Shown: positions 1 to 64,000 of the stretch, one piece after another
How the letters are laid out: each line of letters starts with the position of its first letter
Numbering within the stretch: the stretch's first letter is position 1
Origin: Pseudobutyrivibrio sp.
Lineage (GTDB): Bacteria; Bacillota; Clostridia; Lachnospirales; Lachnospiraceae
DNA length: 64,000 bases
Direction of reading: 5' to 3'
Assembly (NCBI RefSeq): GCF_015057185.1
Contig: NZ_SVEV01000010.1
Span: forward strand, 1 to 64,000
Notes under the pieces: generated by a model
Database searches by the model: none
What the model saw: the letters and a program-made list of their open reading frames with translations, nothing else
Told to the model about the DNA's origin: nothing
Made by a program: the position numbers and the translations under genes

Positions 1-55
1 TGTATATAGGATCTGCCAAAACGTCTCTCTTTTGAGTATGTCCTTTTCTTGGCAC
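1..55 (-). CDS. rpsG: 30S ribosomal protein S7, N-terminal fragment
   Basis: Only the first 18 codons lie in the window; the gene continues past the left edge. The reading begins with GTG and gives a start like MPRKGHTQKRDVLADPIY, which is the conserved N-terminus of bacterial S7, a primary 16S rRNA binding protein of the 30S head. An AAGGAGGG ribosome binding site at 63-71 fixes the GTG start. It follows rpsL in the same direction, as in the str operon (rpsL-rpsG-fusA-tuf). The 155-bp gap to rpsL shows no terminator, so co-transcription is likely. Confidence 0.9.
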   Translation of the reverse strand, partial: MPRKGHTQKRDVLADPIY

Positions 56-210
56 GATACTTCCCTCCTTAACTAAATTTGTTAGATCAACGGTACTCAC
101 ATTTAAATACTATGTGTCCATGCGCTATTATTTCTATAGAGAAAAAATAACAACATTAACCAAAGTGAATGTGAATTACAATTAATTACTGGACGCTAGA
201 ATAATCTATC

Positions 211-630
211 TTATTTTGCATCCTTAGGTCTCTTAGCGCCGTACTTTGAACGTCCCTGCTTGCGGTTAGCAACGCCGGCTGTATCAAGTGTACCTCTGAT
301 TACGTGATAACGTGTACCTGGTAAATCCTTAACACGACCACCACGAATCAAAACAACGCTATGCTCCTGAAGATTGTGACCTTCGCCTGGAATGTATGAT
401 GTTACTTCGATTCCGTTTGAAAGACGAACTCTGGCAATCTTACGAAGAGCTGAGTTAGGCTTCTTAGGTGTAGCTGTCTTAACAGCTGTACATACACCAC
501 GCTTCTGTGGAGAAGAAGTGTTTGTAGGCTTCTTCTTAAGAGAGTTATAACCTCTCTGAAGTGCTGGTGCTGTAGACTTCTTTTCAGATGTCTGACGACC
601 TTTTCTAACTAGCTGGTTGAATGTTGGCAT
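211..630 (-). CDS. rpsL: 30S ribosomal protein S12
   Basis: This is a 139-residue protein of normal S12 length. S12 sits at the decoding centre and the 30S/50S interface and is the classic streptomycin target. The conserved stretches [18 protein letters not shown] and [24 protein letters not shown] are present, with Lys at the usual resistance-determining positions, so no resistance change is visible. AGGAGGT precedes the ATG. It is the first gene of the str operon here, driven by a strong promoter at 702-730 just downstream of the rpoC terminator. Confidence 0.98.
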
Positions 631-701
631 TCTTTTTTACCTCCTAATTTATTCTTACCCATGGAAATAGGCATAGTTATCCTATTTGCGCATGCTAGAA
701 C

Positions 702-730
702 ATTATATTTCCTGAAAATCATTCTGTCAA
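702..730 (-). promoter_or_regulatory. Strong SigA-type promoter of rpsL-rpsG
   Basis: TTGACA (730-725) and TATAAT (707-702) are separated by exactly 17 bp. This is a consensus vegetative promoter placed right after the rpoC terminator and 72 bp before rpsL. The leader contains a small hairpin (AAATAGG/CCTATTT, about 664-686) that could be regulatory. Confidence 0.9.
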
Positions 731-743
731 CCCTTAAAATGTG

Positions 744-776
744 AAAAAACTAGGGATAGATTTCTCTATCCCTAGT
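744..776 (-). terminator. Rho-independent terminator after rpoC
   Basis: A perfect 12-bp stem (ACTAGGGATAGA with its complement, tetraloop GAAA on the transcribed strand) is followed by a run of six T. It ends the rpoBC transcript just before the rpsL promoter. Confidence 0.93.
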
Positions 777-792
777 CTATATTTAACATTTA

Positions 793-3700
793 TTAGCCTT
801 CGATATCTACTAATTCCTCAGTAGTCTCACCATCAAGGTTAAACTCCTCTGCTTCGTTTGCGTTAGCAATTTCAGCATCAGTTGAAAGTGGAATATTTGA
901 ATATCTCTTCATACCAGTACCAGCTGGGATCAAGCGACCGATGATAACGTTCTCTTTAAGGCCGTTAAGTGGGTCAACCTTACCCTTGATAGCTGCGTCT
1001 GTAAGTACCTTTGTTGTCTCCTGGAATGATGCAGCTGAAAGGAATGAGTTTGTAGCAAGTGCTGCCTTTGTGATACCAAGGAGTTCCTGTGTACCAGTTG
1101 CAACCTGCTTGCCCTCTGCTTCCATCTGCTCATTTGCTTCTTCGAAATCAAGCCAATCAACAAGTGAACCAGGCATAAATCCTGTATCACCAGCATCATC
1201 AATTCTGATTCTCTTAAGCATCTGACGGCAAAGAACTTCGATATGCTTATCGTTGATATCAACACCCTGAAGTCTATATACACGCTGTACTTCACGGATG
1301 AGGTAATCCTGAACAGCTGCCTTACCCTTAATTGTAAGGATATCATGTGGGTTTACAGAACCTTCTGTAAGCTCATCACCAGCCTCAAGTTCCTGTCCTG
1401 AAAGTACTTTGATACGTGAGCCATAAGGGATGAGGTACTTCTCTACATCACCTGTCTCAGAGTTTGTAACAACAACTTCTCTCTTCTTTGTCTTTGAATC
1501 TTCTTCAATAGAAACTGTTCCAGGGATTTCTGTAATAATTGCAAGTCCCTTAGGCTTTCTAGCCTCGAAAAGCTCCTCGACACGAGGAAGACCCTGAGTA
1601 ATATCGTTACCAGCAACACCACCAGTATGGAAAGTTCTCATAGTAAGCTGTGTACCTGGCTCACCGATTGACTGAGCAGCGATGATACCAATTGCTTCAC
1701 CGACCTGAACAGCACGACCTGATGCCATGTTAGCACCGTAGCACTTAGCACAAACACCAACGTGTGAACGGCAGTTAAGTACGTTTCTAATCTTAACTTT
1801 CTTGATTGGGTTGCCATTATCATCAACACCGCGCTCAACGATTGCAGCTGCACGCTTTGGTGTAATCATATGGTTAGCCTTAACAATCATCTCGCCATTA
1901 GCATCGTAGATTGAGTAGCATGAGAATCTACCTGTGATACGATCCTTAAGTGACTCGATTTCCTCACGACCATCCATGAATGCGTATACCCACATACCTG
2001 GAATCTCGCGACCTGTACCAGCAACACAGTCAGACTCACGAATAATAAGCTCCTGAGCAACGTCAACCATTCGACGTGTCAAGTATCCTGAATCGGCTGT
2101 ACGAAGAGCTGTATCGGAAAGACCCTTACGAGCACCATGAGCTGACATGAAGTACTCAAGTACATCAAGACCCTCACGGAAGTTTGACTTGATAGGAAGC
2201 TCGATTGTACGACCTGTTGTATCAGCCATCAAACCACGCATACCTGCAAGCTGTTTAATCTGCTTATCAGAACCACGGGCACCTGAATCAGCCATCATGA
2301 AGATGTTGTTGTATTTATCAAGACCAGAAAGAAGTGCGCTTGTAAGCTCATCATCAGTCTTCTTCCATGTCTCAACAACTTCACGGTAACGTTCTTCTTC
2401 TGTAGTAATACCACGCTTATACTTACGTGTGATTAAATCTACAGTCTCTTCTGCCTTTGCAATAAGCTCTGGCTTCTGAGGTGGAACAGTCATATCTGAA
2501 ATTGAAACTGTCATAGCTGCTATTGTTGAGTAGTGGTAACCCATTGCCTTGATATCATCAAGAACTTCAGCAGTCTTTGTAGCTCCATGTGTGTTAATTA
2601 CTTTTTCAAGAATCTGCTTTAACTGCTTCTTACCTACATGGAAGTCAATTTCTGGAACAAGCTCATTCTCTGGATTTGTACGATCTACGTAACCAAGATC
2701 CTGAGGAATGATTTCGTTGAAAATAAGTCTACCAAGTGTAGATGAAACAATACCTGTCTTAACAGTGCCATCTGCCATCTTCTTTGACACACGAACTTTA
2801 ATTCTAGCATGCATTGTAAGAGCTTTATTCTCATATGCAAGAATTGCTTCGTTAAGGTTCTTGAATGCCTTACCTTCGCCAAGCTCTTCTCTGCTGTCGC
2901 CTACTGTAGTACCACGCTCCTGTGTGAGGTAGTAAATACCAAGTACCATATCCTGTGAAGGAACGGCAACAGGACCACCATCAGAAGGCTTTAAGAGGTT
3001 GTTAGGAGAGAGAAGCATGAATCTACACTCTGCCTGTGCCTCTTGTGTAAGTGGAAGGTGAACAGCCATCTGATCACCATCGAAATCGGCGTTGAACGCT
3101 GTACATACAAGTGGATGAAGCTTAATAGCTCTACCCTCTACAAGAATTGGCTCGAAAGCCTGAATTCCAAGTCTATGAAGTGTAGGAGCACGGTTAAGCA
3201 TAACTGGATGCTCTTTAATGACATCTTCAAGAATGTCCCAAACCTGTGGCTCGAACTTCTCAACCATCTTTTTAGCGTATTTAATGTTGTGAGCCATACC
3301 ATTGCCAACAAGCTCCTTCATAACGAAAGGCTTGAAAAGCTCAAGTGCCATCTCCTTTGGAAGACCACACTGGTAAATCTTAAGCTCTGGTCCAACTACG
3401 ATAACTGAACGTCCTGAGTAGTCAACACGCTTACCAAGAAGGTTCTGTCTGAATCGTCCTGACTTACCCTTAAGCATGTCTGAAAGTGACTTAAGAGGTC
3501 TGTTACCAGGACCTGTAACTGGACGACCACGTCTACCGTTATCGATAAGAGCATCAACAGCTTCCTGAAGCATACGCTTTTCGTTACGTACGATAATATC
3601 AGGAGCACCGAGCTCTAATAATCTACGAAGACGGTTATTTCTATTGATAATACGACGGTATAAATCGTTAAGATCTGATGTAGCAAAACGACCACCATCG

Positions 3701-4452
3701 AGCTGTACCATAGGACGAAGATCTGGTGGAATAACAGGGATAACTGTCATAATCATCCATTCAGGTCTGTTTCCTGACTCGCGGAATGCCTCAACAACCT
3801 CAAGTCTCTTAATGATACGTGAACGCTTCTGTCCTGTAGCGTTATCTAATTCAATCTGAAGCTTTGTAGCTTCTTCGTCAAGGTCGATTTCCTTGAGAAG
3901 CTCCTGGATTGCTTCAGCACCCATTCCTACTCTAAACTCATTACCATACTGCTCTCTAGCTTCCTGGTACTCAGCCTCAGTAAGAACCTGCTTGTACATA
4001 AGTCCGGTCTCACCTGCATCAAGTACGATGTATGATGCAAAGTAGAGAACCTTCTCTAATGTCTTTGGTGAAAGATCAAGAATAAGTCCCATACGTGAAG
4101 GAATACCCTTGAAATACCAAATATGTGAAACTGGTGCTGCAAGCTCAATGTGTCCCATACGCTCACGACGTACAGATGCCTTTGTAATCTCAACACCACA
4201 ACGGTCACACACTACACCCTTATAACGAATCTTTTTGTACTTTCCGCAGTGACATTCCCAGTCCTTGCTAGGTCCAAAAATCTTTTCGCAGAAAAGACCA
4301 TCCTTTTCAGGCTTCAGTGTACGGTAATTAATTGTCTCTGGCTTTTTAACCTCGCCGCGAGACCACTGTCTGATCTTCTCAGGTGATGCCAATCCAATCT
4401 GTATTGCGTCAAATGCTATTGGTTGATATGTCGCTTCTTTATTCTCTGGCAT
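793..4452 (-). CDS. rpoC: DNA-directed RNA polymerase subunit beta-prime
   Basis: At 1219 residues this matches the Firmicutes beta-prime subunit, which carries the catalytic Mg2+ site of RNA polymerase. The N-terminal zinc ribbon is visible (Cys 67, 69, 82 and 85, in ECHCG...CDRCG). The catalytic [15 protein letters not shown] motif lies near the middle, and the second zinc site ([13 protein letters not shown]) and trigger-loop region ([21 protein letters not shown]) follow. A GGAAGGGAG ribosome binding site precedes the ATG, 19 bp after rpoB. The acidic C-terminal tail is typical of this lineage. Confidence 0.99.
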
Positions 4453-4471
4453 TTTCTAGCTCCCTTCCTAA

Positions 4472-7400
4472 TTAATCCTCATCAAAATCTTCTGCTGAAT
4501 CCTCGAAATCATCATCTTCGAAATCTTCATCCTCATCATCTACAAGTTCGCCCTCTGTATCAAATTTCTTTGTAGAGAAGCCAGCCTGTGCAAATGAATT
4601 GTCATCTTCGAATGCGAAGTTTCTGTCGCTTCCAGCAATAATTGCGTTGAGGTCAGTATTTCCATATTCACTTGTCTCCATGAGTTCAACCTCTTCACGG
4701 TTCTCATCAAGAACACGTACATCAAGACCAAGTGACTGTAATTCTTTAAGTAATACCTTGAATGACTCTGGAATACCTGGCTCAGGGATATTCTCACCCT
4801 TAATAATAGCCTCGTAAGTCTTAACACGTCCGATAACATCATCAGACTTCATTGTAAGGATCTCCTGAAGTGTGTATGAAGCGCCATAAGCCTCAAGAGC
4901 CCAAACTTCCATCTCTCCGAAACGCTGTCCACCGAACTGTGCTTTACCACCAAGTGGCTGCTGTGTAACAAGAGAGTAAGGACCAGTAGAACGAGCGTGA
5001 ATCTTGTCGTCTACTAAGTGATGGAGCTTAAGGTAATGCATGTGTCCGATTGTAACAGGGCCGTCAAATGGCTCACCTGTACGACCATCGCGAAGCTGTA
5101 CCTTACCATCTCTAGAAATAGGAACACCCTTCCAAAGAGCTCTGTGTGCACGGTTAGTAGATAAGTAATCCATAACTTCATCAAGAAGAACGTCTTTGTA
5201 CTTATCGTAGAATGTCTCTTCGCCGTTCTCAGCTTCTTCCTTGTCAAATGGCATATTTACATAGTCATTTGCAAGCTCAAGTGTATCCTGAATATCAATT
5301 TCCTTTGCACCATCAAATACTGGTGTCTCAATATCAAATCCAAGAGCCTTTGCAGCAAGTGAAAGGTGAATCTCAAGGACCTGACCGATGTTCATACGTG
5401 AAGGAACACCAAGTGGGTTAAGTACGATATCAAGTGGACGTCCGTTTGGAAGATATGGCATATCCTCAACTGGAAGTACGCGGGAAACTACACCCTTGTT
5501 ACCATGACGACCAGCCATCTTATCACCTACACCGATTTTTCTCTTCTGAGCGATGTAGATACGTACTGATTTGTTAACACCTGGAGAAAGCTCATCGCCA
5601 TTCTCACGTGTGAATACCTTTGCATCAACAACGATACCGTATGCTCCGTGTGGTACACGAAGTGAAGTATCTCTAACTTCTCTAGCCTTCTCACCGAAGA
5701 TTGCAAGAAGAAGTCTCTCTTCTGGAGTACGCTCAGTCTCGCCCTTTGGTGTAACCTTACCAACAAGGATATCACCTGCACGAACCTCAGCACCGATACG
5801 AATAATACCGCTCTCATCAAGATCCTTAAGTGCATCATCACCTACACCGGCAACATCACGTGTAATCTCTTCTGGTCCGAGCTTTGTATCACGAGCATCT
5901 ACCTCGTACTCTTCAATATGAATAGATGTATAAACATCATCCTGTACTAATCTCTCTGAAAGAAGAACCGCATCCTCGTAGTTGTAACCTTCCCATGTCA
6001 TGAAACCAATAAGTGGATTCTTACCGATGGCAAGCTCACCATTCTTTGTAGAAGGACCATCAGCGATAACCTCGCCAGCCTCTACATGGTCACCCTTGAA
6101 TACGATAGGTCTCTGATTGTAGCAGTTAGACTGGTTTGAACGAGTGAACTTGAATAAGTGATACTCATCTCTTGTTCCGTCCTCATCAGCCTTGATGATA
6201 ATTCTCTTTGTTTCAGACATCTCTACGATACCAGCGCGCTTTGCGACTACGCAAACACCTGAATCGACAGCTGTCTTTGGTTCCATACCTGTACCAACAA
6301 CTGGTGCCTCTGTAGTAAGAAGTGGCACTGCCTGACGCTGCATGTTTGAACCCATGAGGGCACGGTTAGCATCATCGTTCTGAAGGAATGGAATAAGGGC
6401 TGTAGCAACTGAAAATACCATCTTAGGTGATACGTCCATGTAATCGAACATTGTCTTATCGTATTCCTGAGTCTCCTCACGGAAACGACCAGATACGTTC
6501 TTTCTCATGAAATGGCCTTCCTCATCAAGCTTAACGTTAGCCTGAGCTACATGGTAATTATCCTCTTCGTCAGCAGTCATATAAACAACTTCGTCTGTTA
6601 CACGAGGATTCTCTGGATCAGACTTGTCAATACGTCTGTATGGCGCCTCAATGAAACCATACTCATTAATACGAGCATAGCTAGCAAGTGAGTTGATAAG
6701 ACCGATGTTAGGTCCTTCAGGTGTCTCAATAGGGCACATACGTCCATAATGAGAATAGTGTACGTCTCGAACCTCGAAACCTGCACGGTCTCTTGAAAGA
6801 CCACCAGGACCAAGGGCAGAAAGACGTCTCTTATGAGTCAACTCAGAAAGAGGGTTGTTCTGATCCATGAACTGTGACAACTGTGATGAACCAAAGAATT
6901 CTTTGATTGCAGCTGTAACAGGCTTAATGTTAATAAGGTTCTGTGGAGAGATGTCCTCAAGGTCACGAGTAGTCATACGCTCACGTACAACCTTCTCAAG
7001 ACGTGACAAACCAATTCTATACTGGTTCTGTAACAACTCACCAACAGCACGAATACGACGGTTACCAAGGTGATCGATATCATCATCCTTACCAATGCCG
7101 TACTCAAGATGCATATTATAGTTAATAGATGCAAATACATCCTCAACAGTAATGTGCTTTGGAATAAGATCTGCTACAGATCTAGAAATAGCATCTTCGA
7201 TGTCTTCCTTTGTTGTGTTTTCTTCGAGAATTCTCTCGAGAACTGGATAGTAAACGAGCTCTGTAATACCAAGAGCCTTTGCATCACAATCAACAAACTT
7301 TGTGATGTCTACCATCATATTAGAAAGAACCTTTACATTGCGAGTCTCAGTCTGGATGAATACATGAGTAGCAGCTGCATTCTGAATAGCATCAGCCATC

Positions 7401-8371
7401 TCAAGTGTAACTTTATCTCCAGCCTTTGCAATAATCTCACCTGTAGTTGTATCAACAACATCCTCTGCAAGAATGTGTCCTGTGATACGGTTTCTAAGCA
7501 TAAGCTTTTTATTGAATTTGTAACGGCCAACCTTTGCTAGATCATAACGTCTAGGATCAAAGAACATGCCGTGAATAAGTGATTCAGCACTATCCTTTGC
7601 AAGAGGCTCACCTGGACGCAACTTACGATAGAGCTCTAAAAGACCTCCTTCGTAGCTACCCTGTGGGTTCTTCTCTGTGATAGCTGGATCCTTTGCAAAT
7701 GTAGCAAGAATCTTTGGTTCTTCACCAAATACATCTATAATTTCCTGGTTTGTTCCCAAACCAAGTGCACGAATAAGAACTGTAACAGGAACCTTTCTGT
7801 TACGGTCTACACGTACATAGAAAACGTCATTGGAATCTGTTTCATACTCAAGCCATGCACCACGGTTAGGAATAACTGTACATGAATAAAGCTCCTTACC
7901 AATTTTATCATGGCCGATTGCATAATAGATACCTGGCGAACGAACGAGCTGAGAAACGATAACACGCTCTGCTCCATTAATAACGAATGTGCCAGTCTCA
8001 GTCATGAGTGGTAAATCACCCATAAAAATTTCGTGCTCCTGCATATCGCCGGACTCCTTGTTTACAAGGCGCACTTTAACCTTTAAAGGTGCTGCGTATG
8101 TTGCATCACGCTCTTTACACTGTGGGATTGTATATTTAACCTCATCCTTGCACAATGTAAAGCCAACGAAATGTAACTCAAGCTGATTTCCTCGATCCTG
8201 GATAGGTGAGATATCTGCAAACGCTTCTTTTAATCCGTCCTTAACGAACCAGTCGTAACTGTTCTTCTGGACCTCGATTAAATTAGGCATCTCAAGTACC
8301 TCTTTTTGTCTCGAGTAACTCATACGCAAGTTCTTTCCAGCTTTCACTGGACGTATTCTGTTTTTCTCCAT
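4472..8371 (-). CDS. rpoB: DNA-directed RNA polymerase subunit beta
   Basis: This 1299-residue protein is the beta subunit. The rifampicin region ([26 protein letters not shown]) has wild-type residues throughout. The lineage's very acidic C-terminus is present. I place the start at the ATG at 8371 (MEKNRIRPV) because GAGGTGG sits 5-12 bases upstream; the in-frame ATG 18 bases earlier overlaps that site. The 240-bp gap to rplL holds the rplL terminator (8560-8591). Beyond it lie a possible weak promoter (TTGACT, 18-bp spacer, TAGAAT at 8497-8492) and a stem-loop near 8453-8500, so rpoBC may have its own transcription start. Confidence 0.98.
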
Positions 8372-8559
8372 TGACGTTCCACCTCTCATTTTATTTTAAA
8401 TTTTGGATATATCTTACATAAAAATGCCTGCTAAAAACGCCCATAAAAATAAGCATAGCAATGCACATTGCACCATAATAGTGCAAACTACATTCTATGC
8501 CAAATGCAATAGTAAAGTCAAGTATTAATTTAAATTAATTTCAAAAATTTATTATATAG

Positions 8560-8591
8560 AAAAATTGGCAGGTTCGCAATGAACCTGCCAA
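8560..8591 (-). terminator. Terminator between rplL and rpoB
   Basis: An 11-bp perfect stem (TTGGCAGGTTC and its complement, 5-nt loop) is followed by five T on the minus strand. In many bacteria the rplL-rpoB gap holds a partial terminator that lowers RNA polymerase subunit output relative to L7/L12. This one looks strong by eye. Confidence 0.88.
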
Positions 8592-8611
8592 TAAAAATTC
8601 GTAAGCAATGA

Positions 8612-8986
8612 TTACTTTAATGTAACCTTTGCGCCGATCTCCTCAAGCTGAGCCTTGATTGACTCTGCTGTAGCCTTGTCAGCTGCTTCCTTGATTACCT
8701 TTGGAGCGCCATCAACGAGTTCCTTAGCTTCCTTAAGTCCAAGACCAGTAGCCTCACGAACAACCTTGATAACCTTAACCTTCTCAGAACCTACTTCTGT
8801 AAGCTCTACGTCGAACTCATCCTTCTCCTCAGCTGCTGCTGCATCGCCAGCTGCTGCTGCAACTACAACGCCTGCTGCTGCAGAAACGCCGAACTCTTCC
8901 TCACATGCCTTTACAAGGTCATTTAACTCTAATACGCTAAGCTCTTTGATAGCTGCGATAAACTCTTCTGTTGTCATCTTTGCCAT
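8612..8986 (-). CDS. rplL: 50S ribosomal protein L7/L12
   Basis: A 124-residue L7/L12 stalk protein that recruits translation factors. It has an N-terminal dimerisation domain, an Ala/Gly-rich hinge (about residues 38-55) and the C-terminal factor-binding domain with the conserved [25 protein letters not shown] segment. GGAGGAAAATAATC precedes the ATG. It is co-transcribed with rplJ and followed by a strong terminator, which fits the need for several L7/L12 copies per ribosome. Confidence 0.98.
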
Positions 8987-9042
8987 GATTATTTTCCTCC
9001 ATTAAAAAATATAAAATCAATTTAAAATAATTCGAGTATTTA

Positions 9043-9576
9043 TTACTCTGCAGGAGCCTCAGCTGGCTCTTCTGCTGGTGCCTCTGCTGATGCACCACCC
9101 TGCTCTGCGATCTGGTTGAGAACGCGAGCGAAGTTTGTGATTGGTGACTGTAAGCTTCCAAGTAACTTTGAAAGAAGTTCCTCTCTGCTTGGTACTGCTG
9201 CAACTGCCTGCATACCCTTTGCATCATAGAATGTACCTTCTACAACGCCAGCCTTAATCTCAAGGTTAGATGCTGTCTTAGCAAACTTAGCAAGAATTCT
9301 TGCTGGTGCTGTAGCATCATCCTTAGAAACAGCGATTGCACTAGGTCCCTCAAGAACATCATCGAGAGATGCAAAATCTGTTCCTTCGAAAGCACGCTTC
9401 ATAAGAGTGTTCTTATATACCTTGTAAGTAACACCAGCTTCACGAAGCTGCTTACGTAACTGTGTGTCTTCTGCAACTGTAAGTCCACGAGCGTCAACTA
9501 CTACAACTGATGCTGCATCTTTTACCTGAGCTGAAATCTCGTCAACGATAGGCTGCTTTAATTCAACTTTTGCCAC
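9043..9576 (-). CDS. rplJ: 50S ribosomal protein L10
   Basis: L10 anchors the L7/L12 stalk. I choose the GTG at 9576 (MAKVELKQPIVDEISAQVKDA), giving 177 residues, because TAAGGAGGA lies just upstream and L10 is normally about this long. A longer in-frame opening to 9723 exists, but it reads through the structured L10 leader and is not coding. The C-terminal helix and Ala/Glu-rich tail (AEAPAEEPAEAPAE) are the L12-binding and linker region. Confidence 0.96.
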   Translation of the reverse strand: MAKVELKQPIVDEISAQVKDAASVVVVDARGLTVAEDTQLRKQLREAGVTYKVYKNTLMKRAFEGTDFASLDDVLEGPSAIAVSKDDATAPARILAKFAKTASNLEIKAGVVEGTFYDAKGMQAVAAVPSREELLSKLLGSLQSPITNFARVLNQIAEQGGASAEAPAEEPAEAPAE

Positions 9577-9625
9577 GAATTTTTCCTCCTTATAATTTTT
9601 AGTGTTGCTTATATGAGGATAAAGT

Positions 9626-9744
9626 AAAAAACCTCTATGCCATAAAGACATAGAGGTGATTAATCGATAAATACTTAATCGTCCTCGGCTGGTAGAGAAT
9701 AATCTCTTTACGGCTAACGCCACCTGCTGTCTTCGGCAACAACT
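9626..9744 (-). promoter_or_regulatory. L10 leader with terminator (autoregulatory mRNA leader)
   Basis: Between the rplJL promoter and rplJ, the minus strand carries the pattern of the Firmicutes L10 leader: GCCGAAGACAGCAGGTG near the 5' end, a kink-turn-like internal region, then ACCTCTATG...CATAGAGGT (9657-9631) followed by six T (9631-9626). In the known system L10(L12)4 binds the leader and favours the terminator, giving feedback on stalk protein synthesis. Identification rests on sequence resemblance and position; the terminator hairpin is directly visible. Confidence 0.85.
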
Positions 9745-9750
9745 TTGTGC

Positions 9751-9780
9751 ATTATATCATTATGTATATTGGATTGTCAA
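9751..9780 (-). promoter_or_regulatory. Promoter of rplJL
   Basis: TTGACA (9780-9775) and TATAAT (9756-9751) are separated by 18 bp. It starts immediately after the rplA stop codon and would initiate just upstream of the L10 leader, so stalk genes can be expressed separately from rplKA. Confidence 0.88.
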
Positions 9781-9783
9781 CAA

Positions 9784-10479
9784 TTAGTTTGAAACCTTTG
9801 CAACATTAAGCTTAACGCCAGGTCCCATTGTTGGAGCAAGTGAAATGCTCTTGATGTACTGACCCTTTAAGCTTGATGGCTTAGCCTTGTTGATAGCATC
9901 CATAAGAGTCTGGAAGTTGTCCGCTAACTGCTCCTCTGTGAAAGAAGCCTTTCCGATAGGTACATGGATAATGTTTGTCTTATCAAGTCTATACTCAATC
10001 TTACCAGCTTTGATTTCCTCAACAGCCTTTGCAACATCCATAGTAACTGTACCAGCCTTTGGGTTTGGCATAAGTCCTCTAGGTCCAAGTACACGACCAA
10101 GACGACCAACAACACCCATCATATCTGGAGTAGCAACTACAGAATCGAACTCAGACCATCCTTCGTTCTGGATCTTTGGAATGAGCTCCTCGCCGCCAAC
10201 GAAATCAGCGCCTGCAGCCTGTGCCTCGTCAAGCTTAGCACCCTTAGCGAATACTAAAACTCTAACTGACTTACCAGTACCGTGTGGAAGTACAACTGCA
10301 CCACGGATCTGCTGCTCAGCGTGACGACCGTCACAACCAGTTCTGATATGAGCCTCAATTGTCTCATCAAATTTTGCAGTAGCATTCTTCTTAACCTGTG
10401 CGATTGCTTCTGCTGGATCGTATGCAACTGACTTATCGTATGACTGTGCAGCTGCTACGTATTTCTTTCCTCTTTTCAT
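9784..10479 (-). CDS. rplA: 50S ribosomal protein L1
   Basis: A 231-residue L1, the mobile L1-stalk protein near the E site and a translational repressor of its own operon. The [16 protein letters not shown] and [21 protein letters not shown] motifs are present. AGGAGGT precedes the ATG. It follows rplK with an 83-bp gap that contains a recognisable L1 target hairpin (10491-10519) directly before the ribosome binding site. Confidence 0.98.
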
Positions 10480-10490
10480 GTTTACCTCCT

Positions 10491-10519
10491 GTGGTTTATC
10501 GAGCCTTAAGCTCTCCCAC
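10491..10519 (-). promoter_or_regulatory. L1-binding operator in rplK-rplA intergenic mRNA
   Basis: Transcribed strand: GTGGGAGAGC, a short loop, GGCTCGATAAACCAC. The outer GTGG/CCAC and inner GAGC/GCTC helices enclose the asymmetric G-rich/GATAA internal loop that mimics the 23S rRNA L1 site. It ends just before the rplA ribosome binding site, where bound L1 would block translation. The match to the L1 mRNA motif is from memory of the family; the structure is seen directly. Confidence 0.8.
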
Positions 10520-10562
10520 TCAATAATTAATAGTAAAGAACGTTGTTTTCGCTAAGCTGTGA

Positions 10563-10988
10563 TTACTCTACAACCTCAACGCCCATTGATCTACATGTTC
10601 CCTCGATCATGCTCATAGCAGCTTCGATTGTTGCTGCATTAAGGTCTGGCATCTTTGTCTCTGCGATTTCCTTAACCTGAGCCTTTGTGATCTTTGCTAC
10701 CTTTGTCTTATTAGGTGTACCAGATGCCTTAGCAATCTTGCATGCCTTCTTAATAAGAACTGGAGCTGGTGGAGTCTTTGTGATGAAGCCAAAGCTTCTA
10801 TCTGCGTATACAGTGATAATTGTAGGAACGATTGTATCTCCCATATCAGCTGTCTTTGCGTTAAACTGTTTTGTAAACTCCACGATATTTACACCGTGCT
10901 GACCAAGTGCTGGACCAACTGGTGGGGCTGGTGTAGCCTTGCCTGCTGGAATCTGCAACTTGATATAGCCTTCGATTTTCTTTGCCAT
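10563..10988 (-). CDS. rplK: 50S ribosomal protein L11
   Basis: A 141-residue L11 of standard length. It binds the GTPase-associated centre of 23S rRNA and is needed for RelA activation and thiopeptide action. The N-terminal proline-rich [22 protein letters not shown] motif and C-terminal rRNA-binding [12 protein letters not shown] region are present. GCAGGAGGAATAGGATA precedes the ATG. The 103-bp gap to nusG holds two hairpins (11019-11088). Confidence 0.98.
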
Positions 10989-11018
10989 TATCCTATTCCT
11001 CCTGCAAATCTAATTACC

Positions 11019-11088
11019 CGCACGATTGCTTCGCAATAGTGCGTTGTCGGTCAGTGTCATTTTCATTACGGCTCTGCCGTAAAACACT
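11019..11088 (-). repeat. Two stem-loops between nusG and rplK
   Basis: Hairpin one (11019-11043) pairs CGCAC-ATTGC with GCAAT-GTGCG around a short loop, with single mismatches. Hairpin two (11053-11088) nests a perfect TTACGGC/GCCGTAA stem inside AGTGT/ACACT. There is no T-run, so they are not simple terminators. They could be processing or stability elements within the rpmG-to-rplA mRNA, or members of a dispersed palindrome family. Confidence 0.7.
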
Positions 11089-11091
11089 TTC

Positions 11092-11622
11092 CTAATCCAT
11101 TCTTCGTACGTCCGTAAAATCAATCTCAACCGGAGTCTCACGGCCGAACATCTCAACGCTGATTGTAACTGTCTGTTTCTTAGTGTTGATAGACTTAACA
11201 ACTCCAACGGTATCTTTCCAGGTACCATCTACGACGCTAAGAGTATCACCAATTTCGAAATCAACCTCAACGTTGGCTTTCTCTGTGTTGTCACCTAGTA
11301 AGTAAGCTTTAACCTCTGCCTCTGACAATGGCACTGGTTTGCTTCCTGGTCCTACGAAGCCTGTAACACCTCTAGTGTTTCTGACAACATACCAAGTCTC
11401 ATCATTCATAATCATCTCAATAAGAACGTAACCAGGGTACATCTTTTTAGAAACTTGCTTTTTAACTCCGTCCTTAGTCTCGGTAACCTCAACCATAGGA
11501 ACTCGTACATCAAGAATCTGCTCCTCAAGATGTTGTGTCTCGATAGCCTTTTCAATGTTTGTCTTGACTTTGTTCTCATAGCCTGAGTAAGTATGAACTA
11601 CATACCACTTTGCCTCTGCCAT
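11092..11622 (-). CDS. nusG: Transcription termination/antitermination factor NusG
   Basis: NusG binds RNA polymerase and modulates pausing and termination. The start is the ATG at 11622 (MAEAKWYVVHTYSGYENKVK, 176 residues). The in-frame ATG at 11637 overlaps the GGAGG that serves as the ribosome binding site, so it is unlikely to be used. The NGN domain comes first (WYVVRNTRGVTGFVGPGSKPVPL) and the C-terminal KOW domain is IGDTLSVVDGTWKDTVGVV. It follows secE closely, as in most bacteria. Confidence 0.96.
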   Translation of the reverse strand: MAEAKWYVVHTYSGYENKVKTNIEKAIETQHLEEQILDVRVPMVEVTETKDGVKKQVSKKMYPGYVLIEMIMNDETWYVVRNTRGVTGFVGPGSKPVPLSEAEVKAYLLGDNTEKANVEVDFEIGDTLSVVDGTWKDTVGVVKSINTKKQTVTISVEMFGRETPVEIDFTDVRRMD

Positions 11623-11636
11623 ATGCGATGCCTCCA

Positions 11637-11834
11637 TTATAAATTTACTAGGATATTTACACCTTTGTTGATCACTGCATCTAATACGATGATGATCAAT
11701 GCTACAACTACTGACACAGCTACAACTGCTGTTGTCTGCTTTGACACGTCCTTAGGATCTGCCCAGACAATTTTATCGAACTCTGTCTTAAGACCCGAAA
11801 AACGTCCTGACTTTACCTTTTTCTCATCTGCCAT
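11637..11834 (-). CDS. secE: Preprotein translocase subunit SecE
   Basis: A 65-residue single-span SecE of the SecYEG channel. A charged amphipathic N-terminal part (residues 1-33) contains the SecE signature-like WADPKDVSKQT. It is followed by one membrane helix (about 35-56). The short single-TM form is standard for Firmicutes. It lies between rpmG and nusG, the conserved order, and its stop overlaps the unused upstream ATG of nusG. Confidence 0.95.
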   Translation of the reverse strand: MADEKKVKSGRFSGLKTEFDKIVWADPKDVSKQTTAVVAVSVVVALIIIVLDAVINKGVNILVNL

Positions 11835-11852
11835 AATCGCACCTCCGCTAGA

Positions 11853-12002
11853 CTACTTTGTCTCTTTGTGCATTGTGTGCTTCTTGCAGAATCTGCAATA
11901 CTTCTTTGTTTCCATTCTGTCAGGGTGTGTCTTCTTGTCTTTTGTCATGTTGTAATTACGCTGCTGGCATTCTGTACATGCCAATGTTATCTTTGTGCGC
12001 AC
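11853..12002 (-). CDS. rpmG: 50S ribosomal protein L33
   Basis: A 49-residue protein starting at GTG ([21 protein letters not shown]), with CGGAGG ten bases upstream. It has the two CxxC pairs (CTEC near residue 9, CRFC near residue 36) of the zinc-binding form of L33. The end TMHKETK is typical. It is easily missed because of its size and GTG start. It leads the secE-nusG-rplKA operon, the canonical Firmicutes position, under the promoter at 12123-12151. Confidence 0.96.
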
Positions 12003-12122
12003 AACTTCCACCTCCGTAAATTTTCTACTGTAGGTCTACCTATACTCACTCATCATAGCGAACAATTTGATGAGGCGAAAAAAGAGCATAAAAAAAAGAC
12101 CTGCTTTCTTAGTCGCTAGCTA

Positions 12123-12151
12123 AATTTATCATAGCTAGTCAAGTCTGTCAA
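12123..12151 (-). promoter_or_regulatory. Promoter of rpmG-secE-nusG-rplKA
   Basis: TTGACA (12151-12146), 17-bp spacer, TAAATT (12128-12123) on the minus strand, 121 bp upstream of rpmG. The -10 region lies inside an inverted repeat (CTAGCTA...TAGCTAG), which may be incidental or an operator. Confidence 0.8.
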
Positions 12152-12195
12152 GTCTTTTTCCTTAATACAATTAATCAGCACTTTAGGATTAAAAA

Positions 12196-12323
12196 GGCTC
12201 AGTCTTTAGTTGTTGCTTAACACGGGAAAGCGCAGCCATGACTAATTGGCTCAGCCTCTAGGTATTCTCGCTACAACGGGAAAGCGCAGCCATTGTATAT
12301 CGCCTACGGCGATGGGCTGCGCT
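12196..12323. repeat. Degenerate tandem repeat (two units) plus nested hairpin
   Basis: Two units of about 52-54 bp both begin GGCTCAG and contain ACGGGAAAGCGCAGCCAT (12222-12239 and 12276-12293). The second unit's GCGCAGCC pairs with GGCTGCGC at 12315-12322, enclosing a perfect ATCGCC/GGCGAT hairpin (12299-12313). The block sits between the transporter operon's last gene and the rpmG promoter. No coding sequence is plausible. Its GC content is higher than its surroundings. Confidence 0.8.
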
Positions 12324-12325
12324 GT

Positions 12326-12368
12326 GGCTAATAGGTTCCTCCCACTTCGTGGGTCCTTCCTATTAGCC
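12326..12368. repeat. Palindromic element overlapping a permease stop codon (copy 1 of 2)
   Basis: Perfect outer arms GGCTAATAGG / CCTATTAGCC and a perfect inner stem CCCAC/GTGGG flank a purine-rich internal loop (on the minus strand ARGGA on one side, AGGAA on the other). The TAA of the permease gene (12363-12365) lies inside the right arm. A second copy with different outer arms but the same core is at 62738-62785. It could act as a transcription end or RNA stability element; there is no T-run. Confidence 0.9.
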
Positions 12369-13238
12369 CTTAACTCCACCTAATGTTACACCACCTACAA
12401 TATATCTTGAAAGAAGGAGATATACAATAATAACAGGGAAAATTGAAAATGCAATCATCATGTAAACTTGTCCCATATCAAATTTAAGGAAGTCTGCACT
12501 ACGTAATTGCTGCATTAATATAGGTAATGTTTTCTTTTCTTGTGAGTGTAGAACAAGGGCTGGTACGAAGTAGTTATTCCAGCTGGCAACAAAGCTAAAG
12601 ATTGCCTGTACTGCAATTGCTGGCTTCATAAGAGGCACAACAATTTGATTGAATGTTCTAAATTCACCTGAGCCATCAATTCGTGCTGCTTCTATTAATG
12701 ATAATGGAAGGGTTGAATCCATGTATTGCTTCATATAGAAGAAAACAGCTGGAGAAGCTATAGATGGTACTATAAGCGGTATAGCACTATCATTGATGCC
12801 CATGTCATTGATTAATCCAATGAAACCAAGAACAGTAACCTGTGTTGGAATCATCATAATCATTAAAATAAATGTATAAATGAAATTTTTAAATCTAAAA
12901 TCATATGCGTGAATAGCATAAGCTGTCATTGTATTGAAATAAGTAGCCAAGGCAGCTGATAAAGTAGCAATTATCAATGAGTTCACCATACCTGATACAA
13001 CAGGCATTGTGCCCTCTAAAAGATTTTTCCAGTTTTCCATGAGATGACTGCTAGGAAAAGGAGTAAATCCGGCACTCATTTCTGAATGAGATCTAGTAGC
13101 ATTGACAAACAGTATATAGAACCAGAACAAGCATATAATAGTTATTAAGATCAATACTATGTATGCAATTACTCGTCTTGCAAAGATAGATGCACCCTCA
13201 TTTGTCTTTCCAGCTACATCACTTGTATTTGTCGTCAT
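12363..13238 (-). CDS. Sugar ABC transporter permease, MalG type
   Basis: An inner-membrane subunit of a CUT1-family carbohydrate importer. It has six predicted membrane helices and the ATPase-coupling EAA loop (EAARIDGSGEFRTFNQIVVPLMKP). I take the ATG at 13238 (MTTNTSDVAGKTNEG, 291 residues) because AGAGAGGAT precedes it; an in-frame TTG at 13274 lacks a site. It is the third gene of the operon binding protein-permease-permease. No ATPase gene is in the operon, so a shared MsmK-type ATPase elsewhere is expected. Given the neighbouring cellobiose phosphorylase, cello-oligosaccharides are the likely substrate (inference). Confidence 0.93.
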   Translation of the reverse strand: MTTNTSDVAGKTNEGASIFARRVIAYIVLILITIICLFWFYILFVNATRSHSEMSAGFTPFPSSHLMENWKNLLEGTMPVVSGMVNSLIIATLSAALATYFNTMTAYAIHAYDFRFKNFIYTFILMIMMIPTQVTVLGFIGLINDMGINDSAIPLIVPSIASPAVFFYMKQYMDSTLPLSLIEAARIDGSGEFRTFNQIVVPLMKPAIAVQAIFSFVASWNNYFVPALVLHSQEKKTLPILMQQLRSADFLKFDMGQVYMMIAFSIFPVIIVYLLLSRYIVGGVTLGGVKG

Positions 13239-13277
13239 ATTATTATCCTCTCTAAAAACATTTTCATCAGACAAAGA

Positions 13278-14198
13278 TTATCTTCCGTCCTTATCCTCTT
13301 TTCCAGTCATCTTAAATACGATTAAACTGAGGATACCTGTCAAGATAAACATAAATACAGATAATGCACCAGCAAATCCATAGTTTCTACTTCCAACAGA
13401 CAGGTTTCTGTTTAGATACATAATAAGAGTCATTGATGTACGCATTGGATCACCGGTTCTGTTAGTTAAAATCTGAGGTACATCAAACATCTGTAATCCG
13501 CCGATTAATGAAGTAATCATTACATAGATAAGAATAGGCTTAAGTAATGGTAATGTTATCTTATAGAAAATCTGAGTAGCAGTTGCACCATCTACTTGAG
13601 CCGCTTCAAATAAAGCAGGATCAATTCCCATCATGCCCGCCATCAGAAGAATAGTCGTATTTCCAAACCACATAAGGCAGTTCATTGTAGCAACCAGTCC
13701 ACGCACTGACCATGCATGGCTCATAAACTGATATGGTGCACTAAGTATCCCAAGTTTTAATAAAATATCATTTATTGGGCCCATATCTGAGAACAATGTA
13801 AAGAATAACATCGCAAAAGCTGATGCCATGATTAAGTTTGGTAAGTAAATAACTGTCTTAAAAAATCTTTGAAATTTAAGTCTAAGAGAAGGATCTGTAA
13901 ACCATGCTCCTAAAAGCAATGATAATAATATCTGTGGCACAAATCCCATGAACCACATAATCATTGTATTAGTGAAATACTTTGGTAAATCGCCATTTGA
14001 AATAATTGTGGAATAGTTTTCCAAGCCTATGAAAGTAGGACCGATTTCAGTAAGTCCATCCTCCATATGTAAGAAAAATGAATTGTAAAATGTCGTTACT
14101 AAAGGAATTAATTGGAATACTAAAAAGACCACTATGAAGGGTAGCAAGAATATGTATCCCCATTTATTGTAACGTACAACTTTGCTCTTCTTATTCAT
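13278..14198 (-). CDS. Sugar ABC transporter permease, MalF type
   Basis: The partner permease of the CUT1 importer, 306 residues from the ATG at 14198 (MNKKSKVVRYNKW), which has AAAGGGAG upstream; the longer TTG-started reading overlaps that site. It has six membrane helices. The EAA-like coupling loop is FEAAQVDGATATQIFYKITLPLLKP. It lies between the binding protein gene and the second permease, 39 bp from the latter. A GC-rich stem-loop (14232-14257) separates it from the binding protein gene. Confidence 0.93.
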   Translation of the reverse strand: MNKKSKVVRYNKWGYIFLLPFIVVFLVFQLIPLVTTFYNSFFLHMEDGLTEIGPTFIGLENYSTIISNGDLPKYFTNTMIMWFMGFVPQILLSLLLGAWFTDPSLRLKFQRFFKTVIYLPNLIMASAFAMLFFTLFSDMGPINDILLKLGILSAPYQFMSHAWSVRGLVATMNCLMWFGNTTILLMAGMMGIDPALFEAAQVDGATATQIFYKITLPLLKPILIYVMITSLIGGLQMFDVPQILTNRTGDPMRTSMTLIMYLNRNLSVGSRNYGFAGALSVFMFILTGILSLIVFKMTGKEDKDGR

Positions 14199-14231
14199 AA
14201 AGGTACTCCCTTTTGTCGCTTTCAATATACA

Positions 14232-14257
14232 GGGCGCATAGGATAACCCATACGCCC
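14232..14257 (-). ncRNA. Intercistronic stem-loop after the binding protein gene
   Basis: GGGCG...CGCCC with AT extensions, loop about 10 nt and no clean T-run. Such hairpins between a binding protein gene and permease genes commonly stabilise the upstream message and give more binding protein than permease. That role is inferred from position. Confidence 0.6.
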
Positions 14258-14285
14258 CTATAATAGTTTCTAAAATTCGTTAATA

Positions 14286-15689
14286 TTACTCTGCTGTAAG
14301 TGTAGGATACTTCTCAACGATTGCTGTCTTGAATAACTCAAGTGCTTCATCCTTTGTTGCATTGCCTTCGAAGTAGTTCTTCATAGCGTTCTGGAACTCT
14401 TCGTTACATCCCTGATCATATGGTGAAAGGTTTGAAAGATCGATACCTTCTGCACCTGCTGCAAGCTGTGCATATGGGTTCTGTCCACCAAGGATATCCA
14501 TGTTACCTTCATCTGATGATGCAAGCTCATCAAGAACTGTCTTGCTGTTTACGCAATCAAGGTCATCCTGTGCGATTTCCTTAAGTACTGTCTGATCTGT
14601 TGTCATTGTAAGGATGATATCCTTTACAAGGTTAGGGTTATCTGTGCCTGTTGCTGCGCAAATCCATGTTCCACCCCAGTAGTAAGACTGTGGTCCTTCG
14701 CAGAATCCCCATCTACCACTGTTAGCAACTGTACCTTCTTTGTCTGCGTCTAAGCAGAAGTTAAAGAACCAAGCTGGTCCAAAGTAGCAGAACTGCTTTC
14801 CTTCTGGATATTTACCCTTTGCCCAGTCATCGCCCCAAAGAGCATATGTTGTCTCAGCATTAGCATCAACAAGCTCCATAGAATCATCTACCCAATTCAT
14901 AAGGTTGTCATCAACAACTACCTTGTTGTCCTGTACCCACTTACCAGATACATTGTTTGAATATGTACGATATGTATCCATTACTGAACACATTGTATAA
15001 CCAGCGTCTGCCATCTTTCCAGCTGTCTCATTGTACTTATCCCAATCAGCTACTGCTGCCTGAACCTCTTCTGGATCCTCTGTTCCGAGAACTTCAAGCG
15101 CAATATCTCTGTTGTAGATAAGACCAGCTGAAGCTGCCTGCCATGAAGAGCCTTTAATTTTACCAGCGCTATCTTTTACGATTGTCTGTGTATATTCATA
15201 CTGATCACCAAGGTCTTCAGATGTGATACCAAGATCACTAAGAGCCATTGTGTAGTCTGTATCGCAATACTTTGAAGCGTAATCTGCTTCGATAAGGAAG
15301 ATATCAACCTTGTCATCATCGGCTGCGTCTGCCTGTGACTTCAAAGCTGTATCAAGGTTATCCTGGTATGAATTGCCCTGATTTTCTGTAATCTGCCATA
15401 CAACGTCAACATCACCAATCTTACCATGAGTAGCATCAACTTCCTCATATCCTGGATAGTGATCTGTTACACGGCTCTTGAACTCTTCATTCCATACATA
15501 GATGTTGAGAACCTTTCCTGTGTCCTCTGCAAGTTCAACTGATTCTGCTTCTGCGTCAATTTCTTCTGTTGACTTTGGAGCAGCATCTTCGCTAGAGCTT
15601 GTGCCTTCCATAGATGTAGTGCCGCATCCTGCTACCATTGATGCAGTCATTGTTGCTATTGCTAGCAAGCTTACTAATCTTCTTTTCAT
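14286..15689 (-). CDS. Sugar ABC transporter substrate-binding lipoprotein
   Basis: A 467-residue extracellular binding protein. It has a lipoprotein signal peptide with lipobox SMVAGC (Cys22), then a Ser/Glu-rich linker, then a family-1 solute-binding fold (LNIYVWNEEFKSRV at the start of the mature domain). Aromatic-rich stretches such as YFGPAWFF and QSYYWGGTWI could stack on sugar rings. It is the first gene of the transporter operon, downstream of a LacI regulator. Cello-oligosaccharide binding is inferred from the divergent cellobiose phosphorylase. Confidence 0.92.
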   Translation of the reverse strand: MKRRLVSLLAIATMTASMVAGCGTTSMEGTSSSEDAAPKSTEEIDAEAESVELAEDTGKVLNIYVWNEEFKSRVTDHYPGYEEVDATHGKIGDVDVVWQITENQGNSYQDNLDTALKSQADAADDDKVDIFLIEADYASKYCDTDYTMALSDLGITSEDLGDQYEYTQTIVKDSAGKIKGSSWQAASAGLIYNRDIALEVLGTEDPEEVQAAVADWDKYNETAGKMADAGYTMCSVMDTYRTYSNNVSGKWVQDNKVVVDDNLMNWVDDSMELVDANAETTYALWGDDWAKGKYPEGKQFCYFGPAWFFNFCLDADKEGTVANSGRWGFCEGPQSYYWGGTWICAATGTDNPNLVKDIILTMTTDQTVLKEIAQDDLDCVNSKTVLDELASSDEGNMDILGGQNPYAQLAAGAEGIDLSNLSPYDQGCNEEFQNAMKNYFEGNATKDEALELFKTAIVEKYPTLTAE

Positions 15690-15711
15690 TCTTTTGTTCC
15701 TCCCAATTTTT

Positions 15712-15726
15712 ACGTGTTATACACGT
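15712..15726. promoter_or_regulatory. Small palindrome upstream of the transporter operon
   Basis: ACGTGTTATACACGT is a perfect 6+6 palindrome 23 bp before the binding protein ATG, within the expected promoter/leader zone. It could be an operator or a leader hairpin. It does not match the putative LacI sites at 16823 and 17065 closely. Confidence 0.4.
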
Positions 15727-15776
15727 TTTTGTTAATTGTATCTGCATTTATATAAGTTGATTTCTCAACCAAATGC

Positions 15777-16790
15777 CTAATCCAGTTTTTTCAATGTGTC
15801 TCCCTCAAGGAGATTTCCTTTTATAACCACTTGCTTAATAAGTGTTGTGTTTGGCCTTTCGATTAAATCTATAAGATTTCGTGCAGCCTGTGTTCCCATT
15901 TCATCAGTGTTCTGTCTATAAGTAGTAAGACGTGGTCTTATGTGTCTTGCCACTCTAATTCCATCGTATCCTATAATAGATATATCCTCTGGAACTTTAA
16001 GTCCCTTCTCATTTATTGCTCTTATTCCACCATAAGATGCATAATCATCCGGGTATAAAATGCAGGTTGGAATATCTTCTCTTTCCAGCAATTTTAATGT
16101 TGTTTCATACGCACCATGCATATCTCGGTAAGGAGATTCTTCAACGTAGCCCTCTGGAATATCTATTCCATACTCTTCCATTTTCTGGTTGAAGGTTATA
16201 AGTCTTGATTTTGTAACCGAAGAATCCGCTCCATGAATGTATGCTATCTTTCTGTGTCCATTCTTTATTGCGAAATCCACTAGAGCTGTCATACCATCCA
16301 CATCATCTGAAAGAATTGCTGTTGTGTCATTATATATATGGTTGATTGTAACTACTGGTATATCGCTGTTAACAAGTTCGATAACCTCAGGATCGTCGAA
16401 ATGAACATTTGCAATTATCACTCCGTCAAATCTTCTATATCTTGCATGGTTCAAATATGAAGATCTTCCTGGTCGTGTTCTATCATTAGAAATGAAGGTT
16501 ATGTCATATCCTTCTTTTTCAACTGCCTTTTTAAAGCTTTCTAGAACACCTGCAAAGAAATCATGTTGCAATCCGCTGTTCGCATCATCCATAAATAAAA
16601 CTCCAATATTATGTGTTCTATTTGTTTTCATGGATTTTGCTGCGGCATTTGGGACATATCCCATTTCATTAGCTTTTTTTCTAATTCTATTTTTTGTTTC
16701 TACGCCTATGTCGCTGTGATCATTTAATGCCTTACTAACAGTGGCAATGCTCACCCCGCACTCAGCTGCAATATCCTTTAATGAAACCAT
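15777..16790 (-). CDS. LacI-family transcriptional regulator (cello-oligosaccharide locus)
   Basis: A 337-residue LacI/GalR regulator. The N-terminal helix-turn-helix is VSLKDIAAECGVSIATVSKAL (residues 2-22), with the hinge helix near PNAAAKSMKTNRT. The rest is the periplasmic-binding-like effector domain ending RNLIDLIERPNTT. CAGGGGGA precedes the ATG. It lies upstream of the transporter genes and divergent from the GH94 gene. The 324-bp gap contains candidate operators, so it probably represses both directions until a cello-oligosaccharide is bound (inference). Confidence 0.95.
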   Translation of the reverse strand: MVSLKDIAAECGVSIATVSKALNDHSDIGVETKNRIRKKANEMGYVPNAAAKSMKTNRTHNIGVLFMDDANSGLQHDFFAGVLESFKKAVEKEGYDITFISNDRTRPGRSSYLNHARYRRFDGVIIANVHFDDPEVIELVNSDIPVVTINHIYNDTTAILSDDVDGMTALVDFAIKNGHRKIAYIHGADSSVTKSRLITFNQKMEEYGIDIPEGYVEESPYRDMHGAYETTLKLLEREDIPTCILYPDDYASYGGIRAINEKGLKVPEDISIIGYDGIRVARHIRPRLTTYRQNTDEMGTQAARNLIDLIERPNTTLIKQVVIKGNLLEGDTLKKLD

Positions 16791-17114
16791 CAGTTCCCCC
16801 TGAATAATTACGTCTCAACACGCTTAATCGTTTTCGTTAACTTAAATATAGCTCTATTTTTCAAAAATCACAATAGATTTTCGAAAATTTGTGTTTTCGC
16901 CACAGTTTCTTCACCGTTTTTAGTGCATAATTTACAAATATCATATTAGTAGATTGCGTTTTATTGGTTTTATGTTATTCTAATTGCGGGATTAGTTTGT
17001 AATTTAACTTAAACGTTTACTATTAATTTCTTAGCTTTTTCCTTTAAGAATTCAATTATTCCCACTTAATCGTTTTCTTGTTACTATATAAAAACACCTT
17101 TTAGGGAGGAACTT
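16791..17114. promoter_or_regulatory. Divergent control region of lacI and cellobiose phosphorylase
   Basis: AT-rich and gene-free. It contains a repeated 13-mer, CTTAATCGTTTTC, at 16823-16835 (33 bp from the lacI start) and 17065-17077 (38 bp from the phosphorylase start). It also contains the perfect palindrome TAAACGTTTA at 17010-17019. GAAAACGATTAAG and AAACGTTT are typical LacI-family half-site sequences. An ACTATATAAAA stretch near 17083-17093 could hold the -10 of the phosphorylase promoter. Confidence 0.65.
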
Positions 17115-19550
17115 ATGAGATACGGTTTTTTTGATGATAATAATAAAGAATATGTTATCACCACTCCAAAAACTCCATTGCCTTGGATCAATTATCTAGG
17201 CTGCAATGATTTTTTCACTTTAATATCTAACACCTGTGGCGGCTATACATTCTATAAAGATGCAAAGCTTCTTCGAATGACCAGATATCGCTACAACGAT
17301 ACTACTCCTGATACAAATGGTAAGTATTTCTACATTAAAGATGGTGATTGCATTTGGAACCCTGGCTGGCAGCCAACTAAAACCGAATTAGATTCTTATG
17401 AATGCCGTCATGGTATTGGCTATTCCAAATTTACAGGTGCAAAGAACGATATTGAAGCTTCACTGATTACCTTCGTTCCAATTGATAATCCAGTAGAGCT
17501 TACAAAAGTAACTCTTACAAATAAGGGAACAAGCAAAAAGGATATTCAATTATTCTCTTATGTAGAGTGGTGTTTGTGGAATGCTGATGATGATATGAAA
17601 AACTATCAGCGTAACCTCTCAATAGGTGAAGTTGAAGTTGTAGATTCTACTATTTACCATAAGACAGAATATAGAGAGCGTAGAAATCACTATGCTGTTT
17701 ATTCTGTAAATACAAAAATTGATGGTTTCGAAACAAGTCGTGATGAATTCCGCGGTGCATACAATGGTCCAGATAAGCCAGCTGCTGTTATTGAAGGAAA
17801 GCTTCATAACACAATTGCTTCTGGATGGTATCCAATCGCTTCACATCAGATTAATGTTTCTTTAGAGCCTGGTGATAGCAAAACATTTGTATTTGCCCTT
17901 GGTTATATTGAAAATGCTGAGGATGACAAATGGGAAAAACCAGGTGTTATAAACAAGAAAAAGGCTCATGAGCTTCTTTCAAAATATCAAACAACAGAAG
18001 ATTTTGACAAAGCCTTTAACGAGCTTTGCAATTACTGGAATGGACTTCTTAGTCGTTTCCATATTGAATCTTCTGATGAGCACGTTAACCGTATGGTTAA
18101 TATTTGGAACCAGTATCAGTGTATGGTTACATTTAACATGTCTCGTTCAGCTTCTTACTACGAGACAGGCATTGGTCGTGGTATGGGATTCAGAGATTCT
18201 TGTCAAGATTTACTTGGCTTCGTTCATCTCATTCCAGATAGAGCTCGCGAGAGAATAATTGATATTGCTTCTACACAGTTCCAAGACGGTTCTGCTTATC
18301 ATCAATATCAGCCTCTTACAAAGAAGGGAAATTCTGATATAGGTTCAGGCTTTAATGATGATCCACTTTGGCTAATCGCTGGAACTAGTGCTTATATTCG
18401 TGAAACTGGTGATACTTCAATTCTTAAAGAAATGGTTCCATATGACAATGATATGTCAGTTGCAACTACTCTTATGGAGCACTTGAAGAGATCATTTGAT
18501 TATATTGTAAATCACAAGGGTCCACATGACCTTCCACTTATCGGACGTGCCGATTGGAATGATTGTTTGAACCTTAACTGCTTCTCAGAGCATCCAGGCG
18601 AAAGCTTCCAGTGCTTCGGCCCTAGCGAAGGTCCTGTTGCTGAGTCTGTATTTATTGCTGGTATGTTTGTCAAATACGGTCGCGAGTATGCAGCTCTTTG
18701 CAAGCTTATGGGCGACACTGCTGAGGAAACAAGAGTTCTTGGTGAGGTAGACAAGATGATTACCGCCATCGAAAAGGATGGTTGGGATGGAGAATGGTTT
18801 GTCCGCGCATATGACGCTTACAGCCACAAGGTTGGTTCTAAGGAATGCGAGGAAGGACAAATTTACATCGAACCACAGGGTATGTGCGTAATGGCCGGTG
18901 TTGGCATTGACAATGGAAACGCTAAAAAAGCCCTCGATTCTGTAAAGGCTAAGCTTGATACAAAGTATGGTGTAATGATTCTCCAGCCAGCTTATACAAG
19001 ATACCACTTAGAGCTTGGTGAAATTACTTCATATCCACCAGGATACAAAGAGAATGCTGGAATTTTCTGCCACAACAATCCATGGATTTCTATTGCAGAA
19101 ACATGCATCGGTAGAGGTGACAGAGCCTTTGAAGTTTACAAGAAGACTTGTCCTTCTTACATTGAAGATATTTCTGAAATACATAGAACAGAACCTTACG
19201 TTTACTCACAGATGGTTGCTGGCGCAGATGCCAAATTCCATGGTGAGGCTAAAAACAGCTGGTTAACAGGAACTGCTGCATGGACATTTACCAATATTTC
19301 CCAATATATACTTGGTATTTATCCTACACTTGAAGGCCTTTCTGTAAACCCTTGTACACCTACAGACTTCGGCGATTTCAATATCACACGTGTATATCGT
19401 GGAGTTACTTACCATATTGAAATCAAGAACCCTAATAAGGTTCAAAAGGGCGTAGCTAGCTTAACTGTTGATGGCGTTGAAATTCAAGGAAATGTTATAC
19501 CGTTTGACAGAAGCAAAAAGGAAGTAAACGTAGTTGCTACAATGAATTAG
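17115..19550 (+). CDS. Cellobiose phosphorylase (GH94)
   Basis: This 811-residue cytoplasmic enzyme splits cellobiose with phosphate into glucose 1-phosphate and glucose, saving one ATP. The length and the start ([29 protein letters not shown]) match cellobiose phosphorylases closely. The catalytic acid lies in [10 protein letters not shown] (Asp near residue 480), and the phosphate/sugar region [14 protein letters not shown] is present. The order is an N-terminal beta-sandwich, a linker, an (alpha/alpha)6 barrel and a small C-terminal domain. GGGAGGAA precedes the ATG, and a terminator follows (19588-19625). Cellodextrin phosphorylase is less likely because those are longer. Confidence 0.93.
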
Positions 19551-19587
19551 TTTTTTCTTTATTTCTTCAAATATAAATTCTCCTTTT

Positions 19588-19625
19588 AGCAAAGGACTAG
19601 GTAATTGACTGCCTAGTCCTTTTGC
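19588..19625 (+). terminator. Terminator after cellobiose phosphorylase
   Basis: AGCAAAGGACTAGG pairs with CCTAGTCCTTTTGCT over 11 or more bp with a 10-nt loop and an embedded T-run. The next gene starts only about 10-20 bases later. Confidence 0.88.
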
Positions 19626-19631
19626 TGTTTA

Positions 19632-20531
19632 ATGATGTTTATGGATAGAGTTTTAAAATATACTATTTCAAAAGAATATGATGGATATACAATAGATAAA
19701 TACCTAAAAAAGCAGGGCTACTCTTCTGCCAATATTACGGCTATTAAGAAAATGAAAAACAATGTAGTTATTGGTAATGAGTGGGTTCACATGAATTATA
19801 AATTGACTGCTGGCGAGGAATTGATAGTTAATATTTCAGAAGAGGAATCCTCAGAGAAAATACCTGCCATAAAAATGGATTTAGATATTGTTTATGAAGA
19901 CGAGGATATTGTAGTTGTAAACAAGCCTGCCGGTCTTCCTATTCACCCTAGCTTGAATCATTACGAGGATTCACTAGCTAACGGGCTTGCTTATTACTAT
20001 GAAGCTCAGAATAAGCCCTTTATTTTTAGATGTGCCAATAGACTAGATAAAAACACCTCAGGATTAACGGTTATTGCCAAGCATTTAGTTAGCGGTAATA
20101 TTCTTTCTACCATGGTTAAAAACAGACAGTTCCACAGAGAATACTATGCAATTGTCCGCGGGCATATTGAACCACCAACTGGAACTATCGACGCTCCTAT
20201 AGGACGCGTTGATGATTCCATAATTACCAGATGTGTAGATTTCGAAAATGGGGAACGTGCAGTGACCCATTATCAAGTTATAGAAGAAAAAAATGGGCAC
20301 AGCCTCGTTTCTATTCATCTAGAAACCGGTCGTACCCATCAAATTCGTGTTCATTTTAAACATATAGGCCATCCGCTAATCGGAGACCATTTGTATAATC
20401 CAGATATGGAATATATGAGCAGACAAGCTCTCCATTCTCACAAAATAAGCTTTGCACACCCTATTACAGGTGAAGCTATGAGTTTTACTGCAGAATTACC
20501 GGATGAAATGAAGTCGGTATTTAAAGACTAG
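19632..20531 (+). CDS. RluA-family pseudouridine synthase with S4-like N-terminus
   Basis: A 299-residue RNA pseudouridine synthase of the RluA/RluD family, which converts uridines in rRNA. It has an N-terminal S4-type RNA-binding segment (DGYTIDKYLKKQGYSSANI), then the synthase domain with NKPAGLPIHPS and the catalytic RLDKNTSG motif (Asp near residue 142), then the ETGRTHQIRVHFKHIGHPLIGDHLY signature. Starts at 19632, 19635 and 19641 are all possible and none has a clear ribosome binding site; 19641 (MDRVLKYTIS) fits the family best. The preceding terminator is almost adjacent, so expression must rely on readthrough or an internal promoter. It overlaps the convergent J-domain gene by 4 bp. 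Confidence 0.9.
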   Translation: MMFMDRVLKYTISKEYDGYTIDKYLKKQGYSSANITAIKKMKNNVVIGNEWVHMNYKLTAGEELIVNISEEESSEKIPAIKMDLDIVYEDEDIVVVNKPAGLPIHPSLNHYEDSLANGLAYYYEAQNKPFIFRCANRLDKNTSGLTVIAKHLVSGNILSTMVKNRQFHREYYAIVRGHIEPPTGTIDAPIGRVDDSIITRCVDFENGERAVTHYQVIEEKNGHSLVSIHLETGRTHQIRVHFKHIGHPLIGDHLYNPDMEYMSRQALHSHKISFAHPITGEAMSFTAELPDEMKSVFKD

Positions 20532-20983
20532 GATAATTGGGTTTTAAGGTCTTCGTATTCTCGATTAATCTCAGCAACTGTTGCAGTATCTCCTGCCTGT
20601 CCATCTGGATGATAAATCTTAATCAAATCTTTATAGCGCTTTTTGAGGTCCTTTTTATTAGAGACGCCAGAGAAAAACATTTCCCCATGAACAATATTGT
20701 CACTCTCATAAATAGGCTCCTCAACAAGATTAGCGTGAACCTGTGCATAGAATTTCTTCTTAAGCTCAAACTGCTTCTTGTCATCAGCAAGCTTCTGAGT
20801 TTCTTGGATTAATAAATCCCATTTTAACTCAAATTGCTTTTCCTGCTGTTCTAAAGTATGAATTCTCGCTTCGAATTCCCTTTTTTCTTTTAATAAATCG
20901 TTCCATGCTTTTTCTAACTCTTTATGTCGGTCCTCAAGTGTCTGCATGTCGATTGTTTCTTGACATGTGAGATCCTTTGCCAT
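20528..20983 (-). CDS. J-domain (DnaJ-like) protein with N-terminal coiled coil
   Basis: A 151-residue protein with a long charged coiled coil first (about residues 10-85, e.g. KELEKAWNDLLKEKREFEAR). It ends in a short C-terminal J domain (about 105-151) that keeps the HPD tripeptide in KDLIKIYHPDGQAGD, needed to stimulate a DnaK ATPase. It lacks the Gly/Phe region, zinc fingers and substrate domains of DnaJ, so it is a specialised co-chaperone with unknown client. CGGGAGAG precedes the ATG. Its TAG shares 3 bases with the stop of the convergent pseudouridine synthase gene. Confidence 0.85.
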   Translation of the reverse strand: MAKDLTCQETIDMQTLEDRHKELEKAWNDLLKEKREFEARIHTLEQQEKQFELKWDLLIQETQKLADDKKQFELKKKFYAQVHANLVEEPIYESDNIVHGEMFFSGVSNKKDLKKRYKDLIKIYHPDGQAGDTATVAEINREYEDLKTQLS

Positions 20984-21081
20984 AATAACTCTCCCGTAGT
21001 ACTAAACATGTATTGCATAGCAATACTATTACACGAGTTTATTATACTTTATGTTCTTCGGCCTTGTAAAACAAAATTCTT

Positions 21082-23112
21082 TTAGATACTTTTGTACACT
21101 ATGCCAGTATTAGGTGTGAGGCTGGTATGCAAATTACCTCCCTCAACTTTTATATCGGTAGGCATAATGGAATATCCAACCTCATTGCTAAGAATTAATC
21201 TCTCAAGTCTTCCATTTAAAGGAACCCCAGCAATCCAAACAGGCACATCCACATCAATAGATGTGTTATTTGAATTGATAATTACAATAATCTGCTCATT
21301 GGCAGTAAATCTCGCATAGCTTATAAAGCCTTGTCCACAATTCAAAAATCTAAAAGAGCCTTCTTTAATGGCCCTGCTTAATTTGTGGACCATAATCATA
21401 TCTCTTGTGTAATCAATCAAATCATAATTACAATTACCCCAAGGATATGTTCTACGGCTGTCTGGGTCAGTGAAGCCACAAACACCTGCCTCGTCTCCAT
21501 AATACAATGTAGGTGCTCCTGGCCAAGTAAACTGTATCATTTCTGCCAGCTTCATTGTAGGGATGCTCACGCCTTCCTCTGCAGCCTTAGCGCCCTTTGT
21601 AGCTATTCTACCTACTGTATGATTAGTTCTTGTTAAAAATCTTGAATGGTCATGATTTGACAGCTGGTTCATAGCGCAATACAGAGATGGTGTCTTAAGC
21701 CTTGACATGAAATGAAGCATAGTATTCTTAAAACGATCACCATCTCCAATAGCAGATGGTTGAAACTCATCTGAATGCTTTTCCATACCTGTTAGATAGT
21801 ATGTAAGTGGCTCCATAAAGGCGTCATAATTCATAACAGTATCCCACTGGTCACCAGCCAGCCAAGCTGATGGATTGCCATAGTGCTCAGCTAGAATGAT
21901 TGCATTAGGATTTGCGCTTTTAACAGCATTTCTGAAATCACGCCAGAACTTGTGATTAAATTCCTCTGAATGGCCTAAATCAGCTGCAACATCAAGTCTC
22001 CAGCCATCACAGTTATAAGGTGGGCTAACCCATTTTTTGCCTATTCCCATAATATATTCATATAGCTCTGGTGATTCCTCATAATTAAGCTTTGGCAAGG
22101 TGTCATGGCTCCACCATCCATCATATGAATAATTATCTGGCCAAATATCCTCATAGAATTTAAAGAAGCTGTTATATGGGCTATCTTTAGTCTCATAGGC
22201 TCCTGGCTTATAGCCTTCTTCTTTAGAATAAATTTTTTCTCTATTTAGCCATTTATTAAAAGAGCCACAGTGGTTAAATACACCATCAATGATAACTCTT
22301 ATTCCCTTTTCATGAGCTTCATGCACAAAATCCGCAAAGAACTGATTACTAGCATCAAGGTTTTCTTTATTTGTAACCCTCAGTTTGTACTTGGTTGCAT
22401 GAGAATTATCTGTGTCATTATTTTTTAGGCACTCGCCACCATCTTTTTTGATAACAGTAAGGTGTGGATCTATGTAATCATAATCCGCAGTGTCATATTT
22501 ATGATTTGAAGGTGATACAAATAACGGATTAAAATAGATTACCTCAACGCCAAGGCTCTTAAGGTAATGTAGCTTCTGCTTAACGCCTTCCAAATCACCA
22601 CCATAAAATCTACCTATATCTAGATTTGCTGGCAAAGCATCCCAATTGGTAACCTTTTGAACAGGCGCACCAACATAGTGATATTCATTTGTTTCAACGT
22701 CATTGGTTGGATCTCCATTATAGAACCTGTCAACGAGAATTTGGTACATAACTGCACCCTTTGCCCAAGAAGGAGTCGAAAACCCCGGAGTAATTGAAAA
22801 CTCATAATGCTCGCGGTAATCTCTCCATAGACCTACTCTATCGTAGTAATAAAGACCATAGTCCCCCACTATTTCAAAATGATATCTGAATTCTTCTGTA
22901 CCTAGCTGCACATCGCATGAATAGAAGTCAAACTCTCCCCTTGTTCGTTCCAACTTCATTTTGATGTTTTCTTTCCCTTTGGATACCAAAAAGACATCGA
23001 TATCCTCCTGATGATAAGCGCGTAACCTTATGGTTACTAAATCATTTTCATCAGGCTCCATTGGGCTGCGGTATTCAGCTGTTCCGTCAGAATAAATCGC
23101 TTGGATATTCAT
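21082..23112 (-). CDS. Intracellular GH13 alpha-glucosidase/neopullulanase-type amylase
   Basis: A 676-residue GH13 enzyme with no signal peptide. An N-terminal CBM34-like beta domain (residues 1-110) is followed by the catalytic barrel (YQILVDRFYNGD, then VIYFNPLFVSPSNHKYDT). The expected catalytic residues are present: Asp in GWRLDVAADLG, Glu in IILAEHYG, Asp in LSNHDHSRF. This layout is that of neopullulanase/cyclomaltodextrinase/maltogenic amylase, acting on imported malto-oligosaccharides. I start at the ATG at 23112 because AAGGGGAGAG lies just upstream. A terminator (23141-23170) sits 29 bp before it, with a structured region beyond, which suggests regulated expression. Confidence 0.92.
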   Translation of the reverse strand: MNIQAIYSDGTAEYRSPMEPDENDLVTIRLRAYHQEDIDVFLVSKGKENIKMKLERTRGEFDFYSCDVQLGTEEFRYHFEIVGDYGLYYYDRVGLWRDYREHYEFSITPGFSTPSWAKGAVMYQILVDRFYNGDPTNDVETNEYHYVGAPVQKVTNWDALPANLDIGRFYGGDLEGVKQKLHYLKSLGVEVIYFNPLFVSPSNHKYDTADYDYIDPHLTVIKKDGGECLKNNDTDNSHATKYKLRVTNKENLDASNQFFADFVHEAHEKGIRVIIDGVFNHCGSFNKWLNREKIYSKEEGYKPGAYETKDSPYNSFFKFYEDIWPDNYSYDGWWSHDTLPKLNYEESPELYEYIMGIGKKWVSPPYNCDGWRLDVAADLGHSEEFNHKFWRDFRNAVKSANPNAIILAEHYGNPSAWLAGDQWDTVMNYDAFMEPLTYYLTGMEKHSDEFQPSAIGDGDRFKNTMLHFMSRLKTPSLYCAMNQLSNHDHSRFLTRTNHTVGRIATKGAKAAEEGVSIPTMKLAEMIQFTWPGAPTLYYGDEAGVCGFTDPDSRRTYPWGNCNYDLIDYTRDMIMVHKLSRAIKEGSFRFLNCGQGFISYARFTANEQIIVIINSNNTSIDVDVPVWIAGVPLNGRLERLILSNEVGYSIMPTDIKVEGGNLHTSLTPNTGIVYKSI

Positions 23113-23140
23113 AAACTCTCCCCTTATATTTTTATATAGT

Positions 23141-23170
23141 AAAAAAGACAGCAACGATCGCTGTCTTTTT
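23141..23170 (-). terminator. Terminator between ftsH and the amylase gene
   Basis: AAAAAGACAGC pairs with GCTGTCTTTTT with an 8-nt loop and T-run on the minus strand (a T-run exists on both strands). It lies only 29 bp upstream of the amylase ATG, so either it ends the ftsH transcript or it is a leader attenuator. Confidence 0.85.
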
Positions 23171-23180
23171 AGGAGAAGGT

Positions 23181-23313
23181 ATTTTTACTATGGGGTTAGT
23201 AAAAATTATATAATGTATTGGGGGGTTTTTACGATGTTTATTATATGGCCGTGCAACACTTAAGTGTGCACAAATATAACAAACATCGTAACTATCTTTT
23301 GTGCATATTGCAC
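23181..23313. promoter_or_regulatory. Structured region downstream of ftsH and upstream of the amylase
   Basis: Three elements lie in order. A perfect 10-bp hairpin ATTTTTACTA/TAGTAAAAAT is at 23181-23206. A nested hairpin at 23231-23289 has a 16-bp outer stem (ACGATGTTT...AAACATCGT, one mismatch) around an inner GTGC-ACACTT/AAGTGT-GCAC palindrome. A TTGTGCATATTGCAC site is at 23299-23313, identical over 17 bases (with its flank) to one in the leader of the second transporter operon (50725-50741). It could be an operator plus leader RNA controlling the amylase. Confidence 0.6.
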
Positions 23314-23343
23314 TAAGCTCCCCCGTTTTCCCCTCTACAGCGC

Positions 23344-25164
23344 CTAATTTGCTTCGAATAGGCTTTCAAATTCATCTCTGCCTATCTTTTCATTCTCTAA
23401 TAATAGATTAGCACATTTATGCAAAACTTGCTCGTTCTCTTTTATTATTTGAACTGCTTTTTCATAACAAGAATCAATAATACATTTGACCTCATCATCA
23501 ATAAGCTTTGCTGTAGCTTCTGAAAAACTCTTTGTGTGGGCTAAATCTCTACCAATGAATACCTCTTCGTCATCATCACCATAGTGAATCATACCCACAT
23601 TCTTTGAGAAACCATACTTTGTAACCATGTTACGAGCCATTTGTGTAGCCTGTTTGATATCGTTAGATGCTCCTGTGGTAACATCATCAAACACAAGCTC
23701 CTCTGCAACTCTACCACCAAGAGAAACTATGATATCCTGGGTCATTTTGCCCTTGGTGTTAAACATATCATCTTTCTCGTTGATAGGCATTGTGTAGCCT
23801 GCTGCAGAAGCTCCAGTAGGTATTATTGAAACAGAATATACAGGACCAACATCTGGAAGAACATGGAAAAGAATTGCATGTCCAGCCTCGTGGTAAGCTG
23901 TAATTTTCTTTTCTTTATCAGATACAACACGGCTCTTCTTTTCTTTACCGATTCCGACCTTAACAAATGAATGCTTTATGTCTTCGTGGGTAATGAAACC
24001 TCTATTTTCGCCTGCTGCAAGAATTGCTGCTTCATTTAATAGGTTCTCAAGGTCAGCTCCTGTAAAGCCAACTGTTGTCTGGGCGATCTGATGTAAATCA
24101 ACATCATCGCCGAGAGCTTTATTTCCTGCATGAACTTTGAGGATTTCCTCTCGTCCCTTAACATCAGGTCTGCCAACGTATACCTTTCTGTCAAAACGAC
24201 CTGGACGCATAATAGCCTGATCAAGAATATCAACACGGTTTGTTGCTGCCATAACTATGATGCCTTCGTTGACACCAAAGCCATCCATCTCTACAAGGAG
24301 CTGATTAAGTGTCTGCTCTCTTTCATCATGGCCGCCGCCCATACCTGTACCACGGCGTCTAGCAACCGCATCAATTTCATCAATAAATACAATACAAGGT
24401 GCATTTTGCTTTGCTTCTTCAAATAAATCACGAACACGAGAAGCACCTACACCAACAAACATTTCTACGAAGTCAGAACCTGAAATCGAGAAAAATGGAA
24501 CGCCGGCCTCGCCAGCGATAGCCTTTGCAAGTAATGTCTTACCTGTTCCAGGAGGGCCCACAAGAATAACACCCTTTGGAATACGAGCACCGAGATTGGT
24601 ATATTTCTTTGGGTCTTTGAGGAAATCAACAAGCTCCTCAACTTCTTCTTTTTCTTCTTTGAGACCTGCTACATCGTTAAATGTAGTCTTTATGTCTTCT
24701 TTGTTAGTCATTTTGGCACGGCTCTTACCAAAATTCATCATTTTAGCATTTGTACCGCCACCGCCGCCTGCTCCTTGGGCATTCATCATAATCATAAATA
24801 GGATGAATACTGCGCCCAACACTATGAGCATTGGTAAAAGCTCAGATATCCAACTGTCATGTGGAATGTCGCTGAGAGTATATGTCATTCCCGCATCATC
24901 AATCATTTGCTGAATATCATTAACATCAGAAACATATAATGTAGCTGATGAGCTATCCTTGAGTTTTACTGTCACAACACCTGTAGGAACAGCCTCGTTT
25001 TGAGAAATGCTTATAGCTGCAATATCCTCGTCAGCCAATGCTTTCTTAAACTCAGCCATTGTATAGTTGGTTGTGGTCTTCCCCATGCTTGTGTATAAAA
25101 TAAATAGAACTACTGCCACAAACAAGGCGTATATTGCCATTCCCGAAGTTCTACGTTTCTTCAA
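23344..25164 (-). CDS. ftsH: ATP-dependent zinc metalloprotease FtsH
   Basis: A 606-residue membrane AAA+ protease that extracts and degrades membrane and regulatory proteins. Two membrane helices (about 9-27 and 108-128) flank an extracytoplasmic domain. The AAA module has Walker A GPPGTGKT (203-210), Walker B IVFIDEID and the SRH region. The zinc site HEAGH is in the C-terminal half. Start is TTG at 25164 with GGAGGGG six bases upstream. It ends the rqcP-divIC-tilS-hpt-ftsH cluster, the standard Firmicutes arrangement, 10 bp after hpt. Confidence 0.98.
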
Positions 25165-25174
25165 TTGTCCCCTC

Positions 25175-25699
25175 CTAGTCTAGTTCTACAACTCCAATAT
25201 ATGGAAGGTTACGATATTTCTGGTCGTAATCCAATCCATAACCAACTACGAACTGGTCTGGAATTGTAAATCCTGTATAGTCTACATGTACGTCAACCTC
25301 GCGACGGTCTGGCTTGTCAAGCATTGTAACCATGCGAACTGACTTTGCTCCCCTATCTTTAAATAACTGTCCTAAGAAATTGAGAGTATTACCGCTATCA
25401 ATGATGTCTTCTACTATTATTACGTTCTGTCCTGTTGGGTCTAAATCCAAATCTTTTTTGATTTTAACAACACCAGAAGATACTGTACCGCCGTCGTAGC
25501 TAGATGTAGCCATAAAATCGATAATAACTGGTACTGTGATTCTCTTTGCAAGCTCACATGCGAAGAATGATGCTCCCTTTAAGATGCAAACCAAAAATAC
25601 TGTTTCTCCCTGATAATCCTTGCTGATTTGTTCTCCTAATTCTGCAATTCTTGCTGCAAGCTCTTCTTCTGGTAACAGAACGCGAATGTTCTCACTCAT
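25175..25699 (-). CDS. hpt: Hypoxanthine phosphoribosyltransferase
   Basis: This 174-residue enzyme salvages hypoxanthine/guanine to IMP/GMP using PRPP. The PRPP-binding loop [14 protein letters not shown] is intact, and the base-binding region [20 protein letters not shown] is present. CGGAGGAATAAGG precedes the ATG. It lies between tilS and ftsH, the conserved position; in Bacillus HprT and TilS together regulate ftsH, and the tight spacing here (5 bp from tilS) fits one operon. Confidence 0.97.
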
Positions 25700-25703
25700 T
25701 TCC

Positions 25704-27050
25704 TTATTCCTCCGTGTAACTTATCTCTAATACTTTTTTAGTATTTTTAGAAATTTTGTAATAATCACTAATCCTATATCCAACTACCCACATAACATGG
25801 CTGCCATCGCACACCAGTGGCACCGACTCTCTAAGATGTCTAGGTATTTTTTGATCAACAAAATAATCCTGAATCGATTTGTGATTTCCGGCCGAATCTA
25901 TGGTCAGATAATCTCCCTCAGCCCTAGTTCTTATTACAATATTAGCCCCTATTCTATCACAATCAAACCATTTAGTATAGGTATCCGTAGGGTAATTCAT
26001 CCCTTCTTCGTAGGCAAATTCTCGGTACTTAAACTCGCCTGTTGGACCTGTTTTTTCATCATCAACCACATACATTTCCTCATAAGAAATGATCAAAGTT
26101 TTCTTGTAAGGAAGCTGTACTTGTTTTTCTCCATCCTCATTTAATAAGGACATAATAGCATCTACATGTACCGCAGAAACATCCTTCTTCTCTGGCATGT
26201 AATTGCTTAAATACATTTTCAAGGCTTGAGTAGCTATAACTGCTGGAGCAGTTGCTATTGCTCTTTTTCTAAGTTTTCCTTCTCCAGCGTCTGCAATCTG
26301 AAGTAGTCCATTTGCCTCAAGGGAAATATAATCTGCCACTTCTGAAAGTCTTCTGGTCATATCAGAAATATGCTCAAGGGCCTTTTCATTGATTTCAGTG
26401 AATTCAGGCAAAATATTATGTCTGATTTTATTTCGACTGTAATCTGTCTCTAGATTGGTGGAATCAATACAATATTTGATTCCATTATCCTTTAAAAGCT
26501 GAACAATATCAGACTTTGTGGTGCCAAGTAGTGGTCTAATGATATTATCCCGGACTGGGGCTATGCCGCACATACCATCTAGGCCAGCACCTCTAGCCAT
26601 GTGAAATAGTACTGTCTCTGCATTGTCATCAGCATTGTGAGCCACTGCAATTTTAACAGGTCTTCCAATTTCGCTGGCTAATGCCTCTGCCTCCTTGTTA
26701 AACAGATCGTACCGCACGATTCTTGCCTCTTCCTCTGTAGAACGGCCAGATTGCTGAACTAAGGCAGGAATATCAACTACATATTCCTTTAGCTCAATTC
26801 CATGCTGACTGCACAAATCCCTAACATATTGCTGGTCTCTGTCAGCTTCCTCACCTCTGATGCAATGGTTCACATGAAGTGCTCTTATAGATAAATCAAG
26901 CTCTTCCTTTAGGGCAAGCAGTACAAAAAAAAGGCATACAGAGTCTGGACCCCCTGATAAGCCCAGCACGACTCCGTCGCCTTTGTCAATCATATTATAT
27001 TTGCCAATGTATTCTCTAATCTTCTTGTCTAAAAATGATCCAATTGTCAT
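25704..27050 (-). CDS. tilS: tRNA(Ile)-lysidine synthase
   Basis: A 448-residue enzyme that makes lysidine at C34 of tRNA-Ile(CAU), allowing AUA decoding. The PP-loop motif LGLSGGPDSVCLFF starts near residue 29. The CIRGEEADRDQQYV and AVAHNADDNAETVLFHMARGAGLDGMCGI motifs follow, then the C-terminal TilS domains. The ATG at 27050 overlaps the end of divIC by 35 bp. Its ribosome binding site is weak, suggesting translational coupling. A later in-frame ATG (26993) would remove conserved N-terminal residues. Confidence 0.95.
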   Translation of the reverse strand: MTIGSFLDKKIREYIGKYNMIDKGDGVVLGLSGGPDSVCLFFVLLALKEELDLSIRALHVNHCIRGEEADRDQQYVRDLCSQHGIELKEYVVDIPALVQQSGRSTEEEARIVRYDLFNKEAEALASEIGRPVKIAVAHNADDNAETVLFHMARGAGLDGMCGIAPVRDNIIRPLLGTTKSDIVQLLKDNGIKYCIDSTNLETDYSRNKIRHNILPEFTEINEKALEHISDMTRRLSEVADYISLEANGLLQIADAGEGKLRKRAIATAPAVIATQALKMYLSNYMPEKKDVSAVHVDAIMSLLNEDGEKQVQLPYKKTLIISYEEMYVVDDEKTGPTGEFKYREFAYEEGMNYPTDTYTKWFDCDRIGANIVIRTRAEGDYLTIDSAGNHKSIQDYFVDQKIPRHLRESVPLVCDGSHVMWVVGYRISDYYKISKNTKKVLEISYTEE

Positions 27051-27327
27051 GTGTCAACCCAAGCTTCTGAGAAGCCTCGTTTTCTATATATTCGTCTGTG
27101 CCGACGTACTCTTCTTGTTCTTTGATTTGCTCGCTCTTTTCATTTGCGGCATCTAATTCATCCTGTAGATTAGCTTCCTGCTTTTTCAGTTCTTGATTTT
27201 TGTCATAGAGACGATATACCTGTACTGCCATAACTCCAATCATAAAAAGCATAATCAATGCTACATATATTCTACCTGTAGAGGTTTTCTTTCTTCTGTG
27301 TACTTTTCGCCTATTTCTTCCTGCCAT
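27016..27327 (-). CDS. divIC: Septum formation initiator, DivIC/FtsB family
   Basis: A 103-residue bitopic cell-division protein. It has a basic cytoplasmic N-terminus (RNRRKVHRRKKTS), one membrane helix (about 20-39), an extracytoplasmic coiled coil (KNQELKKQEANLQDELDAANEK) and a short C-terminal domain. It would pair with FtsL and DivIB in the divisome. Start at 27327 follows GAGGAT; an ATG six bases earlier overlaps that site. It is placed between rqcP and tilS, but yabP and yabQ, which lie between them in spore-formers, are missing. Confidence 0.9.
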   Translation of the reverse strand: MAGRNRRKVHRRKKTSTGRIYVALIMLFMIGVMAVQVYRLYDKNQELKKQEANLQDELDAANEKSEQIKEQEEYVGTDEYIENEASQKLGLTHDNWIIFRQED

Positions 27328-27352
27328 ATACATCCTCAGAACACTTTAGAAA

Positions 27353-27592
27353 TTACAGATACTTAAACAAATCTGCGGCTGCATCCTTTTTTGTAGTATC
27401 TTGAATATCAAGGACCTCAACCTTCACATTTTTGTTTCCAAATGCTATTTCTATTATATCACCAACTTTAACATCGGTGGAAGCTTTCGCAATTTTTCCA
27501 TTAATTTGTACACGCCCACTGTCGCATGCCTCATTTGCTACAGTTCTGCGCTTTATCAATCTACTTACTTTTAAATATTTATCTAATCTCAT
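27353..27592 (-). CDS. rqcP: S4-domain ribosome quality control protein RqcP (YabO/HslR-like)
   Basis: A 79-residue protein that is almost entirely an S4 RNA-binding domain (MRLDKYLKVSRLIKRRTVANEACDSGRVQINGK). RqcP binds obstructed 50S-peptidyl-tRNA complexes and works with RqcH to add alanine tails to stalled chains. The ATG at 27592 is chosen because it matches the family's start and has GGGATAGAT upstream; a longer reading to 27697 would run into the hairpin at 27695-27760. Position before divIC and the match in length support the call. Confidence 0.9.
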   Translation of the reverse strand: MRLDKYLKVSRLIKRRTVANEACDSGRVQINGKIAKASTDVKVGDIIEIAFGNKNVKVEVLDIQDTTKKDAAADLFKYL

Positions 27593-27694
27593 ATCTATCC
27601 CATTCCCTAAATGTGCTCTATCAACTACATTTTTAGAATCTCTGCATCCGTATGCCATAACCCTTACTTTTTGTAATTGTATGTTGGAAGACGA

Positions 27695-27864
27695 CAATGT
27701 TACATAAGATATTTAAGTGAGTATAGCGAAAGCGATACTTAAATGTTTTATGTAACATTGGAGTCTAACGCTTTCTCAACCTAAGTTGGTTGAGAACAAT
27801 TATATATTACTAATTTGGGCGAGTATAGCGAAAGCGATGTCCAAATTAGTAATATATAATTGTT
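27695..27864. repeat. Pair of long hairpins with a shared apex and unrelated stems
   Basis: Hairpin A (27695-27760) has a perfect 13-bp outer stem (CAATGTTACATAA/TTATGTAACATTG), a 3x3 internal loop and an 8-bp inner stem (ATTTAAGT/ACTTAAAT). Hairpin B (27795-27864) has a perfect 24-bp stem beginning AACAATTATATATTACTAAT. Both carry GAGTATAGCGAAAGCGAT at the apex in the same orientation, though their stems share no sequence. A smaller CTCAACC/GGTTGAG hairpin lies between. There are no T-runs, so they are not ordinary terminators. They fill the hup-rqcP gap. Confidence 0.92.
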
Positions 27865-27885
27865 ACCACAACCAACGCAGTCCTC

Positions 27886-27920
27886 ACAAAAAAGTAAGGG
27901 GTTCGGCATTGCCGAACCCC
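27886..27920 (-). terminator. Terminator after the HU gene
   Basis: A perfect 10-bp GC-rich stem GGGGTTCGGC/GCCGAACCCC is followed on the minus strand by TTACTTTTTT. Confidence 0.92.
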
Positions 27921-27936
27921 GAAGATTCTAAATCTA

Positions 27937-28209
27937 TTAGTTGATAGAATCCTTAAGTGCCTTACCAGCCTTAAACTTAGGAGCCTTAGATGCAGGAATC
28001 TTCATCTCAGCGCCTGTCTGTGGATTTCTACCTGTACGAGCTGCTCTCTCAGAAACTTCGAATGTACCGAAGCCAACGAGCTGAATCTTCTCCCCCTTCT
28101 TAAGCTCTTCAGCAACAACCTCTGTAAAAGCCTTTACAGATGCTTCTGCGTCCTTCTTAGAAATGTTAGCCTTGCTAGCGATAGCTGCTACTAATTCTGT
28201 CTTGTTCAT
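27937..28209 (-). CDS. hup: DNA-binding protein HU
   Basis: A 90-residue HU nucleoid protein that bends and compacts DNA as a dimer. The N-terminal MNKTELVAAIASKANISKKDAEASVKAF and the arm motif GRNPQTGAEMKIPASKAPKFKAGKALKD are fully typical. It has its own strong promoter (28277-28305), a leader, AGGAGGAATAGGTA before the ATG, and a strong terminator, so it is a separate monocistronic unit upstream of rqcP. Confidence 0.98.
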   Translation of the reverse strand: MNKTELVAAIASKANISKKDAEASVKAFTEVVAEELKKGEKIQLVGFGTFEVSERAARTGRNPQTGAEMKIPASKAPKFKAGKALKDSIN

Positions 28210-28276
28210 TACCTATTCCTCCTCGAGAATTTTGATTTATAGTTAGGGTTTCCGCCCCTTAGTAACTACAATATCC

Positions 28277-28305
28277 TTTATAATTGTTTTAAATACCCAT
28301 GTCAA
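28277..28305 (-). promoter_or_regulatory. Promoter of the HU gene
   Basis: TTGACA (28305-28300), 17-bp spacer, TATAAA (28282-28277) on the minus strand, with a 68-bp leader to the ATG. Confidence 0.85.
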
Positions 28306-28437
28306 CAACAAAACCTCAAAAAGTCCCGATTTTATAAGGTTTTTATGGATTATTACAAATTTTTTACACATTTTTTTAACATTATTACTATTTACAAAGC
28401 CTTGATTTTTCGGGAAGTTCACATATAATTCACAAGT

Positions 28438-29646
28438 TTAGTCATTTAAGGTTCCCAGAAGGTCTGCGATAGTTGTCAGATAATCCACCTCGTAGTCGTA
28501 ATCTTCGTTGTTTGAAGGCTCTTCTGATTCAGATTCTGACTCTTCTTCAGCCTCTTCCTCCTCTGGTTCTTCGGTCCATGGTTCACTGGCCGTTTCTCCA
28601 CTTTCAGATTCTAGCGCTAAGGTGATTGTAGCTTCTGCAGAATTAACCACCAAGGTTTTATTCCATGAATTGTATCCAGCACAATCTACTCGTAAACTAT
28701 GATTTCCATACTGAACATATTGTGGTTCTGTTACATCTATTTGCTCGCCATCTATATACACATAAGTATCAGGAGCTGTTACTAAAAATGTAATCAAACA
28801 ATAGGATGGACCATCGCCCTTTAAATCATCTAGATTTATCTCCGTGGTTTCATTGCGAACTACAGTGTAATCGCCACTTCCACCCCAGCCATTGTTGGCT
28901 ACAGTAATTTTGTAAGTTCCCTCTGGAACCTCAATAACCTCTTCCCCATTTACCATGGAAACAATTTTATTGCCTATAAATATCATACTGTCATCAAAAA
29001 GCTCAGTATTTGTCAAATGTATAAAGCCATGGCCTGTTGTAACAGCGATAGATATTATATCTTTATCTTGACCAACAACCGTAAGAATATCGTCTGAGCC
29101 AATGCTATCTACAAGAATTTTTTCTGTATCTGAATAAGCCTTTGTGGAGCCTGTAATTTTGTAATTGCTTCCATTAATTTTTATTAAATTTTTCTCTGTA
29201 TCGATGGTATACTTGGACAGATCCTCATAAACCCACACATCATCGGACTTTTGAACCTGCATAAGTGCACCTGAGGATGGCAAAAATCCATCTATGGTAA
29301 CCACAGAGCCTATGGTAAATTCGGCCCACATGCTGGCCTTTCCATATTTATCCAAAAATTTAGTTGTCATTGTATAGTTGTAACGGTATTGCTTTGCCTC
29401 TGAAATAGAGTATAGAGATATGGTCTCATCGGCCATATTAAGATCTTCGACTATGTATAATTCTTGATTTGCAGGCTCTTCCCCAGTTTCTTCTGTTTCA
29501 ACTTCTTCACTGGTTTTCAGCGCACTGCCAGTATGATTCGTGACTGCAGCGTTATTTTGCACAGCGCCACAGCCCAACAATACTGTAACTACAATAGTTA
29601 ATAGAAATATAAAATTCGCCCTTTTGTTTGTAAAAATCCCCTTCAT
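28438..29646 (-). CDS. Putative lipoprotein with PEGA domain
   Basis: A 402-residue surface lipoprotein (lipobox TVLLGC, Cys26) of unknown function. The middle region is a beta-rich domain without a family I recognise. A PEGA-type domain (about 290-345: LITFLVTAPDTYVYIDGEQIDVTEPQYVQYGNHSLRV in part) is common in cell-surface proteins. The C-terminal 50 residues are extremely acidic (Glu/Ser repeats), then a short hydrophobic end. It follows cca-proS in the same direction with a 33-bp gap. Cell-envelope binding is the most that can be inferred. Confidence 0.75.
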   Translation of the reverse strand: MKGIFTNKRANFIFLLTIVVTVLLGCGAVQNNAAVTNHTGSALKTSEEVETEETGEEPANQELYIVEDLNMADETISLYSISEAKQYRYNYTMTTKFLDKYGKASMWAEFTIGSVVTIDGFLPSSGALMQVQKSDDVWVYEDLSKYTIDTEKNLIKINGSNYKITGSTKAYSDTEKILVDSIGSDDILTVVGQDKDIISIAVTTGHGFIHLTNTELFDDSMIFIGNKIVSMVNGEEVIEVPEGTYKITVANNGWGGSGDYTVVRNETTEINLDDLKGDGPSYCLITFLVTAPDTYVYIDGEQIDVTEPQYVQYGNHSLRVDCAGYNSWNKTLVVNSAEATITLALESESGETASEPWTEEPEEEEAEEESESESEEPSNNEDYDYEVDYLTTIADLLGTLND

Positions 29647-29679
29647 AACATTATTTTACCATATCTCCCCAAAATATGC

Positions 29680-31008
29680 CTATTGTGCAATTATTTCTTT
29701 TGCACGTTTTAATAAATATTCTCGATCATTTAAGCTAGGATTGTCGATTACTTCTTCAAATAGTGTCCCAAGTACCTGTCCTATCTGCTGCCCCTGTGGG
29801 AGTCCCATATCAATCAAATCCTTGCCATTTATCTTTAAATCTTTAATTCTAAGGCAATCCCCAGCCTCTATTATGGCTTTGTATGCCTTTTCAAGCTCGT
29901 CGATATAAGCAAGCTTTTCTTCTCTGTGATACATGCTCTGAGCCAAGGTATCAGCCTTCTTTACGGAAATCAAATCATCAAAATTGTCCTTGCCAACTCT
30001 AATTATCATTCTGCGGACATTTCTCTCATTTATTTCTGGTCTGTCGTCATGATTTTTCACAAGGTTTGCGACCCTGTCAGTTGTATCATTATCAAATTTG
30101 AGCCTTCTAAGTACCGCACGCGCCATTTCCGCACCCTTTACAGGATGCATCTTAAAGTGATTTTGACCATTTTCGTCTGTTGTTTTGCAAACAGGCTTTG
30201 CAATATCATGAAGCAACATGGAAAGTCTAACTACCTTGTCATTTGGCACCAAGCCCATAGATACGATAGTATGCTCTCCTACGGTGTACATATGATGCTT
30301 GTTTATCTGGTCACATTCCATCATAGCATTGAATTCTGGGAAAAATACATTTGTTAGTCCTGTCAAATATACGTCTCGGATTCGCTCTGGATGATCAGAG
30401 GTAACAAGTTTAACCATTTCTACCTGGATACGTTCAGCGCTGATTCGCTCTAATGTTGGAGCCAAATCTTTTATCGCCTGGTATGTGTCTGCTTCTATCT
30501 CAAATCCCAACTGAGCAGAAAATCTAAGGGCTCTAAGCATACGAAGAGCATCCTCTGTGAAACGCTCCCTCGGGTTACCTACTGCTCGGATTATGCCGTT
30601 GTCCAAATCCTCTTTGCCACCAAACAAATCAACTAATCCCCTAGAATCATTGTAAGCCATGGCATTAATGGTGAAATCTCTACGCTTTAGGTCCTCTTCT
30701 AGAGATGCGGTAAATGTAACTTCCTTTGGATGACGTCCATCCTCATATTTGCCGTCCACCCTATAGGTAGTGACCTCATAGCCAACACCCTGCATTAAAA
30801 CTGTAACTGTGCCATGCTCGATTCCAGTGTCAAAAGTGCGCTGAAATAAAGCCTTGACCTGCTCAGGCAAAGCTGATGTGGTTATGTCCCAATCATGAGG
30901 AACTTTCCCTAGAATGCAGTCACGGACACAGCCGCCTACTGCATAGGCTTCGTGTCCGTTTGATTCTAATACATTTATTATGTTTTGAACGTCTGCTGGT
31001 AAATTCAT
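29680..31008 (-). CDS. cca: CCA tRNA nucleotidyltransferase with HD domain
   Basis: A 442-residue enzyme that adds or repairs the tRNA 3' CCA end. The head has AVGGCVRDCILGKVPHDWDIT with the catalytic Asp pair. The class II motifs RRDFTINAMAYN and EDALRMLRALRFSAQLGF follow. A C-terminal HD phosphohydrolase-like domain (MLLHDIAKPVC) is present, as in many Clostridia. It starts two bases after the proS stop, so translation is probably coupled. Confidence 0.95.
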   Translation of the reverse strand: MNLPADVQNIINVLESNGHEAYAVGGCVRDCILGKVPHDWDITTSALPEQVKALFQRTFDTGIEHGTVTVLMQGVGYEVTTYRVDGKYEDGRHPKEVTFTASLEEDLKRRDFTINAMAYNDSRGLVDLFGGKEDLDNGIIRAVGNPRERFTEDALRMLRALRFSAQLGFEIEADTYQAIKDLAPTLERISAERIQVEMVKLVTSDHPERIRDVYLTGLTNVFFPEFNAMMECDQINKHHMYTVGEHTIVSMGLVPNDKVVRLSMLLHDIAKPVCKTTDENGQNHFKMHPVKGAEMARAVLRRLKFDNDTTDRVANLVKNHDDRPEINERNVRRMIIRVGKDNFDDLISVKKADTLAQSMYHREEKLAYIDELEKAYKAIIEAGDCLRIKDLKINGKDLIDMGLPQGQQIGQVLGTLFEEVIDNPSLNDREYLLKRAKEIIAQ

Positions 31009-31009
31009 A

Positions 31010-32449
31010 TTAATAAGCTTTACCCCAATATACTAATTTCTTAGCTGGCTTGCCACAACATGCACATACGTCAGAAATATGCTCCTGATCATTGAATGGC
31101 ATACAACGTGAAGTAACAGCTAAATCTTCTTTGATTTTGTTCTCACACTCAACATCGCCACACCACATTGCACGAATAAAGCCTGGCTTGTTATTAGCGA
31201 TTTCTGTGAACTCAGCATAGTTGTGAGCATCCCAGATATGGCTATCTCTATGAGCCTTTGCTCTTTCAAACATATCCTTTTGGATTGTCTCAAGAAGCTC
31301 TGCAACCTTTGTCTCAACCTGATCAAGTGGACACTCGATTTTCTCACGTGTATCACGACGAACGAGAACGCACTTGCCAGCCTCGATATCCTTTGGTCCA
31401 AGCTCTACACGAACTGGGATACCACGCATCTCAGCCTCTGAGAACTTCCATCCTGGTGACTTGTCAGAGTCATCAAGCTTTGCACGCATAGTCTTGCCAA
31501 GGCGTCCGCAAACCTCGCCTGCCTTTTCAAGAACTCCTTCTTTCTTCTGCTGAATAGGAATAACAACTACCTGTGTAGGCGCGATACGTGGTGGAAGTAC
31601 AAGACCTGAATCATCACCATGTACCATAATGATAGCACCAATAAGACGTGTAGTCATACCCCAAGATGTCTGATGTACATACTGAAGCTGATTATTCTTG
31701 TCAGTATACTGAATTCCGAAAGGCTTTGAGAAGTTCTGTCCAAAGTTATGTGAAGTACCAGACTGTAAAGCCTTTCCATCGTGCATAAGTGCCTCGATTG
31801 TATATGTAGCCTCAGCTCCTGCGAACTTTTCTTTGTCTGTTTTCTGTCCGCGAACTACTGGCATAGCAAGAACTTCTTCACAGAAGTCTGCATAAAGATT
31901 AAGCATCTGAATTGTACGAGCCTCTGCCTCCTCAGCTGTTGCATGAGCAGTATGGCCCTCCTGCCATAAGAACTCTCTAGAACGAAGGAATGGACGTGTC
32001 TCCTTTTCCCAACGAACTACTGAACACCACTGGTTGTAAACCTTTGGCAAATCTCTGTGAGAGTGAATAATATCTTTATAGAAATCACAGAAAAGAGTCT
32101 CAGATGTAGGACGAACGCAAAGACGTTCCTGAAGCGGGTTAAGACCACCATGTGTAACCCAAGCTACTTCTGGTGCAAAGCCCTCAACATGATCCTTCTC
32201 TACTTGAAGAAGACTCTCAGGAATGAACATCGGCATGTATACGTTCTGGACTCCTGTTTCTTTGAATCTTCTGTCTAACTCGTGCTGGATGTTTTCCCAG
32301 ATAGCATAACCATCGGGCTTTATAATCATGCATCCTTTTACTGATGAATATGCAATCAAATCAGCCTTAACAACTACGTCGGTATACCACTGTGCGAAAT
32401 CCTCAGACATAGAGGTAATCGCTTCTACCAGCTTTTTTTCCTGTGCCAT
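31010..32449 (-). CDS. proS: Prolyl-tRNA synthetase (ProS type 3, short archaeal/eukaryote-like form)
   Basis: A 479-residue class II aminoacyl-tRNA synthetase that charges tRNA-Pro. It lacks the editing insertion of the long bacterial form. It carries motif 2 ([17 protein letters not shown]), the anticodon-binding domain, and a C-terminal zinc-like Cys pair ending [12 protein letters not shown], the mark of the archaeal/eukaryote-like type. AAGGAG precedes the ATG. It forms an operon with cca. Confidence 0.97.
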
Positions 32450-32508
32450 TTTTTTCTCCTTTTTATTATTTATAATCTTTTATAAGCCTGTCTATTATAT
32501 AAAATAAT

Positions 32509-32542
32509 CAAAAACAAGTCCACCCCTAGAACAGGGTGGACT
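32509..32542 (-). terminator. Terminator after the EAL gene
   Basis: AGTCCACCC pairs with GGGTGGACT with an 8-nt loop, followed by TTGTTTTTGATT on the minus strand. It separates the EAL gene from proS. Confidence 0.85.
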
Positions 32543-32547
32543 GTATA

Positions 32548-34833
32548 TTAAATGTACATTTCTTCGAATTTTTTAACCGGTAATGGCTTATCAAAATAAT
32601 AGCCTTGTAAATAGTCAGCTCCGGTGCCTGATAAATAATCAAGCTGCTCCTTGGTTTCGACACCCTCAATAATTACCTGCATTCCAATTGCCTTAGCCAA
32701 GGTGATAATTGTGTTGATAATCTTTCGGCCCTTCTGGGCATTTCTATCAATTGAAAGGAATGCCATATCCATTTTAAGGATATCTGCTGGAACCTCTTTT
32801 AGCATATTCAGTGAAGAATATCCGCTACCGAAATCATCAATCTCAATAAGGAATCCGTACTCCTTCAGAGAATTGATAATATCTATCTGACGTTCCTTTT
32901 CTGTCATGAATACTGACTCGGTTATTTCAATTTTAAGCCTTGATGGAGCCACATTATATTTCTCAACAAGGGATGTAAGCACATCAAACAAATCAATGTA
33001 GTAAAAATCTTTTACCGAGATATTAACAGATATTGATAATTCATCCCTGCCAAGACTGGCCCAATATGCAAGTCTCCTAACTGCCTGCTCCCAAATATAC
33101 AGGTCAAGCTTGTATATATAGCCTGTTTTCTCAAGCAATGGAATAAATGCTCCTGGAGCAATAATTCCTCTATCAGGATGAATCCATCTAACTAACGCCT
33201 CTGCCAAAGCAACCTTGCCGTCCAAATTCACAACTGGCTGCAAGAACATTGCAAACTGGCCTGTCTGAAGGGCTTCTTCAAACTCACCGATAATTTTCTG
33301 CTCCGTCATATATTCATGGCGCAACATATCGCCATAGTATGCAATGCTATTTTTGAAGCTGGTCTTAATAGAATCAATAGCCAAGAAAGCTCCATCAATC
33401 ATAGAAATAATCGATGCTTCTCTATCGAATATCTCATAAACACCAACCAGTATAACCATTCTATACTGAGAATTATTAAGGTAGTGGCTAACCTTGTTCA
33501 TGCCTGTCATAAATAATTCTTCAGAATAACGAATCTTTGGCATCAATATTGCAAATCTATCGGCTTCTAGTCTGGCAAAAATAGCACCCGGCTTTATTTT
33601 TTCTCTAATTGCATCTGCACATTTAACTAAAAGTCCGTCAGCCTCATCTACACCAAACATATCATTGATAAGCTTGAAGCCCTTAATATTACAACATACC
33701 AGGATATATTCACGCTCTGGATTGTTATCGAGAATATCACGAACCTCTTCGTAGAACGCCTCTCGCTTTAATGCTCCAGTAAGTGGATCATGACTATTTC
33801 TATATTTTTCCTCCTCGTATGCCAAATAGTCACCTGTGACATCATAGAAGGATAGGTAACAGCCACAATAATAGCCCTTTTTGTCATATATTTTGTTGAA
33901 GTGAACATCAAACCTATAGTCGTCGCCATTTAGTGTGTACACATCGTTCCAGCTAGAATTTGAAATGGAATTGGCTTCTTTTCCTTCCTTCCATTTTCTG
34001 AATCTTTCCTCCAGAAGTCTACGGTCTCCACTTGGGCAAAACATTCTGTTGGCAAACTGATTTGAATAAATACAACAATCATTTTCATCGAATGATATCA
34101 ACGCACATTCCATTCGCTCTGTGATGGTTGATAACATATATTCAACGAAGGATTTTGGATTATAAAGCAATGTGTAATAGGCCAAATAAATGGATCCAAC
34201 TCCATAGAAGCAAATGGATACATCAATTGGGAAGCCAAAAAATACATAAATCAGATTAAGAATTATTATTCCTGCAAAAACCGCAAGAACCGCCAGATAC
34301 CTATTTCTGTGGAATCCGCTAGTGGAAATAGCCTTTTTCAAAAACATTGCCACAACTAGAGCAACTAGAATATAACAGAAAACAAGATGGACTATGTAAT
34401 AATCATTGATTACAAAATCATAGAACCATTCATCATCCGAAAGATATTCCTTCTCAAGAGTGAACGCGTGATGCCAAATCATTGAAGTATATATGCTAAC
34501 TGTATCTGCAACTGCAATCGCCACTGTAATAAGCGGAGATGCATAAGACTCCATCCAAACCTTTGTGTACTGTCTAGCATAAAAAACGAAGCTAAGTAAC
34601 AACCAATCCAAGCTACTGAAATACAACACATATCCCAATTCTGCTACTTTCGGGTCATGTGAGCCAATAGCAATGGTGTATACAATGCTGGTAACAATAC
34701 CAATTATTAGCACCTGTACAATCGAAATATTCAGCTTACTTTTCAATATTCTATGCTTTGTGCTTACGTATACGATGCAACATAGCATCATTAAAGCAAC
34801 AAGCATAACAACAAATACGTAAATTCTTATCAA
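32548..34833 (-). CDS. Membrane GGDEF(degenerate)-EAL c-di-GMP phosphodiesterase
   Basis: A 761-residue signalling protein. About eight membrane helices fill residues 1-235, resembling the 7TM sensor module of histidine kinases. A PAS-like segment follows, then a GGDEF-like domain whose active site reads RLEADRF instead of GG(D/E)EF, so cyclase activity is unlikely. The C-terminal EAL domain (about 505-761) keeps AEALVRW, ITESVF, DDFGSGYSSL, KMDMAFL and EGVETKEQL, so phosphodiesterase activity is expected. The start is TTG with GGGGG seven bases upstream. It follows the pseudouridine synthase gene by 20 bp. Confidence 0.92.
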   Translation of the reverse strand: MIRIYVFVVMLVALMMLCCIVYVSTKHRILKSKLNISIVQVLIIGIVTSIVYTIAIGSHDPKVAELGYVLYFSSLDWLLLSFVFYARQYTKVWMESYASPLITVAIAVADTVSIYTSMIWHHAFTLEKEYLSDDEWFYDFVINDYYIVHLVFCYILVALVVAMFLKKAISTSGFHRNRYLAVLAVFAGIIILNLIYVFFGFPIDVSICFYGVGSIYLAYYTLLYNPKSFVEYMLSTITERMECALISFDENDCCIYSNQFANRMFCPSGDRRLLEERFRKWKEGKEANSISNSSWNDVYTLNGDDYRFDVHFNKIYDKKGYYCGCYLSFYDVTGDYLAYEEEKYRNSHDPLTGALKREAFYEEVRDILDNNPEREYILVCCNIKGFKLINDMFGVDEADGLLVKCADAIREKIKPGAIFARLEADRFAILMPKIRYSEELFMTGMNKVSHYLNNSQYRMVILVGVYEIFDREASIISMIDGAFLAIDSIKTSFKNSIAYYGDMLRHEYMTEQKIIGEFEEALQTGQFAMFLQPVVNLDGKVALAEALVRWIHPDRGIIAPGAFIPLLEKTGYIYKLDLYIWEQAVRRLAYWASLGRDELSISVNISVKDFYYIDLFDVLTSLVEKYNVAPSRLKIEITESVFMTEKERQIDIINSLKEYGFLIEIDDFGSGYSSLNMLKEVPADILKMDMAFLSIDRNAQKGRKIINTIITLAKAIGMQVIIEGVETKEQLDYLSGTGADYLQGYYFDKPLPVKKFEEMYI

Positions 34834-34852
34834 GCAAAAACCCCCATCTTAG

Positions 34853-35509
34853 CTAATTTGCCACTTTGCTGTCTCTAAAATCTTCTCCTTGAGGCTTGAT
34901 ATCAAATCCCATTTTTTCACCTGTTGTAGGATGAATAAAACCAATGTGATGTGAGCATAAAGCAAGGAAATGCCCTGTGGAAACTCCGCCATATTTCACG
35001 TCACCTACAATTGGCGCTGTCCTACTAGCCAACTGAATTCGGATTTGATGGTGTCTACCTGTAAATAAATCAATATCAAGAAGCTTTCTATCGTCCCATT
35101 CCTCTACGACTCTGTATCTAAGAACCGCCTTTTTAGCTCTAGGATCGTTCTCTTTTACTACTTTGGAAAGATTTGTTCTATTGTCCTTTACCAAATAATC
35201 AACTAGCTCTCCCTCGTTTGGAAAAGCTTCTCGATTAATAATTGCATAATAATTTTTCTTGAAGGTGTGATCTGTGATTTCCTTTGTTAGCTTGTTTGCT
35301 GCCTCGGAACTCTTTGCAAAAACCATAACACCTTCAACTGGTTGGTCCAATCTATGTACAACATGTATAGATGGCTTTTCACCTTTTTCAGCCAAATGAT
35401 TGTTAAGCAAGCTAACCATATCCTGCTCTCCGATGTTTTTGGTCTGGGTTGCCACTCCTGCTGGTTTATAGCATACGATAATACTATCGTCCTCGTATAG
35501 AATTTTCAT
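34853..35509 (-). CDS. RluA-family pseudouridine synthase, no S4 domain
   Basis: A 218-residue compact RNA pseudouridine synthase without an S4 domain. The catalytic motif is HRLDQPVEGVMVFAK, the start is YKPAGVATQT, and the signature FTGRHHQIRIQLA is present. The lysine in HHQIRIQ-type motifs and the compact size resemble RluA/RluC-like or TruC enzymes; the target is unknown. GAGGGGG precedes the ATG. It is upstream of the EAL gene, with no functional link evident. Confidence 0.92.
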   Translation of the reverse strand: MKILYEDDSIIVCYKPAGVATQTKNIGEQDMVSLLNNHLAEKGEKPSIHVVHRLDQPVEGVMVFAKSSEAANKLTKEITDHTFKKNYYAIINREAFPNEGELVDYLVKDNRTNLSKVVKENDPRAKKAVLRYRVVEEWDDRKLLDIDLFTGRHHQIRIQLASRTAPIVGDVKYGGVSTGHFLALCSHHIGFIHPTTGEKMGFDIKPQGEDFRDSKVAN

Positions 35510-35560
35510 ACATTAGCCCCCTCAAGCTTATTTTATGTATACTATTTTATCACTTTTTAA

Positions 35561-36250
35561 CTATACCTTAAAGCGATATCCTACACCCCAAATTGTCTCA
35601 ATGTACTGTGGCTTCGAAGTGTTTAATTCAATTTTCTCACGGATTTTGTTTACGTGTACTGTTACTGTGGAGATGTCTCCAATAGACTCCTCGCCCCAAA
35701 GAGTTTCAAACAATTGCTCCTTGGAATAAATAACATTTGGATTTTCTGCTAAAAATGTTAAAAGATCAAATTCCTTTGCAGTAAAGACCTTTTCCTCGCC
35801 GTTAATCCATACTCTACGGCTGGCCTTGTCTATACGAAGTCCTCTTATGCTAATTTCATTTTTCTGGATTGCTGGAGACTGGACAAGTCTCTCATATCTA
35901 GCCAAATGAGCCTTAACTCTTGCTACCAATTCGCTTGGGGAAAATGGCTTTGTAATATAATCATCTGCACCTAATCCAAGGCCACGGATTTTATCAATCT
36001 CTTCCTTTTTGGCTGTAACCATAAGAATAGGCACATCCTTTACCTCACGAATTCTCTTGCAAAGCTCAAATCCATCAATTCCCGGAAGCATAAGGTCCAA
36101 GATAAACATGTCGTAATTTCCTGCTAGTGCCTTTTGAAGACCTTTCTCACCGTCACCTTCGATGTCTACCTCGAAGTTAGAGAGCTCCAAATAGTCCTTT
36201 TCTAATTCTGCAATAGCTTCTTCATCTTCAATTATCAGTATTCTGCTCAT
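35561..36250 (-). CDS. OmpR/PhoB-family response regulator
   Basis: A 229-residue two-component regulator. The receiver domain holds the acidic pocket (IEDEE), phosphorylation Asp in MFILDLMLPGIDG (about residue 53), Thr in MVTAKKEE and Lys in DDYITKPFSPSEL. The C-terminal winged helix (GEKVFTAKEFDLLTFLAENPNVIYSKEQLFETLWG) binds DNA. It overlaps the histidine kinase gene by 4 bp. The gene order in transcription is kinase first, then regulator. Confidence 0.96.
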   Translation of the reverse strand: MSRILIIEDEEAIAELEKDYLELSNFEVDIEGDGEKGLQKALAGNYDMFILDLMLPGIDGFELCKRIREVKDVPILMVTAKKEEIDKIRGLGLGADDYITKPFSPSELVARVKAHLARYERLVQSPAIQKNEISIRGLRIDKASRRVWINGEEKVFTAKEFDLLTFLAENPNVIYSKEQLFETLWGEESIGDISTVTVHVNKIREKIELNTSKPQYIETIWGVGYRFKV

Positions 36251-37389
36251 GAAAGGCCTCCTAAATATTTTCTAATAACAAAGTACATGGTAGTTCCTTC
36301 GTTTTCTTTACTTGTAACCCAAATTTTGCCACCGTGGTCTTCTACGATTTTTTTGACGATAGAAAGACCGATTCCGCTGCCACCTGCTGCAGAATTTCTA
36401 GAGGTATCCGCACGATAAAATCTATCGAATACGTAAGGTAAATCCTTTGTCGCTATACCCTTTCCATTATCTGCCATCTCAATCTGAACAAAGTCTCCTA
36501 CGTCCTTGACTGTAATGGCTATTCTTGATGGCACATCAGCCCTCATGTATTTAACAGAGTTGCTGACAATATTGTGTATTATCCTGCCCAATTGCTCTGG
36601 GTCCGCAATAATCTGAACATCTGGATCAACAAAATTAGAATAATCTAAGCGTATATGCTGATTTTCCAAATCCATTCCAAGCTCTTCGATACAATCAGAA
36701 AAATATGAGCTAAGGTTTAGCTTTTGGAAATTGTAAGGAATCTTGTTTGTATCAATATTTGAATACAAGGTCAATTCATTTATAAGAGTATTCATTTCAT
36801 TGGCCTTGTTGTAAATGGTCCTAATATATTTTTCCTGCTTTTCAGGGGTATCGGCTACACCATCAAGCATTCCCTCAGAATAACCCTTAATTGCAGTAAT
36901 TGGCGTCTTTAAATCGTGGGCAATATTTGAAATAAGTGCTCGCTGCTCTGCCTCATCCTCCAGTCTATCCTTGGCGTTATTTATAAGTCGAATACGCATG
37001 TCTTCAAAGGCATTGCACACTTCAGACATTTCATCTGTGCCGTTGCTAGCAACTGAAAAATCCAAATTTCCTTCTTTTATATTATTAGCTGCATTTTTAA
37101 GAATTTTTAATTGAGGTGCAATGCCTCGATAAATCCATGCAACCATAACAACTGCTGTTAAAAGTAAAATAATAAACTCAGCTACACAAAAGTTCATTAT
37201 TAACTCATCAAACTTTCCAGTTTCATCCATATAATCCTTAAAGGAATGGAAAATCTCGTTAGAAATCAGCTGCTCCTCAGTAGCCTGTCGGATGAATCCC
37301 TTCATGGCAATCATAAGAGCACTAAAAAGCATTACCGGTACAATTGTTATTATAAAAAAAGAAATTATAAGTCTATTTTTTAGTTTCAT
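36247..37389 (-). CDS. Sensor histidine kinase
   Basis: A 380-residue HisKA-type kinase. Two membrane helices (about 7-29 and 65-88) bracket a short extracytoplasmic loop of about 35 residues. They are followed by HAMP, the phospho-acceptor His in ISNIAHDLKTPITAIKGY, and the ATP-binding motifs (NIVSNSVKYM, DNGKGI, GGSGIGLSIVKKIVEDHGG). The small sensor loop suggests membrane or envelope stress sensing rather than a soluble ligand. It lies downstream of metK behind a terminator. Confidence 0.95.
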   Translation of the reverse strand: MKLKNRLIISFFIITIVPVMLFSALMIAMKGFIRQATEEQLISNEIFHSFKDYMDETGKFDELIMNFCVAEFIILLLTAVVMVAWIYRGIAPQLKILKNAANNIKEGNLDFSVASNGTDEMSEVCNAFEDMRIRLINNAKDRLEDEAEQRALISNIAHDLKTPITAIKGYSEGMLDGVADTPEKQEKYIRTIYNKANEMNTLINELTLYSNIDTNKIPYNFQKLNLSSYFSDCIEELGMDLENQHIRLDYSNFVDPDVQIIADPEQLGRIIHNIVSNSVKYMRADVPSRIAITVKDVGDFVQIEMADNGKGIATKDLPYVFDRFYRADTSRNSAAGGSGIGLSIVKKIVEDHGGKIWVTSKENEGTTMYFVIRKYLGGLS

Positions 37390-37404
37390 ATCTACACCTC
37401 ATCA

Positions 37405-37433
37405 TAAAAAGGCAGCCCTTAAAGGACTGCCTT
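37405..37433 (-). terminator. Terminator after metK
   Basis: AAGGCAG(T)CC...GG(G)CTGCCTT stem, then TTTTTATG on the minus strand, between metK and the histidine kinase gene. Confidence 0.87.
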
Positions 37434-37454
37434 AATTATAGCATATTGAATTTC

Positions 37455-38636
37455 TTAAAGATATTTCTTTAATACTTCTGCCTTGTTTGTCTGCTCCCAA
37501 GGAAGCTCAACATCTGTACGTCCGAAGTGTCCGTAAGCAGCTGTTGGACGGTAGATTGGTCTACGAAGGTCAAGCATTTTGATGATTCCTGCTGGACGAA
37601 GATCGAAGTTCTCACGAACGATTTCGATAATTTTTTCATCTGAAAGCTTTCCTGTGCCAAATGTGTCTACCATTACTGATGTAGGCTCAGCAACACCGAT
37701 TGCGTATGAAAGCTGAATCTCGCACTTGTCTGCAAGTCCTGCTGCAACGATATTCTTTGCAACGTAGCGGGCTGCATAAGCGCCTGAACGGTCAACTTTT
37801 GTGCAATCCTTACCTGAGAATGCACCTCCGCCGTGACGAGCATATCCGCCGTAAGTATCAACGATGATTTTACGTCCTGTAAGACCTGCGTCACCGTGTG
37901 GGCCACCAATTACAAAGCGGCCTGTTGGATTGATGTAGAACTTAGTTTTCTCATCAATCATGTCCTGTGGAAGGACTGGGTCGAAGACATATTTCTTAAT
38001 GTCTGCGTGAATCTGTTCCTGAGTAACATCCTCATCATGCTGTGTAGATAAAACTACAGCTTCAAGTCTAAGTGGCTTTCCAGCCTCGTCATACTCTACA
38101 GAGACCTGTGTCTTTCCATCTGGTCTGAGGTACGAAAGTGTACCATCCTTGCGGACATTGGCAAGCTGAAGAGCAAGTCTATGAGCAAGAGAAATTGGGT
38201 ATGGCATAAGCTCTTCTGTCTCGTTTGTGGCGAAACCGAACATCATGCCCTGGTCACCTGCACCTGTATCTAAATCATCTGCAAGTGAGCCTTCCTTTGC
38301 CTCAAGAGCCTTGTCAACACCCATAGCAATGTCTGCGGATTGTTGATCAAGAGCGACCATAACAGCGCAAGAGTTTCCATCGATGCCTTTCTTTCCATCG
38401 TCGTAGCCGATTTCAAGAAGAGTCTTGCGAACAATAGCTGGAACGTCGAGCTGAGCCTTTGTTGTGATCTCGCCTGTAACAAGAACGAAGCCTGTACATG
38501 AAGCAGTCTCACAAGCTACTCTACTCATTGGGTCTTCAGCTAAGCAAGCATCAAGGATGGCGTCCGATATGGCATCACATACCTTATCTGGATGGCCTTC
38601 TGTTACTGACTCTGAAGTAAAAAGTAACTTTTCCAT
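37455..38636 (-). CDS. metK: S-adenosylmethionine synthetase
   Basis: A 393-residue enzyme making SAM from methionine and ATP. The start [24 protein letters not shown], the ATP motif [12 protein letters not shown] and the P-loop-like [19 protein letters not shown] are textbook. It has its own promoter at 38692-38720 and a terminator. I looked for a SAM-I (S-box) or SMK leader upstream and saw none. The 5' leader holds only a short CCGAAA/TTTCGG hairpin. Confidence 0.98.
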
Positions 38637-38691
38637 TTTGTGACTCTCTTTCTATTAAATTATCCACCGAAACCTATTTTTCGGTTATACT

Positions 38692-38720
38692 AGTATAATC
38701 CCTTTATGCTTTGTTATCAA
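38692..38720 (-). promoter_or_regulatory. Promoter of metK
   Basis: TTGATA (38720-38715), 17-bp spacer, TATACT (38697-38692) on the minus strand, about 55 bp before the ATG. Confidence 0.82.
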
Positions 38721-38824
38721 TAGAGTCTTAATAGTTTTCAAAAAATATACACCATTTCGAAATAATCCTCTTTTTTTAACCACTAATCAAGGAACCTGCG
38801 CACTGTTGTACACAATTACTTCAA

Positions 38825-38853
38825 TTGTATTTCCTTTTCACAAAGCATATAAT
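38825..38853 (+). promoter_or_regulatory. Promoter of the HD-GYP gene
   Basis: TTGTAT (38825-38830), 17-bp spacer, TATAAT (38848-38853), 31 bp before the ATG. It diverges from the metK promoter. Confidence 0.75.
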
Positions 38854-38884
38854 TTAATTAAGTAAAACTAGAAAGGATTGTATT

Positions 38885-40027
38885 ATGCAGACACTTACAA
38901 CAGATAAGCTTGAAGCTGGGATGGTTGTAGCAGAGCCTATTCTTACAAAACGTGGACAGGTTATTGCGAAGGCCGGTGAAAAGCTCTCAAACCAGCTTAT
39001 TGCTAAGCTTACTTTCTATAGAATTGAATCCGTTAGTATTGAAGAGGAAGAGGCGCCTGAAGAAATACCTGTTGCTGAGGAACCTGCTCCTAGCCAGGAA
39101 CCTAAGGCAACACCTAAGGAATCTACTTCTAGAGTTAGTGACCAAATTACCTATACTCAGAGATTAAAGGCATCTCCATCATTCCAAAAATTCCAAACAG
39201 ATTATGCTCTTAATATCACTAGTCTTAAAAAAAATATAGAAGCAATAAAAAATGGTGGTGATGCTTCATGCACCCGAGATATGCTAGAAAATTGTGAGTC
39301 TTTGTTTATTTCAAAGACATCTCTTGAACTGCTTGATATGATTGGAAATATGCGAAATCTTGAGGATCCCATTTATTCCCATTCACTTAATGTTGCTCTT
39401 ATTGCCCGTGCAATTGGCAAATGGTTGAAGTGGCCAAAGGATGCCTTGAACGATCTGATTTTGGCTGGATTACTACACGATATTGGCAAGACTGAGATTC
39501 CAGAGTCTATTCTTAATAAGCCTGGTAAATATACTGATGATGAATTCGAAACGATGAAATCGCATCCTTTACTTGGCAAAAAGATTCTTAACGGCAAAGG
39601 CTTTGATTCTAATATATTAGCTGCCACATTGCAGCATCACGAAAGAAGCGATGGCAGTGGCTATCCACGTGGACTTATGGATGATGAGATTGACGATTTT
39701 GCTTGTGTTATCGCCATTGCTGATGTTTATGATGCTATGACTTCAGCCAGAGCCCATCGCGAGCCTCTTTGTTCCTTCCAGGTAATTAGTCAATTTGAAA
39801 AGGAAGGCCTACACAAATACCGTACTAAATACATTTTGACCTTCTTGGAGCGCATTGCCAATGCATACAACAACAGCCGCGTAATGCTTAATAATGCAAA
39901 AACAGGCCGCGTAGTCTACATCAATAAGAGTAGCCTTTCACGACCTGTAATTCAGCTGGACAACGGCGAAATCATCAATCTCGCCGACAGCGCTTATAAT
40001 AATATTTTCATTAAATCTATTCTGTAA
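38885..40027 (+). CDS. HD-GYP domain protein (probable c-di-GMP phosphodiesterase)
   Basis: A 380-residue cytoplasmic protein. An N-terminal domain of the kind found before HD-GYP domains (MQTLTTDKLEAGMVVAEPILTKRGQVIAKAGEKL) is followed by a Pro/Glu-rich linker (about 56-85). The HD-GYP domain then has HDIGKTEIPESIL (His198-Asp199) and HHERSDGSGYPRG, so metal and substrate motifs are intact. HD-GYP proteins hydrolyse c-di-GMP; the GYP loop is complete. AAAGGA precedes the ATG. It is transcribed alone and its 3' end overlaps the convergent recD2 gene by 11 bp. Confidence 0.93.
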   Translation: MQTLTTDKLEAGMVVAEPILTKRGQVIAKAGEKLSNQLIAKLTFYRIESVSIEEEEAPEEIPVAEEPAPSQEPKATPKESTSRVSDQITYTQRLKASPSFQKFQTDYALNITSLKKNIEAIKNGGDASCTRDMLENCESLFISKTSLELLDMIGNMRNLEDPIYSHSLNVALIARAIGKWLKWPKDALNDLILAGLLHDIGKTEIPESILNKPGKYTDDEFETMKSHPLLGKKILNGKGFDSNILAATLQHHERSDGSGYPRGLMDDEIDDFACVIAIADVYDAMTSARAHREPLCSFQVISQFEKEGLHKYRTKYILTFLERIANAYNNSRVMLNNAKTGRVVYINKSSLSRPVIQLDNGEIINLADSAYNNIFIKSIL

Positions 40028-42245
40028 TACACTCTTCTATACGAGCTCTAAGTCCTGAGTAACGTTTAGCTTGAGATATATTATCAACCATCGAATAGAA
40101 AACATCTGCGTCGCCTACCATGGTGACGCATTTTTTTGCCCTGGTAATAGCTGTATACAATATATTTCTATTCATTAACATTTTAGGGCCTTCTGCAATA
40201 GGCATAACGACAGCTGGGTATTCAGAGCCCTGTGATTTATGTACGGTGATAGCATATGCAAGCTCCAGCTCATCAAGATTTGCAAATGGGTAGACAACTT
40301 TGCGCCCCTCTTCAAATTCCACCGTAATATTTTTTGCCCAATCGTTAATATCCTTAATTATTCCAACATCACCATTAAAAACTCCTACGCCCTTTTCAAT
40401 AGCAATATTGTAATTTCCCGTAACCTCCCAATCCAACTGGTAATTGTTACGAATCTGCATTACCTTATCACCCTCGCGGAGTATTCTGGTATCGCCTCTC
40501 CATTCCTTTTTTTCAGGTGCTTCAGGGTTAAGATAACGCTGCAATATTATATTTAATCGCTCAACCCCAAGCAATCCTTTTCTAGTTGGGGTAATTACCT
40601 GTATATCACTAATGCCAGCATCTACATACTTTGGCATTTTTTCTTTTACAAGAGTAAGCATGACACTGATGATGGTGTCTGCATCACTTCTCTTTAAAAA
40701 GAAGAAATCCTTTGATTTATTATCCAACACCACATGCTGTCCCTGGTGAATTTTATGGGCATTCATAACAATGTCACTTTCCTGAGCCTGTCGGAATATT
40801 TTTTCAAGGGTTACTGATGAAAATCGACCAGATGCCAATATATCCTTCAGCACATTTCCAGGACCTACGCTAGGCAGCTGATTAACATCACCAACCAATA
40901 TCAATCTCGTTCCCGGTGAAATAGCCTTTAGCAGAGAATACATCAAGGTAACATCTACCATGGACATTTCATCAATTATAATGACATCACACTCAAGGGG
41001 ATTATCCTCGTTACGGTCAAATTTTGCCAGAGCACTGGAATCCTCATCATCGCTGATTCTTCCTGCCACCTCTAGCATTCTATGGATAGTCCTTGCTTCA
41101 TAGCCTGTGGCCTCAGTCATTCTTTTGGCTGCACGTCCCGTAGGAGCCGCCAAGAATATCTCGTATCCTTCCTCTTCGAAAAGATGAATCATGGTTGTTA
41201 TGGTAGTGGTTTTACCTGTACCAGGGCCACCAGTAAGCACAAACAAGCCCTTTTCGGCAGCGGAGATAACTGCATTTTTCTGCAAATCATCCAGCTCCAC
41301 CTCTTCATCCTTTTCAATTCGACGAATAACCTTTTCAAGGTCAGCCTTGTCTACTTTATAGGTAACATTTAGCTGGTCCAGCATACCCGCAATAGACTCT
41401 TCCATTCTATAGAAGATTCTAGAATAAACCTGCTTTTCCTCGCCTACAGTCTTAATAATAATTTTGCGTTCCATGGCAAGGTTCATTATCTGAGCTTCCA
41501 CTGCCTCTGCAGGAACCTTCAGCAAATCAACTGCCATAGAAGCCAGGGTTTCAATTGGCAAATAAGTATGCCCCATGCCAGCTCCCTGGCTGAGAATAAA
41601 CTGTATTCCGCCCTTAATCCTAAATTCAGAGTCGACCTTTATTCCCACCTGTGTAGCAATCTCATCAGCAGTCTTGAAGCCAATACCTGAAACCTCGTCC
41701 GCCAAGCGATAAGGATTACTCTGAATAACACTATAAATGTCATTTCCAAATCGATTATATATCTTAATAGCGGTATTCCCATGTAGGCCATATCTATCAA
41801 GGAAAATCATCGCATTTCTAATATCCTTAGCACCTACAATCTGATCAGAAATCTCCATAGCCTTATTCATGGAAATTCCCTTAACCTCTGCCAAGCGCTC
41901 CGGCTCTTCCTCAATAATCCTAAAGGTATCCGCCCCAAACTTCTTTACGATTCTAGCCGCCAGCTTAGGACCAATTCCCCTAATAGCTCCTGAGCCCAAA
42001 TAACGCTCCATGGACAGCTCATCTGTCGGAGTCACTGCCTCATAGCTACTAGCCTTAAACTGTCTACCGTAAGACGGATGATCCATATACTCTCCTCTAA
42101 GCAAGAGATTCTCTCCCTCACCAATAGCAGGGAAAACTCCCACCGCAGTAATAAGGAACTCATCCACCGCAAACTCTAAAACCGTATATCCATTATCCTC
42201 ATTCCTAAATATTATATTCTCTACGTATCCTGTTATTTCTTCCAT
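40017..42245 (-). CDS. recD2: RecD2-type ATP-dependent 5'-3' DNA helicase
   Basis: A 742-residue SF1B helicase of the RecD2/YrrC group, acting in recombination and repair without RecBC. An N-terminal OB-like domain (MEEITGYVENIIFRNEDNGYTV) is followed by helix-hairpin-helix segments (GSGAIRGIGPKLAARIVKKFG). The helicase motifs are Walker A LTGGPGTGKTTTITT, Walker B VIIDEMSMVD and the C-terminal AITVHKSQGSEYPAVVMP. I start at the ATG at 42245, the family's usual N-terminus; no good ribosome binding site is visible. The longer reading to 42317 runs into the giant palindrome. The gene begins 43 bp outside that element. Confidence 0.95.
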   Translation of the reverse strand: MEEITGYVENIIFRNEDNGYTVLEFAVDEFLITAVGVFPAIGEGENLLLRGEYMDHPSYGRQFKASSYEAVTPTDELSMERYLGSGAIRGIGPKLAARIVKKFGADTFRIIEEEPERLAEVKGISMNKAMEISDQIVGAKDIRNAMIFLDRYGLHGNTAIKIYNRFGNDIYSVIQSNPYRLADEVSGIGFKTADEIATQVGIKVDSEFRIKGGIQFILSQGAGMGHTYLPIETLASMAVDLLKVPAEAVEAQIMNLAMERKIIIKTVGEEKQVYSRIFYRMEESIAGMLDQLNVTYKVDKADLEKVIRRIEKDEEVELDDLQKNAVISAAEKGLFVLTGGPGTGKTTTITTMIHLFEEEGYEIFLAAPTGRAAKRMTEATGYEARTIHRMLEVAGRISDDEDSSALAKFDRNEDNPLECDVIIIDEMSMVDVTLMYSLLKAISPGTRLILVGDVNQLPSVGPGNVLKDILASGRFSSVTLEKIFRQAQESDIVMNAHKIHQGQHVVLDNKSKDFFFLKRSDADTIISVMLTLVKEKMPKYVDAGISDIQVITPTRKGLLGVERLNIILQRYLNPEAPEKKEWRGDTRILREGDKVMQIRNNYQLDWEVTGNYNIAIEKGVGVFNGDVGIIKDINDWAKNITVEFEEGRKVVYPFANLDELELAYAITVHKSQGSEYPAVVMPIAEGPKMLMNRNILYTAITRAKKCVTMVGDADVFYSMVDNISQAKRYSGLRARIEECITE

Positions 42246-42287
42246 GTGGACTATAATAACACATTCCCGCCCACAAAAAAACAAACC

Positions 42288-42948
42288 CGCCACCGGGCCA
42301 TGGCATAAGTGGTCCACACCTTCTCAACAAGATTTGACCAAGCCCCTTTACGCCCCTGTGGCACCGAGGGTAATGCAAACTTTGCAAGAATATTATGTTT
42401 TCCATATATGCAAAGTGTCGCATCTTTAATTAGCATGTGTCTTTCTCATGTCTGTACAATTTTGAAAAGCTGTTTTCCATAGGTGGACACACAAATCCTT
42501 TAAATAATTGTGCATTTCAGACTCAGGGGAACTTGGCGCGATTTTGGAGTGCGCTTAGAAAATTAAAAACAGGATTATCAATATATTGGCATGCGCCGCT
42601 AGGATGGCGGCGCAAGTGCGACACGCGACACGATGTCGTATAAAGCACGGTGCCAATATATGATAATCCTGTTTTTTAAATTTTCTTAGCAAACGTAATA
42701 TGAGCCCAAGTCCCCTGAGTTCTGAGATGCACAGTTAATGAATCCAAAGTGTCCACCTAGCAGGAAAACACTTTTCAAAATAGTTCATCCATAGAAAGAC
42801 ACATGCGAGATGCTCCCTTTTTGCATATTGGAAAACTATAATATTCGCAAAATTGTTTGCATTACCCTTGGTGCCACAGGGGCGTAAAGGGGCTTGGTCA
42901 TTATACTATAACCGGGTGTGGACGCTTATGCCAGGACCCCGGTGACGG
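42288..42948. repeat. Giant interrupted palindrome, copy 1 (about 660 bp)
   Basis: Left half (42288-42610) and right half (42630-42948) are complementary almost end to end. 42337-42380 pairs with 42855-42899 nearly perfectly over more than 40 bp; GGCATAAG at 42302 pairs with CTTATGCC at 42925. The core (about 42551-42690) has a long stem around CAGGATTATC/GATAATCCTG and a branched apex with two GC-rich hairpins. The right outer arm includes the stop codon of the rod-protein gene (42926). No ORF inside looks coding. A homologous element in inverted orientation is at 54691-55380. Confidence 0.95.
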
Positions 42949-43384
42949 TGTTTGTGTTTTCTTTGGCAATGTCCTCGGAAACTGAGGCGTCATCTGGGCT
43001 TATATCCTCTAATGGAAGGTTCGTAGTACCTGTGATACCGTAGTTGCGCATAATCTGGTCTACGAAGTCTTCGGTGATATTGTCACCTACTTGGTCGACG
43101 ATTTGCGAAGCCATTTCGGAGTACATTTTGTCCATGAAGAAGTCTTTGTACATGGAAATGCTGTTGTCCTCTTCTTCGTCGTTTTCGTCTACGAAGGATT
43201 CCTTCATTTGCTTAAGGACTTGCTCCATCATGTAGGTTTCGAAGCTTTTTACGGCTTCAGTAACTTCTTCTTTGCTGGAATCCGCGGTGATTTTTCCTAT
43301 TGACTTTGTGGTTTCCTCGGCAGCCTGCTTAGCTGCATTTGCGTATTGCGACTGCAAATACGTGTTCATTGTTGTTACATCCAT
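42926..43384 (-). CDS. FlgJ-like rod-binding protein
   Basis: A 152-residue protein containing the FlgJ N-terminal rod-binding domain (FETYMMEQVLKQMKES...SMYKDFFMDKMYSEMASQI, about 50-105) but no muramidase domain. It probably caps or chaperones rod assembly. A Thr/Ala-rich N-terminus and a flexible acidic C-terminus flank it. The ATG at 43384 (MDVTTMNTYLQS) follows AAGGGGGATGGG; a longer reading overlaps that site. It follows flgG in the same operon. Its last codons (TVTGVLA) lie in the arm of the giant palindrome, so the palindrome has shaped, or been shaped by, this coding end. Confidence 0.85.
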   Translation of the reverse strand: MDVTTMNTYLQSQYANAAKQAAEETTKSIGKITADSSKEEVTEAVKSFETYMMEQVLKQMKESFVDENDEEEDNSISMYKDFFMDKMYSEMASQIVDQVGDNITEDFVDQIMRNYGITGTTNLPLEDISPDDASVSEDIAKENTNTVTGVLA

Positions 43385-43453
43385 TTTCCCATCCCCCTTA
43401 GTGAACTTGAATTTCCAAATCCGCAATAATGAAAATTCTACACCTACTATTTA

Positions 43454-44269
43454 CTATCTCTTAAGGTTATTAGCCTGCTCCAACATTGTGTCTGAAGTAG
43501 TAATAGCCTTTGAATTCATTTCATAAGCTCTCTGAGAAATAATCAGATTAACCATCTCATCTGCTACATTAACATTTGAACCTTCAAGGTAGTTTTGCAT
43601 TATTTCGCTTCGAATAACACCTGCTGTATTCCACTCACCCATTGGTTCACCGGATGCTACAGTTTCATCATATAAGTTTTCACCTATTTTGTTAAGTCCT
43701 ACTCTGTTAGTAAATTGATAAAGTGCTATGGTCTGACCTGTATTTGTATAAGTACCCTGAGCATTTCTGTATGAAATAGAGCCATCATCAGGATTTACAG
43801 TAAAACCACTTTCAATTTCCTTTGGAATAGTGATTGGCTTTCCTGTCTGATCTAATACCTGATAGCCTTCAGCTGTGGTAAGAACCTTATTTCCAGCTGA
43901 ATCTAATGCCCAGCCGAAGTTTCCGTTTCTAGTGTAATGTGTTTCCTCTCCATCCTGTACTGCGAAGAAACCGTCGCCTACGATGGCCATTGCGGTAGGG
44001 CTCTCATTTGCAAGAGTTGCGCCCTGTGCAAAGTTTGCATTTATTGAAGCTACTCTAGTGCCCAGTCCAACCTGTGCACTTGTTGGCTTTGTCTCGCCCT
44101 GACCATTGGTGCTTGTTGATTCCATTGTTTGATACAACAATGTTTTGAACTGTGTGCTTTGAGATTTATATCCTGTTGTATTTACATTGGCCAAATTGTT
44201 TGCAATCGTATCAACTGAAACCTGTTGACCTTTCATTCCTGTGGCTGCTGACCAAAGTGAGCGCATCAT
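43454..44269 (-). CDS. flgG: Flagellar basal-body rod protein FlgG (FlhP-like)
   Basis: A 271-residue distal rod protein. It has the N-terminal rod motif SLWSAATGMKGQQVSVDTIANNLANVNTTGYKSQ and the C-terminal motif LEGSNVNVADEMVNLIISQRAYEMNSKAITTSDTML, which form the coiled-coil core in the axial structure. AGGAGG precedes the first ATG. It follows flgF/flhO, matching the mbl-flhO-flhP order of Bacillus, so FlhP is the closest functional name. Confidence 0.94.
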   Translation of the reverse strand: MMRSLWSAATGMKGQQVSVDTIANNLANVNTTGYKSQSTQFKTLLYQTMESTSTNGQGETKPTSAQVGLGTRVASINANFAQGATLANESPTAMAIVGDGFFAVQDGEETHYTRNGNFGWALDSAGNKVLTTAEGYQVLDQTGKPITIPKEIESGFTVNPDDGSISYRNAQGTYTNTGQTIALYQFTNRVGLNKIGENLYDETVASGEPMGEWNTAGVIRSEIMQNYLEGSNVNVADEMVNLIISQRAYEMNSKAITTSDTMLEQANNLKR

Positions 44270-44302
44270 AAGCTTTTACCTCCTGTGGATTGCTTGTTAC
44301 GA

Positions 44303-45106
44303 TTATACCGAGCCGACTGTATTTACGGTTTTATCAAGGGTTTGATCCTCGGTTTGGATTATCTTTTGGCCTGCTTCGTAGGCCCTAGCTATCTGAATCA
44401 TGGAAACCATTTCGTCCACTACATTTACATTGGATGCCTCTAATGTGCCTTGCTCTAAAATGGCTTCACTTTCGATGATTTCACCACCATCGATTAAAGT
44501 GTACATGTTCTCGCCGTATTTATTTATATAATCGTAATTGGCTATATCAATAAGTCCTATTGTGTCAACCTCTTCTCCATCCTGAGAAATCGTGCCATCT
44601 GCTGCGATTGCATATGGAAGACTAGGATCGATTTGTACGTAGTAGTCTTCGGTGGATTGTGAGTTCAACGCTCCCTCTTGATTCAATACATAATCACCAT
44701 CAGAGGTTCTCAAGTATCCATCGCTATCAACTACAAATGAACCATCACGGGTATACATAATAGAGTTTTCCCCATCTCTATTAGTAAAAGATATTGCGAA
44801 AAAGCCTCGTCCGCCAATTGCTACATCTGAAGGCTTATCTGTAATTTGGAATGCTCCCTGATCCCAGTTCGTATAGGTTTCACCTATCTTTGCTCCAAGT
44901 GAAATATATCCGATTCCCTCAGGTCGATTCATAAGAGCTGATGTATCCTTAATTTTTATTGCTAATCTCTCATCAAAGGCTTGCGCAACCATGGCTTCCT
45001 TTTTGTAACCTGTAGTAGCCGAGTTTGCAAGGTTGTTTGTCATAACCTCAAGTCTCTTCTGCTCATTAACCATTCCTGTAAAAGCTGTATAAAGTCCTTT
45101 AACCAT
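44303..45106 (-). CDS. flgF: Flagellar rod protein FlgF/FlhO-like
   Basis: A 267-residue member of the FlgF/FlgG family. The N-terminal motif is GLYTAFTGMVNEQKRLEVMTNNLANSATTGYKKE and the C-terminal one is LEASNVNVVDEMVSMIQIARAYEAGQKIIQTEDQTLDKTVN. The start at 45106 (MVKGLYTAF) follows GGGGGAAAA. It is the proximal partner of the downstream flgG gene, corresponding to FlhO by synteny. A terminator (45203-45234) lies just upstream, so flgFG and the rod-binding gene need their own promoter. Confidence 0.92.
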   Translation of the reverse strand: MVKGLYTAFTGMVNEQKRLEVMTNNLANSATTGYKKEAMVAQAFDERLAIKIKDTSALMNRPEGIGYISLGAKIGETYTNWDQGAFQITDKPSDVAIGGRGFFAISFTNRDGENSIMYTRDGSFVVDSDGYLRTSDGDYVLNQEGALNSQSTEDYYVQIDPSLPYAIAADGTISQDGEEVDTIGLIDIANYDYINKYGENMYTLIDGGEIIESEAILEQGTLEASNVNVVDEMVSMIQIARAYEAGQKIIQTEDQTLDKTVNTVGSV

Positions 45107-45202
45107 GGATTTTCCCCCAAGCATTTTAATGATTAATAGTATCCATAGTCTGTATCGGTATTCAGAATCTATAATTAACCCCTAAATGAAAAATTTTCTA
45201 TA

Positions 45203-45234
45203 AAAAAAGGATCCATCCGAAGATGAATCCTTGT
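45203..45234 (-). terminator. Terminator after glpQ
   Basis: GGATTCATC-TTCG-GATGGATCC with one mismatch, followed by seven T on the minus strand. It isolates mbl-glpQ from the rod genes. Confidence 0.87.
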
Positions 45235-45240
45235 ATCTGT

Positions 45241-45984
45241 TTATTTATCCCAAGAATAGGTATCTACTATTTCTTTGGCTAGATCTGGGAAATTCGTTAT
45301 GATGCCATCTACTCCCAGTTTGCATGCCTTGTGAAGATTGTCCTGTGTGTTGACTGTCCATGTATTTATGGCTAAGCCTACTTCATGGGCTTCCTCAACA
45401 AAGCCTGGATATTTAAGATTGTAAAAAGCTGGATGCAATGCATCTACGCCATGACGTCTGCCATAATCTGGCATATCAAGGGGGCCGTCTGAATATAAAA
45501 ATCCAGTGGCTGCCTTAGGCTCTAGCTCTTTTATTTTCATGATGCTGTAATGATTAAAGGATGAAAAAATGACTCTATCGAGCATTTCGTATTCTTTTGT
45601 CATTTTGAGAATGTCTGCTTCTAAATCCTCATAAAACTCAACACCATTTTTTAATTCTATATTGATTGTTAAATTAGTAGGCTGAATTAGTTCAAAGACC
45701 TGTCCCATGGTAGGAATATCTGCATGCTCGCAGCCCCTTTGAGTAGCGTTGTAATTGTATCTACGAAGCTCCTCTAAGGTGTAGCTTTTAACCTTGCCTC
45801 TGCCGTTTGATGTACGATTGATTTTCTCGTCATGGATAACCACGATCTGATTGTCCGCAGTCTTGTGGATATCTAGTTCGATGCCATCAGCACCAAGCTG
45901 TATAGCTCGCTCAAAAGCTACAATCGTATTCTCTGGCAAATATCCGCTGGCTCCCCTGTGAGCCCAGATTTTAGGTCTTTTCAT
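45241..45984 (-). CDS. glpQ: Glycerophosphodiester phosphodiesterase
   Basis: A 247-residue cytoplasmic GDPD-family enzyme hydrolysing glycerophosphodiesters to glycerol 3-phosphate and an alcohol. The catalytic HRGASGYLPENT motif, the metal-binding GIELDIHKTADNQIVVIHDE and the C-terminal INTWTVNTQDNL are intact. There is no signal peptide. The start at 45984 follows GGGGGC; an upstream in-frame ATG at 46017 overlaps mbl. It sits between mbl and flhO, where Bacillus has no gene, which looks like a lineage-specific insertion into the operon. Confidence 0.93.
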   Translation of the reverse strand: MKRPKIWAHRGASGYLPENTIVAFERAIQLGADGIELDIHKTADNQIVVIHDEKINRTSNGRGKVKSYTLEELRRYNYNATQRGCEHADIPTMGQVFELIQPTNLTINIELKNGVEFYEDLEADILKMTKEYEMLDRVIFSSFNHYSIMKIKELEPKAATGFLYSDGPLDMPDYGRRHGVDALHPAFYNLKYPGFVEEAHEVGLAINTWTVNTQDNLHKACKLGVDGIITNFPDLAKEIVDTYSWDK

Positions 45985-46003
45985 AATCTGCCCCCGAATA
46001 GTA

Positions 46004-46987
46004 TTAGTCTCCTGCAAGAAGCTCTACATAACGTCCTGTACCGATAGCTACGCATGTCATAGCCTCGTCAGCTGTCATTGTGTTGATGCCTGTACGGTCC
46101 TCGATAAGCTCCTCAAGACCACGAAGAAGCGCACCACCACCAGTAAGAACGATTCCTCTGTCAGCAACGTCAGCTGCAAGCTCAGGTGGAGTCTTCTCAA
46201 GTACAGAGTGAATAGCCTCAACAATCATCATAGTAGACTCCTTGAGAGCCTCCTCTGTCTCCTCAGAAGAAACAGTGATTGTCTTTGGAAGACCTGAAAC
46301 AAGGTTACGACCTCTAACATCCATAGTCTCTGCCTCACCAAGTGGGAAGCAACGACCAATTTTGATTTTGATATCCTCGGCTGTACGCTCACCGATAAGA
46401 AGATTGTGCTTCTTTCTCATGTAACGAACGATGGCCTCGTCAAAATCATCACCAGCCATCTTGATAGATGTGCTGACTACTGAGCTACCAAGTGAAATAA
46501 CTGCGATATCAGCTGTACCACCACCGATATCTACAATCATATTACCCATAGGAAGGGAAATATCGATGCCAGCACCGATAGCTGCTGCGATTGGCTCCTC
46601 AATGATAGAAACCTCACGAGCTCCAGCTGCGAAAGCTGCATCCTCAACAGCACGCTTTTCTACTTCTGTAGCACCAGAAGGAACGCAAACTGAAATACGA
46701 GGCTTGCGATAGCTCTTTTTGCCCATAGCCTTCTGTACGAAGTATTTAATCATTTTCTCAGTGATTGTGTAATCAGAGATAACACCCTGACGAAGTGGAC
46801 GAACCGCCACAATATTACCAGGAGTACGTCCAATCATAAGACGTGCCTCCTCACCAATTGCCTTAATTTTATTAGTATCTCTATCAAAAGCCACTACTGA
46901 AGGCTCTTTTAAAACAACGCCCTTGCCCTTAACGTAAACAAGAATACTCGCTGTACCTAAATCGATTCCGATATCTGATCCTGCCAT
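46004..46987 (-). CDS. mbl: MreB/Mbl actin-like cell-shape protein
   Basis: A 327-residue MreB-family filament protein that guides cell-wall elongation. Phosphate motif 1 is IGIDLGTASILVYVKGKGVVLKEPSVVA, phosphate motif 2 is MIVDIGGGTADIAVIS, and the adenosine motif is GIVLTGGGALLRGLEELI. Mbl rather than MreB is suggested by position next to flhO-flhP and by the absence of mreCD beside it. GAAAGGAA precedes the ATG, and a promoter is visible at 47066-47093. The spoIIID gene that precedes mbl in Bacillus is absent. Confidence 0.94.
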   Translation of the reverse strand: MAGSDIGIDLGTASILVYVKGKGVVLKEPSVVAFDRDTNKIKAIGEEARLMIGRTPGNIVAVRPLRQGVISDYTITEKMIKYFVQKAMGKKSYRKPRISVCVPSGATEVEKRAVEDAAFAAGAREVSIIEEPIAAAIGAGIDISLPMGNMIVDIGGGTADIAVISLGSSVVSTSIKMAGDDFDEAIVRYMRKKHNLLIGERTAEDIKIKIGRCFPLGEAETMDVRGRNLVSGLPKTITVSSEETEEALKESTMMIVEAIHSVLEKTPPELAADVADRGIVLTGGGALLRGLEELIEDRTGINTMTADEAMTCVAIGTGRYVELLAGD

Positions 46988-47065
46988 TTTATTGTTCCTT
47001 TCTTTTACTGAAGCTAGAATATTTAACTGCCCAATTGGACAGAATTATGCATTTTCACTTTTTCT

Positions 47066-47093
47066 ATTATAAACGATAATGCCCAATATTCAA
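47066..47093 (-). promoter_or_regulatory. Promoter of mbl-glpQ
   Basis: TTGAAT (47093-47088), 16-bp spacer, TATAAT (47071-47066) on the minus strand, about 80 bp upstream of the ATG. Confidence 0.7.
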
Positions 47094-47162
47094 GCCCTTT
47101 TAGCCACATAGCCCTCTTTATATATGACTAAATTTTCCTCGATTTTCTAAAAAATTTTGGCA

Positions 47163-47200
47163 TAAAATAAAATCGCCGGTGCACATCTAATGCACCGGCG
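47163..47200 (-). terminator. Terminator of the second sugar transporter operon
   Basis: CGCCGGTGCA pairs with TGCACCGGCG over 10 bp with a short loop, then ATTTTATTTTATG on the minus strand. A second GC-rich hairpin (47215-47237) precedes it. Confidence 0.88.
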
Positions 47201-47341
47201 TAAGAGTCGGGGAGTGCGACCAAAGTTACCCTTGGTCGCTGAGTTATGAAAAATTTGGTATTAGCTTTCCGCTAGTACATGTAGTAATATAACTTCCCTA
47301 TGTGATGGTTAAGTGAAGATTTAAAAAATATTTTAATTTTT

Positions 47342-48211
47342 TTATCCTTTTACCGCACCTTCGATCATTCCGTCCATAATCTGCTTCTGTGCAAAGAAGA
47401 ATAAGATAAGGATTGGAATAATTGCAAGGAATGCAGCTCCAAGGATTAAGTTCCACTGTTTTACATATGAACCTACGAATGCCTGCACAGCAACAGGAAG
47501 TGTCTTAACTGGTCCGTTCTGCTGTAGAAGGATTGATGGAAGTAGGTAATCGTTCCAAATCCACATACCATTAAGAATAGTAATAGTTGTGATTACTGGT
47601 TTTAATAATGGGAAGATAACAATGAAGAATGTCTGCTCTGGAGAACATCCATCGATTGATGCTGCTTCCTCAAGTTCCATAGGAATACCCTTGATAAAAC
47701 CATTTAAAATGAATACTGTCATTGCACCGCCGAAACCAAGGTATGCAAATACAAGACCTGGTATTGACTGAATCATTGGAATACCAATGAAATTTCCTAC
47801 ATCTTTAAATGAAGATATAAGAGGTAACATAACTACCTGGAAAGGAATAATCATAGATGCAATAAATGTAAAGTAAATTACTGCTGACCATTTTGTTTTG
47901 TTACGGCAGATAACCCATGCTGCCATTGCACCAAATAAAGCAAGCAATACTAATGAAAGCACTGTTACAACTACTGATGTAAAGAATGCTGGCCAGAACT
48001 GGAAGTGAGTATTGTTTATTACATCTGTTAGGTTCTGAATGAAATTGCTGAATGATACACCATTAAATCCAATTGGATTTGCAGTAATATCATCTGTTGT
48101 CTTACAGCAGTTAACAACAACTAAGAAAAATGGGAACAATACATATATTGCAATGATTATTGCTACTACCATTTTTGCAACTACTTTGGAGGTCTTCTCT
48201 TTAATTTTCAT
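47342..48211 (-). CDS. Sugar ABC transporter permease, MalG type (second locus)
   Basis: A 289-residue CUT1-family permease with six membrane helices and the EAA coupling loop EEAASIDGCSPEQTFFIVIFPLLKP. GGAGGTAGAATTATA precedes the ATG. It overlaps the upstream permease gene by one base (TAATG), so translation is coupled. It ends in FFFAQKQIMDGMIEGAVKG, as MalG-like proteins do. No ATPase gene is in the operon. The substrate is probably a glucoside handled by the divergent GH13_18 enzyme. Confidence 0.93.
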   Translation of the reverse strand: MKIKEKTSKVVAKMVVAIIIAIYVLFPFFLVVVNCCKTTDDITANPIGFNGVSFSNFIQNLTDVINNTHFQFWPAFFTSVVVTVLSLVLLALFGAMAAWVICRNKTKWSAVIYFTFIASMIIPFQVVMLPLISSFKDVGNFIGIPMIQSIPGLVFAYLGFGGAMTVFILNGFIKGIPMELEEAASIDGCSPEQTFFIVIFPLLKPVITTITILNGMWIWNDYLLPSILLQQNGPVKTLPVAVQAFVGSYVKQWNLILGAAFLAIIPILILFFFAQKQIMDGMIEGAVKG

Positions 48212-49266
48212 TATAATTCTACCTCCCTCTTATTTGATACACGTACCTGAATAATAGAAACTATTGCAAGTACTATGAAGAAGAATACAGCTTTAGCTTC
48301 GCCATAAGCGTACTCATTATTTACAAAAGCTGTTTCATAAATGTTGTGTGCAAGCATTGATGTACCTTTTGAAAGGTATTTGCCCATGAATGTGACTGAG
48401 CCTGTACCATTTGTTAATGACAAGTTAACATCGAACTGCTTGAATGCACTAGTAAGTGTAAGGAATGTACAAATTGTAATTGTTGGTGCAATCATAGGAA
48501 TCTTAATTTTGAAAAGAGTCTGTAATGCATTGGCACCATCAATCGATGAAGCTTCTATAATATCGCCAGGAACTGTATTAAGTCCTGTGATGTAAATCAA
48601 CATGATATATCCAGCATACTGCCATACATATACCATAACAATTCCGATAAATGCTGTCTTTGTCTCAACAAGCATAGATGCCTGTGAATTTAAAATCTCA
48701 GTGATAACCTTTGAGAAAATGAACTGCCAAATGTAACCTAATACGATACCACCGATAAGGTTTGGTACGAAGTATGCAGCTCTGAAAAATCCAAGTCCTT
48801 TAAGCTTTGATGTGCAAAGTAAAGCAAGCAAAAAGGCAACTAAATTTACAAGAATAATATTTATTATTACAAACAAGAATGTTATTAATACTGACCACAT
48901 AAACTGTGCTTCGCCAAACATTCTCTGATAGTTTCCAAATCCAACACCCTTATTTACTGTGATACCGTCCCAATCAGTGAATGAATATCCGATACCAATA
49001 AATAATGGGAAAATAACTGTTACAACAAATGCAAACAGTAATGGGAATAAAAACATAAAGTTAATTATGCCCCTGTGATGTTTTAATGTAGGGAAGAAAT
49101 ACAAACCTACAAAAAACAAAATGCAACCTGCAATTATCAACTCACCTCTTATTCCTAAGAAATCTGTAAGTGTTATTGCCATAAACAATCCCGCAACCAT
49201 CAAGGCAATACCAATTATCATTGTTCCAAAGGAAAAAATCTTTCTTTTGGCGGAGAACTCACCCAT
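48211..49266 (-). CDS. Sugar ABC transporter permease, MalF type (second locus)
   Basis: A 351-residue permease with two extra N-terminal membrane helices (about 10-60) before the usual six. The coupling loop is EASSIDGANALQTLFKIKIPMIAP. The longer N-terminus relative to standard CUT1 permeases resembles MalF-type proteins of Lachnospiraceae. GAAAGGAGA precedes the ATG. A terminator-like hairpin (49345-49374) lies between it and the binding protein gene. Confidence 0.93.
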   Translation of the reverse strand: MGEFSAKRKIFSFGTMIIGIALMVAGLFMAITLTDFLGIRGELIIAGCILFFVGLYFFPTLKHHRGIINFMFLFPLLFAFVVTVIFPLFIGIGYSFTDWDGITVNKGVGFGNYQRMFGEAQFMWSVLITFLFVIINIILVNLVAFLLALLCTSKLKGLGFFRAAYFVPNLIGGIVLGYIWQFIFSKVITEILNSQASMLVETKTAFIGIVMVYVWQYAGYIMLIYITGLNTVPGDIIEASSIDGANALQTLFKIKIPMIAPTITICTFLTLTSAFKQFDVNLSLTNGTGSVTFMGKYLSKGTSMLAHNIYETAFVNNEYAYGEAKAVFFFIVLAIVSIIQVRVSNKREVEL

Positions 49267-49344
49267 AACAAATCTCCTTTCTCTCCCTAACGACTTTATT
49301 CCTATTACGTAAGAAGGAATTAATACAGCCCTATCCTACTTAGT

Positions 49345-49374
49345 AAAAAAGGGGCAGTGCTTAAGCTCTGCCCC
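49345..49374 (-). terminator. Attenuating terminator between binding protein and permease genes
   Basis: GGGGCAG/CTGCCCC stem with a 10-nt loop and six T on the minus strand. Partial readthrough here would give much more binding protein than permease, a common design for sugar importers. Confidence 0.87.
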
Positions 49375-49391
49375 AAAGCTAACTCTAAATA

Positions 49392-50675
49392 TTAGTTTGC
49401 GTAGTAATCAGCGATTACCTGCTCCATAGTTGTTGTGAAGCTTTCTGCGTCAAGCTTGCCCTGAGCATAATCAGCAAATACCTGACATGTCTGGTTCTGA
49501 AGACCATCCTTCTTGAGCATTGTGTGCCATCCAGAGAACTTACCAGCATCAATGTATGACTTCATGCTTGAGTAGAATGGGTTAACAGCTTCGTACTGGC
49601 AATCATCAAATGGAGAAACAAGACCTGCATCGTTTACAAGAATATTCTGTGCAGAGTCGCCTGCGCACCAATCAAAGAATGCCTTTGCGCCATCAACGTT
49701 ACCCTCAGAGTATGCTACCCAGTAGCTTGGTGGTCCAGCGATGATTGTATCAATGCCATCCTCAAATGCATAAGGAGCAAATCCACATTCAAAATCAACA
49801 TCATCAGGTGATGTTACACACCAGTTACCCTGTGTGATGAATGCATACTCGCCTGCCTTGAAGCCAGCTACCTGCTCATCATATGTGCCATCAACAAGAA
49901 GGTCTGGATCTGAGTACTGGTTCATCATGCCAACGAACTCTGCGAATGCAAGCATTCTGTCGTGGTCAACCTGACCGCCATCATTAAGTAAATCAATATA
50001 TGTAGTATCATCAGCAGCAAGTCCTGCATCAAGGTACTGTGCAAATACGTGTGTTCCTGAAGACCATCCAAGGTTAGATGGCTCTGCGCACCAACCAAGT
50101 ACTGCCTTAAGTCCAAGCTCATCCTTCTTGCTATCAAGAGTCTCAAAAGCCTCTTTGTAAGCTGCTGGGCTTGTAAGTGTTGAAGGATCAATACCTGCTG
50201 CTGTAAGAACATCTGCATTGTATCCAAGTGCTGTAGCCTCTACTGTGTAAGGGAATCCGATTGTACCCATTGAATCATCAACAAGCTCGAACTCTGTCTT
50301 ATCTGTCCAAGACTCGCCTGCAAGGTCTGCCAATAAGCCGTCCCATGAGCTAGCCTGGTTTGCTTCGATAACGAAGATATCTGGCATGTTACCAGCTGCC
50401 TTCATCTTCTTAAGCTCATCAGAAGCGTTTGTATCACCACCTATTGTCTGAACAATAAGTTCATTTCCTGTCTCCTCTTTGTAAAGAGCTGCTAAATCCT
50501 GAAGCTGAGCATCAATCTCAGGCTTACCATTTAAAAGTGTAACTGATGAAGTAGCTGTGCCATCTCCTGAACTAGCATTTCCTGATTCTGTGTTTGCTGT
50601 GTTTGGCTGTCCACAAGCAACGAAGCTGCTTGCCATAGCGCCAACGAGAAGCATTGAAAGTAATTTCTTTCTCAT
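49392..50675 (-). CDS. Sugar ABC transporter substrate-binding lipoprotein (second locus)
   Basis: A 427-residue extracellular binding protein with lipobox SSFVAC (Cys21) and a Ser/Thr/Asn-rich linker, then a family-1 solute-binding fold. Conserved features include GFPYTVEATALGYNADVLTAAG and YAFITQGNWCVTSPDD. Start at 50675 (MRKKLLSMLL) follows GGAGGG. It is the first gene of the operon; a promoter (50795-50823) and a LacI-type operator lie upstream. Substrate unknown; a disaccharide or glycoside such as sucrose is inferred from the GH13_18 gene. Confidence 0.92.
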   Translation of the reverse strand: MRKKLLSMLLVGAMASSFVACGQPNTANTESGNASSGDGTATSSVTLLNGKPEIDAQLQDLAALYKEETGNELIVQTIGGDTNASDELKKMKAAGNMPDIFVIEANQASSWDGLLADLAGESWTDKTEFELVDDSMGTIGFPYTVEATALGYNADVLTAAGIDPSTLTSPAAYKEAFETLDSKKDELGLKAVLGWCAEPSNLGWSSGTHVFAQYLDAGLAADDTTYIDLLNDGGQVDHDRMLAFAEFVGMMNQYSDPDLLVDGTYDEQVAGFKAGEYAFITQGNWCVTSPDDVDFECGFAPYAFEDGIDTIIAGPPSYWVAYSEGNVDGAKAFFDWCAGDSAQNILVNDAGLVSPFDDCQYEAVNPFYSSMKSYIDAGKFSGWHTMLKKDGLQNQTCQVFADYAQGKLDAESFTTTMEQVIADYYAN

Positions 50676-50726
50676 TCTTTTCCCTCCGTAATACATGTTG
50701 CATATGTAAAAAATATGCAGTTATTT

Positions 50727-50743
50727 TTGTGCATATTGCACAA
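50727..50743. promoter_or_regulatory. Palindrome TTGTGCA-TAT-TGCACAA in the transporter leader
   Basis: A perfect 7+7 palindrome within the expected 5' leader of the binding protein gene. Its TTTTGTGCATATTGCAC portion recurs exactly at 23297-23313 upstream of the GH13 amylase gene. It could be an operator for a shared regulator or an RNA hairpin. Confidence 0.6.
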
Positions 50744-50766
50744 GTCGCTTTGGATTCCCTAGTCAA

Positions 50767-50780
50767 CTTTTGCGCATAAG
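50767..50780. promoter_or_regulatory. LacI-type operator, transporter side
   Basis: CTTTTGCGCATAAG differs by one base from the perfect palindrome CTTATGCGCATAAG found in the lacI promoter at 51935-51948. It lies just downstream of the predicted transcription start, where a bound repressor would block the binding protein-permease operon. Confidence 0.75.
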
Positions 50781-50794
50781 TTTGCTATAAGTAA

Positions 50795-50823
50795 TATATA
50801 TCACAACTAGATTTTGAGGTCAA
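50795..50823 (-). promoter_or_regulatory. Promoter of the second transporter operon
   Basis: TTGACC (50823-50818), 17-bp spacer, TATATA (50800-50795) on the minus strand, with the operator immediately downstream. Confidence 0.72.
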
Positions 50824-50842
50824 CCCCTTTTTCTAAAATTTG

Positions 50843-51877
50843 TTAACCCCTGAAAAAGCTTGATTTTCTAGGCTTTGTGACAGTATCTCTTATTACTAGG
50901 CTTGTTGGGAGTGTTATCTGATGATCAGTTTGTTCACCCCGCAATTGCTTGAGTAAAGTCTCAGCTGCAATGATGCCCTTCTTTTTGACATCCTGATGAA
51001 CTGTTGTAAGGGCAGGTCTGTAGAGCTGTCCCATCATATTGTCATCAAATCCTGCTACTGAGATTCCCTCTGGAACCCTAATTCCTCTATCTGTAAGGGC
51101 TGACATTAATGTCACCGCATACAAATCTGAAACACACATAATCGCTGTATAATCAAGGGCTCTGTGGCATATTTCATCCAAGCTCTTCTCGATTTCAGCG
51201 CTGGCTGGTCGTATCTTAAGGAAATCCTTTTCAGAATATTCGATGCCAGCCTCTTCTAAAGCTTTTTTATATCCATTTAAACGAGCTAAATCAACGCCTT
51301 TTGTATTATCTGATAAAAAGGCAATACGCTTATGACCACAGGAAATGATGTAATTTACCATGTCATAAGTACCCTTTTCATCATCCAGGCCTACATTGGT
51401 AAAGTGTTTGAGACCCTCCATACTGTAGGTGTCTATACATACAATTGGCTTTTTATATTTTGTACTAACTCTGATTCCATCATCATCTAGCATTCCAAAA
51501 AGAATAAGACCATCTACATTCCATGTAGAAACATGACGCATGATTTTCTCTGTATCTCTAGAGATATAAATCATCATGAAATATCCGGCATTTCTAATAG
51601 TTTCCTCAATGCCACCGATAAGCTCTGCTACGAATGGATCTGTGATAAGATTCTCATATTTATCTACTCTAGCCTTAAGAGCCAGACCGATAATCTTTGA
51701 CTCATTCTGAGCAAGATTTCTGGCATTAATATTTGGAACATAGTCTACTTCTTTGAGGAATTCCTGAACACGACGTCTGGTTTCTTCTGATACTTCACTA
51801 TCTTTTCCGTGAATAACGTTAGAAACCGTCGTTGTGGACATATTTAAATGTTTCGCAATTTCCTTGATGGTTATCAT
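50843..51877 (-). CDS. LacI-family transcriptional regulator (second sugar locus)
   Basis: A 344-residue regulator. The helix-turn-helix is ITIKEIAKHLNMSTTTVSNVI (residues 2-22), with the hinge helix at PNINARNLAQNES. The effector domain ends VIRDTVTKPRKSSFF. AGAGG precedes the ATG. It lies between the transporter operon and the divergent kinase-phosphorylase operon. A promoter whose 18-bp spacer is filled by a perfect palindrome (51935-51948) indicates autoregulation, and the same site is repeated before the transporter. Confidence 0.95.
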   Translation of the reverse strand: MITIKEIAKHLNMSTTTVSNVIHGKDSEVSEETRRRVQEFLKEVDYVPNINARNLAQNESKIIGLALKARVDKYENLITDPFVAELIGGIEETIRNAGYFMMIYISRDTEKIMRHVSTWNVDGLILFGMLDDDGIRVSTKYKKPIVCIDTYSMEGLKHFTNVGLDDEKGTYDMVNYIISCGHKRIAFLSDNTKGVDLARLNGYKKALEEAGIEYSEKDFLKIRPASAEIEKSLDEICHRALDYTAIMCVSDLYAVTLMSALTDRGIRVPEGISVAGFDDNMMGQLYRPALTTVHQDVKKKGIIAAETLLKQLRGEQTDHQITLPTSLVIRDTVTKPRKSSFFRG

Positions 51878-51925
51878 TTTGAAAAACCTCTTTACAAAAA
51901 ATAAATTGTATTGTATTGTGAAAAC

Positions 51926-51955
51926 ATGATATCACTTATGCGCATAAGGAGTCAA
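51926..51955 (-). promoter_or_regulatory. lacI promoter with operator in its spacer
   Basis: TTGACT (51955-51950) and TATCAT (51931-51926) are 18 bp apart. Between them lies CTTATGCGCATAAG (51935-51948), a perfect 14-bp palindrome. A dimer bound there would cover the -35/-10 spacer and could also influence the divergent kinase operon starting at 52029. Confidence 0.78.
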
Positions 51956-52028
51956 TATTGCGCTATTTCACAGTTTTTGTAAGTGATTTTTGGTAATATT
52001 TCATAATGTAGAGAGAAGGGAAAGAAAA

Positions 52029-53003
52029 ATGAATTCAAAATTTAACACTATTGAAAAGGACGCTTCAATCAACGAGAAGTTAACAGCTTCAATTGCTAAC
52101 GTTGAAGGGCTTAATATACCAGCTGATATCCCACACGGAGATATGCCAGGAGACAAAATTGAAATTGGTGAGTCTCACATTGCAAAGGCACGTACTATTT
52201 ATCCAGCACTTGTTGAGGAATTAAAGAAAGCTACTTCTTCTAACAAGTTCGGCCGTGCAGTTATTTGCGTTTGTGGTGGTTCAGGTGTAGGAAAGAGCGA
52301 GATTGCTTCGATTCTTTCTTATATGCTTACATCTTCTGGAATCAACAGCTACACAATGTCAGGCGACAACTACCCACATAGAATCCCTATGTATAATGAC
52401 GCTGAGAGACTTCATACCTTCCGTCAGGGCGGTATGCGCGGTCTTGCAAAGGCTGGCATTGCTGATAAAGAGGTATTTGCAAAGATTTCTGAGCTCCAGA
52501 AGGCTGAGGATGATGCTAACCAGGCTCACATTAATGAATATGATTGGTTCAAATATTATCTTGAGGCTGGAAAAACAGCTCTTACAAATTATCTTGGAAC
52601 AACAAACGAGATTGATTTTGCAGAAGTAGACAGCATCTTATCTGCTTTCTTAAATGGTGCTGACAAGCTTTACTTAAAGAGAATGGGCCGTGACGAATCA
52701 ACTCTTTGGTACGACGAGGTTGACATGTCAAACACATCAGTACTTATCCTTGAGTGGACTCACGGAAATAGCGATTATCTTTCAAACGTTAATATTCCTA
52801 TTCTTCTCAACAGCACACCTGAGGAGACATTAGAGCATAGACGTTCTCGCAACAGAGACGGTAAATTAGACAGTCCTTTCACTATGCTTGTTCTCAACAT
52901 TGAGCAGGACAAGCTTAAGGCACAGGCTCACAAGGCTAAAATTATTATCACAAAGTCTGGGGAGCTTATTGATTACAATACATTTGAAAAGTTAATGGGT
53001 TAA
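52029..53003 (+). CDS. P-loop kinase of unknown substrate (PRK/uridine kinase-like)
   Basis: A 324-residue cytoplasmic protein. Walker A is VCGGSGVGKSEIA (about residues 79-91). It is followed by SGDNYPHRIPMYNDAERL, resembling the substrate loop of uridine kinase/phosphoribulokinase proteins. A long middle insert (about 120-205), then VLILEWTHGNSDYL and an Arg-rich lid RRSRNRDGKLDSPFT complete the fold. The start at 52029 (MNSKFNTIEKDAS) follows GAAGGGAAAG. It is 16 bp upstream of the GH13_18 phosphorylase gene in one operon, so it probably phosphorylates the acceptor released by phosphorolysis (inference). Adenylylsulfate kinase is a possible misannotation; sulfate genes are absent nearby. 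Confidence 0.8.
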   Translation: MNSKFNTIEKDASINEKLTASIANVEGLNIPADIPHGDMPGDKIEIGESHIAKARTIYPALVEELKKATSSNKFGRAVICVCGGSGVGKSEIASILSYMLTSSGINSYTMSGDNYPHRIPMYNDAERLHTFRQGGMRGLAKAGIADKEVFAKISELQKAEDDANQAHINEYDWFKYYLEAGKTALTNYLGTTNEIDFAEVDSILSAFLNGADKLYLKRMGRDESTLWYDEVDMSNTSVLILEWTHGNSDYLSNVNIPILLNSTPEETLEHRRSRNRDGKLDSPFTMLVLNIEQDKLKAQAHKAKIIITKSGELIDYNTFEKLMG

Positions 53004-53019
53004 ATCAAAAGGAGTAAAA

Positions 53020-54684
53020 ATGAGTAACACAAGAACAGACAACGGACCTATGCTTAATGCATATCCAGATAGCATGGGTACAAAACTTTCGGACATTATT
53101 AAAGTCCTTCAGAAACCTGAGTTCAAAGACGTATTCCAGTCTTTTTATATACTACCTAGCATTTACAATACGGATTTGGACAGGGGCTTTTCCGTATTTG
53201 ATTACGGAATCAATAAGGAGCTTGGTTCTGCTGATGATATCGCAGCTTTAGGAGAGTTGGGTATTGATTTGAAGCTTGATTTTATTTTAAATCACGCTTC
53301 TGTTCTCTCACCACAGTTCCAGGACCTTATTAAAAACGGGGAGAATTCTATATACAAGGATTTCTTCATCAACTGGAACAAGTTCTGGGAAGGTTATGGA
53401 GAAATGACTGAGGGAGGATACATCCAGCCTGATCAGAAATATATCAAGGATATGTTCTTTAGAAAGCCTGGCCTCCCAATCCTTATGGTTCGCATGCCTG
53501 ATGGCAAAGACGTACCATATTGGAACACATTCTATCAGGAAGTACGCTACAAGCGTCCTGATGGAATGGATTTGATGGATATCACTGATATTTCTTACAC
53601 ATCAGCAAATACCCTTGCTAGCAGAATCTGCCAAGCTTTGGATGAAGGCAAAACACCTTCTGACATTGATTTCAGCGGATTTGAGCAGCACAAGGAAGCA
53701 ATCGTAAACTACCTTGAGTCTACACGCCGCTACCTTGGCCAGATGGATTTAAATATCAAGTCTGATTTGGTTTGGGAGCACTACAGAAACACTCTTAAAA
53801 CTCTTTCAGAGTATGGTGCTAAAATCGTTAGACTAGACGCATTTGCATACGCTCCAAAGGAGCCAGGCAAGAAGAATTTCCTTAATGAGCCTGACACATG
53901 GGACGTTTTAGAAAGAGTCAACGGATTAGCTAGCGAATACGGTCTCTCACTACTACCTGAGATTCATGCCACATACGGCGAAGGAACTTACGAGACAATC
54001 GCTTCAAAGGGTTACATGACATACGACTTCTTCCTTCCAGGACTTCTTATCTACACCTTGGAAGAAAAGGATCCTACATTGCTTGTTAACTGGGCAAAGG
54101 AGCTTATTGAAAAGAAGATTCGTGTAGTAAATATGCTCGGCTGCCACGATGGTATTCCACTCCTTGACCTTAAAGGAATGCTACCAGAAGAGGAAATTCA
54201 GAAATTAATTGATATCATCGTTGGTCGCGGTGGTTATGTAAAAGACTTACACGGCGCAAAGAACATGTACTACCAAGTAAACGCAACCTACTACAGCGCT
54301 CTTGGTGAAGACGACAAGAAGATGCTTCTTGCTCGTGCCATCCAGATGTTCATGCCTGGCAAGCCACAAATTTGGTATTTGGATTTATTCGCTGGCAAGA
54401 ATGATTACGAGGCTGTTAAGCGTGCAGGTGTTGGCGGTCACAAGGAAATCAACCGTACAAACCTCTCACCAGAAATGATTGAAGAGGCCCTCGGCAAAGA
54501 AGTAGTTCAAAAGCAGCTTGAACTCTTACGCTTACGCAACACACACCCAGCCTTCGGATTCGAATCAAACTTAGAAGCAAGTGCCGACGGCAACACCTTG
54601 GTACTCGCTTGGGAAAACGGCGGACGTCACGCAAAGCTCACAGCCAACCTCGTCGACTACAGCTACACCGTCACAGTAGACTAA
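53020..54684 (+). CDS. GH13_18 glucoside phosphorylase (sucrose phosphorylase-like)
   Basis: A 554-residue cytoplasmic enzyme of the sucrose phosphorylase subfamily, releasing alpha-glucose 1-phosphate from a glucoside. The catalytic nucleophile is in IVRLDAFAYAPKEPG, the acid/base Glu in LLPEIHATYG, and the third Asp in LGCHDGIPLLDLKGMLP. YQVNATYYSALG and GGHKEINRTNLS are also characteristic. Members act on sucrose, sucrose 6-phosphate, glucosylglycerol or glucosylglycerate, and I cannot fix which from sequence alone. AAAAGGAG precedes the ATG. It pairs with the kinase gene and is followed by a terminator at the edge of giant palindrome copy 2. Confidence 0.9.
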   Translation: MSNTRTDNGPMLNAYPDSMGTKLSDIIKVLQKPEFKDVFQSFYILPSIYNTDLDRGFSVFDYGINKELGSADDIAALGELGIDLKLDFILNHASVLSPQFQDLIKNGENSIYKDFFINWNKFWEGYGEMTEGGYIQPDQKYIKDMFFRKPGLPILMVRMPDGKDVPYWNTFYQEVRYKRPDGMDLMDITDISYTSANTLASRICQALDEGKTPSDIDFSGFEQHKEAIVNYLESTRRYLGQMDLNIKSDLVWEHYRNTLKTLSEYGAKIVRLDAFAYAPKEPGKKNFLNEPDTWDVLERVNGLASEYGLSLLPEIHATYGEGTYETIASKGYMTYDFFLPGLLIYTLEEKDPTLLVNWAKELIEKKIRVVNMLGCHDGIPLLDLKGMLPEEEIQKLIDIIVGRGGYVKDLHGAKNMYYQVNATYYSALGEDDKKMLLARAIQMFMPGKPQIWYLDLFAGKNDYEAVKRAGVGGHKEINRTNLSPEMIEEALGKEVVQKQLELLRLRNTHPAFGFESNLEASADGNTLVLAWENGGRHAKLTANLVDYSYTVTVD

Positions 54685-54700
54685 TCTTAATAATTCACTT

Positions 54701-54734
54701 TAACGGCTCTTTACTTCAAGGGCCGTTATTTTTT
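54701..54734 (+). terminator. Terminator after the GH13_18 gene
   Basis: TAACGGC/GCCGTTA stem with a 14-nt loop, then ATTTTTT. It forms part of the left outer arm of giant palindrome copy 2. Confidence 0.85.
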
Positions 54735-55335
54735 GCCCACTTTTTCTGTGGCCCCGCCCACCTCTGCCCGCCAGGCTCCCTAGGCACCTTTGTAACACAA
54801 TTTCGCGAATATCGTAGTTTTCCAATATGCAAAAGGGAGCATCCCGCATGTGTCTTTCTATGGATGAACCATTTTGCAAATTGTATTTTTATTGGGCGGA
54901 CATTTTGGTTTATATAAATTGGTACAACTCAGGTCTCAAGGGGGAATTGGGTTCATAGTACGTTTGCTAAGAAAATTTAAAAAGCAGGATTATCATATAT
55001 TGGCACCGTGCTTTATACGACATCGTGTCGCGTGTCGCACTTGCGCCGCCGTCCTAGCGGCGCATGCCAATATATTGATAATCCTGCTTTTAATTTTCTA
55101 AGCGCACTCCCAAATCACCCAATTCCCCCTGAGCCTGAGTTGTACCTAGTTTAGTTATTTGTGTCCGCCCATAAAATACTTTTTGCAAAATTGTCCAGAC
55201 ATGAGAAAGACACATGCCAATAAAAGATGCGAGTCTTTGCATATTTGGAAAACAAGATATTCTTGCGATGTGTTACAAAGGTGCCTAGGGAGCGTGGCGG
55301 GCCGGGGTGGGCGGGGCTAATAAGGGGCTGGGCCA

Positions 55336-55370
55336 TAAAATAACGGCCTCCAAGGTGGTGGAAGCCGTTA
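55336..55370 (-). terminator. Terminator after uvrA
   Basis: TAACGGC/GCCGTTA outer stem with an inner CC-CC/GG-GG pairing, then ATTTTATGG on the minus strand. It mirrors the opposite terminator at 54701-54734. Confidence 0.75.
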
Positions 55371-55377
55371 AAGTGAA

Positions 55378-58203
55378 TTATTTAAGATAGTCTTTCAGGT
55401 ATTGACCGGTGTAGCTTTTCTTGACTTTGACGATTTCTTCTGGCGTTCCCTTTGCGATGACGGTGCCGCCGCGGTCGCCGCCGTCAGGGCCCATATCGAT
55501 GATGTAGTCGGCACACTTGATTACGTCAAGGTTGTGTTCGATTACTACTACGGTGTTGCCAGAGTCTGAGAGCTTGCGCATGATTTCTACAAGCTTGTTT
55601 ACGTCGTCGAAGTGGAGTCCTGTAGTTGGCTCGTCAAGGATGTAGATGGTCTTGCCTGTGGCACGACGTGAAAGCTCTGTAGCAAGCTTGATACGCTGGG
55701 CCTCGCCACCTGATAGTGTGGTGGATGGCTGGCCAAGCTTTATGTAGCCAAGACCTACGTCATAGAGGCATTGGATTTTGTTGGCTATGCTAGGCACGTT
55801 TTTGAAGAATTCTACTGCTTCTTCTACGGTCATATCAAGGACGTCGTAGATTGTTTTGCCCTTGTAGTGGACTTCTAGTGTCTCGCGGTTGTAGCGCTTG
55901 CCACCGCATACTTCGCAAGGAACATAAACATCTGGAAGGAAGTGCATCTCAATTTTGATGATACCGTCACCAGAGCATGCTTCGCAGCGTCCGCCCTTTA
56001 CGTTGAAGGAGAAGCGTCCCTTGTTGTAGCCACGCTCCTTTGCCTCAGTTGTGCCTGCAAATAAGTCACGTATTAGGTCGAATACGCCTGTGTAGGTGGC
56101 TGGATTTGAACGTGGTGTACGTCCAATTGGTGATTGGTCGATATCGATTACTTTATCAAGAGCCTCGACACCAAGGATGTCATCGTGCTTTCCTGAAATC
56201 TTACGGGCACGATTCAGTCGTTTTGCTAAATCCTTGTAGAGAATCTCATTAACAAGAGAACTCTTTCCAGAGCCTGAAACACCTGTGACTACTGTCATGA
56301 TGCCAAGTGGTATGTCAACATCTATGTTTTTAAGGTTGTGCTCTCTGGCACCCTTTATGGTAAGCCATCCGTTTGGCTGTCTGCGCTCCTTTGGAACAGG
56401 AATGCAGAGTTTACCACTAAGATATTGGCCTGTGATGGAATTTGGATTGTCCATAATTTCCTGAGGAGTACCTGCAGCAATGACCTCTCCACCATCCTTG
56501 CCTGCACGAGGGCCGATATCCACAAGATAGTCTGCGGCCTTCATGGTATCTGCATCGTGTTCTACAACTATTAGTGTATTTCCAAGGTCTCGAAGGCCCT
56601 TGAGTGATGCTAATAACTTGTCGTTATCCTTTTGATGAAGTCCAATAGATGGCTCATCTAAGATGTAGGCAACGCCAACAAGTCCAGAACCAATCTGGGT
56701 GGCAAGACGAATTCGCTGAGCCTCACCACCTGAAAGTGTAGCTGTTGCACGGCTAAGTGTAAGGTAATCAAGTCCTACATCTACCATAAATTTAAGTCTG
56801 TTTCTAATTTCTTTTAGGACAACAGCACCAATTTTTTTCTGTTGCTCTGTAAGCTCGAGATTGTCGATTAAATCGTAAAGCTCATGAACTGGGTACTGGG
56901 TCATCTCAAATATATTTTTGTCTGAGATTGTAACAGCAAGGGATTCCTTTTTTAGACGCTGTCCATGGCAGCATGGGCAGTCACTATAAAACATAAATTC
57001 CTCGTACTCTTTCTTCTGATTCTCTGAGAAGGTTTCTTTGTAGCGACGATTAACATTTTCAATCAAGCCTTCGAAAACGGTAGGATACACTCCTCTGCCT
57101 CGCTGTCCCTGATAGTGAACATCAACTGATTTGTCAAAGCCATGAATAAACATGTGACGAATATTCTCTGGCAGATCCTTGTAAGGTGTATCAAGTGAGA
57201 ATCCGTATTCTTCTGACAAAGCCTCAAGAAGGGCATGGGCAAAGCTTGAAGATTTGTTAGAGGATTGCCAACCAATAACCTGCACTGCTCCCTCATTGAA
57301 GGATAGGCTCTTGTCAGGAATCATAAGATCCTCATCAAATTCCATTTTGTAGCCAAGTCCAAAGCACTCAGGACATGCACCAAATGGATTGTTGAAGGAG
57401 AAGCTACGAGGCTCTACCTCATCAATGCTGATACCGCAATCTGGGCAGGAGAAGCCCTCAGAAAATCTAATTGGTTCTCCATCGATTACATCAACAATCA
57501 TAAGGCCGTCTGCAAGCTTTAGTACATTCTCAATGGAATCTGTAAGACGCTTTTCTATACCCTCTTTTATTACAAGTCTATCAACCACAATCTCAATGTT
57601 GTGTTTGATATTTTTATCAAGCTTTATTTCCTCTGATAAGTCGTAAACATTACCATCAACATTTACACGAACATAACCAGACTTTTTAGCCTTTTCAAAA
57701 AGCTTTTCATGAGTACCCTTTCGACCTCTAACTACAGGAGCTAAAAGCTGGATTTTGGTACGCTCTGGTAGAGTCATGATGGCATCAACCATCTGGTCAA
57801 CTGTCTGCTTACTGATTGGTTTGCCGCAATTAGGGCAATGTGGTATACCGCATCTAGCGTAAAGTAGACGCATGTAATCATAAATCTCTGTGACAGTACC
57901 AACTGTAGAACGTGGGTTGTGGTTAGTACTCTTTTGGTCAATGGAAATAGCGGGTGGCATGCCTTCCATGTGCTCAACATTAGGCTTTTCCATTTGGCCT
58001 AAGAACTGACGGGCATAGGAAGATAGAGACTCCATGTAGCGTCTCTGTCCCTCTGCAAATATAGTGTCAAAAGCCAATGAAGATTTACCAGAACCTGATA
58101 AGCCTGTGAGAACAACAAATTCATCACGAGGAATATCAATGCTGATATTTTTAAGATTGTGCTCGTTGGCTCCTTTTATTTTTATATATTTTCTTTCTTT
58201 CAT
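55378..58203 (-). CDS. uvrA: Excinuclease ABC subunit A
   Basis: A 941-residue dimeric ABC ATPase that finds bulky DNA lesions and loads UvrB. The first Walker A is [27 protein letters not shown]. Zinc modules are visible ([47 protein letters not shown] in part). Two ABC signatures LSGGEAQRI lie in each half. AGAGG precedes the ATG. It follows uvrB by 92 bp containing two hairpins. Together with UvrB it forms the SOS-inducible nucleotide excision repair unit. Confidence 0.98.
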
Positions 58204-58224
58204 TTACATACCTCTGCAGATAAT

Positions 58225-58279
58225 ACTTGTTTCACAAGTTAACAAGCATTTGGAATTTGTTTACAAATTCCATGTTGTT
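58225..58279. repeat. Two hairpins between uvrB and uvrA
   Basis: ACTTGT-TTC-ACAAGT (58225-58239) is a perfect 6-bp stem. TGGAATTTG-TTTA-CAAATTCCA (58251-58272) is a perfect 9-bp stem, extended by AACAAGCAT/ATGTTGTT flanks. There is no T-run on the minus strand, so uvrA probably stays co-transcribed. Possible mRNA stability or processing element. Confidence 0.7.
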
Positions 58280-58295
58280 AGATGTCTCAAGATAA

Positions 58296-60284
58296 TTATT
58301 CTTCAGACATTTTTATCATCATATTTTTCAACTCTACCATCTTGTCACGATACTCTGCTGCAGCTTCGAAGTTAAGCTCTGCAGCGGCCTTTTTCATCTT
58401 TTTCTGAATATCTGCAATAAGCTTTTCAAGCTCTTGCTTGTCCATCTCCTCTGGGTCCTTCTTGAACTGGAGCTCTTTCTTTGCAATATCCTTAGAAATA
58501 GAAATCAATTCTCGAACTGATTTCTGAATGGTGGTAGGTGTAATACCGTTTGCCTCGTTGTAAGCCATCTGAATCTCGCGGCGTCGCTCAGTCTCGGCAA
58601 TGGCCTTTTCCATGGACTCTGTCATGGTGTCAGCGTACATAATAACGTGTCCCTCAGAGTTACGAGCAGCACGTCCTATGGTCTGAATAAGTGAACGCTC
58701 TGAACGAAGGAAGCCCTCCTTGTCAGCATCCAAAATGGCAACAAGAGTAATCTCTGGGATATCTAGACCCTCACGGAGAAGGTTGATACCTACCAGAACA
58801 TCAAATACATCAAGTCTAAGATCTCGGATGATTTCTGCTCGTTCCATGGTGTCGATATCCGAGTGCATGTATTTAACTCGCACGCCAAGCTCGGCTAGGT
58901 AATCGGTCAAATCCTCAGCCATACGCTTGGTTAACGTAGTAATCATAACTTTGTTCTTCTTTGCTGTTTCCTTTTTGATTTCGTTGTATAAGTCGTCGAT
59001 TTGTCCCTCAACAGGGCGTACCTCAACCTCAGGATCAAGCAGTCCTGTAGGTCTGATAACCTGCTCTGTACGAAGCATCTCGTGCTCTTCTTCGTAATCG
59101 CCAGGGGTAGCTGAAACGAACATAATCTGGTCGATTTTGAACTCAAATTCACCGAAATTAAGAGGTCTATTATCAAGGGCAGATGGCAGTCTAAAGCCGT
59201 ACTCTACAAGTGTGCGCTTGCGGGCCTGGTCACCGGCAAACATACCTCTAATCTGAGGTAATGTAATATGACTCTCATCGACAATAATCAAAAAGTCGTC
59301 ACCAAAATAGTCTATGAGACATTTAGGCGGCTCACCTGGCTGTTGGTTGGTCATATGCCTACTGTAATTTTCAATGCCGGAACAGAAGCCTGTCTCACGA
59401 AGCATCTCTATATCGAAATTAGTACGCTCCCCTATTCGCTGAGCCTCGATTAATTTGTCCTCTGATTTGAAGTATTTGATGCGCTCATCAAGCTCTGCCT
59501 CGATACTAGCGCAGGCTGCATTGATTTTGTCCTGAGGGATAACATAGTGGCTAGCAGGGAAAATAGCAACATGCTCAAGCTCTCTTTTTACCTGACCTGT
59601 CATAATGTCGGTCTCGCAAATCCTGTCGATTTCATCTCCAAAGAATTCGATGCGGATAGCATAGTCCTTTGTAACAGCAGGGATAACCTCAAGTACGTCA
59701 CCTCTGACTCTAAAGGTACCACGGTCAAAATCCATGTCGTTGCGCATGTATTGAATGTTAATCAGCTCATGTATAACCTCATCCCTATCCTTGATGTCTC
59801 CAGGACGTAGGCTGACCATCATGTTTTGGAAATCATCTGGCTCACCAATACCATAAATGCATGATACTGAGGAAACAATGATAACATCTCGTCTCTCTGA
59901 CAAAGAGGCCGTAGCTGACAGACGAAGCTTATCAATTTCGTCATTGATGGAAGAATCCTTTGCTATATAGGTGTCAGTACTAGGTACATAAGCCTCTGGC
60001 TGATAGTAATCGTAGTAAGAGACAAAGTACTCTACTGCGTTCTCTGGGAAGAATTCTTTGAACTCTGAGTATAGCTGGCCGGCCAAGGTCTTGTTATGGG
60101 CAATAATAAGCGTAGGCTTGTTAAGCTGCTCTATTACATTAGCCATGGTAAAGGTCTTTCCAGAGCCAGTAACACCCAAGAGGGTCTGGACCTGATTGCC
60201 CTCCTTGAAGCCGCGAACCAAGTCCGCTATTGCCTGAGGCTGGTCGCCTGTTGGTTTATATTGTGAATGTAGTTTAAAATCCAT
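58296..60284 (-). CDS. uvrB: Excinuclease ABC subunit B
   Basis: A 662-residue DNA-loading helicase-like subunit. Walker A is [18 protein letters not shown], and the beta-hairpin region [23 protein letters not shown] inserts between DNA strands. Helicase motif [15 protein letters not shown] is present, and the C-terminal UVR domain ([31 protein letters not shown]) contacts UvrC/UvrA. I use the ATG at 60284 ([13 protein letters not shown]), the family start. Upstream is a strong promoter with an overlapping LexA box, so SOS induction is expected. Confidence 0.98.
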
Positions 60285-60326
60285 ATGAATCACCAAAAAT
60301 CAATTGCACACAATCGTATAAGATTG

Positions 60327-60354
60327 ATTATATCACAGTCTGTCAATATGTCAA
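60327..60354 (-). promoter_or_regulatory. Promoter of uvrBA
   Basis: TTGACA (60354-60349), 16-bp spacer, TATAAT (60332-60327) on the minus strand, 43 bp before the uvrB ATG. Confidence 0.87.
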
Positions 60355-60365
60355 ACATTTGTTCT
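60352..60365 (-). promoter_or_regulatory. LexA (SOS) box at uvrB
   Basis: On the minus strand AGAACAAATGTTTG fits the Firmicutes LexA/DinR consensus CGAAC-N4-GTTYG closely (GAAC-AAAT-GTTT). It overlaps the -35 element, the position expected for repression. uvrBA is a standard SOS operon in this phylum. Confidence 0.8.
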
Positions 60366-60373
60366 TTTTAATG

Positions 60374-60402
60374 CAAAAAAAGAGGAAGCTTTCGCTTCCT
60401 CC
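60374..60402 (-). terminator. Terminator after csrA
   Basis: GAGGAAGC/GCTTCCTC stem with a GAAA tetraloop, then seven T on the minus strand. It ends the flgK-flgL-fliW-csrA transcript before uvrB. Confidence 0.92.
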
Positions 60403-60411
60403 TAATATTCA

Positions 60412-60645
60412 TTATAAAAGATTTTTGAGAGCTTCGATATCGTCTAAGCTGATAGATTGAGCTGCCTCTTGAGCTGCTTCGTTTTCTTTTTGAATCTCTA
60501 AATATACTTCTTTTCTGTAGATGGATACTTCCTTTGGTGCAGAAATTCCTATTTTGACTTGATCACCGCGAACTTCAAGGACTGTAATCTCGATGTTGTT
60601 GTTGATCATAATCGCGTCGCCTGTTTTTCGTGTTAATGCCAACAT
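60412..60645 (-). CDS. csrA: Carbon storage regulator CsrA
   Basis: A 77-residue RNA-binding dimer that blocks translation of target mRNAs (hag flagellin in Bacillus) at GGA motifs. The core [51 protein letters not shown] is standard, including the C-terminal Arg used for RNA contact. The C-terminal extension (about 57-77) is the form antagonised allosterically by FliW. It starts two bases after the fliW stop. GGATGGTGAG serves as ribosome binding site. Genes are coupled as FliW-CsrA, as expected. Confidence 0.97.
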
Positions 60646-60647
60646 CG

Positions 60648-61100
60648 CTACTCACCATCCTTTCCATGTAATGCATCGTGAATTAAGTATCGGACTGGTT
60701 CTGAACCTTCAATGATGATCTGATCTCCAATATTAGTATCTGAATTGATAACGATTGGAGCCTTAAGATTTACAGATGCTTCCTTAGGATTTTTAGGAAC
60801 TCTAACGGTGACTAAAACGTAAGTGTTCTCTTCAGTAAGCTCGCCTAGTTGCTCTAAAGAATCCTCGTTTAAGGATGGAGCGTAGTCAGGCTTTACAATG
60901 TGTGGAAGCATAACTGGCATTGCAAAATCGGTCTCATCAAGTGACTGAAGCCACATGATATTGCCCTTGTCTTTTTTCTCCTCATCGAAAATGAGTGTGT
61001 ATCTCTTCATGTCTGGAAAACCTATAAGCCCATGAACGAGATTGATGATTTTTTCGTCAACAATTTCAATTTCGCCAAACAATCTAGTTTTTACGCGCAT
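60648..61100 (-). CDS. fliW: Flagellar assembly factor FliW
   Basis: A 150-residue protein that binds CsrA or flagellin and times flagellin translation. The family start [37 protein letters not shown] is intact, as is the C-terminal [20 protein letters not shown] motif. CAGGAGGAGAAGGG precedes the ATG. It lies between flgL and csrA, the conserved order of Firmicutes, Clostridia and spirochetes. Confidence 0.97.
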
Positions 61101-61120
61101 TGTCCCTTCTCCTCCTGAGA

Positions 61121-62710
61121 TTAAATGTAGTTAAGTAGTGTCGAATCGCCCAGCTTTCCAGCCGCTGTAAGCGATGCCTGATATGCGGTGTACGCTGCCG
61201 TATAATCAATGATAATCTGCGATAAATCTACATCATCATTTGTGGACTGAAGACTCTGAACTGTTTCTCTTTGATCCCCCACACGAGTCTTAGTAAGATT
61301 CAATGAATCTCGCTTACATCCCAAATCAGTAATACCTAGGTATATTTTAGCATAATATGTATCCATTTTGCCTAGTTCTGTGTTAAAAAGTTTCTTTATA
61401 TTGTCATCAAAGTAATCTGCCTCTTTTTTGATTGCATCATACCACTGACTAAGCAATTCCTGATCCTCATCAGACTGGTACTGAACTTCACCCTGCATAC
61501 GTTCAATATCCTTTAATTTATTATGGGCAGCAATAGAGTTTTTAACTGCGTCCATCATTTCTGATAAGTCTCTTTGAATATCGCTGTTAAATACGTCTGA
61601 AGCCTCAGTGTTAATGGCTATTGTCTGGTTTGCAGCGATAGTGTACTCAATATCAAAATGTATGGTTGTACCATCATCATTGAACTTTTTATAAGTTACA
61701 GGAACCTGAACATCCTCAGGATCTGCTGTTTTAACGCAATTGTGATAATATTCTGGACGAAGCTCACCCTCCTTGAAGGAAGCCTTTGTATATGTAATAT
61801 CCAAAGAAGCTTCGTTTTCCTTTAAAGTTGCTGCAACCTGATTTCCAAGGATAACATCACCAGTTTCCTTGATAACATATATAGCATTATCTGGAACTGT
61901 CTTTGTGTTACCTTCCTTGATTACTGTTGGTGGTGTGGTGGTGTCATCTGTCTCAGAATAAGCTGCCCATGCTGTCTCATTATCAAATGTAATAAGATTA
62001 AAGCTATCGGTTGTGATATTAGGGTCCTTGCTAGTAATAACGATTTCATTCAATGACTCAAGCTCATTATAGTTAAGGCGCAAACGATAATAATTTGTCT
62101 GTGCCATGTCATTAATGTTACCTGTTAGCTTTAGCTCGTCCTCTGTTGTAGGAACAGCTGTAACACCATTGTAGTATCTGTGCTCTTCCATGTTGTCTTC
62201 CATGGTAAGAGTCTGTGTGATTGTATATCTTGTAACCTGATCTGCAGGCTCTGTCTTTGTATCCTCAGTGAATACTAAATTCTTGCCTGTTCTATATCCG
62301 GTAAATACTGTTCTTTTAGCATAATCAGCATTGCCCTCTGCAAATACCTGCTTTTGAAGGGCCTGCATCTGTGTAACGATAGTGTTTCTATCTTCTTCAT
62401 TCAAAGAACCTGTTGCACCCTTATCAGCAAGTGTACGGCAATCTCTTACCAAATCGCCAATGTTGATAAGGGATGTTTCTGTTACTTCAAGCCAGCTAGT
62501 TGCATCAGGAATATTTCTTGAATAGTACTGAGTAACCTGAGAAAGAGTTGTAGACAATCTAAGGGAACGAACTGCAACTACAGGGTCATCTGATGGCCTG
62601 TCAATTTTCTTCTGAGAGGTCATCTGGGTGTTTCTCTGCTTTACAATTTCCTTAGTGGAATTGATGTTGGATGCTGCATTGTTCATTATCATTTTGTTTG
62701 TAACTCTCAT
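61121..62710 (-). CDS. flgL: Flagellar hook-filament junction protein FlgL (HAP3)
   Basis: A 529-residue junction protein, longer than the usual 300 or so because of a large middle insert (about 145-385), probably a surface-exposed domain. The N-terminal flagellin-like motif is MRVTNKMIMNNAASNINSTKEI and RPSDDPVVAVRSLRL; the C-terminal motif is LQSTNDDVDLSQIIIDYTAAYTAYQASLTAAGKLGDSTLLNYI. AGAGGTGAT precedes the ATG. It follows flgK, separated by a palindromic element (62738-62785). Confidence 0.94.
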   Translation of the reverse strand: MRVTNKMIMNNAASNINSTKEIVKQRNTQMTSQKKIDRPSDDPVVAVRSLRLSTTLSQVTQYYSRNIPDATSWLEVTETSLINIGDLVRDCRTLADKGATGSLNEEDRNTIVTQMQALQKQVFAEGNADYAKRTVFTGYRTGKNLVFTEDTKTEPADQVTRYTITQTLTMEDNMEEHRYYNGVTAVPTTEDELKLTGNINDMAQTNYYRLRLNYNELESLNEIVITSKDPNITTDSFNLITFDNETAWAAYSETDDTTTPPTVIKEGNTKTVPDNAIYVIKETGDVILGNQVAATLKENEASLDITYTKASFKEGELRPEYYHNCVKTADPEDVQVPVTYKKFNDDGTTIHFDIEYTIAANQTIAINTEASDVFNSDIQRDLSEMMDAVKNSIAAHNKLKDIERMQGEVQYQSDEDQELLSQWYDAIKKEADYFDDNIKKLFNTELGKMDTYYAKIYLGITDLGCKRDSLNLTKTRVGDQRETVQSLQSTNDDVDLSQIIIDYTAAYTAYQASLTAAGKLGDSTLLNYI

Positions 62711-62737
62711 TTAAATCACCTCTAAGACTTTCTAAGG

Positions 62738-62785
62738 AACGGAAACAGGTTCCTCCCACTAAAGTGGGTCCCTCCTATTTCCGTT
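62738..62785. repeat. Palindromic element after the flgK stop codon (copy 2 of 2)
   Basis: Outer arms AACGGAAACAGG / CCTATTTCCGTT (one mismatch) and inner stem CCCAC/GTGGG, with the same purine-rich internal loop as the element at 12326-12368. On the minus strand the shared core is AGGARGGACCCAC, 4-nt loop, GTGGGAGGAACCT. It begins at the base after the flgK stop codon and lies 28 bp before flgL, inside a flagellar operon. There is no T-run. Confidence 0.9.
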
Positions 62786-64000
62786 TTAAACTCCAGTGTT
62801 AAGAATCAATCTATCATATATTTCGGAGAAAACTGAAATACATTTAGATGCCAGGTTGTAGGCATTCTGGAATTTAATTAGGTCTAATGCCTCTTCATCT
62901 TCATCGACGCCAGATACTGAAGTTCTCTGGTTTGAGATAGATGTTTGGATGTTTGTAAAGTTCTTTTGGAATAGCTTGCACTCCTCTGCGTCTACAGTTA
63001 CATCTGAGTAGATACACTGCAGGAATGCGTCGCCTCCGCCACCTCTAAATAGCTTTTCTTTAGACTGTAGGGTCTGAAGCTGCACAACTATATCTGCCGC
63101 ATCAACACCTGATGAATAGTTGCCTCTGGTAGTTGTTGCAAGAAGTCCTGCGTCCTTGTCTGTCTCTTTTTTGATAGAAACATTCTTTGCTGTTAAAAGA
63201 TAGTAGGTCTCAAACTTTTTAGTTGGATCCGATGTATCTTCACCGCTGTAGAAGGTTTGATTTGCTGTGCTTTCACGCATCTGATGCTCAACGCTAAGGT
63301 CAAGCTTGTCCTTTGCTATAAATAACGCATTTGATGGGTCCCCGTTAATATCCACACCTCTGTCATCACTTAAAACTGCTGGTGTAATGATATTTCCATC
63401 ATCATCATAAACTGCTTCTGTATCCTCTGTTCCAATTTCATATTTGTTGAAGGCTTCGCAGAAATTACGAAGGAACAGGTTCATCTGGTTCTGATAATAT
63501 GGAATTCCCATATAGTCAACGTCGTCACCAACCTGAAGTGTTTTGCCTGTAAGGTTGTTCTGTTCAGAAACTGTAAGTGTTTCATTGATGTTGAATGTAA
63601 CTGATGTTACCTTTCCATCTGCATCTGTATCAAAGGAGAAGCCCTGATAAGTATATTCTGTATTGTTTGTATCAAGGGAGCCTCGAGTTGGCATATTCAG
63701 CTCGTTAATATCAGTGATGCTTAAGTTTGAAATGGTGATGCTATTGGCTGTTGCACTTGTAACCTTAGCATGCATGTTCTCATTATTGTTTCCATCTCTC
63801 ACTTCAAACATTGCCTTCAATGCGCCGCCGCTAGAGCTTGGTGTTGCATTGAATTTATTTCCGTCTGTTTCCCAGATAATTTCATATAAACCATCAATAT
63901 CTGTCTGATTATGTAGCTGCTCTAATCCACGTGACTGAACAGTTAATCTGTGATATTCATATGTGTCTACTAATACCTGTCCGTTAATGTAAACAGTGTA
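62786..64000 (-). CDS. flgK: Flagellar hook-associated protein FlgK (HAP1), C-terminal part
   Basis: The reading frame stays open to the right edge (404 codons in the window), so the N-terminus lies beyond it; the internal TTG at 63820 is not the start. The first visible residues are YTVYINGQVLVD. A GGALKAMFEVRDGN motif follows, typical of FlgK D1/D2. The C-terminal motif SGVDEDEEALDLIKFQNAYNLASKCISVFSEIYDRLI forms the terminal helix of the hook-filament junction. It is the first of the flgK-flgL-fliW-csrA genes in the window. Confidence 0.95.
   Translation of the reverse strand, partial: YTVYINGQVLVDTYEYHRLTVQSRGLEQLHNQTDIDGLYEIIWETDGNKFNATPSSSGGALKAMFEVRDGNNNENMHAKVTSATANSITISNLSITDINELNMPTRGSLDTNNTEYTYQGFSFDTDADGKVTSVTFNINETLTVSEQNNLTGKTLQVGDDVDYMGIPYYQNQMNLFLRNFCEAFNKYEIGTEDTEAVYDDDGNIITPAVLSDDRGVDINGDPSNALFIAKDKLDLSVEHQMRESTANQTFYSGEDTSDPTKKFETYYLLTAKNVSIKKETDKDAGLLATTTRGNYSSGVDAADIVVQLQTLQSKEKLFRGGGGDAFLQCIYSDVTVDAEECKLFQKNFTNIQTSISNQRTSVSGVDEDEEALDLIKFQNAYNLASKCISVFSEIYDRLILNTGV

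Follow-up and report, generated by a model that had tools for sequence, protein, structure and literature searches.

Long palindromes are generally considered unstable in bacteria. The Correia, ERIC, RUP and Rickettsia palindromic elements of bacteria are mostly shorter than 200 nt, and very long inverted repeats that make up most of an element are known from the eukaryotic foldback transposons Galileo, FB and Tm1. Template switching at inverted repeats is reported to homogenise arms and invert spacers (PMC8604942), and to yield compensatory, also multibase, changes (PMC8794818). The RNA family TwoAYGGAY (Rfam RF01731) was described by Weinberg and colleagues in 2010 as a probable RNA that is probably not cis-regulatory (PMC2864571), and Gardner and colleagues proposed that it binds CsrA (PMC4333381). 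In the literature searched, TwoAYGGAY is treated as an RNA candidate, is mentioned together with palindromes in the 2010 discovery paper only, and was not found described as part of a whole palindromic element.

Here we analyse a 64,000-nt stretch of a Pseudobutyrivibrio sp. genome (contig NZ_SVEV01000010.1; the window), which carries two copies, A and B, of a giant palindrome. In both copies the apex matches the RF01731 model over its full length and above the gathering score. In contrast to the family as listed, the apex here caps a dispersed palindrome of several times its length, whose arms are specific to each copy, and in the source genome its first loop reads TAGGAT and the second lacks GGA. 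With bacterial MITEs such as those named above (PMC2229807), the element shares that it is short, non-coding, dispersed, palindromic, intergenic and presumably mobilised in trans; it differs in its near-continuous pairing over ~600–750 nt, its co-changing arms, the inversion of its apex and its mirrored host flanks. The eukaryotic foldback transposons belong to other hosts, and the likeness to them is one of architecture. Arm homogenisation, spacer inversion between close relatives and compensatory change are shared with template switching at quasi-palindromes, which in those reports (PMC8604942, PMC8794818) concerns short repeats (arms of 7–16 bp in a yeast table) or RNA genes, whereas here the arms measure hundreds of nt, belong to a mobile element and have captured flanking gene ends. 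We conclude that copy A is probably a bacterial foldback MITE: a transposable element in the form of a giant palindrome, non-autonomous and without ORFs, whose arms, once in place, would act as mutual templates in replication. Among MITEs it would be a variant that makes mirror copies both of itself and of its surroundings.

Two giant palindromes with RF01731 apices

Copy A including its mirrored flank occupies 42261–42972 of the window, as defined by alignment of its left and right halves (blastn self-match, 42269–42967). Its neighbours are recD2 (TIGR01448) and a small rod-type gene (ORF 42926–43426, – strand), whose matches to FlgJ were weak and under the curated cut-off. A preliminary description, made from the letters of the stretch, had reported a giant palindrome here, and our measurements agree: the best-paired parts of the left and right outer arms (42335–42380 and 42855–42900) are 46 nt long, 98% complementary and separated by 474 nt, and three additional paired blocks follow inward. 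The core, an imperfect palindrome common to the copies of the source genome with boundaries fixed across copies, spans 42381–42853 (+ strand). It contains the branched apex, at about 42551–42690 as had been claimed, within the RF01731 match at 42542–42701 (+ strand; 63.9 bits, gathering score 43), and an apical hairpin at 42593–42613 (+ strand), whose loop TAGGATG is referred to below as the GGA loop. Where the preliminary description had recognised no described family, the apex is thus RF01731; searches with the RF01731 model yielded, in addition, related elements with palindromic arms in other genera.

Folding of both strands as RNA, a check named in the preliminary description, bore out the structure. 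The + strand of the 661-nt stretch folded at –387.7 kcal/mol, whereas 20 shuffled versions averaged –174.9 (z –28); for the – strand, z relative to shuffles was –24.6. The longest ORF mostly within copy A has 72 aa, in line with the statement that no coding sequence is plausible here. The right arm indeed takes in the stop codon of the rod gene, together with more than 20 nt of its coding end (42909–42945, – strand; sequence and self-alignment), and pairs through it with an inverted copy of this gene end on the recD2 side (42289–42321).

Copy B, which the preliminary description had not covered, occupies 54661–55416; a sucrose-phosphorylase-like gene lies on one side of it and uvrA on the other, and the ends of both genes fall within the palindrome. 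Its core (54800–55269, – strand) holds an apex oriented opposite to that of copy A (RF01731 match at 54955–55114, – strand, 64.4 bits against the threshold of 43). Terminator-like stems flank this copy at 54700–54740 and 55340–55375; they have the same stem and different loops, and one looks as if it had been copied across from the other side.

A common core within copy-specific arms

The source genome contains 23 RF01731 matches, and comparison of these copies separated a shared core from arms specific to each copy, likewise beyond the earlier description. A core with fixed ends (468–475 nt) could be excised from 20 of the 23. These 20 cores align, at pairwise identities of 68–98% (median 86%); the core is asymmetric, with identical bulges across the copies compared, and its conserved blocks in the alignment include CATGTGTCTTT and its complement. 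In contrast, the arms resemble each other within a copy (at least 79% identical over the inner 40 nt, mean 91%) and are near background between copies even at 96% core identity (0.58 versus 0.52 for shuffled sequences), still so in copies with cores up to 97.7% identical. On the strand reading towards the core the arms are C-rich (41% C, 18% G in the source genome). A Rho-site role for such arms was considered and set aside, the 5' arms of genome G036 looking G-rich by eye. Pre-existing C-rich palindromes as insertion targets were rejected as well, none without a core being found in ~464 kb of the 3.25-Mb source genome, made up of the window and 20 further 20-kb stretches; the nearest candidate was a 70% inverted repeat of 134 nt with 53% GC (L092).

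In a relative with many copies, G021, arms at 96% core identity were 76% identical between copies (4 pairs; shuffles 48%) and 87% within copies. Here related copies have their arms and ends in common, so that for G021 an entirely fresh formation of the arms with every insertion was rejected; only in G021 were arms seen to be inherited through transposition. One core arm in another genome (G012, L034:1153–1412) contains a row of small hairpins resembling nested insertions.

Distribution of the family

RF01731 matches were present in 29 of 61 genomes searched as relatives (27 of 29 within Pseudobutyrivibrio, 2 of 32 outside), and copy number across the genus ranged from 0 to 38 (1–38 matches per carrier genome). 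An even draw of the order, run with the stricter filters used for large RF01731 searches, gave a match in 34 of 392 genomes, 32 of them above cut-off and 30 in the same family. In 18 other genomes of the family, examined at one locus each, the two sides of the apex aligned with each other over 146–704 nt with scores of 17–147, versus at most 14 for shuffled sequences, part of this alignment being the stem that RF01731 already models. The absence of any homologue outside this genome, which the preliminary description had named as fatal to its reading, is contradicted by these related elements with palindromic arms in other genera. Inverted pairs of RF01731 matches 130–300 bp apart also occur in other genera (L238 and L239 in G036, L314 in G333, L315 in G410).

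Fragments of the element lie at contig ends of the source genome (C5, C11, C30, C32, C36 and C44), so its true copy number is probably above 23. With the runs of N in some G021 copies, these fragments indicate that such loci are hard to assemble, and both could be counted in favour of an assembly foldback, the other explanation that would have undone the earlier reading. An artefact is nevertheless very unlikely, to the point of being negligible: the halves match imperfectly, with the same differences recurring across the copies compared, the 20 cores can be aligned, and the element is present in assemblies of other species, including genomes of one and two contigs.

Termini, target duplications and empty sites

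At many places in G021, GTTACCATTCACAG recurs in inverted orientation at a spacing of ~600 nt, and young copies there end in GTTACCATTCACAG inverted repeats. A scan of 38 G021 loci with a loose pattern found a TIR pair in 21, of which three (L218, L227 and L233) had perfect duplications of 8–9 bp; by our own arithmetic ~0.02 perfect duplications would be expected by chance among the scan. Duplications with a single mismatch were seen at L219 and L232. Four further full elements, examined by eye, had a perfect 8-bp duplication (L248, L251), one with a mismatch (L249) or none (L250). Perfect target duplications (8 bp; 8–9 bp in the scan) were found in five copies in total, all evidence of duplication coming from G021, and at most G021 copies no target duplication was detected.

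Seven of 25 same-site comparisons between sister species paired a filled with an empty site (L104, L112, L111, L127, L030, L114 and L124), while the remainder included loci with the element in both partners, loci truncated at a contig end and partial deletions. The empty partners had neither core nor arms; at L114 the right flank matched the empty locus over 25 nt only. An empty site could alternatively represent a clean loss. Both neighbour genes of copy A could be placed in 25 of the other 28 genomes of the genus; they lie 18–139 nt apart in 24 of the 25, and 1422 nt of other sequence separates them in the remaining one (L054). This comparison is weaker than the sister-species pairs because the genomes compared are distant.

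Cores are thus dispersed through the genome, and in G021 a unit of ~600 nt with short TIRs spreads, some copies with 8-bp duplications. As for the features by which MITEs are recognised, we found no coding capacity, dispersed copies and, in relatives, empty sites, and TIRs with duplication in G021 only. Dispersed copies, empty sites, TIRs and 8-bp duplications therefore indicate an ORF-less transposable element, which agrees with one suggestion of the preliminary description, a palindromic mobile element without transposase.

A different explanation for dispersal would be that selection has spread a chromosomal site from which the host benefits, for example a cruciform or a two-sided terminator of transcription. 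It would fit the gene contexts of the 21 complete source-genome copies, most of which lie downstream of a gene (8 between convergent genes, 12 between tandem and 1 between divergent ones), and the terminator-like stems on both sides of some copies. We give it only a slight probability, since copies number from 0 to 38 within one genus, sister species have empty sites, and G021 copies have transposon-like ends.

Neither a transposase nor an autonomous copy was found when single TIR matches in G021 were inspected as possible ends of an autonomous transposon; these were partial elements, matches at an N gap or contig end, or matches free of the element. In G371, two inverted copies of ~300 nt, 97% identical, enclose a C-terminal remnant of a PDDEXK_2 gene (L313:1260–2680). 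PDDEXK_2 (Rpn) as the mobiliser, an idea that this remnant suggested, found no support in the distribution of the gene: it occurs in 26 of 34 carriers versus 12 of 20 non-carriers, and is absent from G011 despite 10 copies of the element.

Arms change together, apices invert and flanks are mirrored

Related G021 copies have outer ends and arms in common, and their differences are mirrored on both sides. Among 3886 arm columns from 55 comparisons in G021, 672 showed a matched change, 723 a change on one side and 323 other changes. In 21 same-site pairs (flank identity >0.85, hand-picked, some loci in more than one pair, and six of the pairs yielding no stem column), 1236 stem columns contained 14 matched double changes, 71 single changes and 3 others; independent change would predict ~1 matched double change by our own arithmetic. 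The apex was inverted in six of the 21 pairs (L030/L031, L123/L138, L135/L136, L113/L116, L132/L190 and L103/L115), and also in two of three pairs of lower flank identity kept outside these totals. Between L103 and L115, corresponding stretches of both arms are absent on one side of the comparison.

Host sequence is mirrored as well. An inverted copy of the right flank, a sequence that the empty site also contains, stands on the left at L104 and L111; L114 has a shorter such copy, some ten bases from its left flank that recur on the right. In copy A it is the rod gene whose end has a mirror copy, beside recD2. The frame of this gene could be placed at 7 of 29 loci, and the C-terminus in the six relatives reads VTEVLA or VTEVQA in four and VQSVQS in two, against VTGVLA here; by this comparison the gene side of the mirror is the older, ancestral one. 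A flanking gene's 3' end is inside the palindrome in 14 of the 21 complete source-genome copies.

Arm-to-arm template switching would explain matched arm changes, apex inversion and mirrored host flanks together; the pattern is observed in the alignments, and the mechanism we infer. After insertion, each arm would serve as template for the other during replication: a nascent strand that had copied one arm would fold back on, or switch to, the other arm, copy outward and return. Such templating would leave near-identical arms beside the core that decay outward, carry changes from one arm to the other, invert the core together with its apex, and extend the palindrome by inverted copies of host DNA such as gene ends and terminators. 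Selection presumably maintains the bulges conserved in the core, perhaps as a transposase site. In principle, compensatory selection or arm-to-arm recombination could also be the source of the matched changes, and recombination between the arms could invert the apex.

The GGA loop and selection on RNA

Alternatively, the element might work as RNA: a transcribed giant hairpin with GGA loops titrating CsrA, its stems kept by selection for RNA pairing. In favour, 146 of 150 copies (23 of 23 in the source genome) have a GGA hairpin loop on the RF01731 strand, versus 12 of 150 on the other strand, a count biased by the search, as the copies were found with a model containing that loop. All 34 carriers and 16 of the 20 listed non-carriers have CsrA (counts without correction for phylogeny), csrA of the source genome lies in the same window (60490–60645, – strand), and the proposal that TwoAYGGAY binds CsrA (PMC4333381) points the same way. 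However, the strict AYGGAY hairpin was found in only 95 of 150 copies and 1 of 23 in the source genome, which thus departs from the family's pattern of two hairpins with AYGGAY loops; such hairpins are kept more often in relatives. Stem mismatches showed no G-U bias for the RF01731 strand (532 versus 550), and 2559 of 3641 were transversions; the stems therefore do not look selected as RNA, which fits a process acting on DNA, and we rejected RNA-pairing selection as the cause of arm complementarity. The inversion of the apex relative to its neighbours in six of 21 same-site pairs also argues against a role as RNA, and dispersal and mirrored flanks are left unexplained by it. We therefore consider this alternative unlikely. 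The 'large structured RNA' of the preliminary description could hold for the apex, where the GGA loop is kept; it leaves the arms unexplained. With copy A taken as a foldback MITE, the GGA loop of the apex may still bind CsrA when the element is transcribed, a putative side role predicted from sequence.

Implications

If copy A is such an element, an RNA family listed since 2010 without known function gains an identity. Its many copies in sister species would provide a natural record of how long palindromes arise, stay near-perfect, invert and enlarge in bacteria. Stem covariation can stem from DNA template switching rather than from selection on RNA, and structured-RNA screens may therefore pick up such elements. 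More speculatively, and less likely than not, the family might represent a class of selfish bacterial DNA in which template switching both repairs the arms of a self-made giant hairpin and adds host gene ends to it, so that the palindrome outruns mutation, with the predicted CsrA loop tying the element's transcript to a host regulator. On that reading RF01731 would stand for a mobile element instead of, or in addition to, a riboregulator.

Other features of the window

Two adjoining AT-rich hairpins at 27689–27766 and 27785–27876 have unlike stems and share the loop core GAGTATAGCGAAAGCGAT. An L10 leader (RF00557) is located at 9617–9754 on the – strand.
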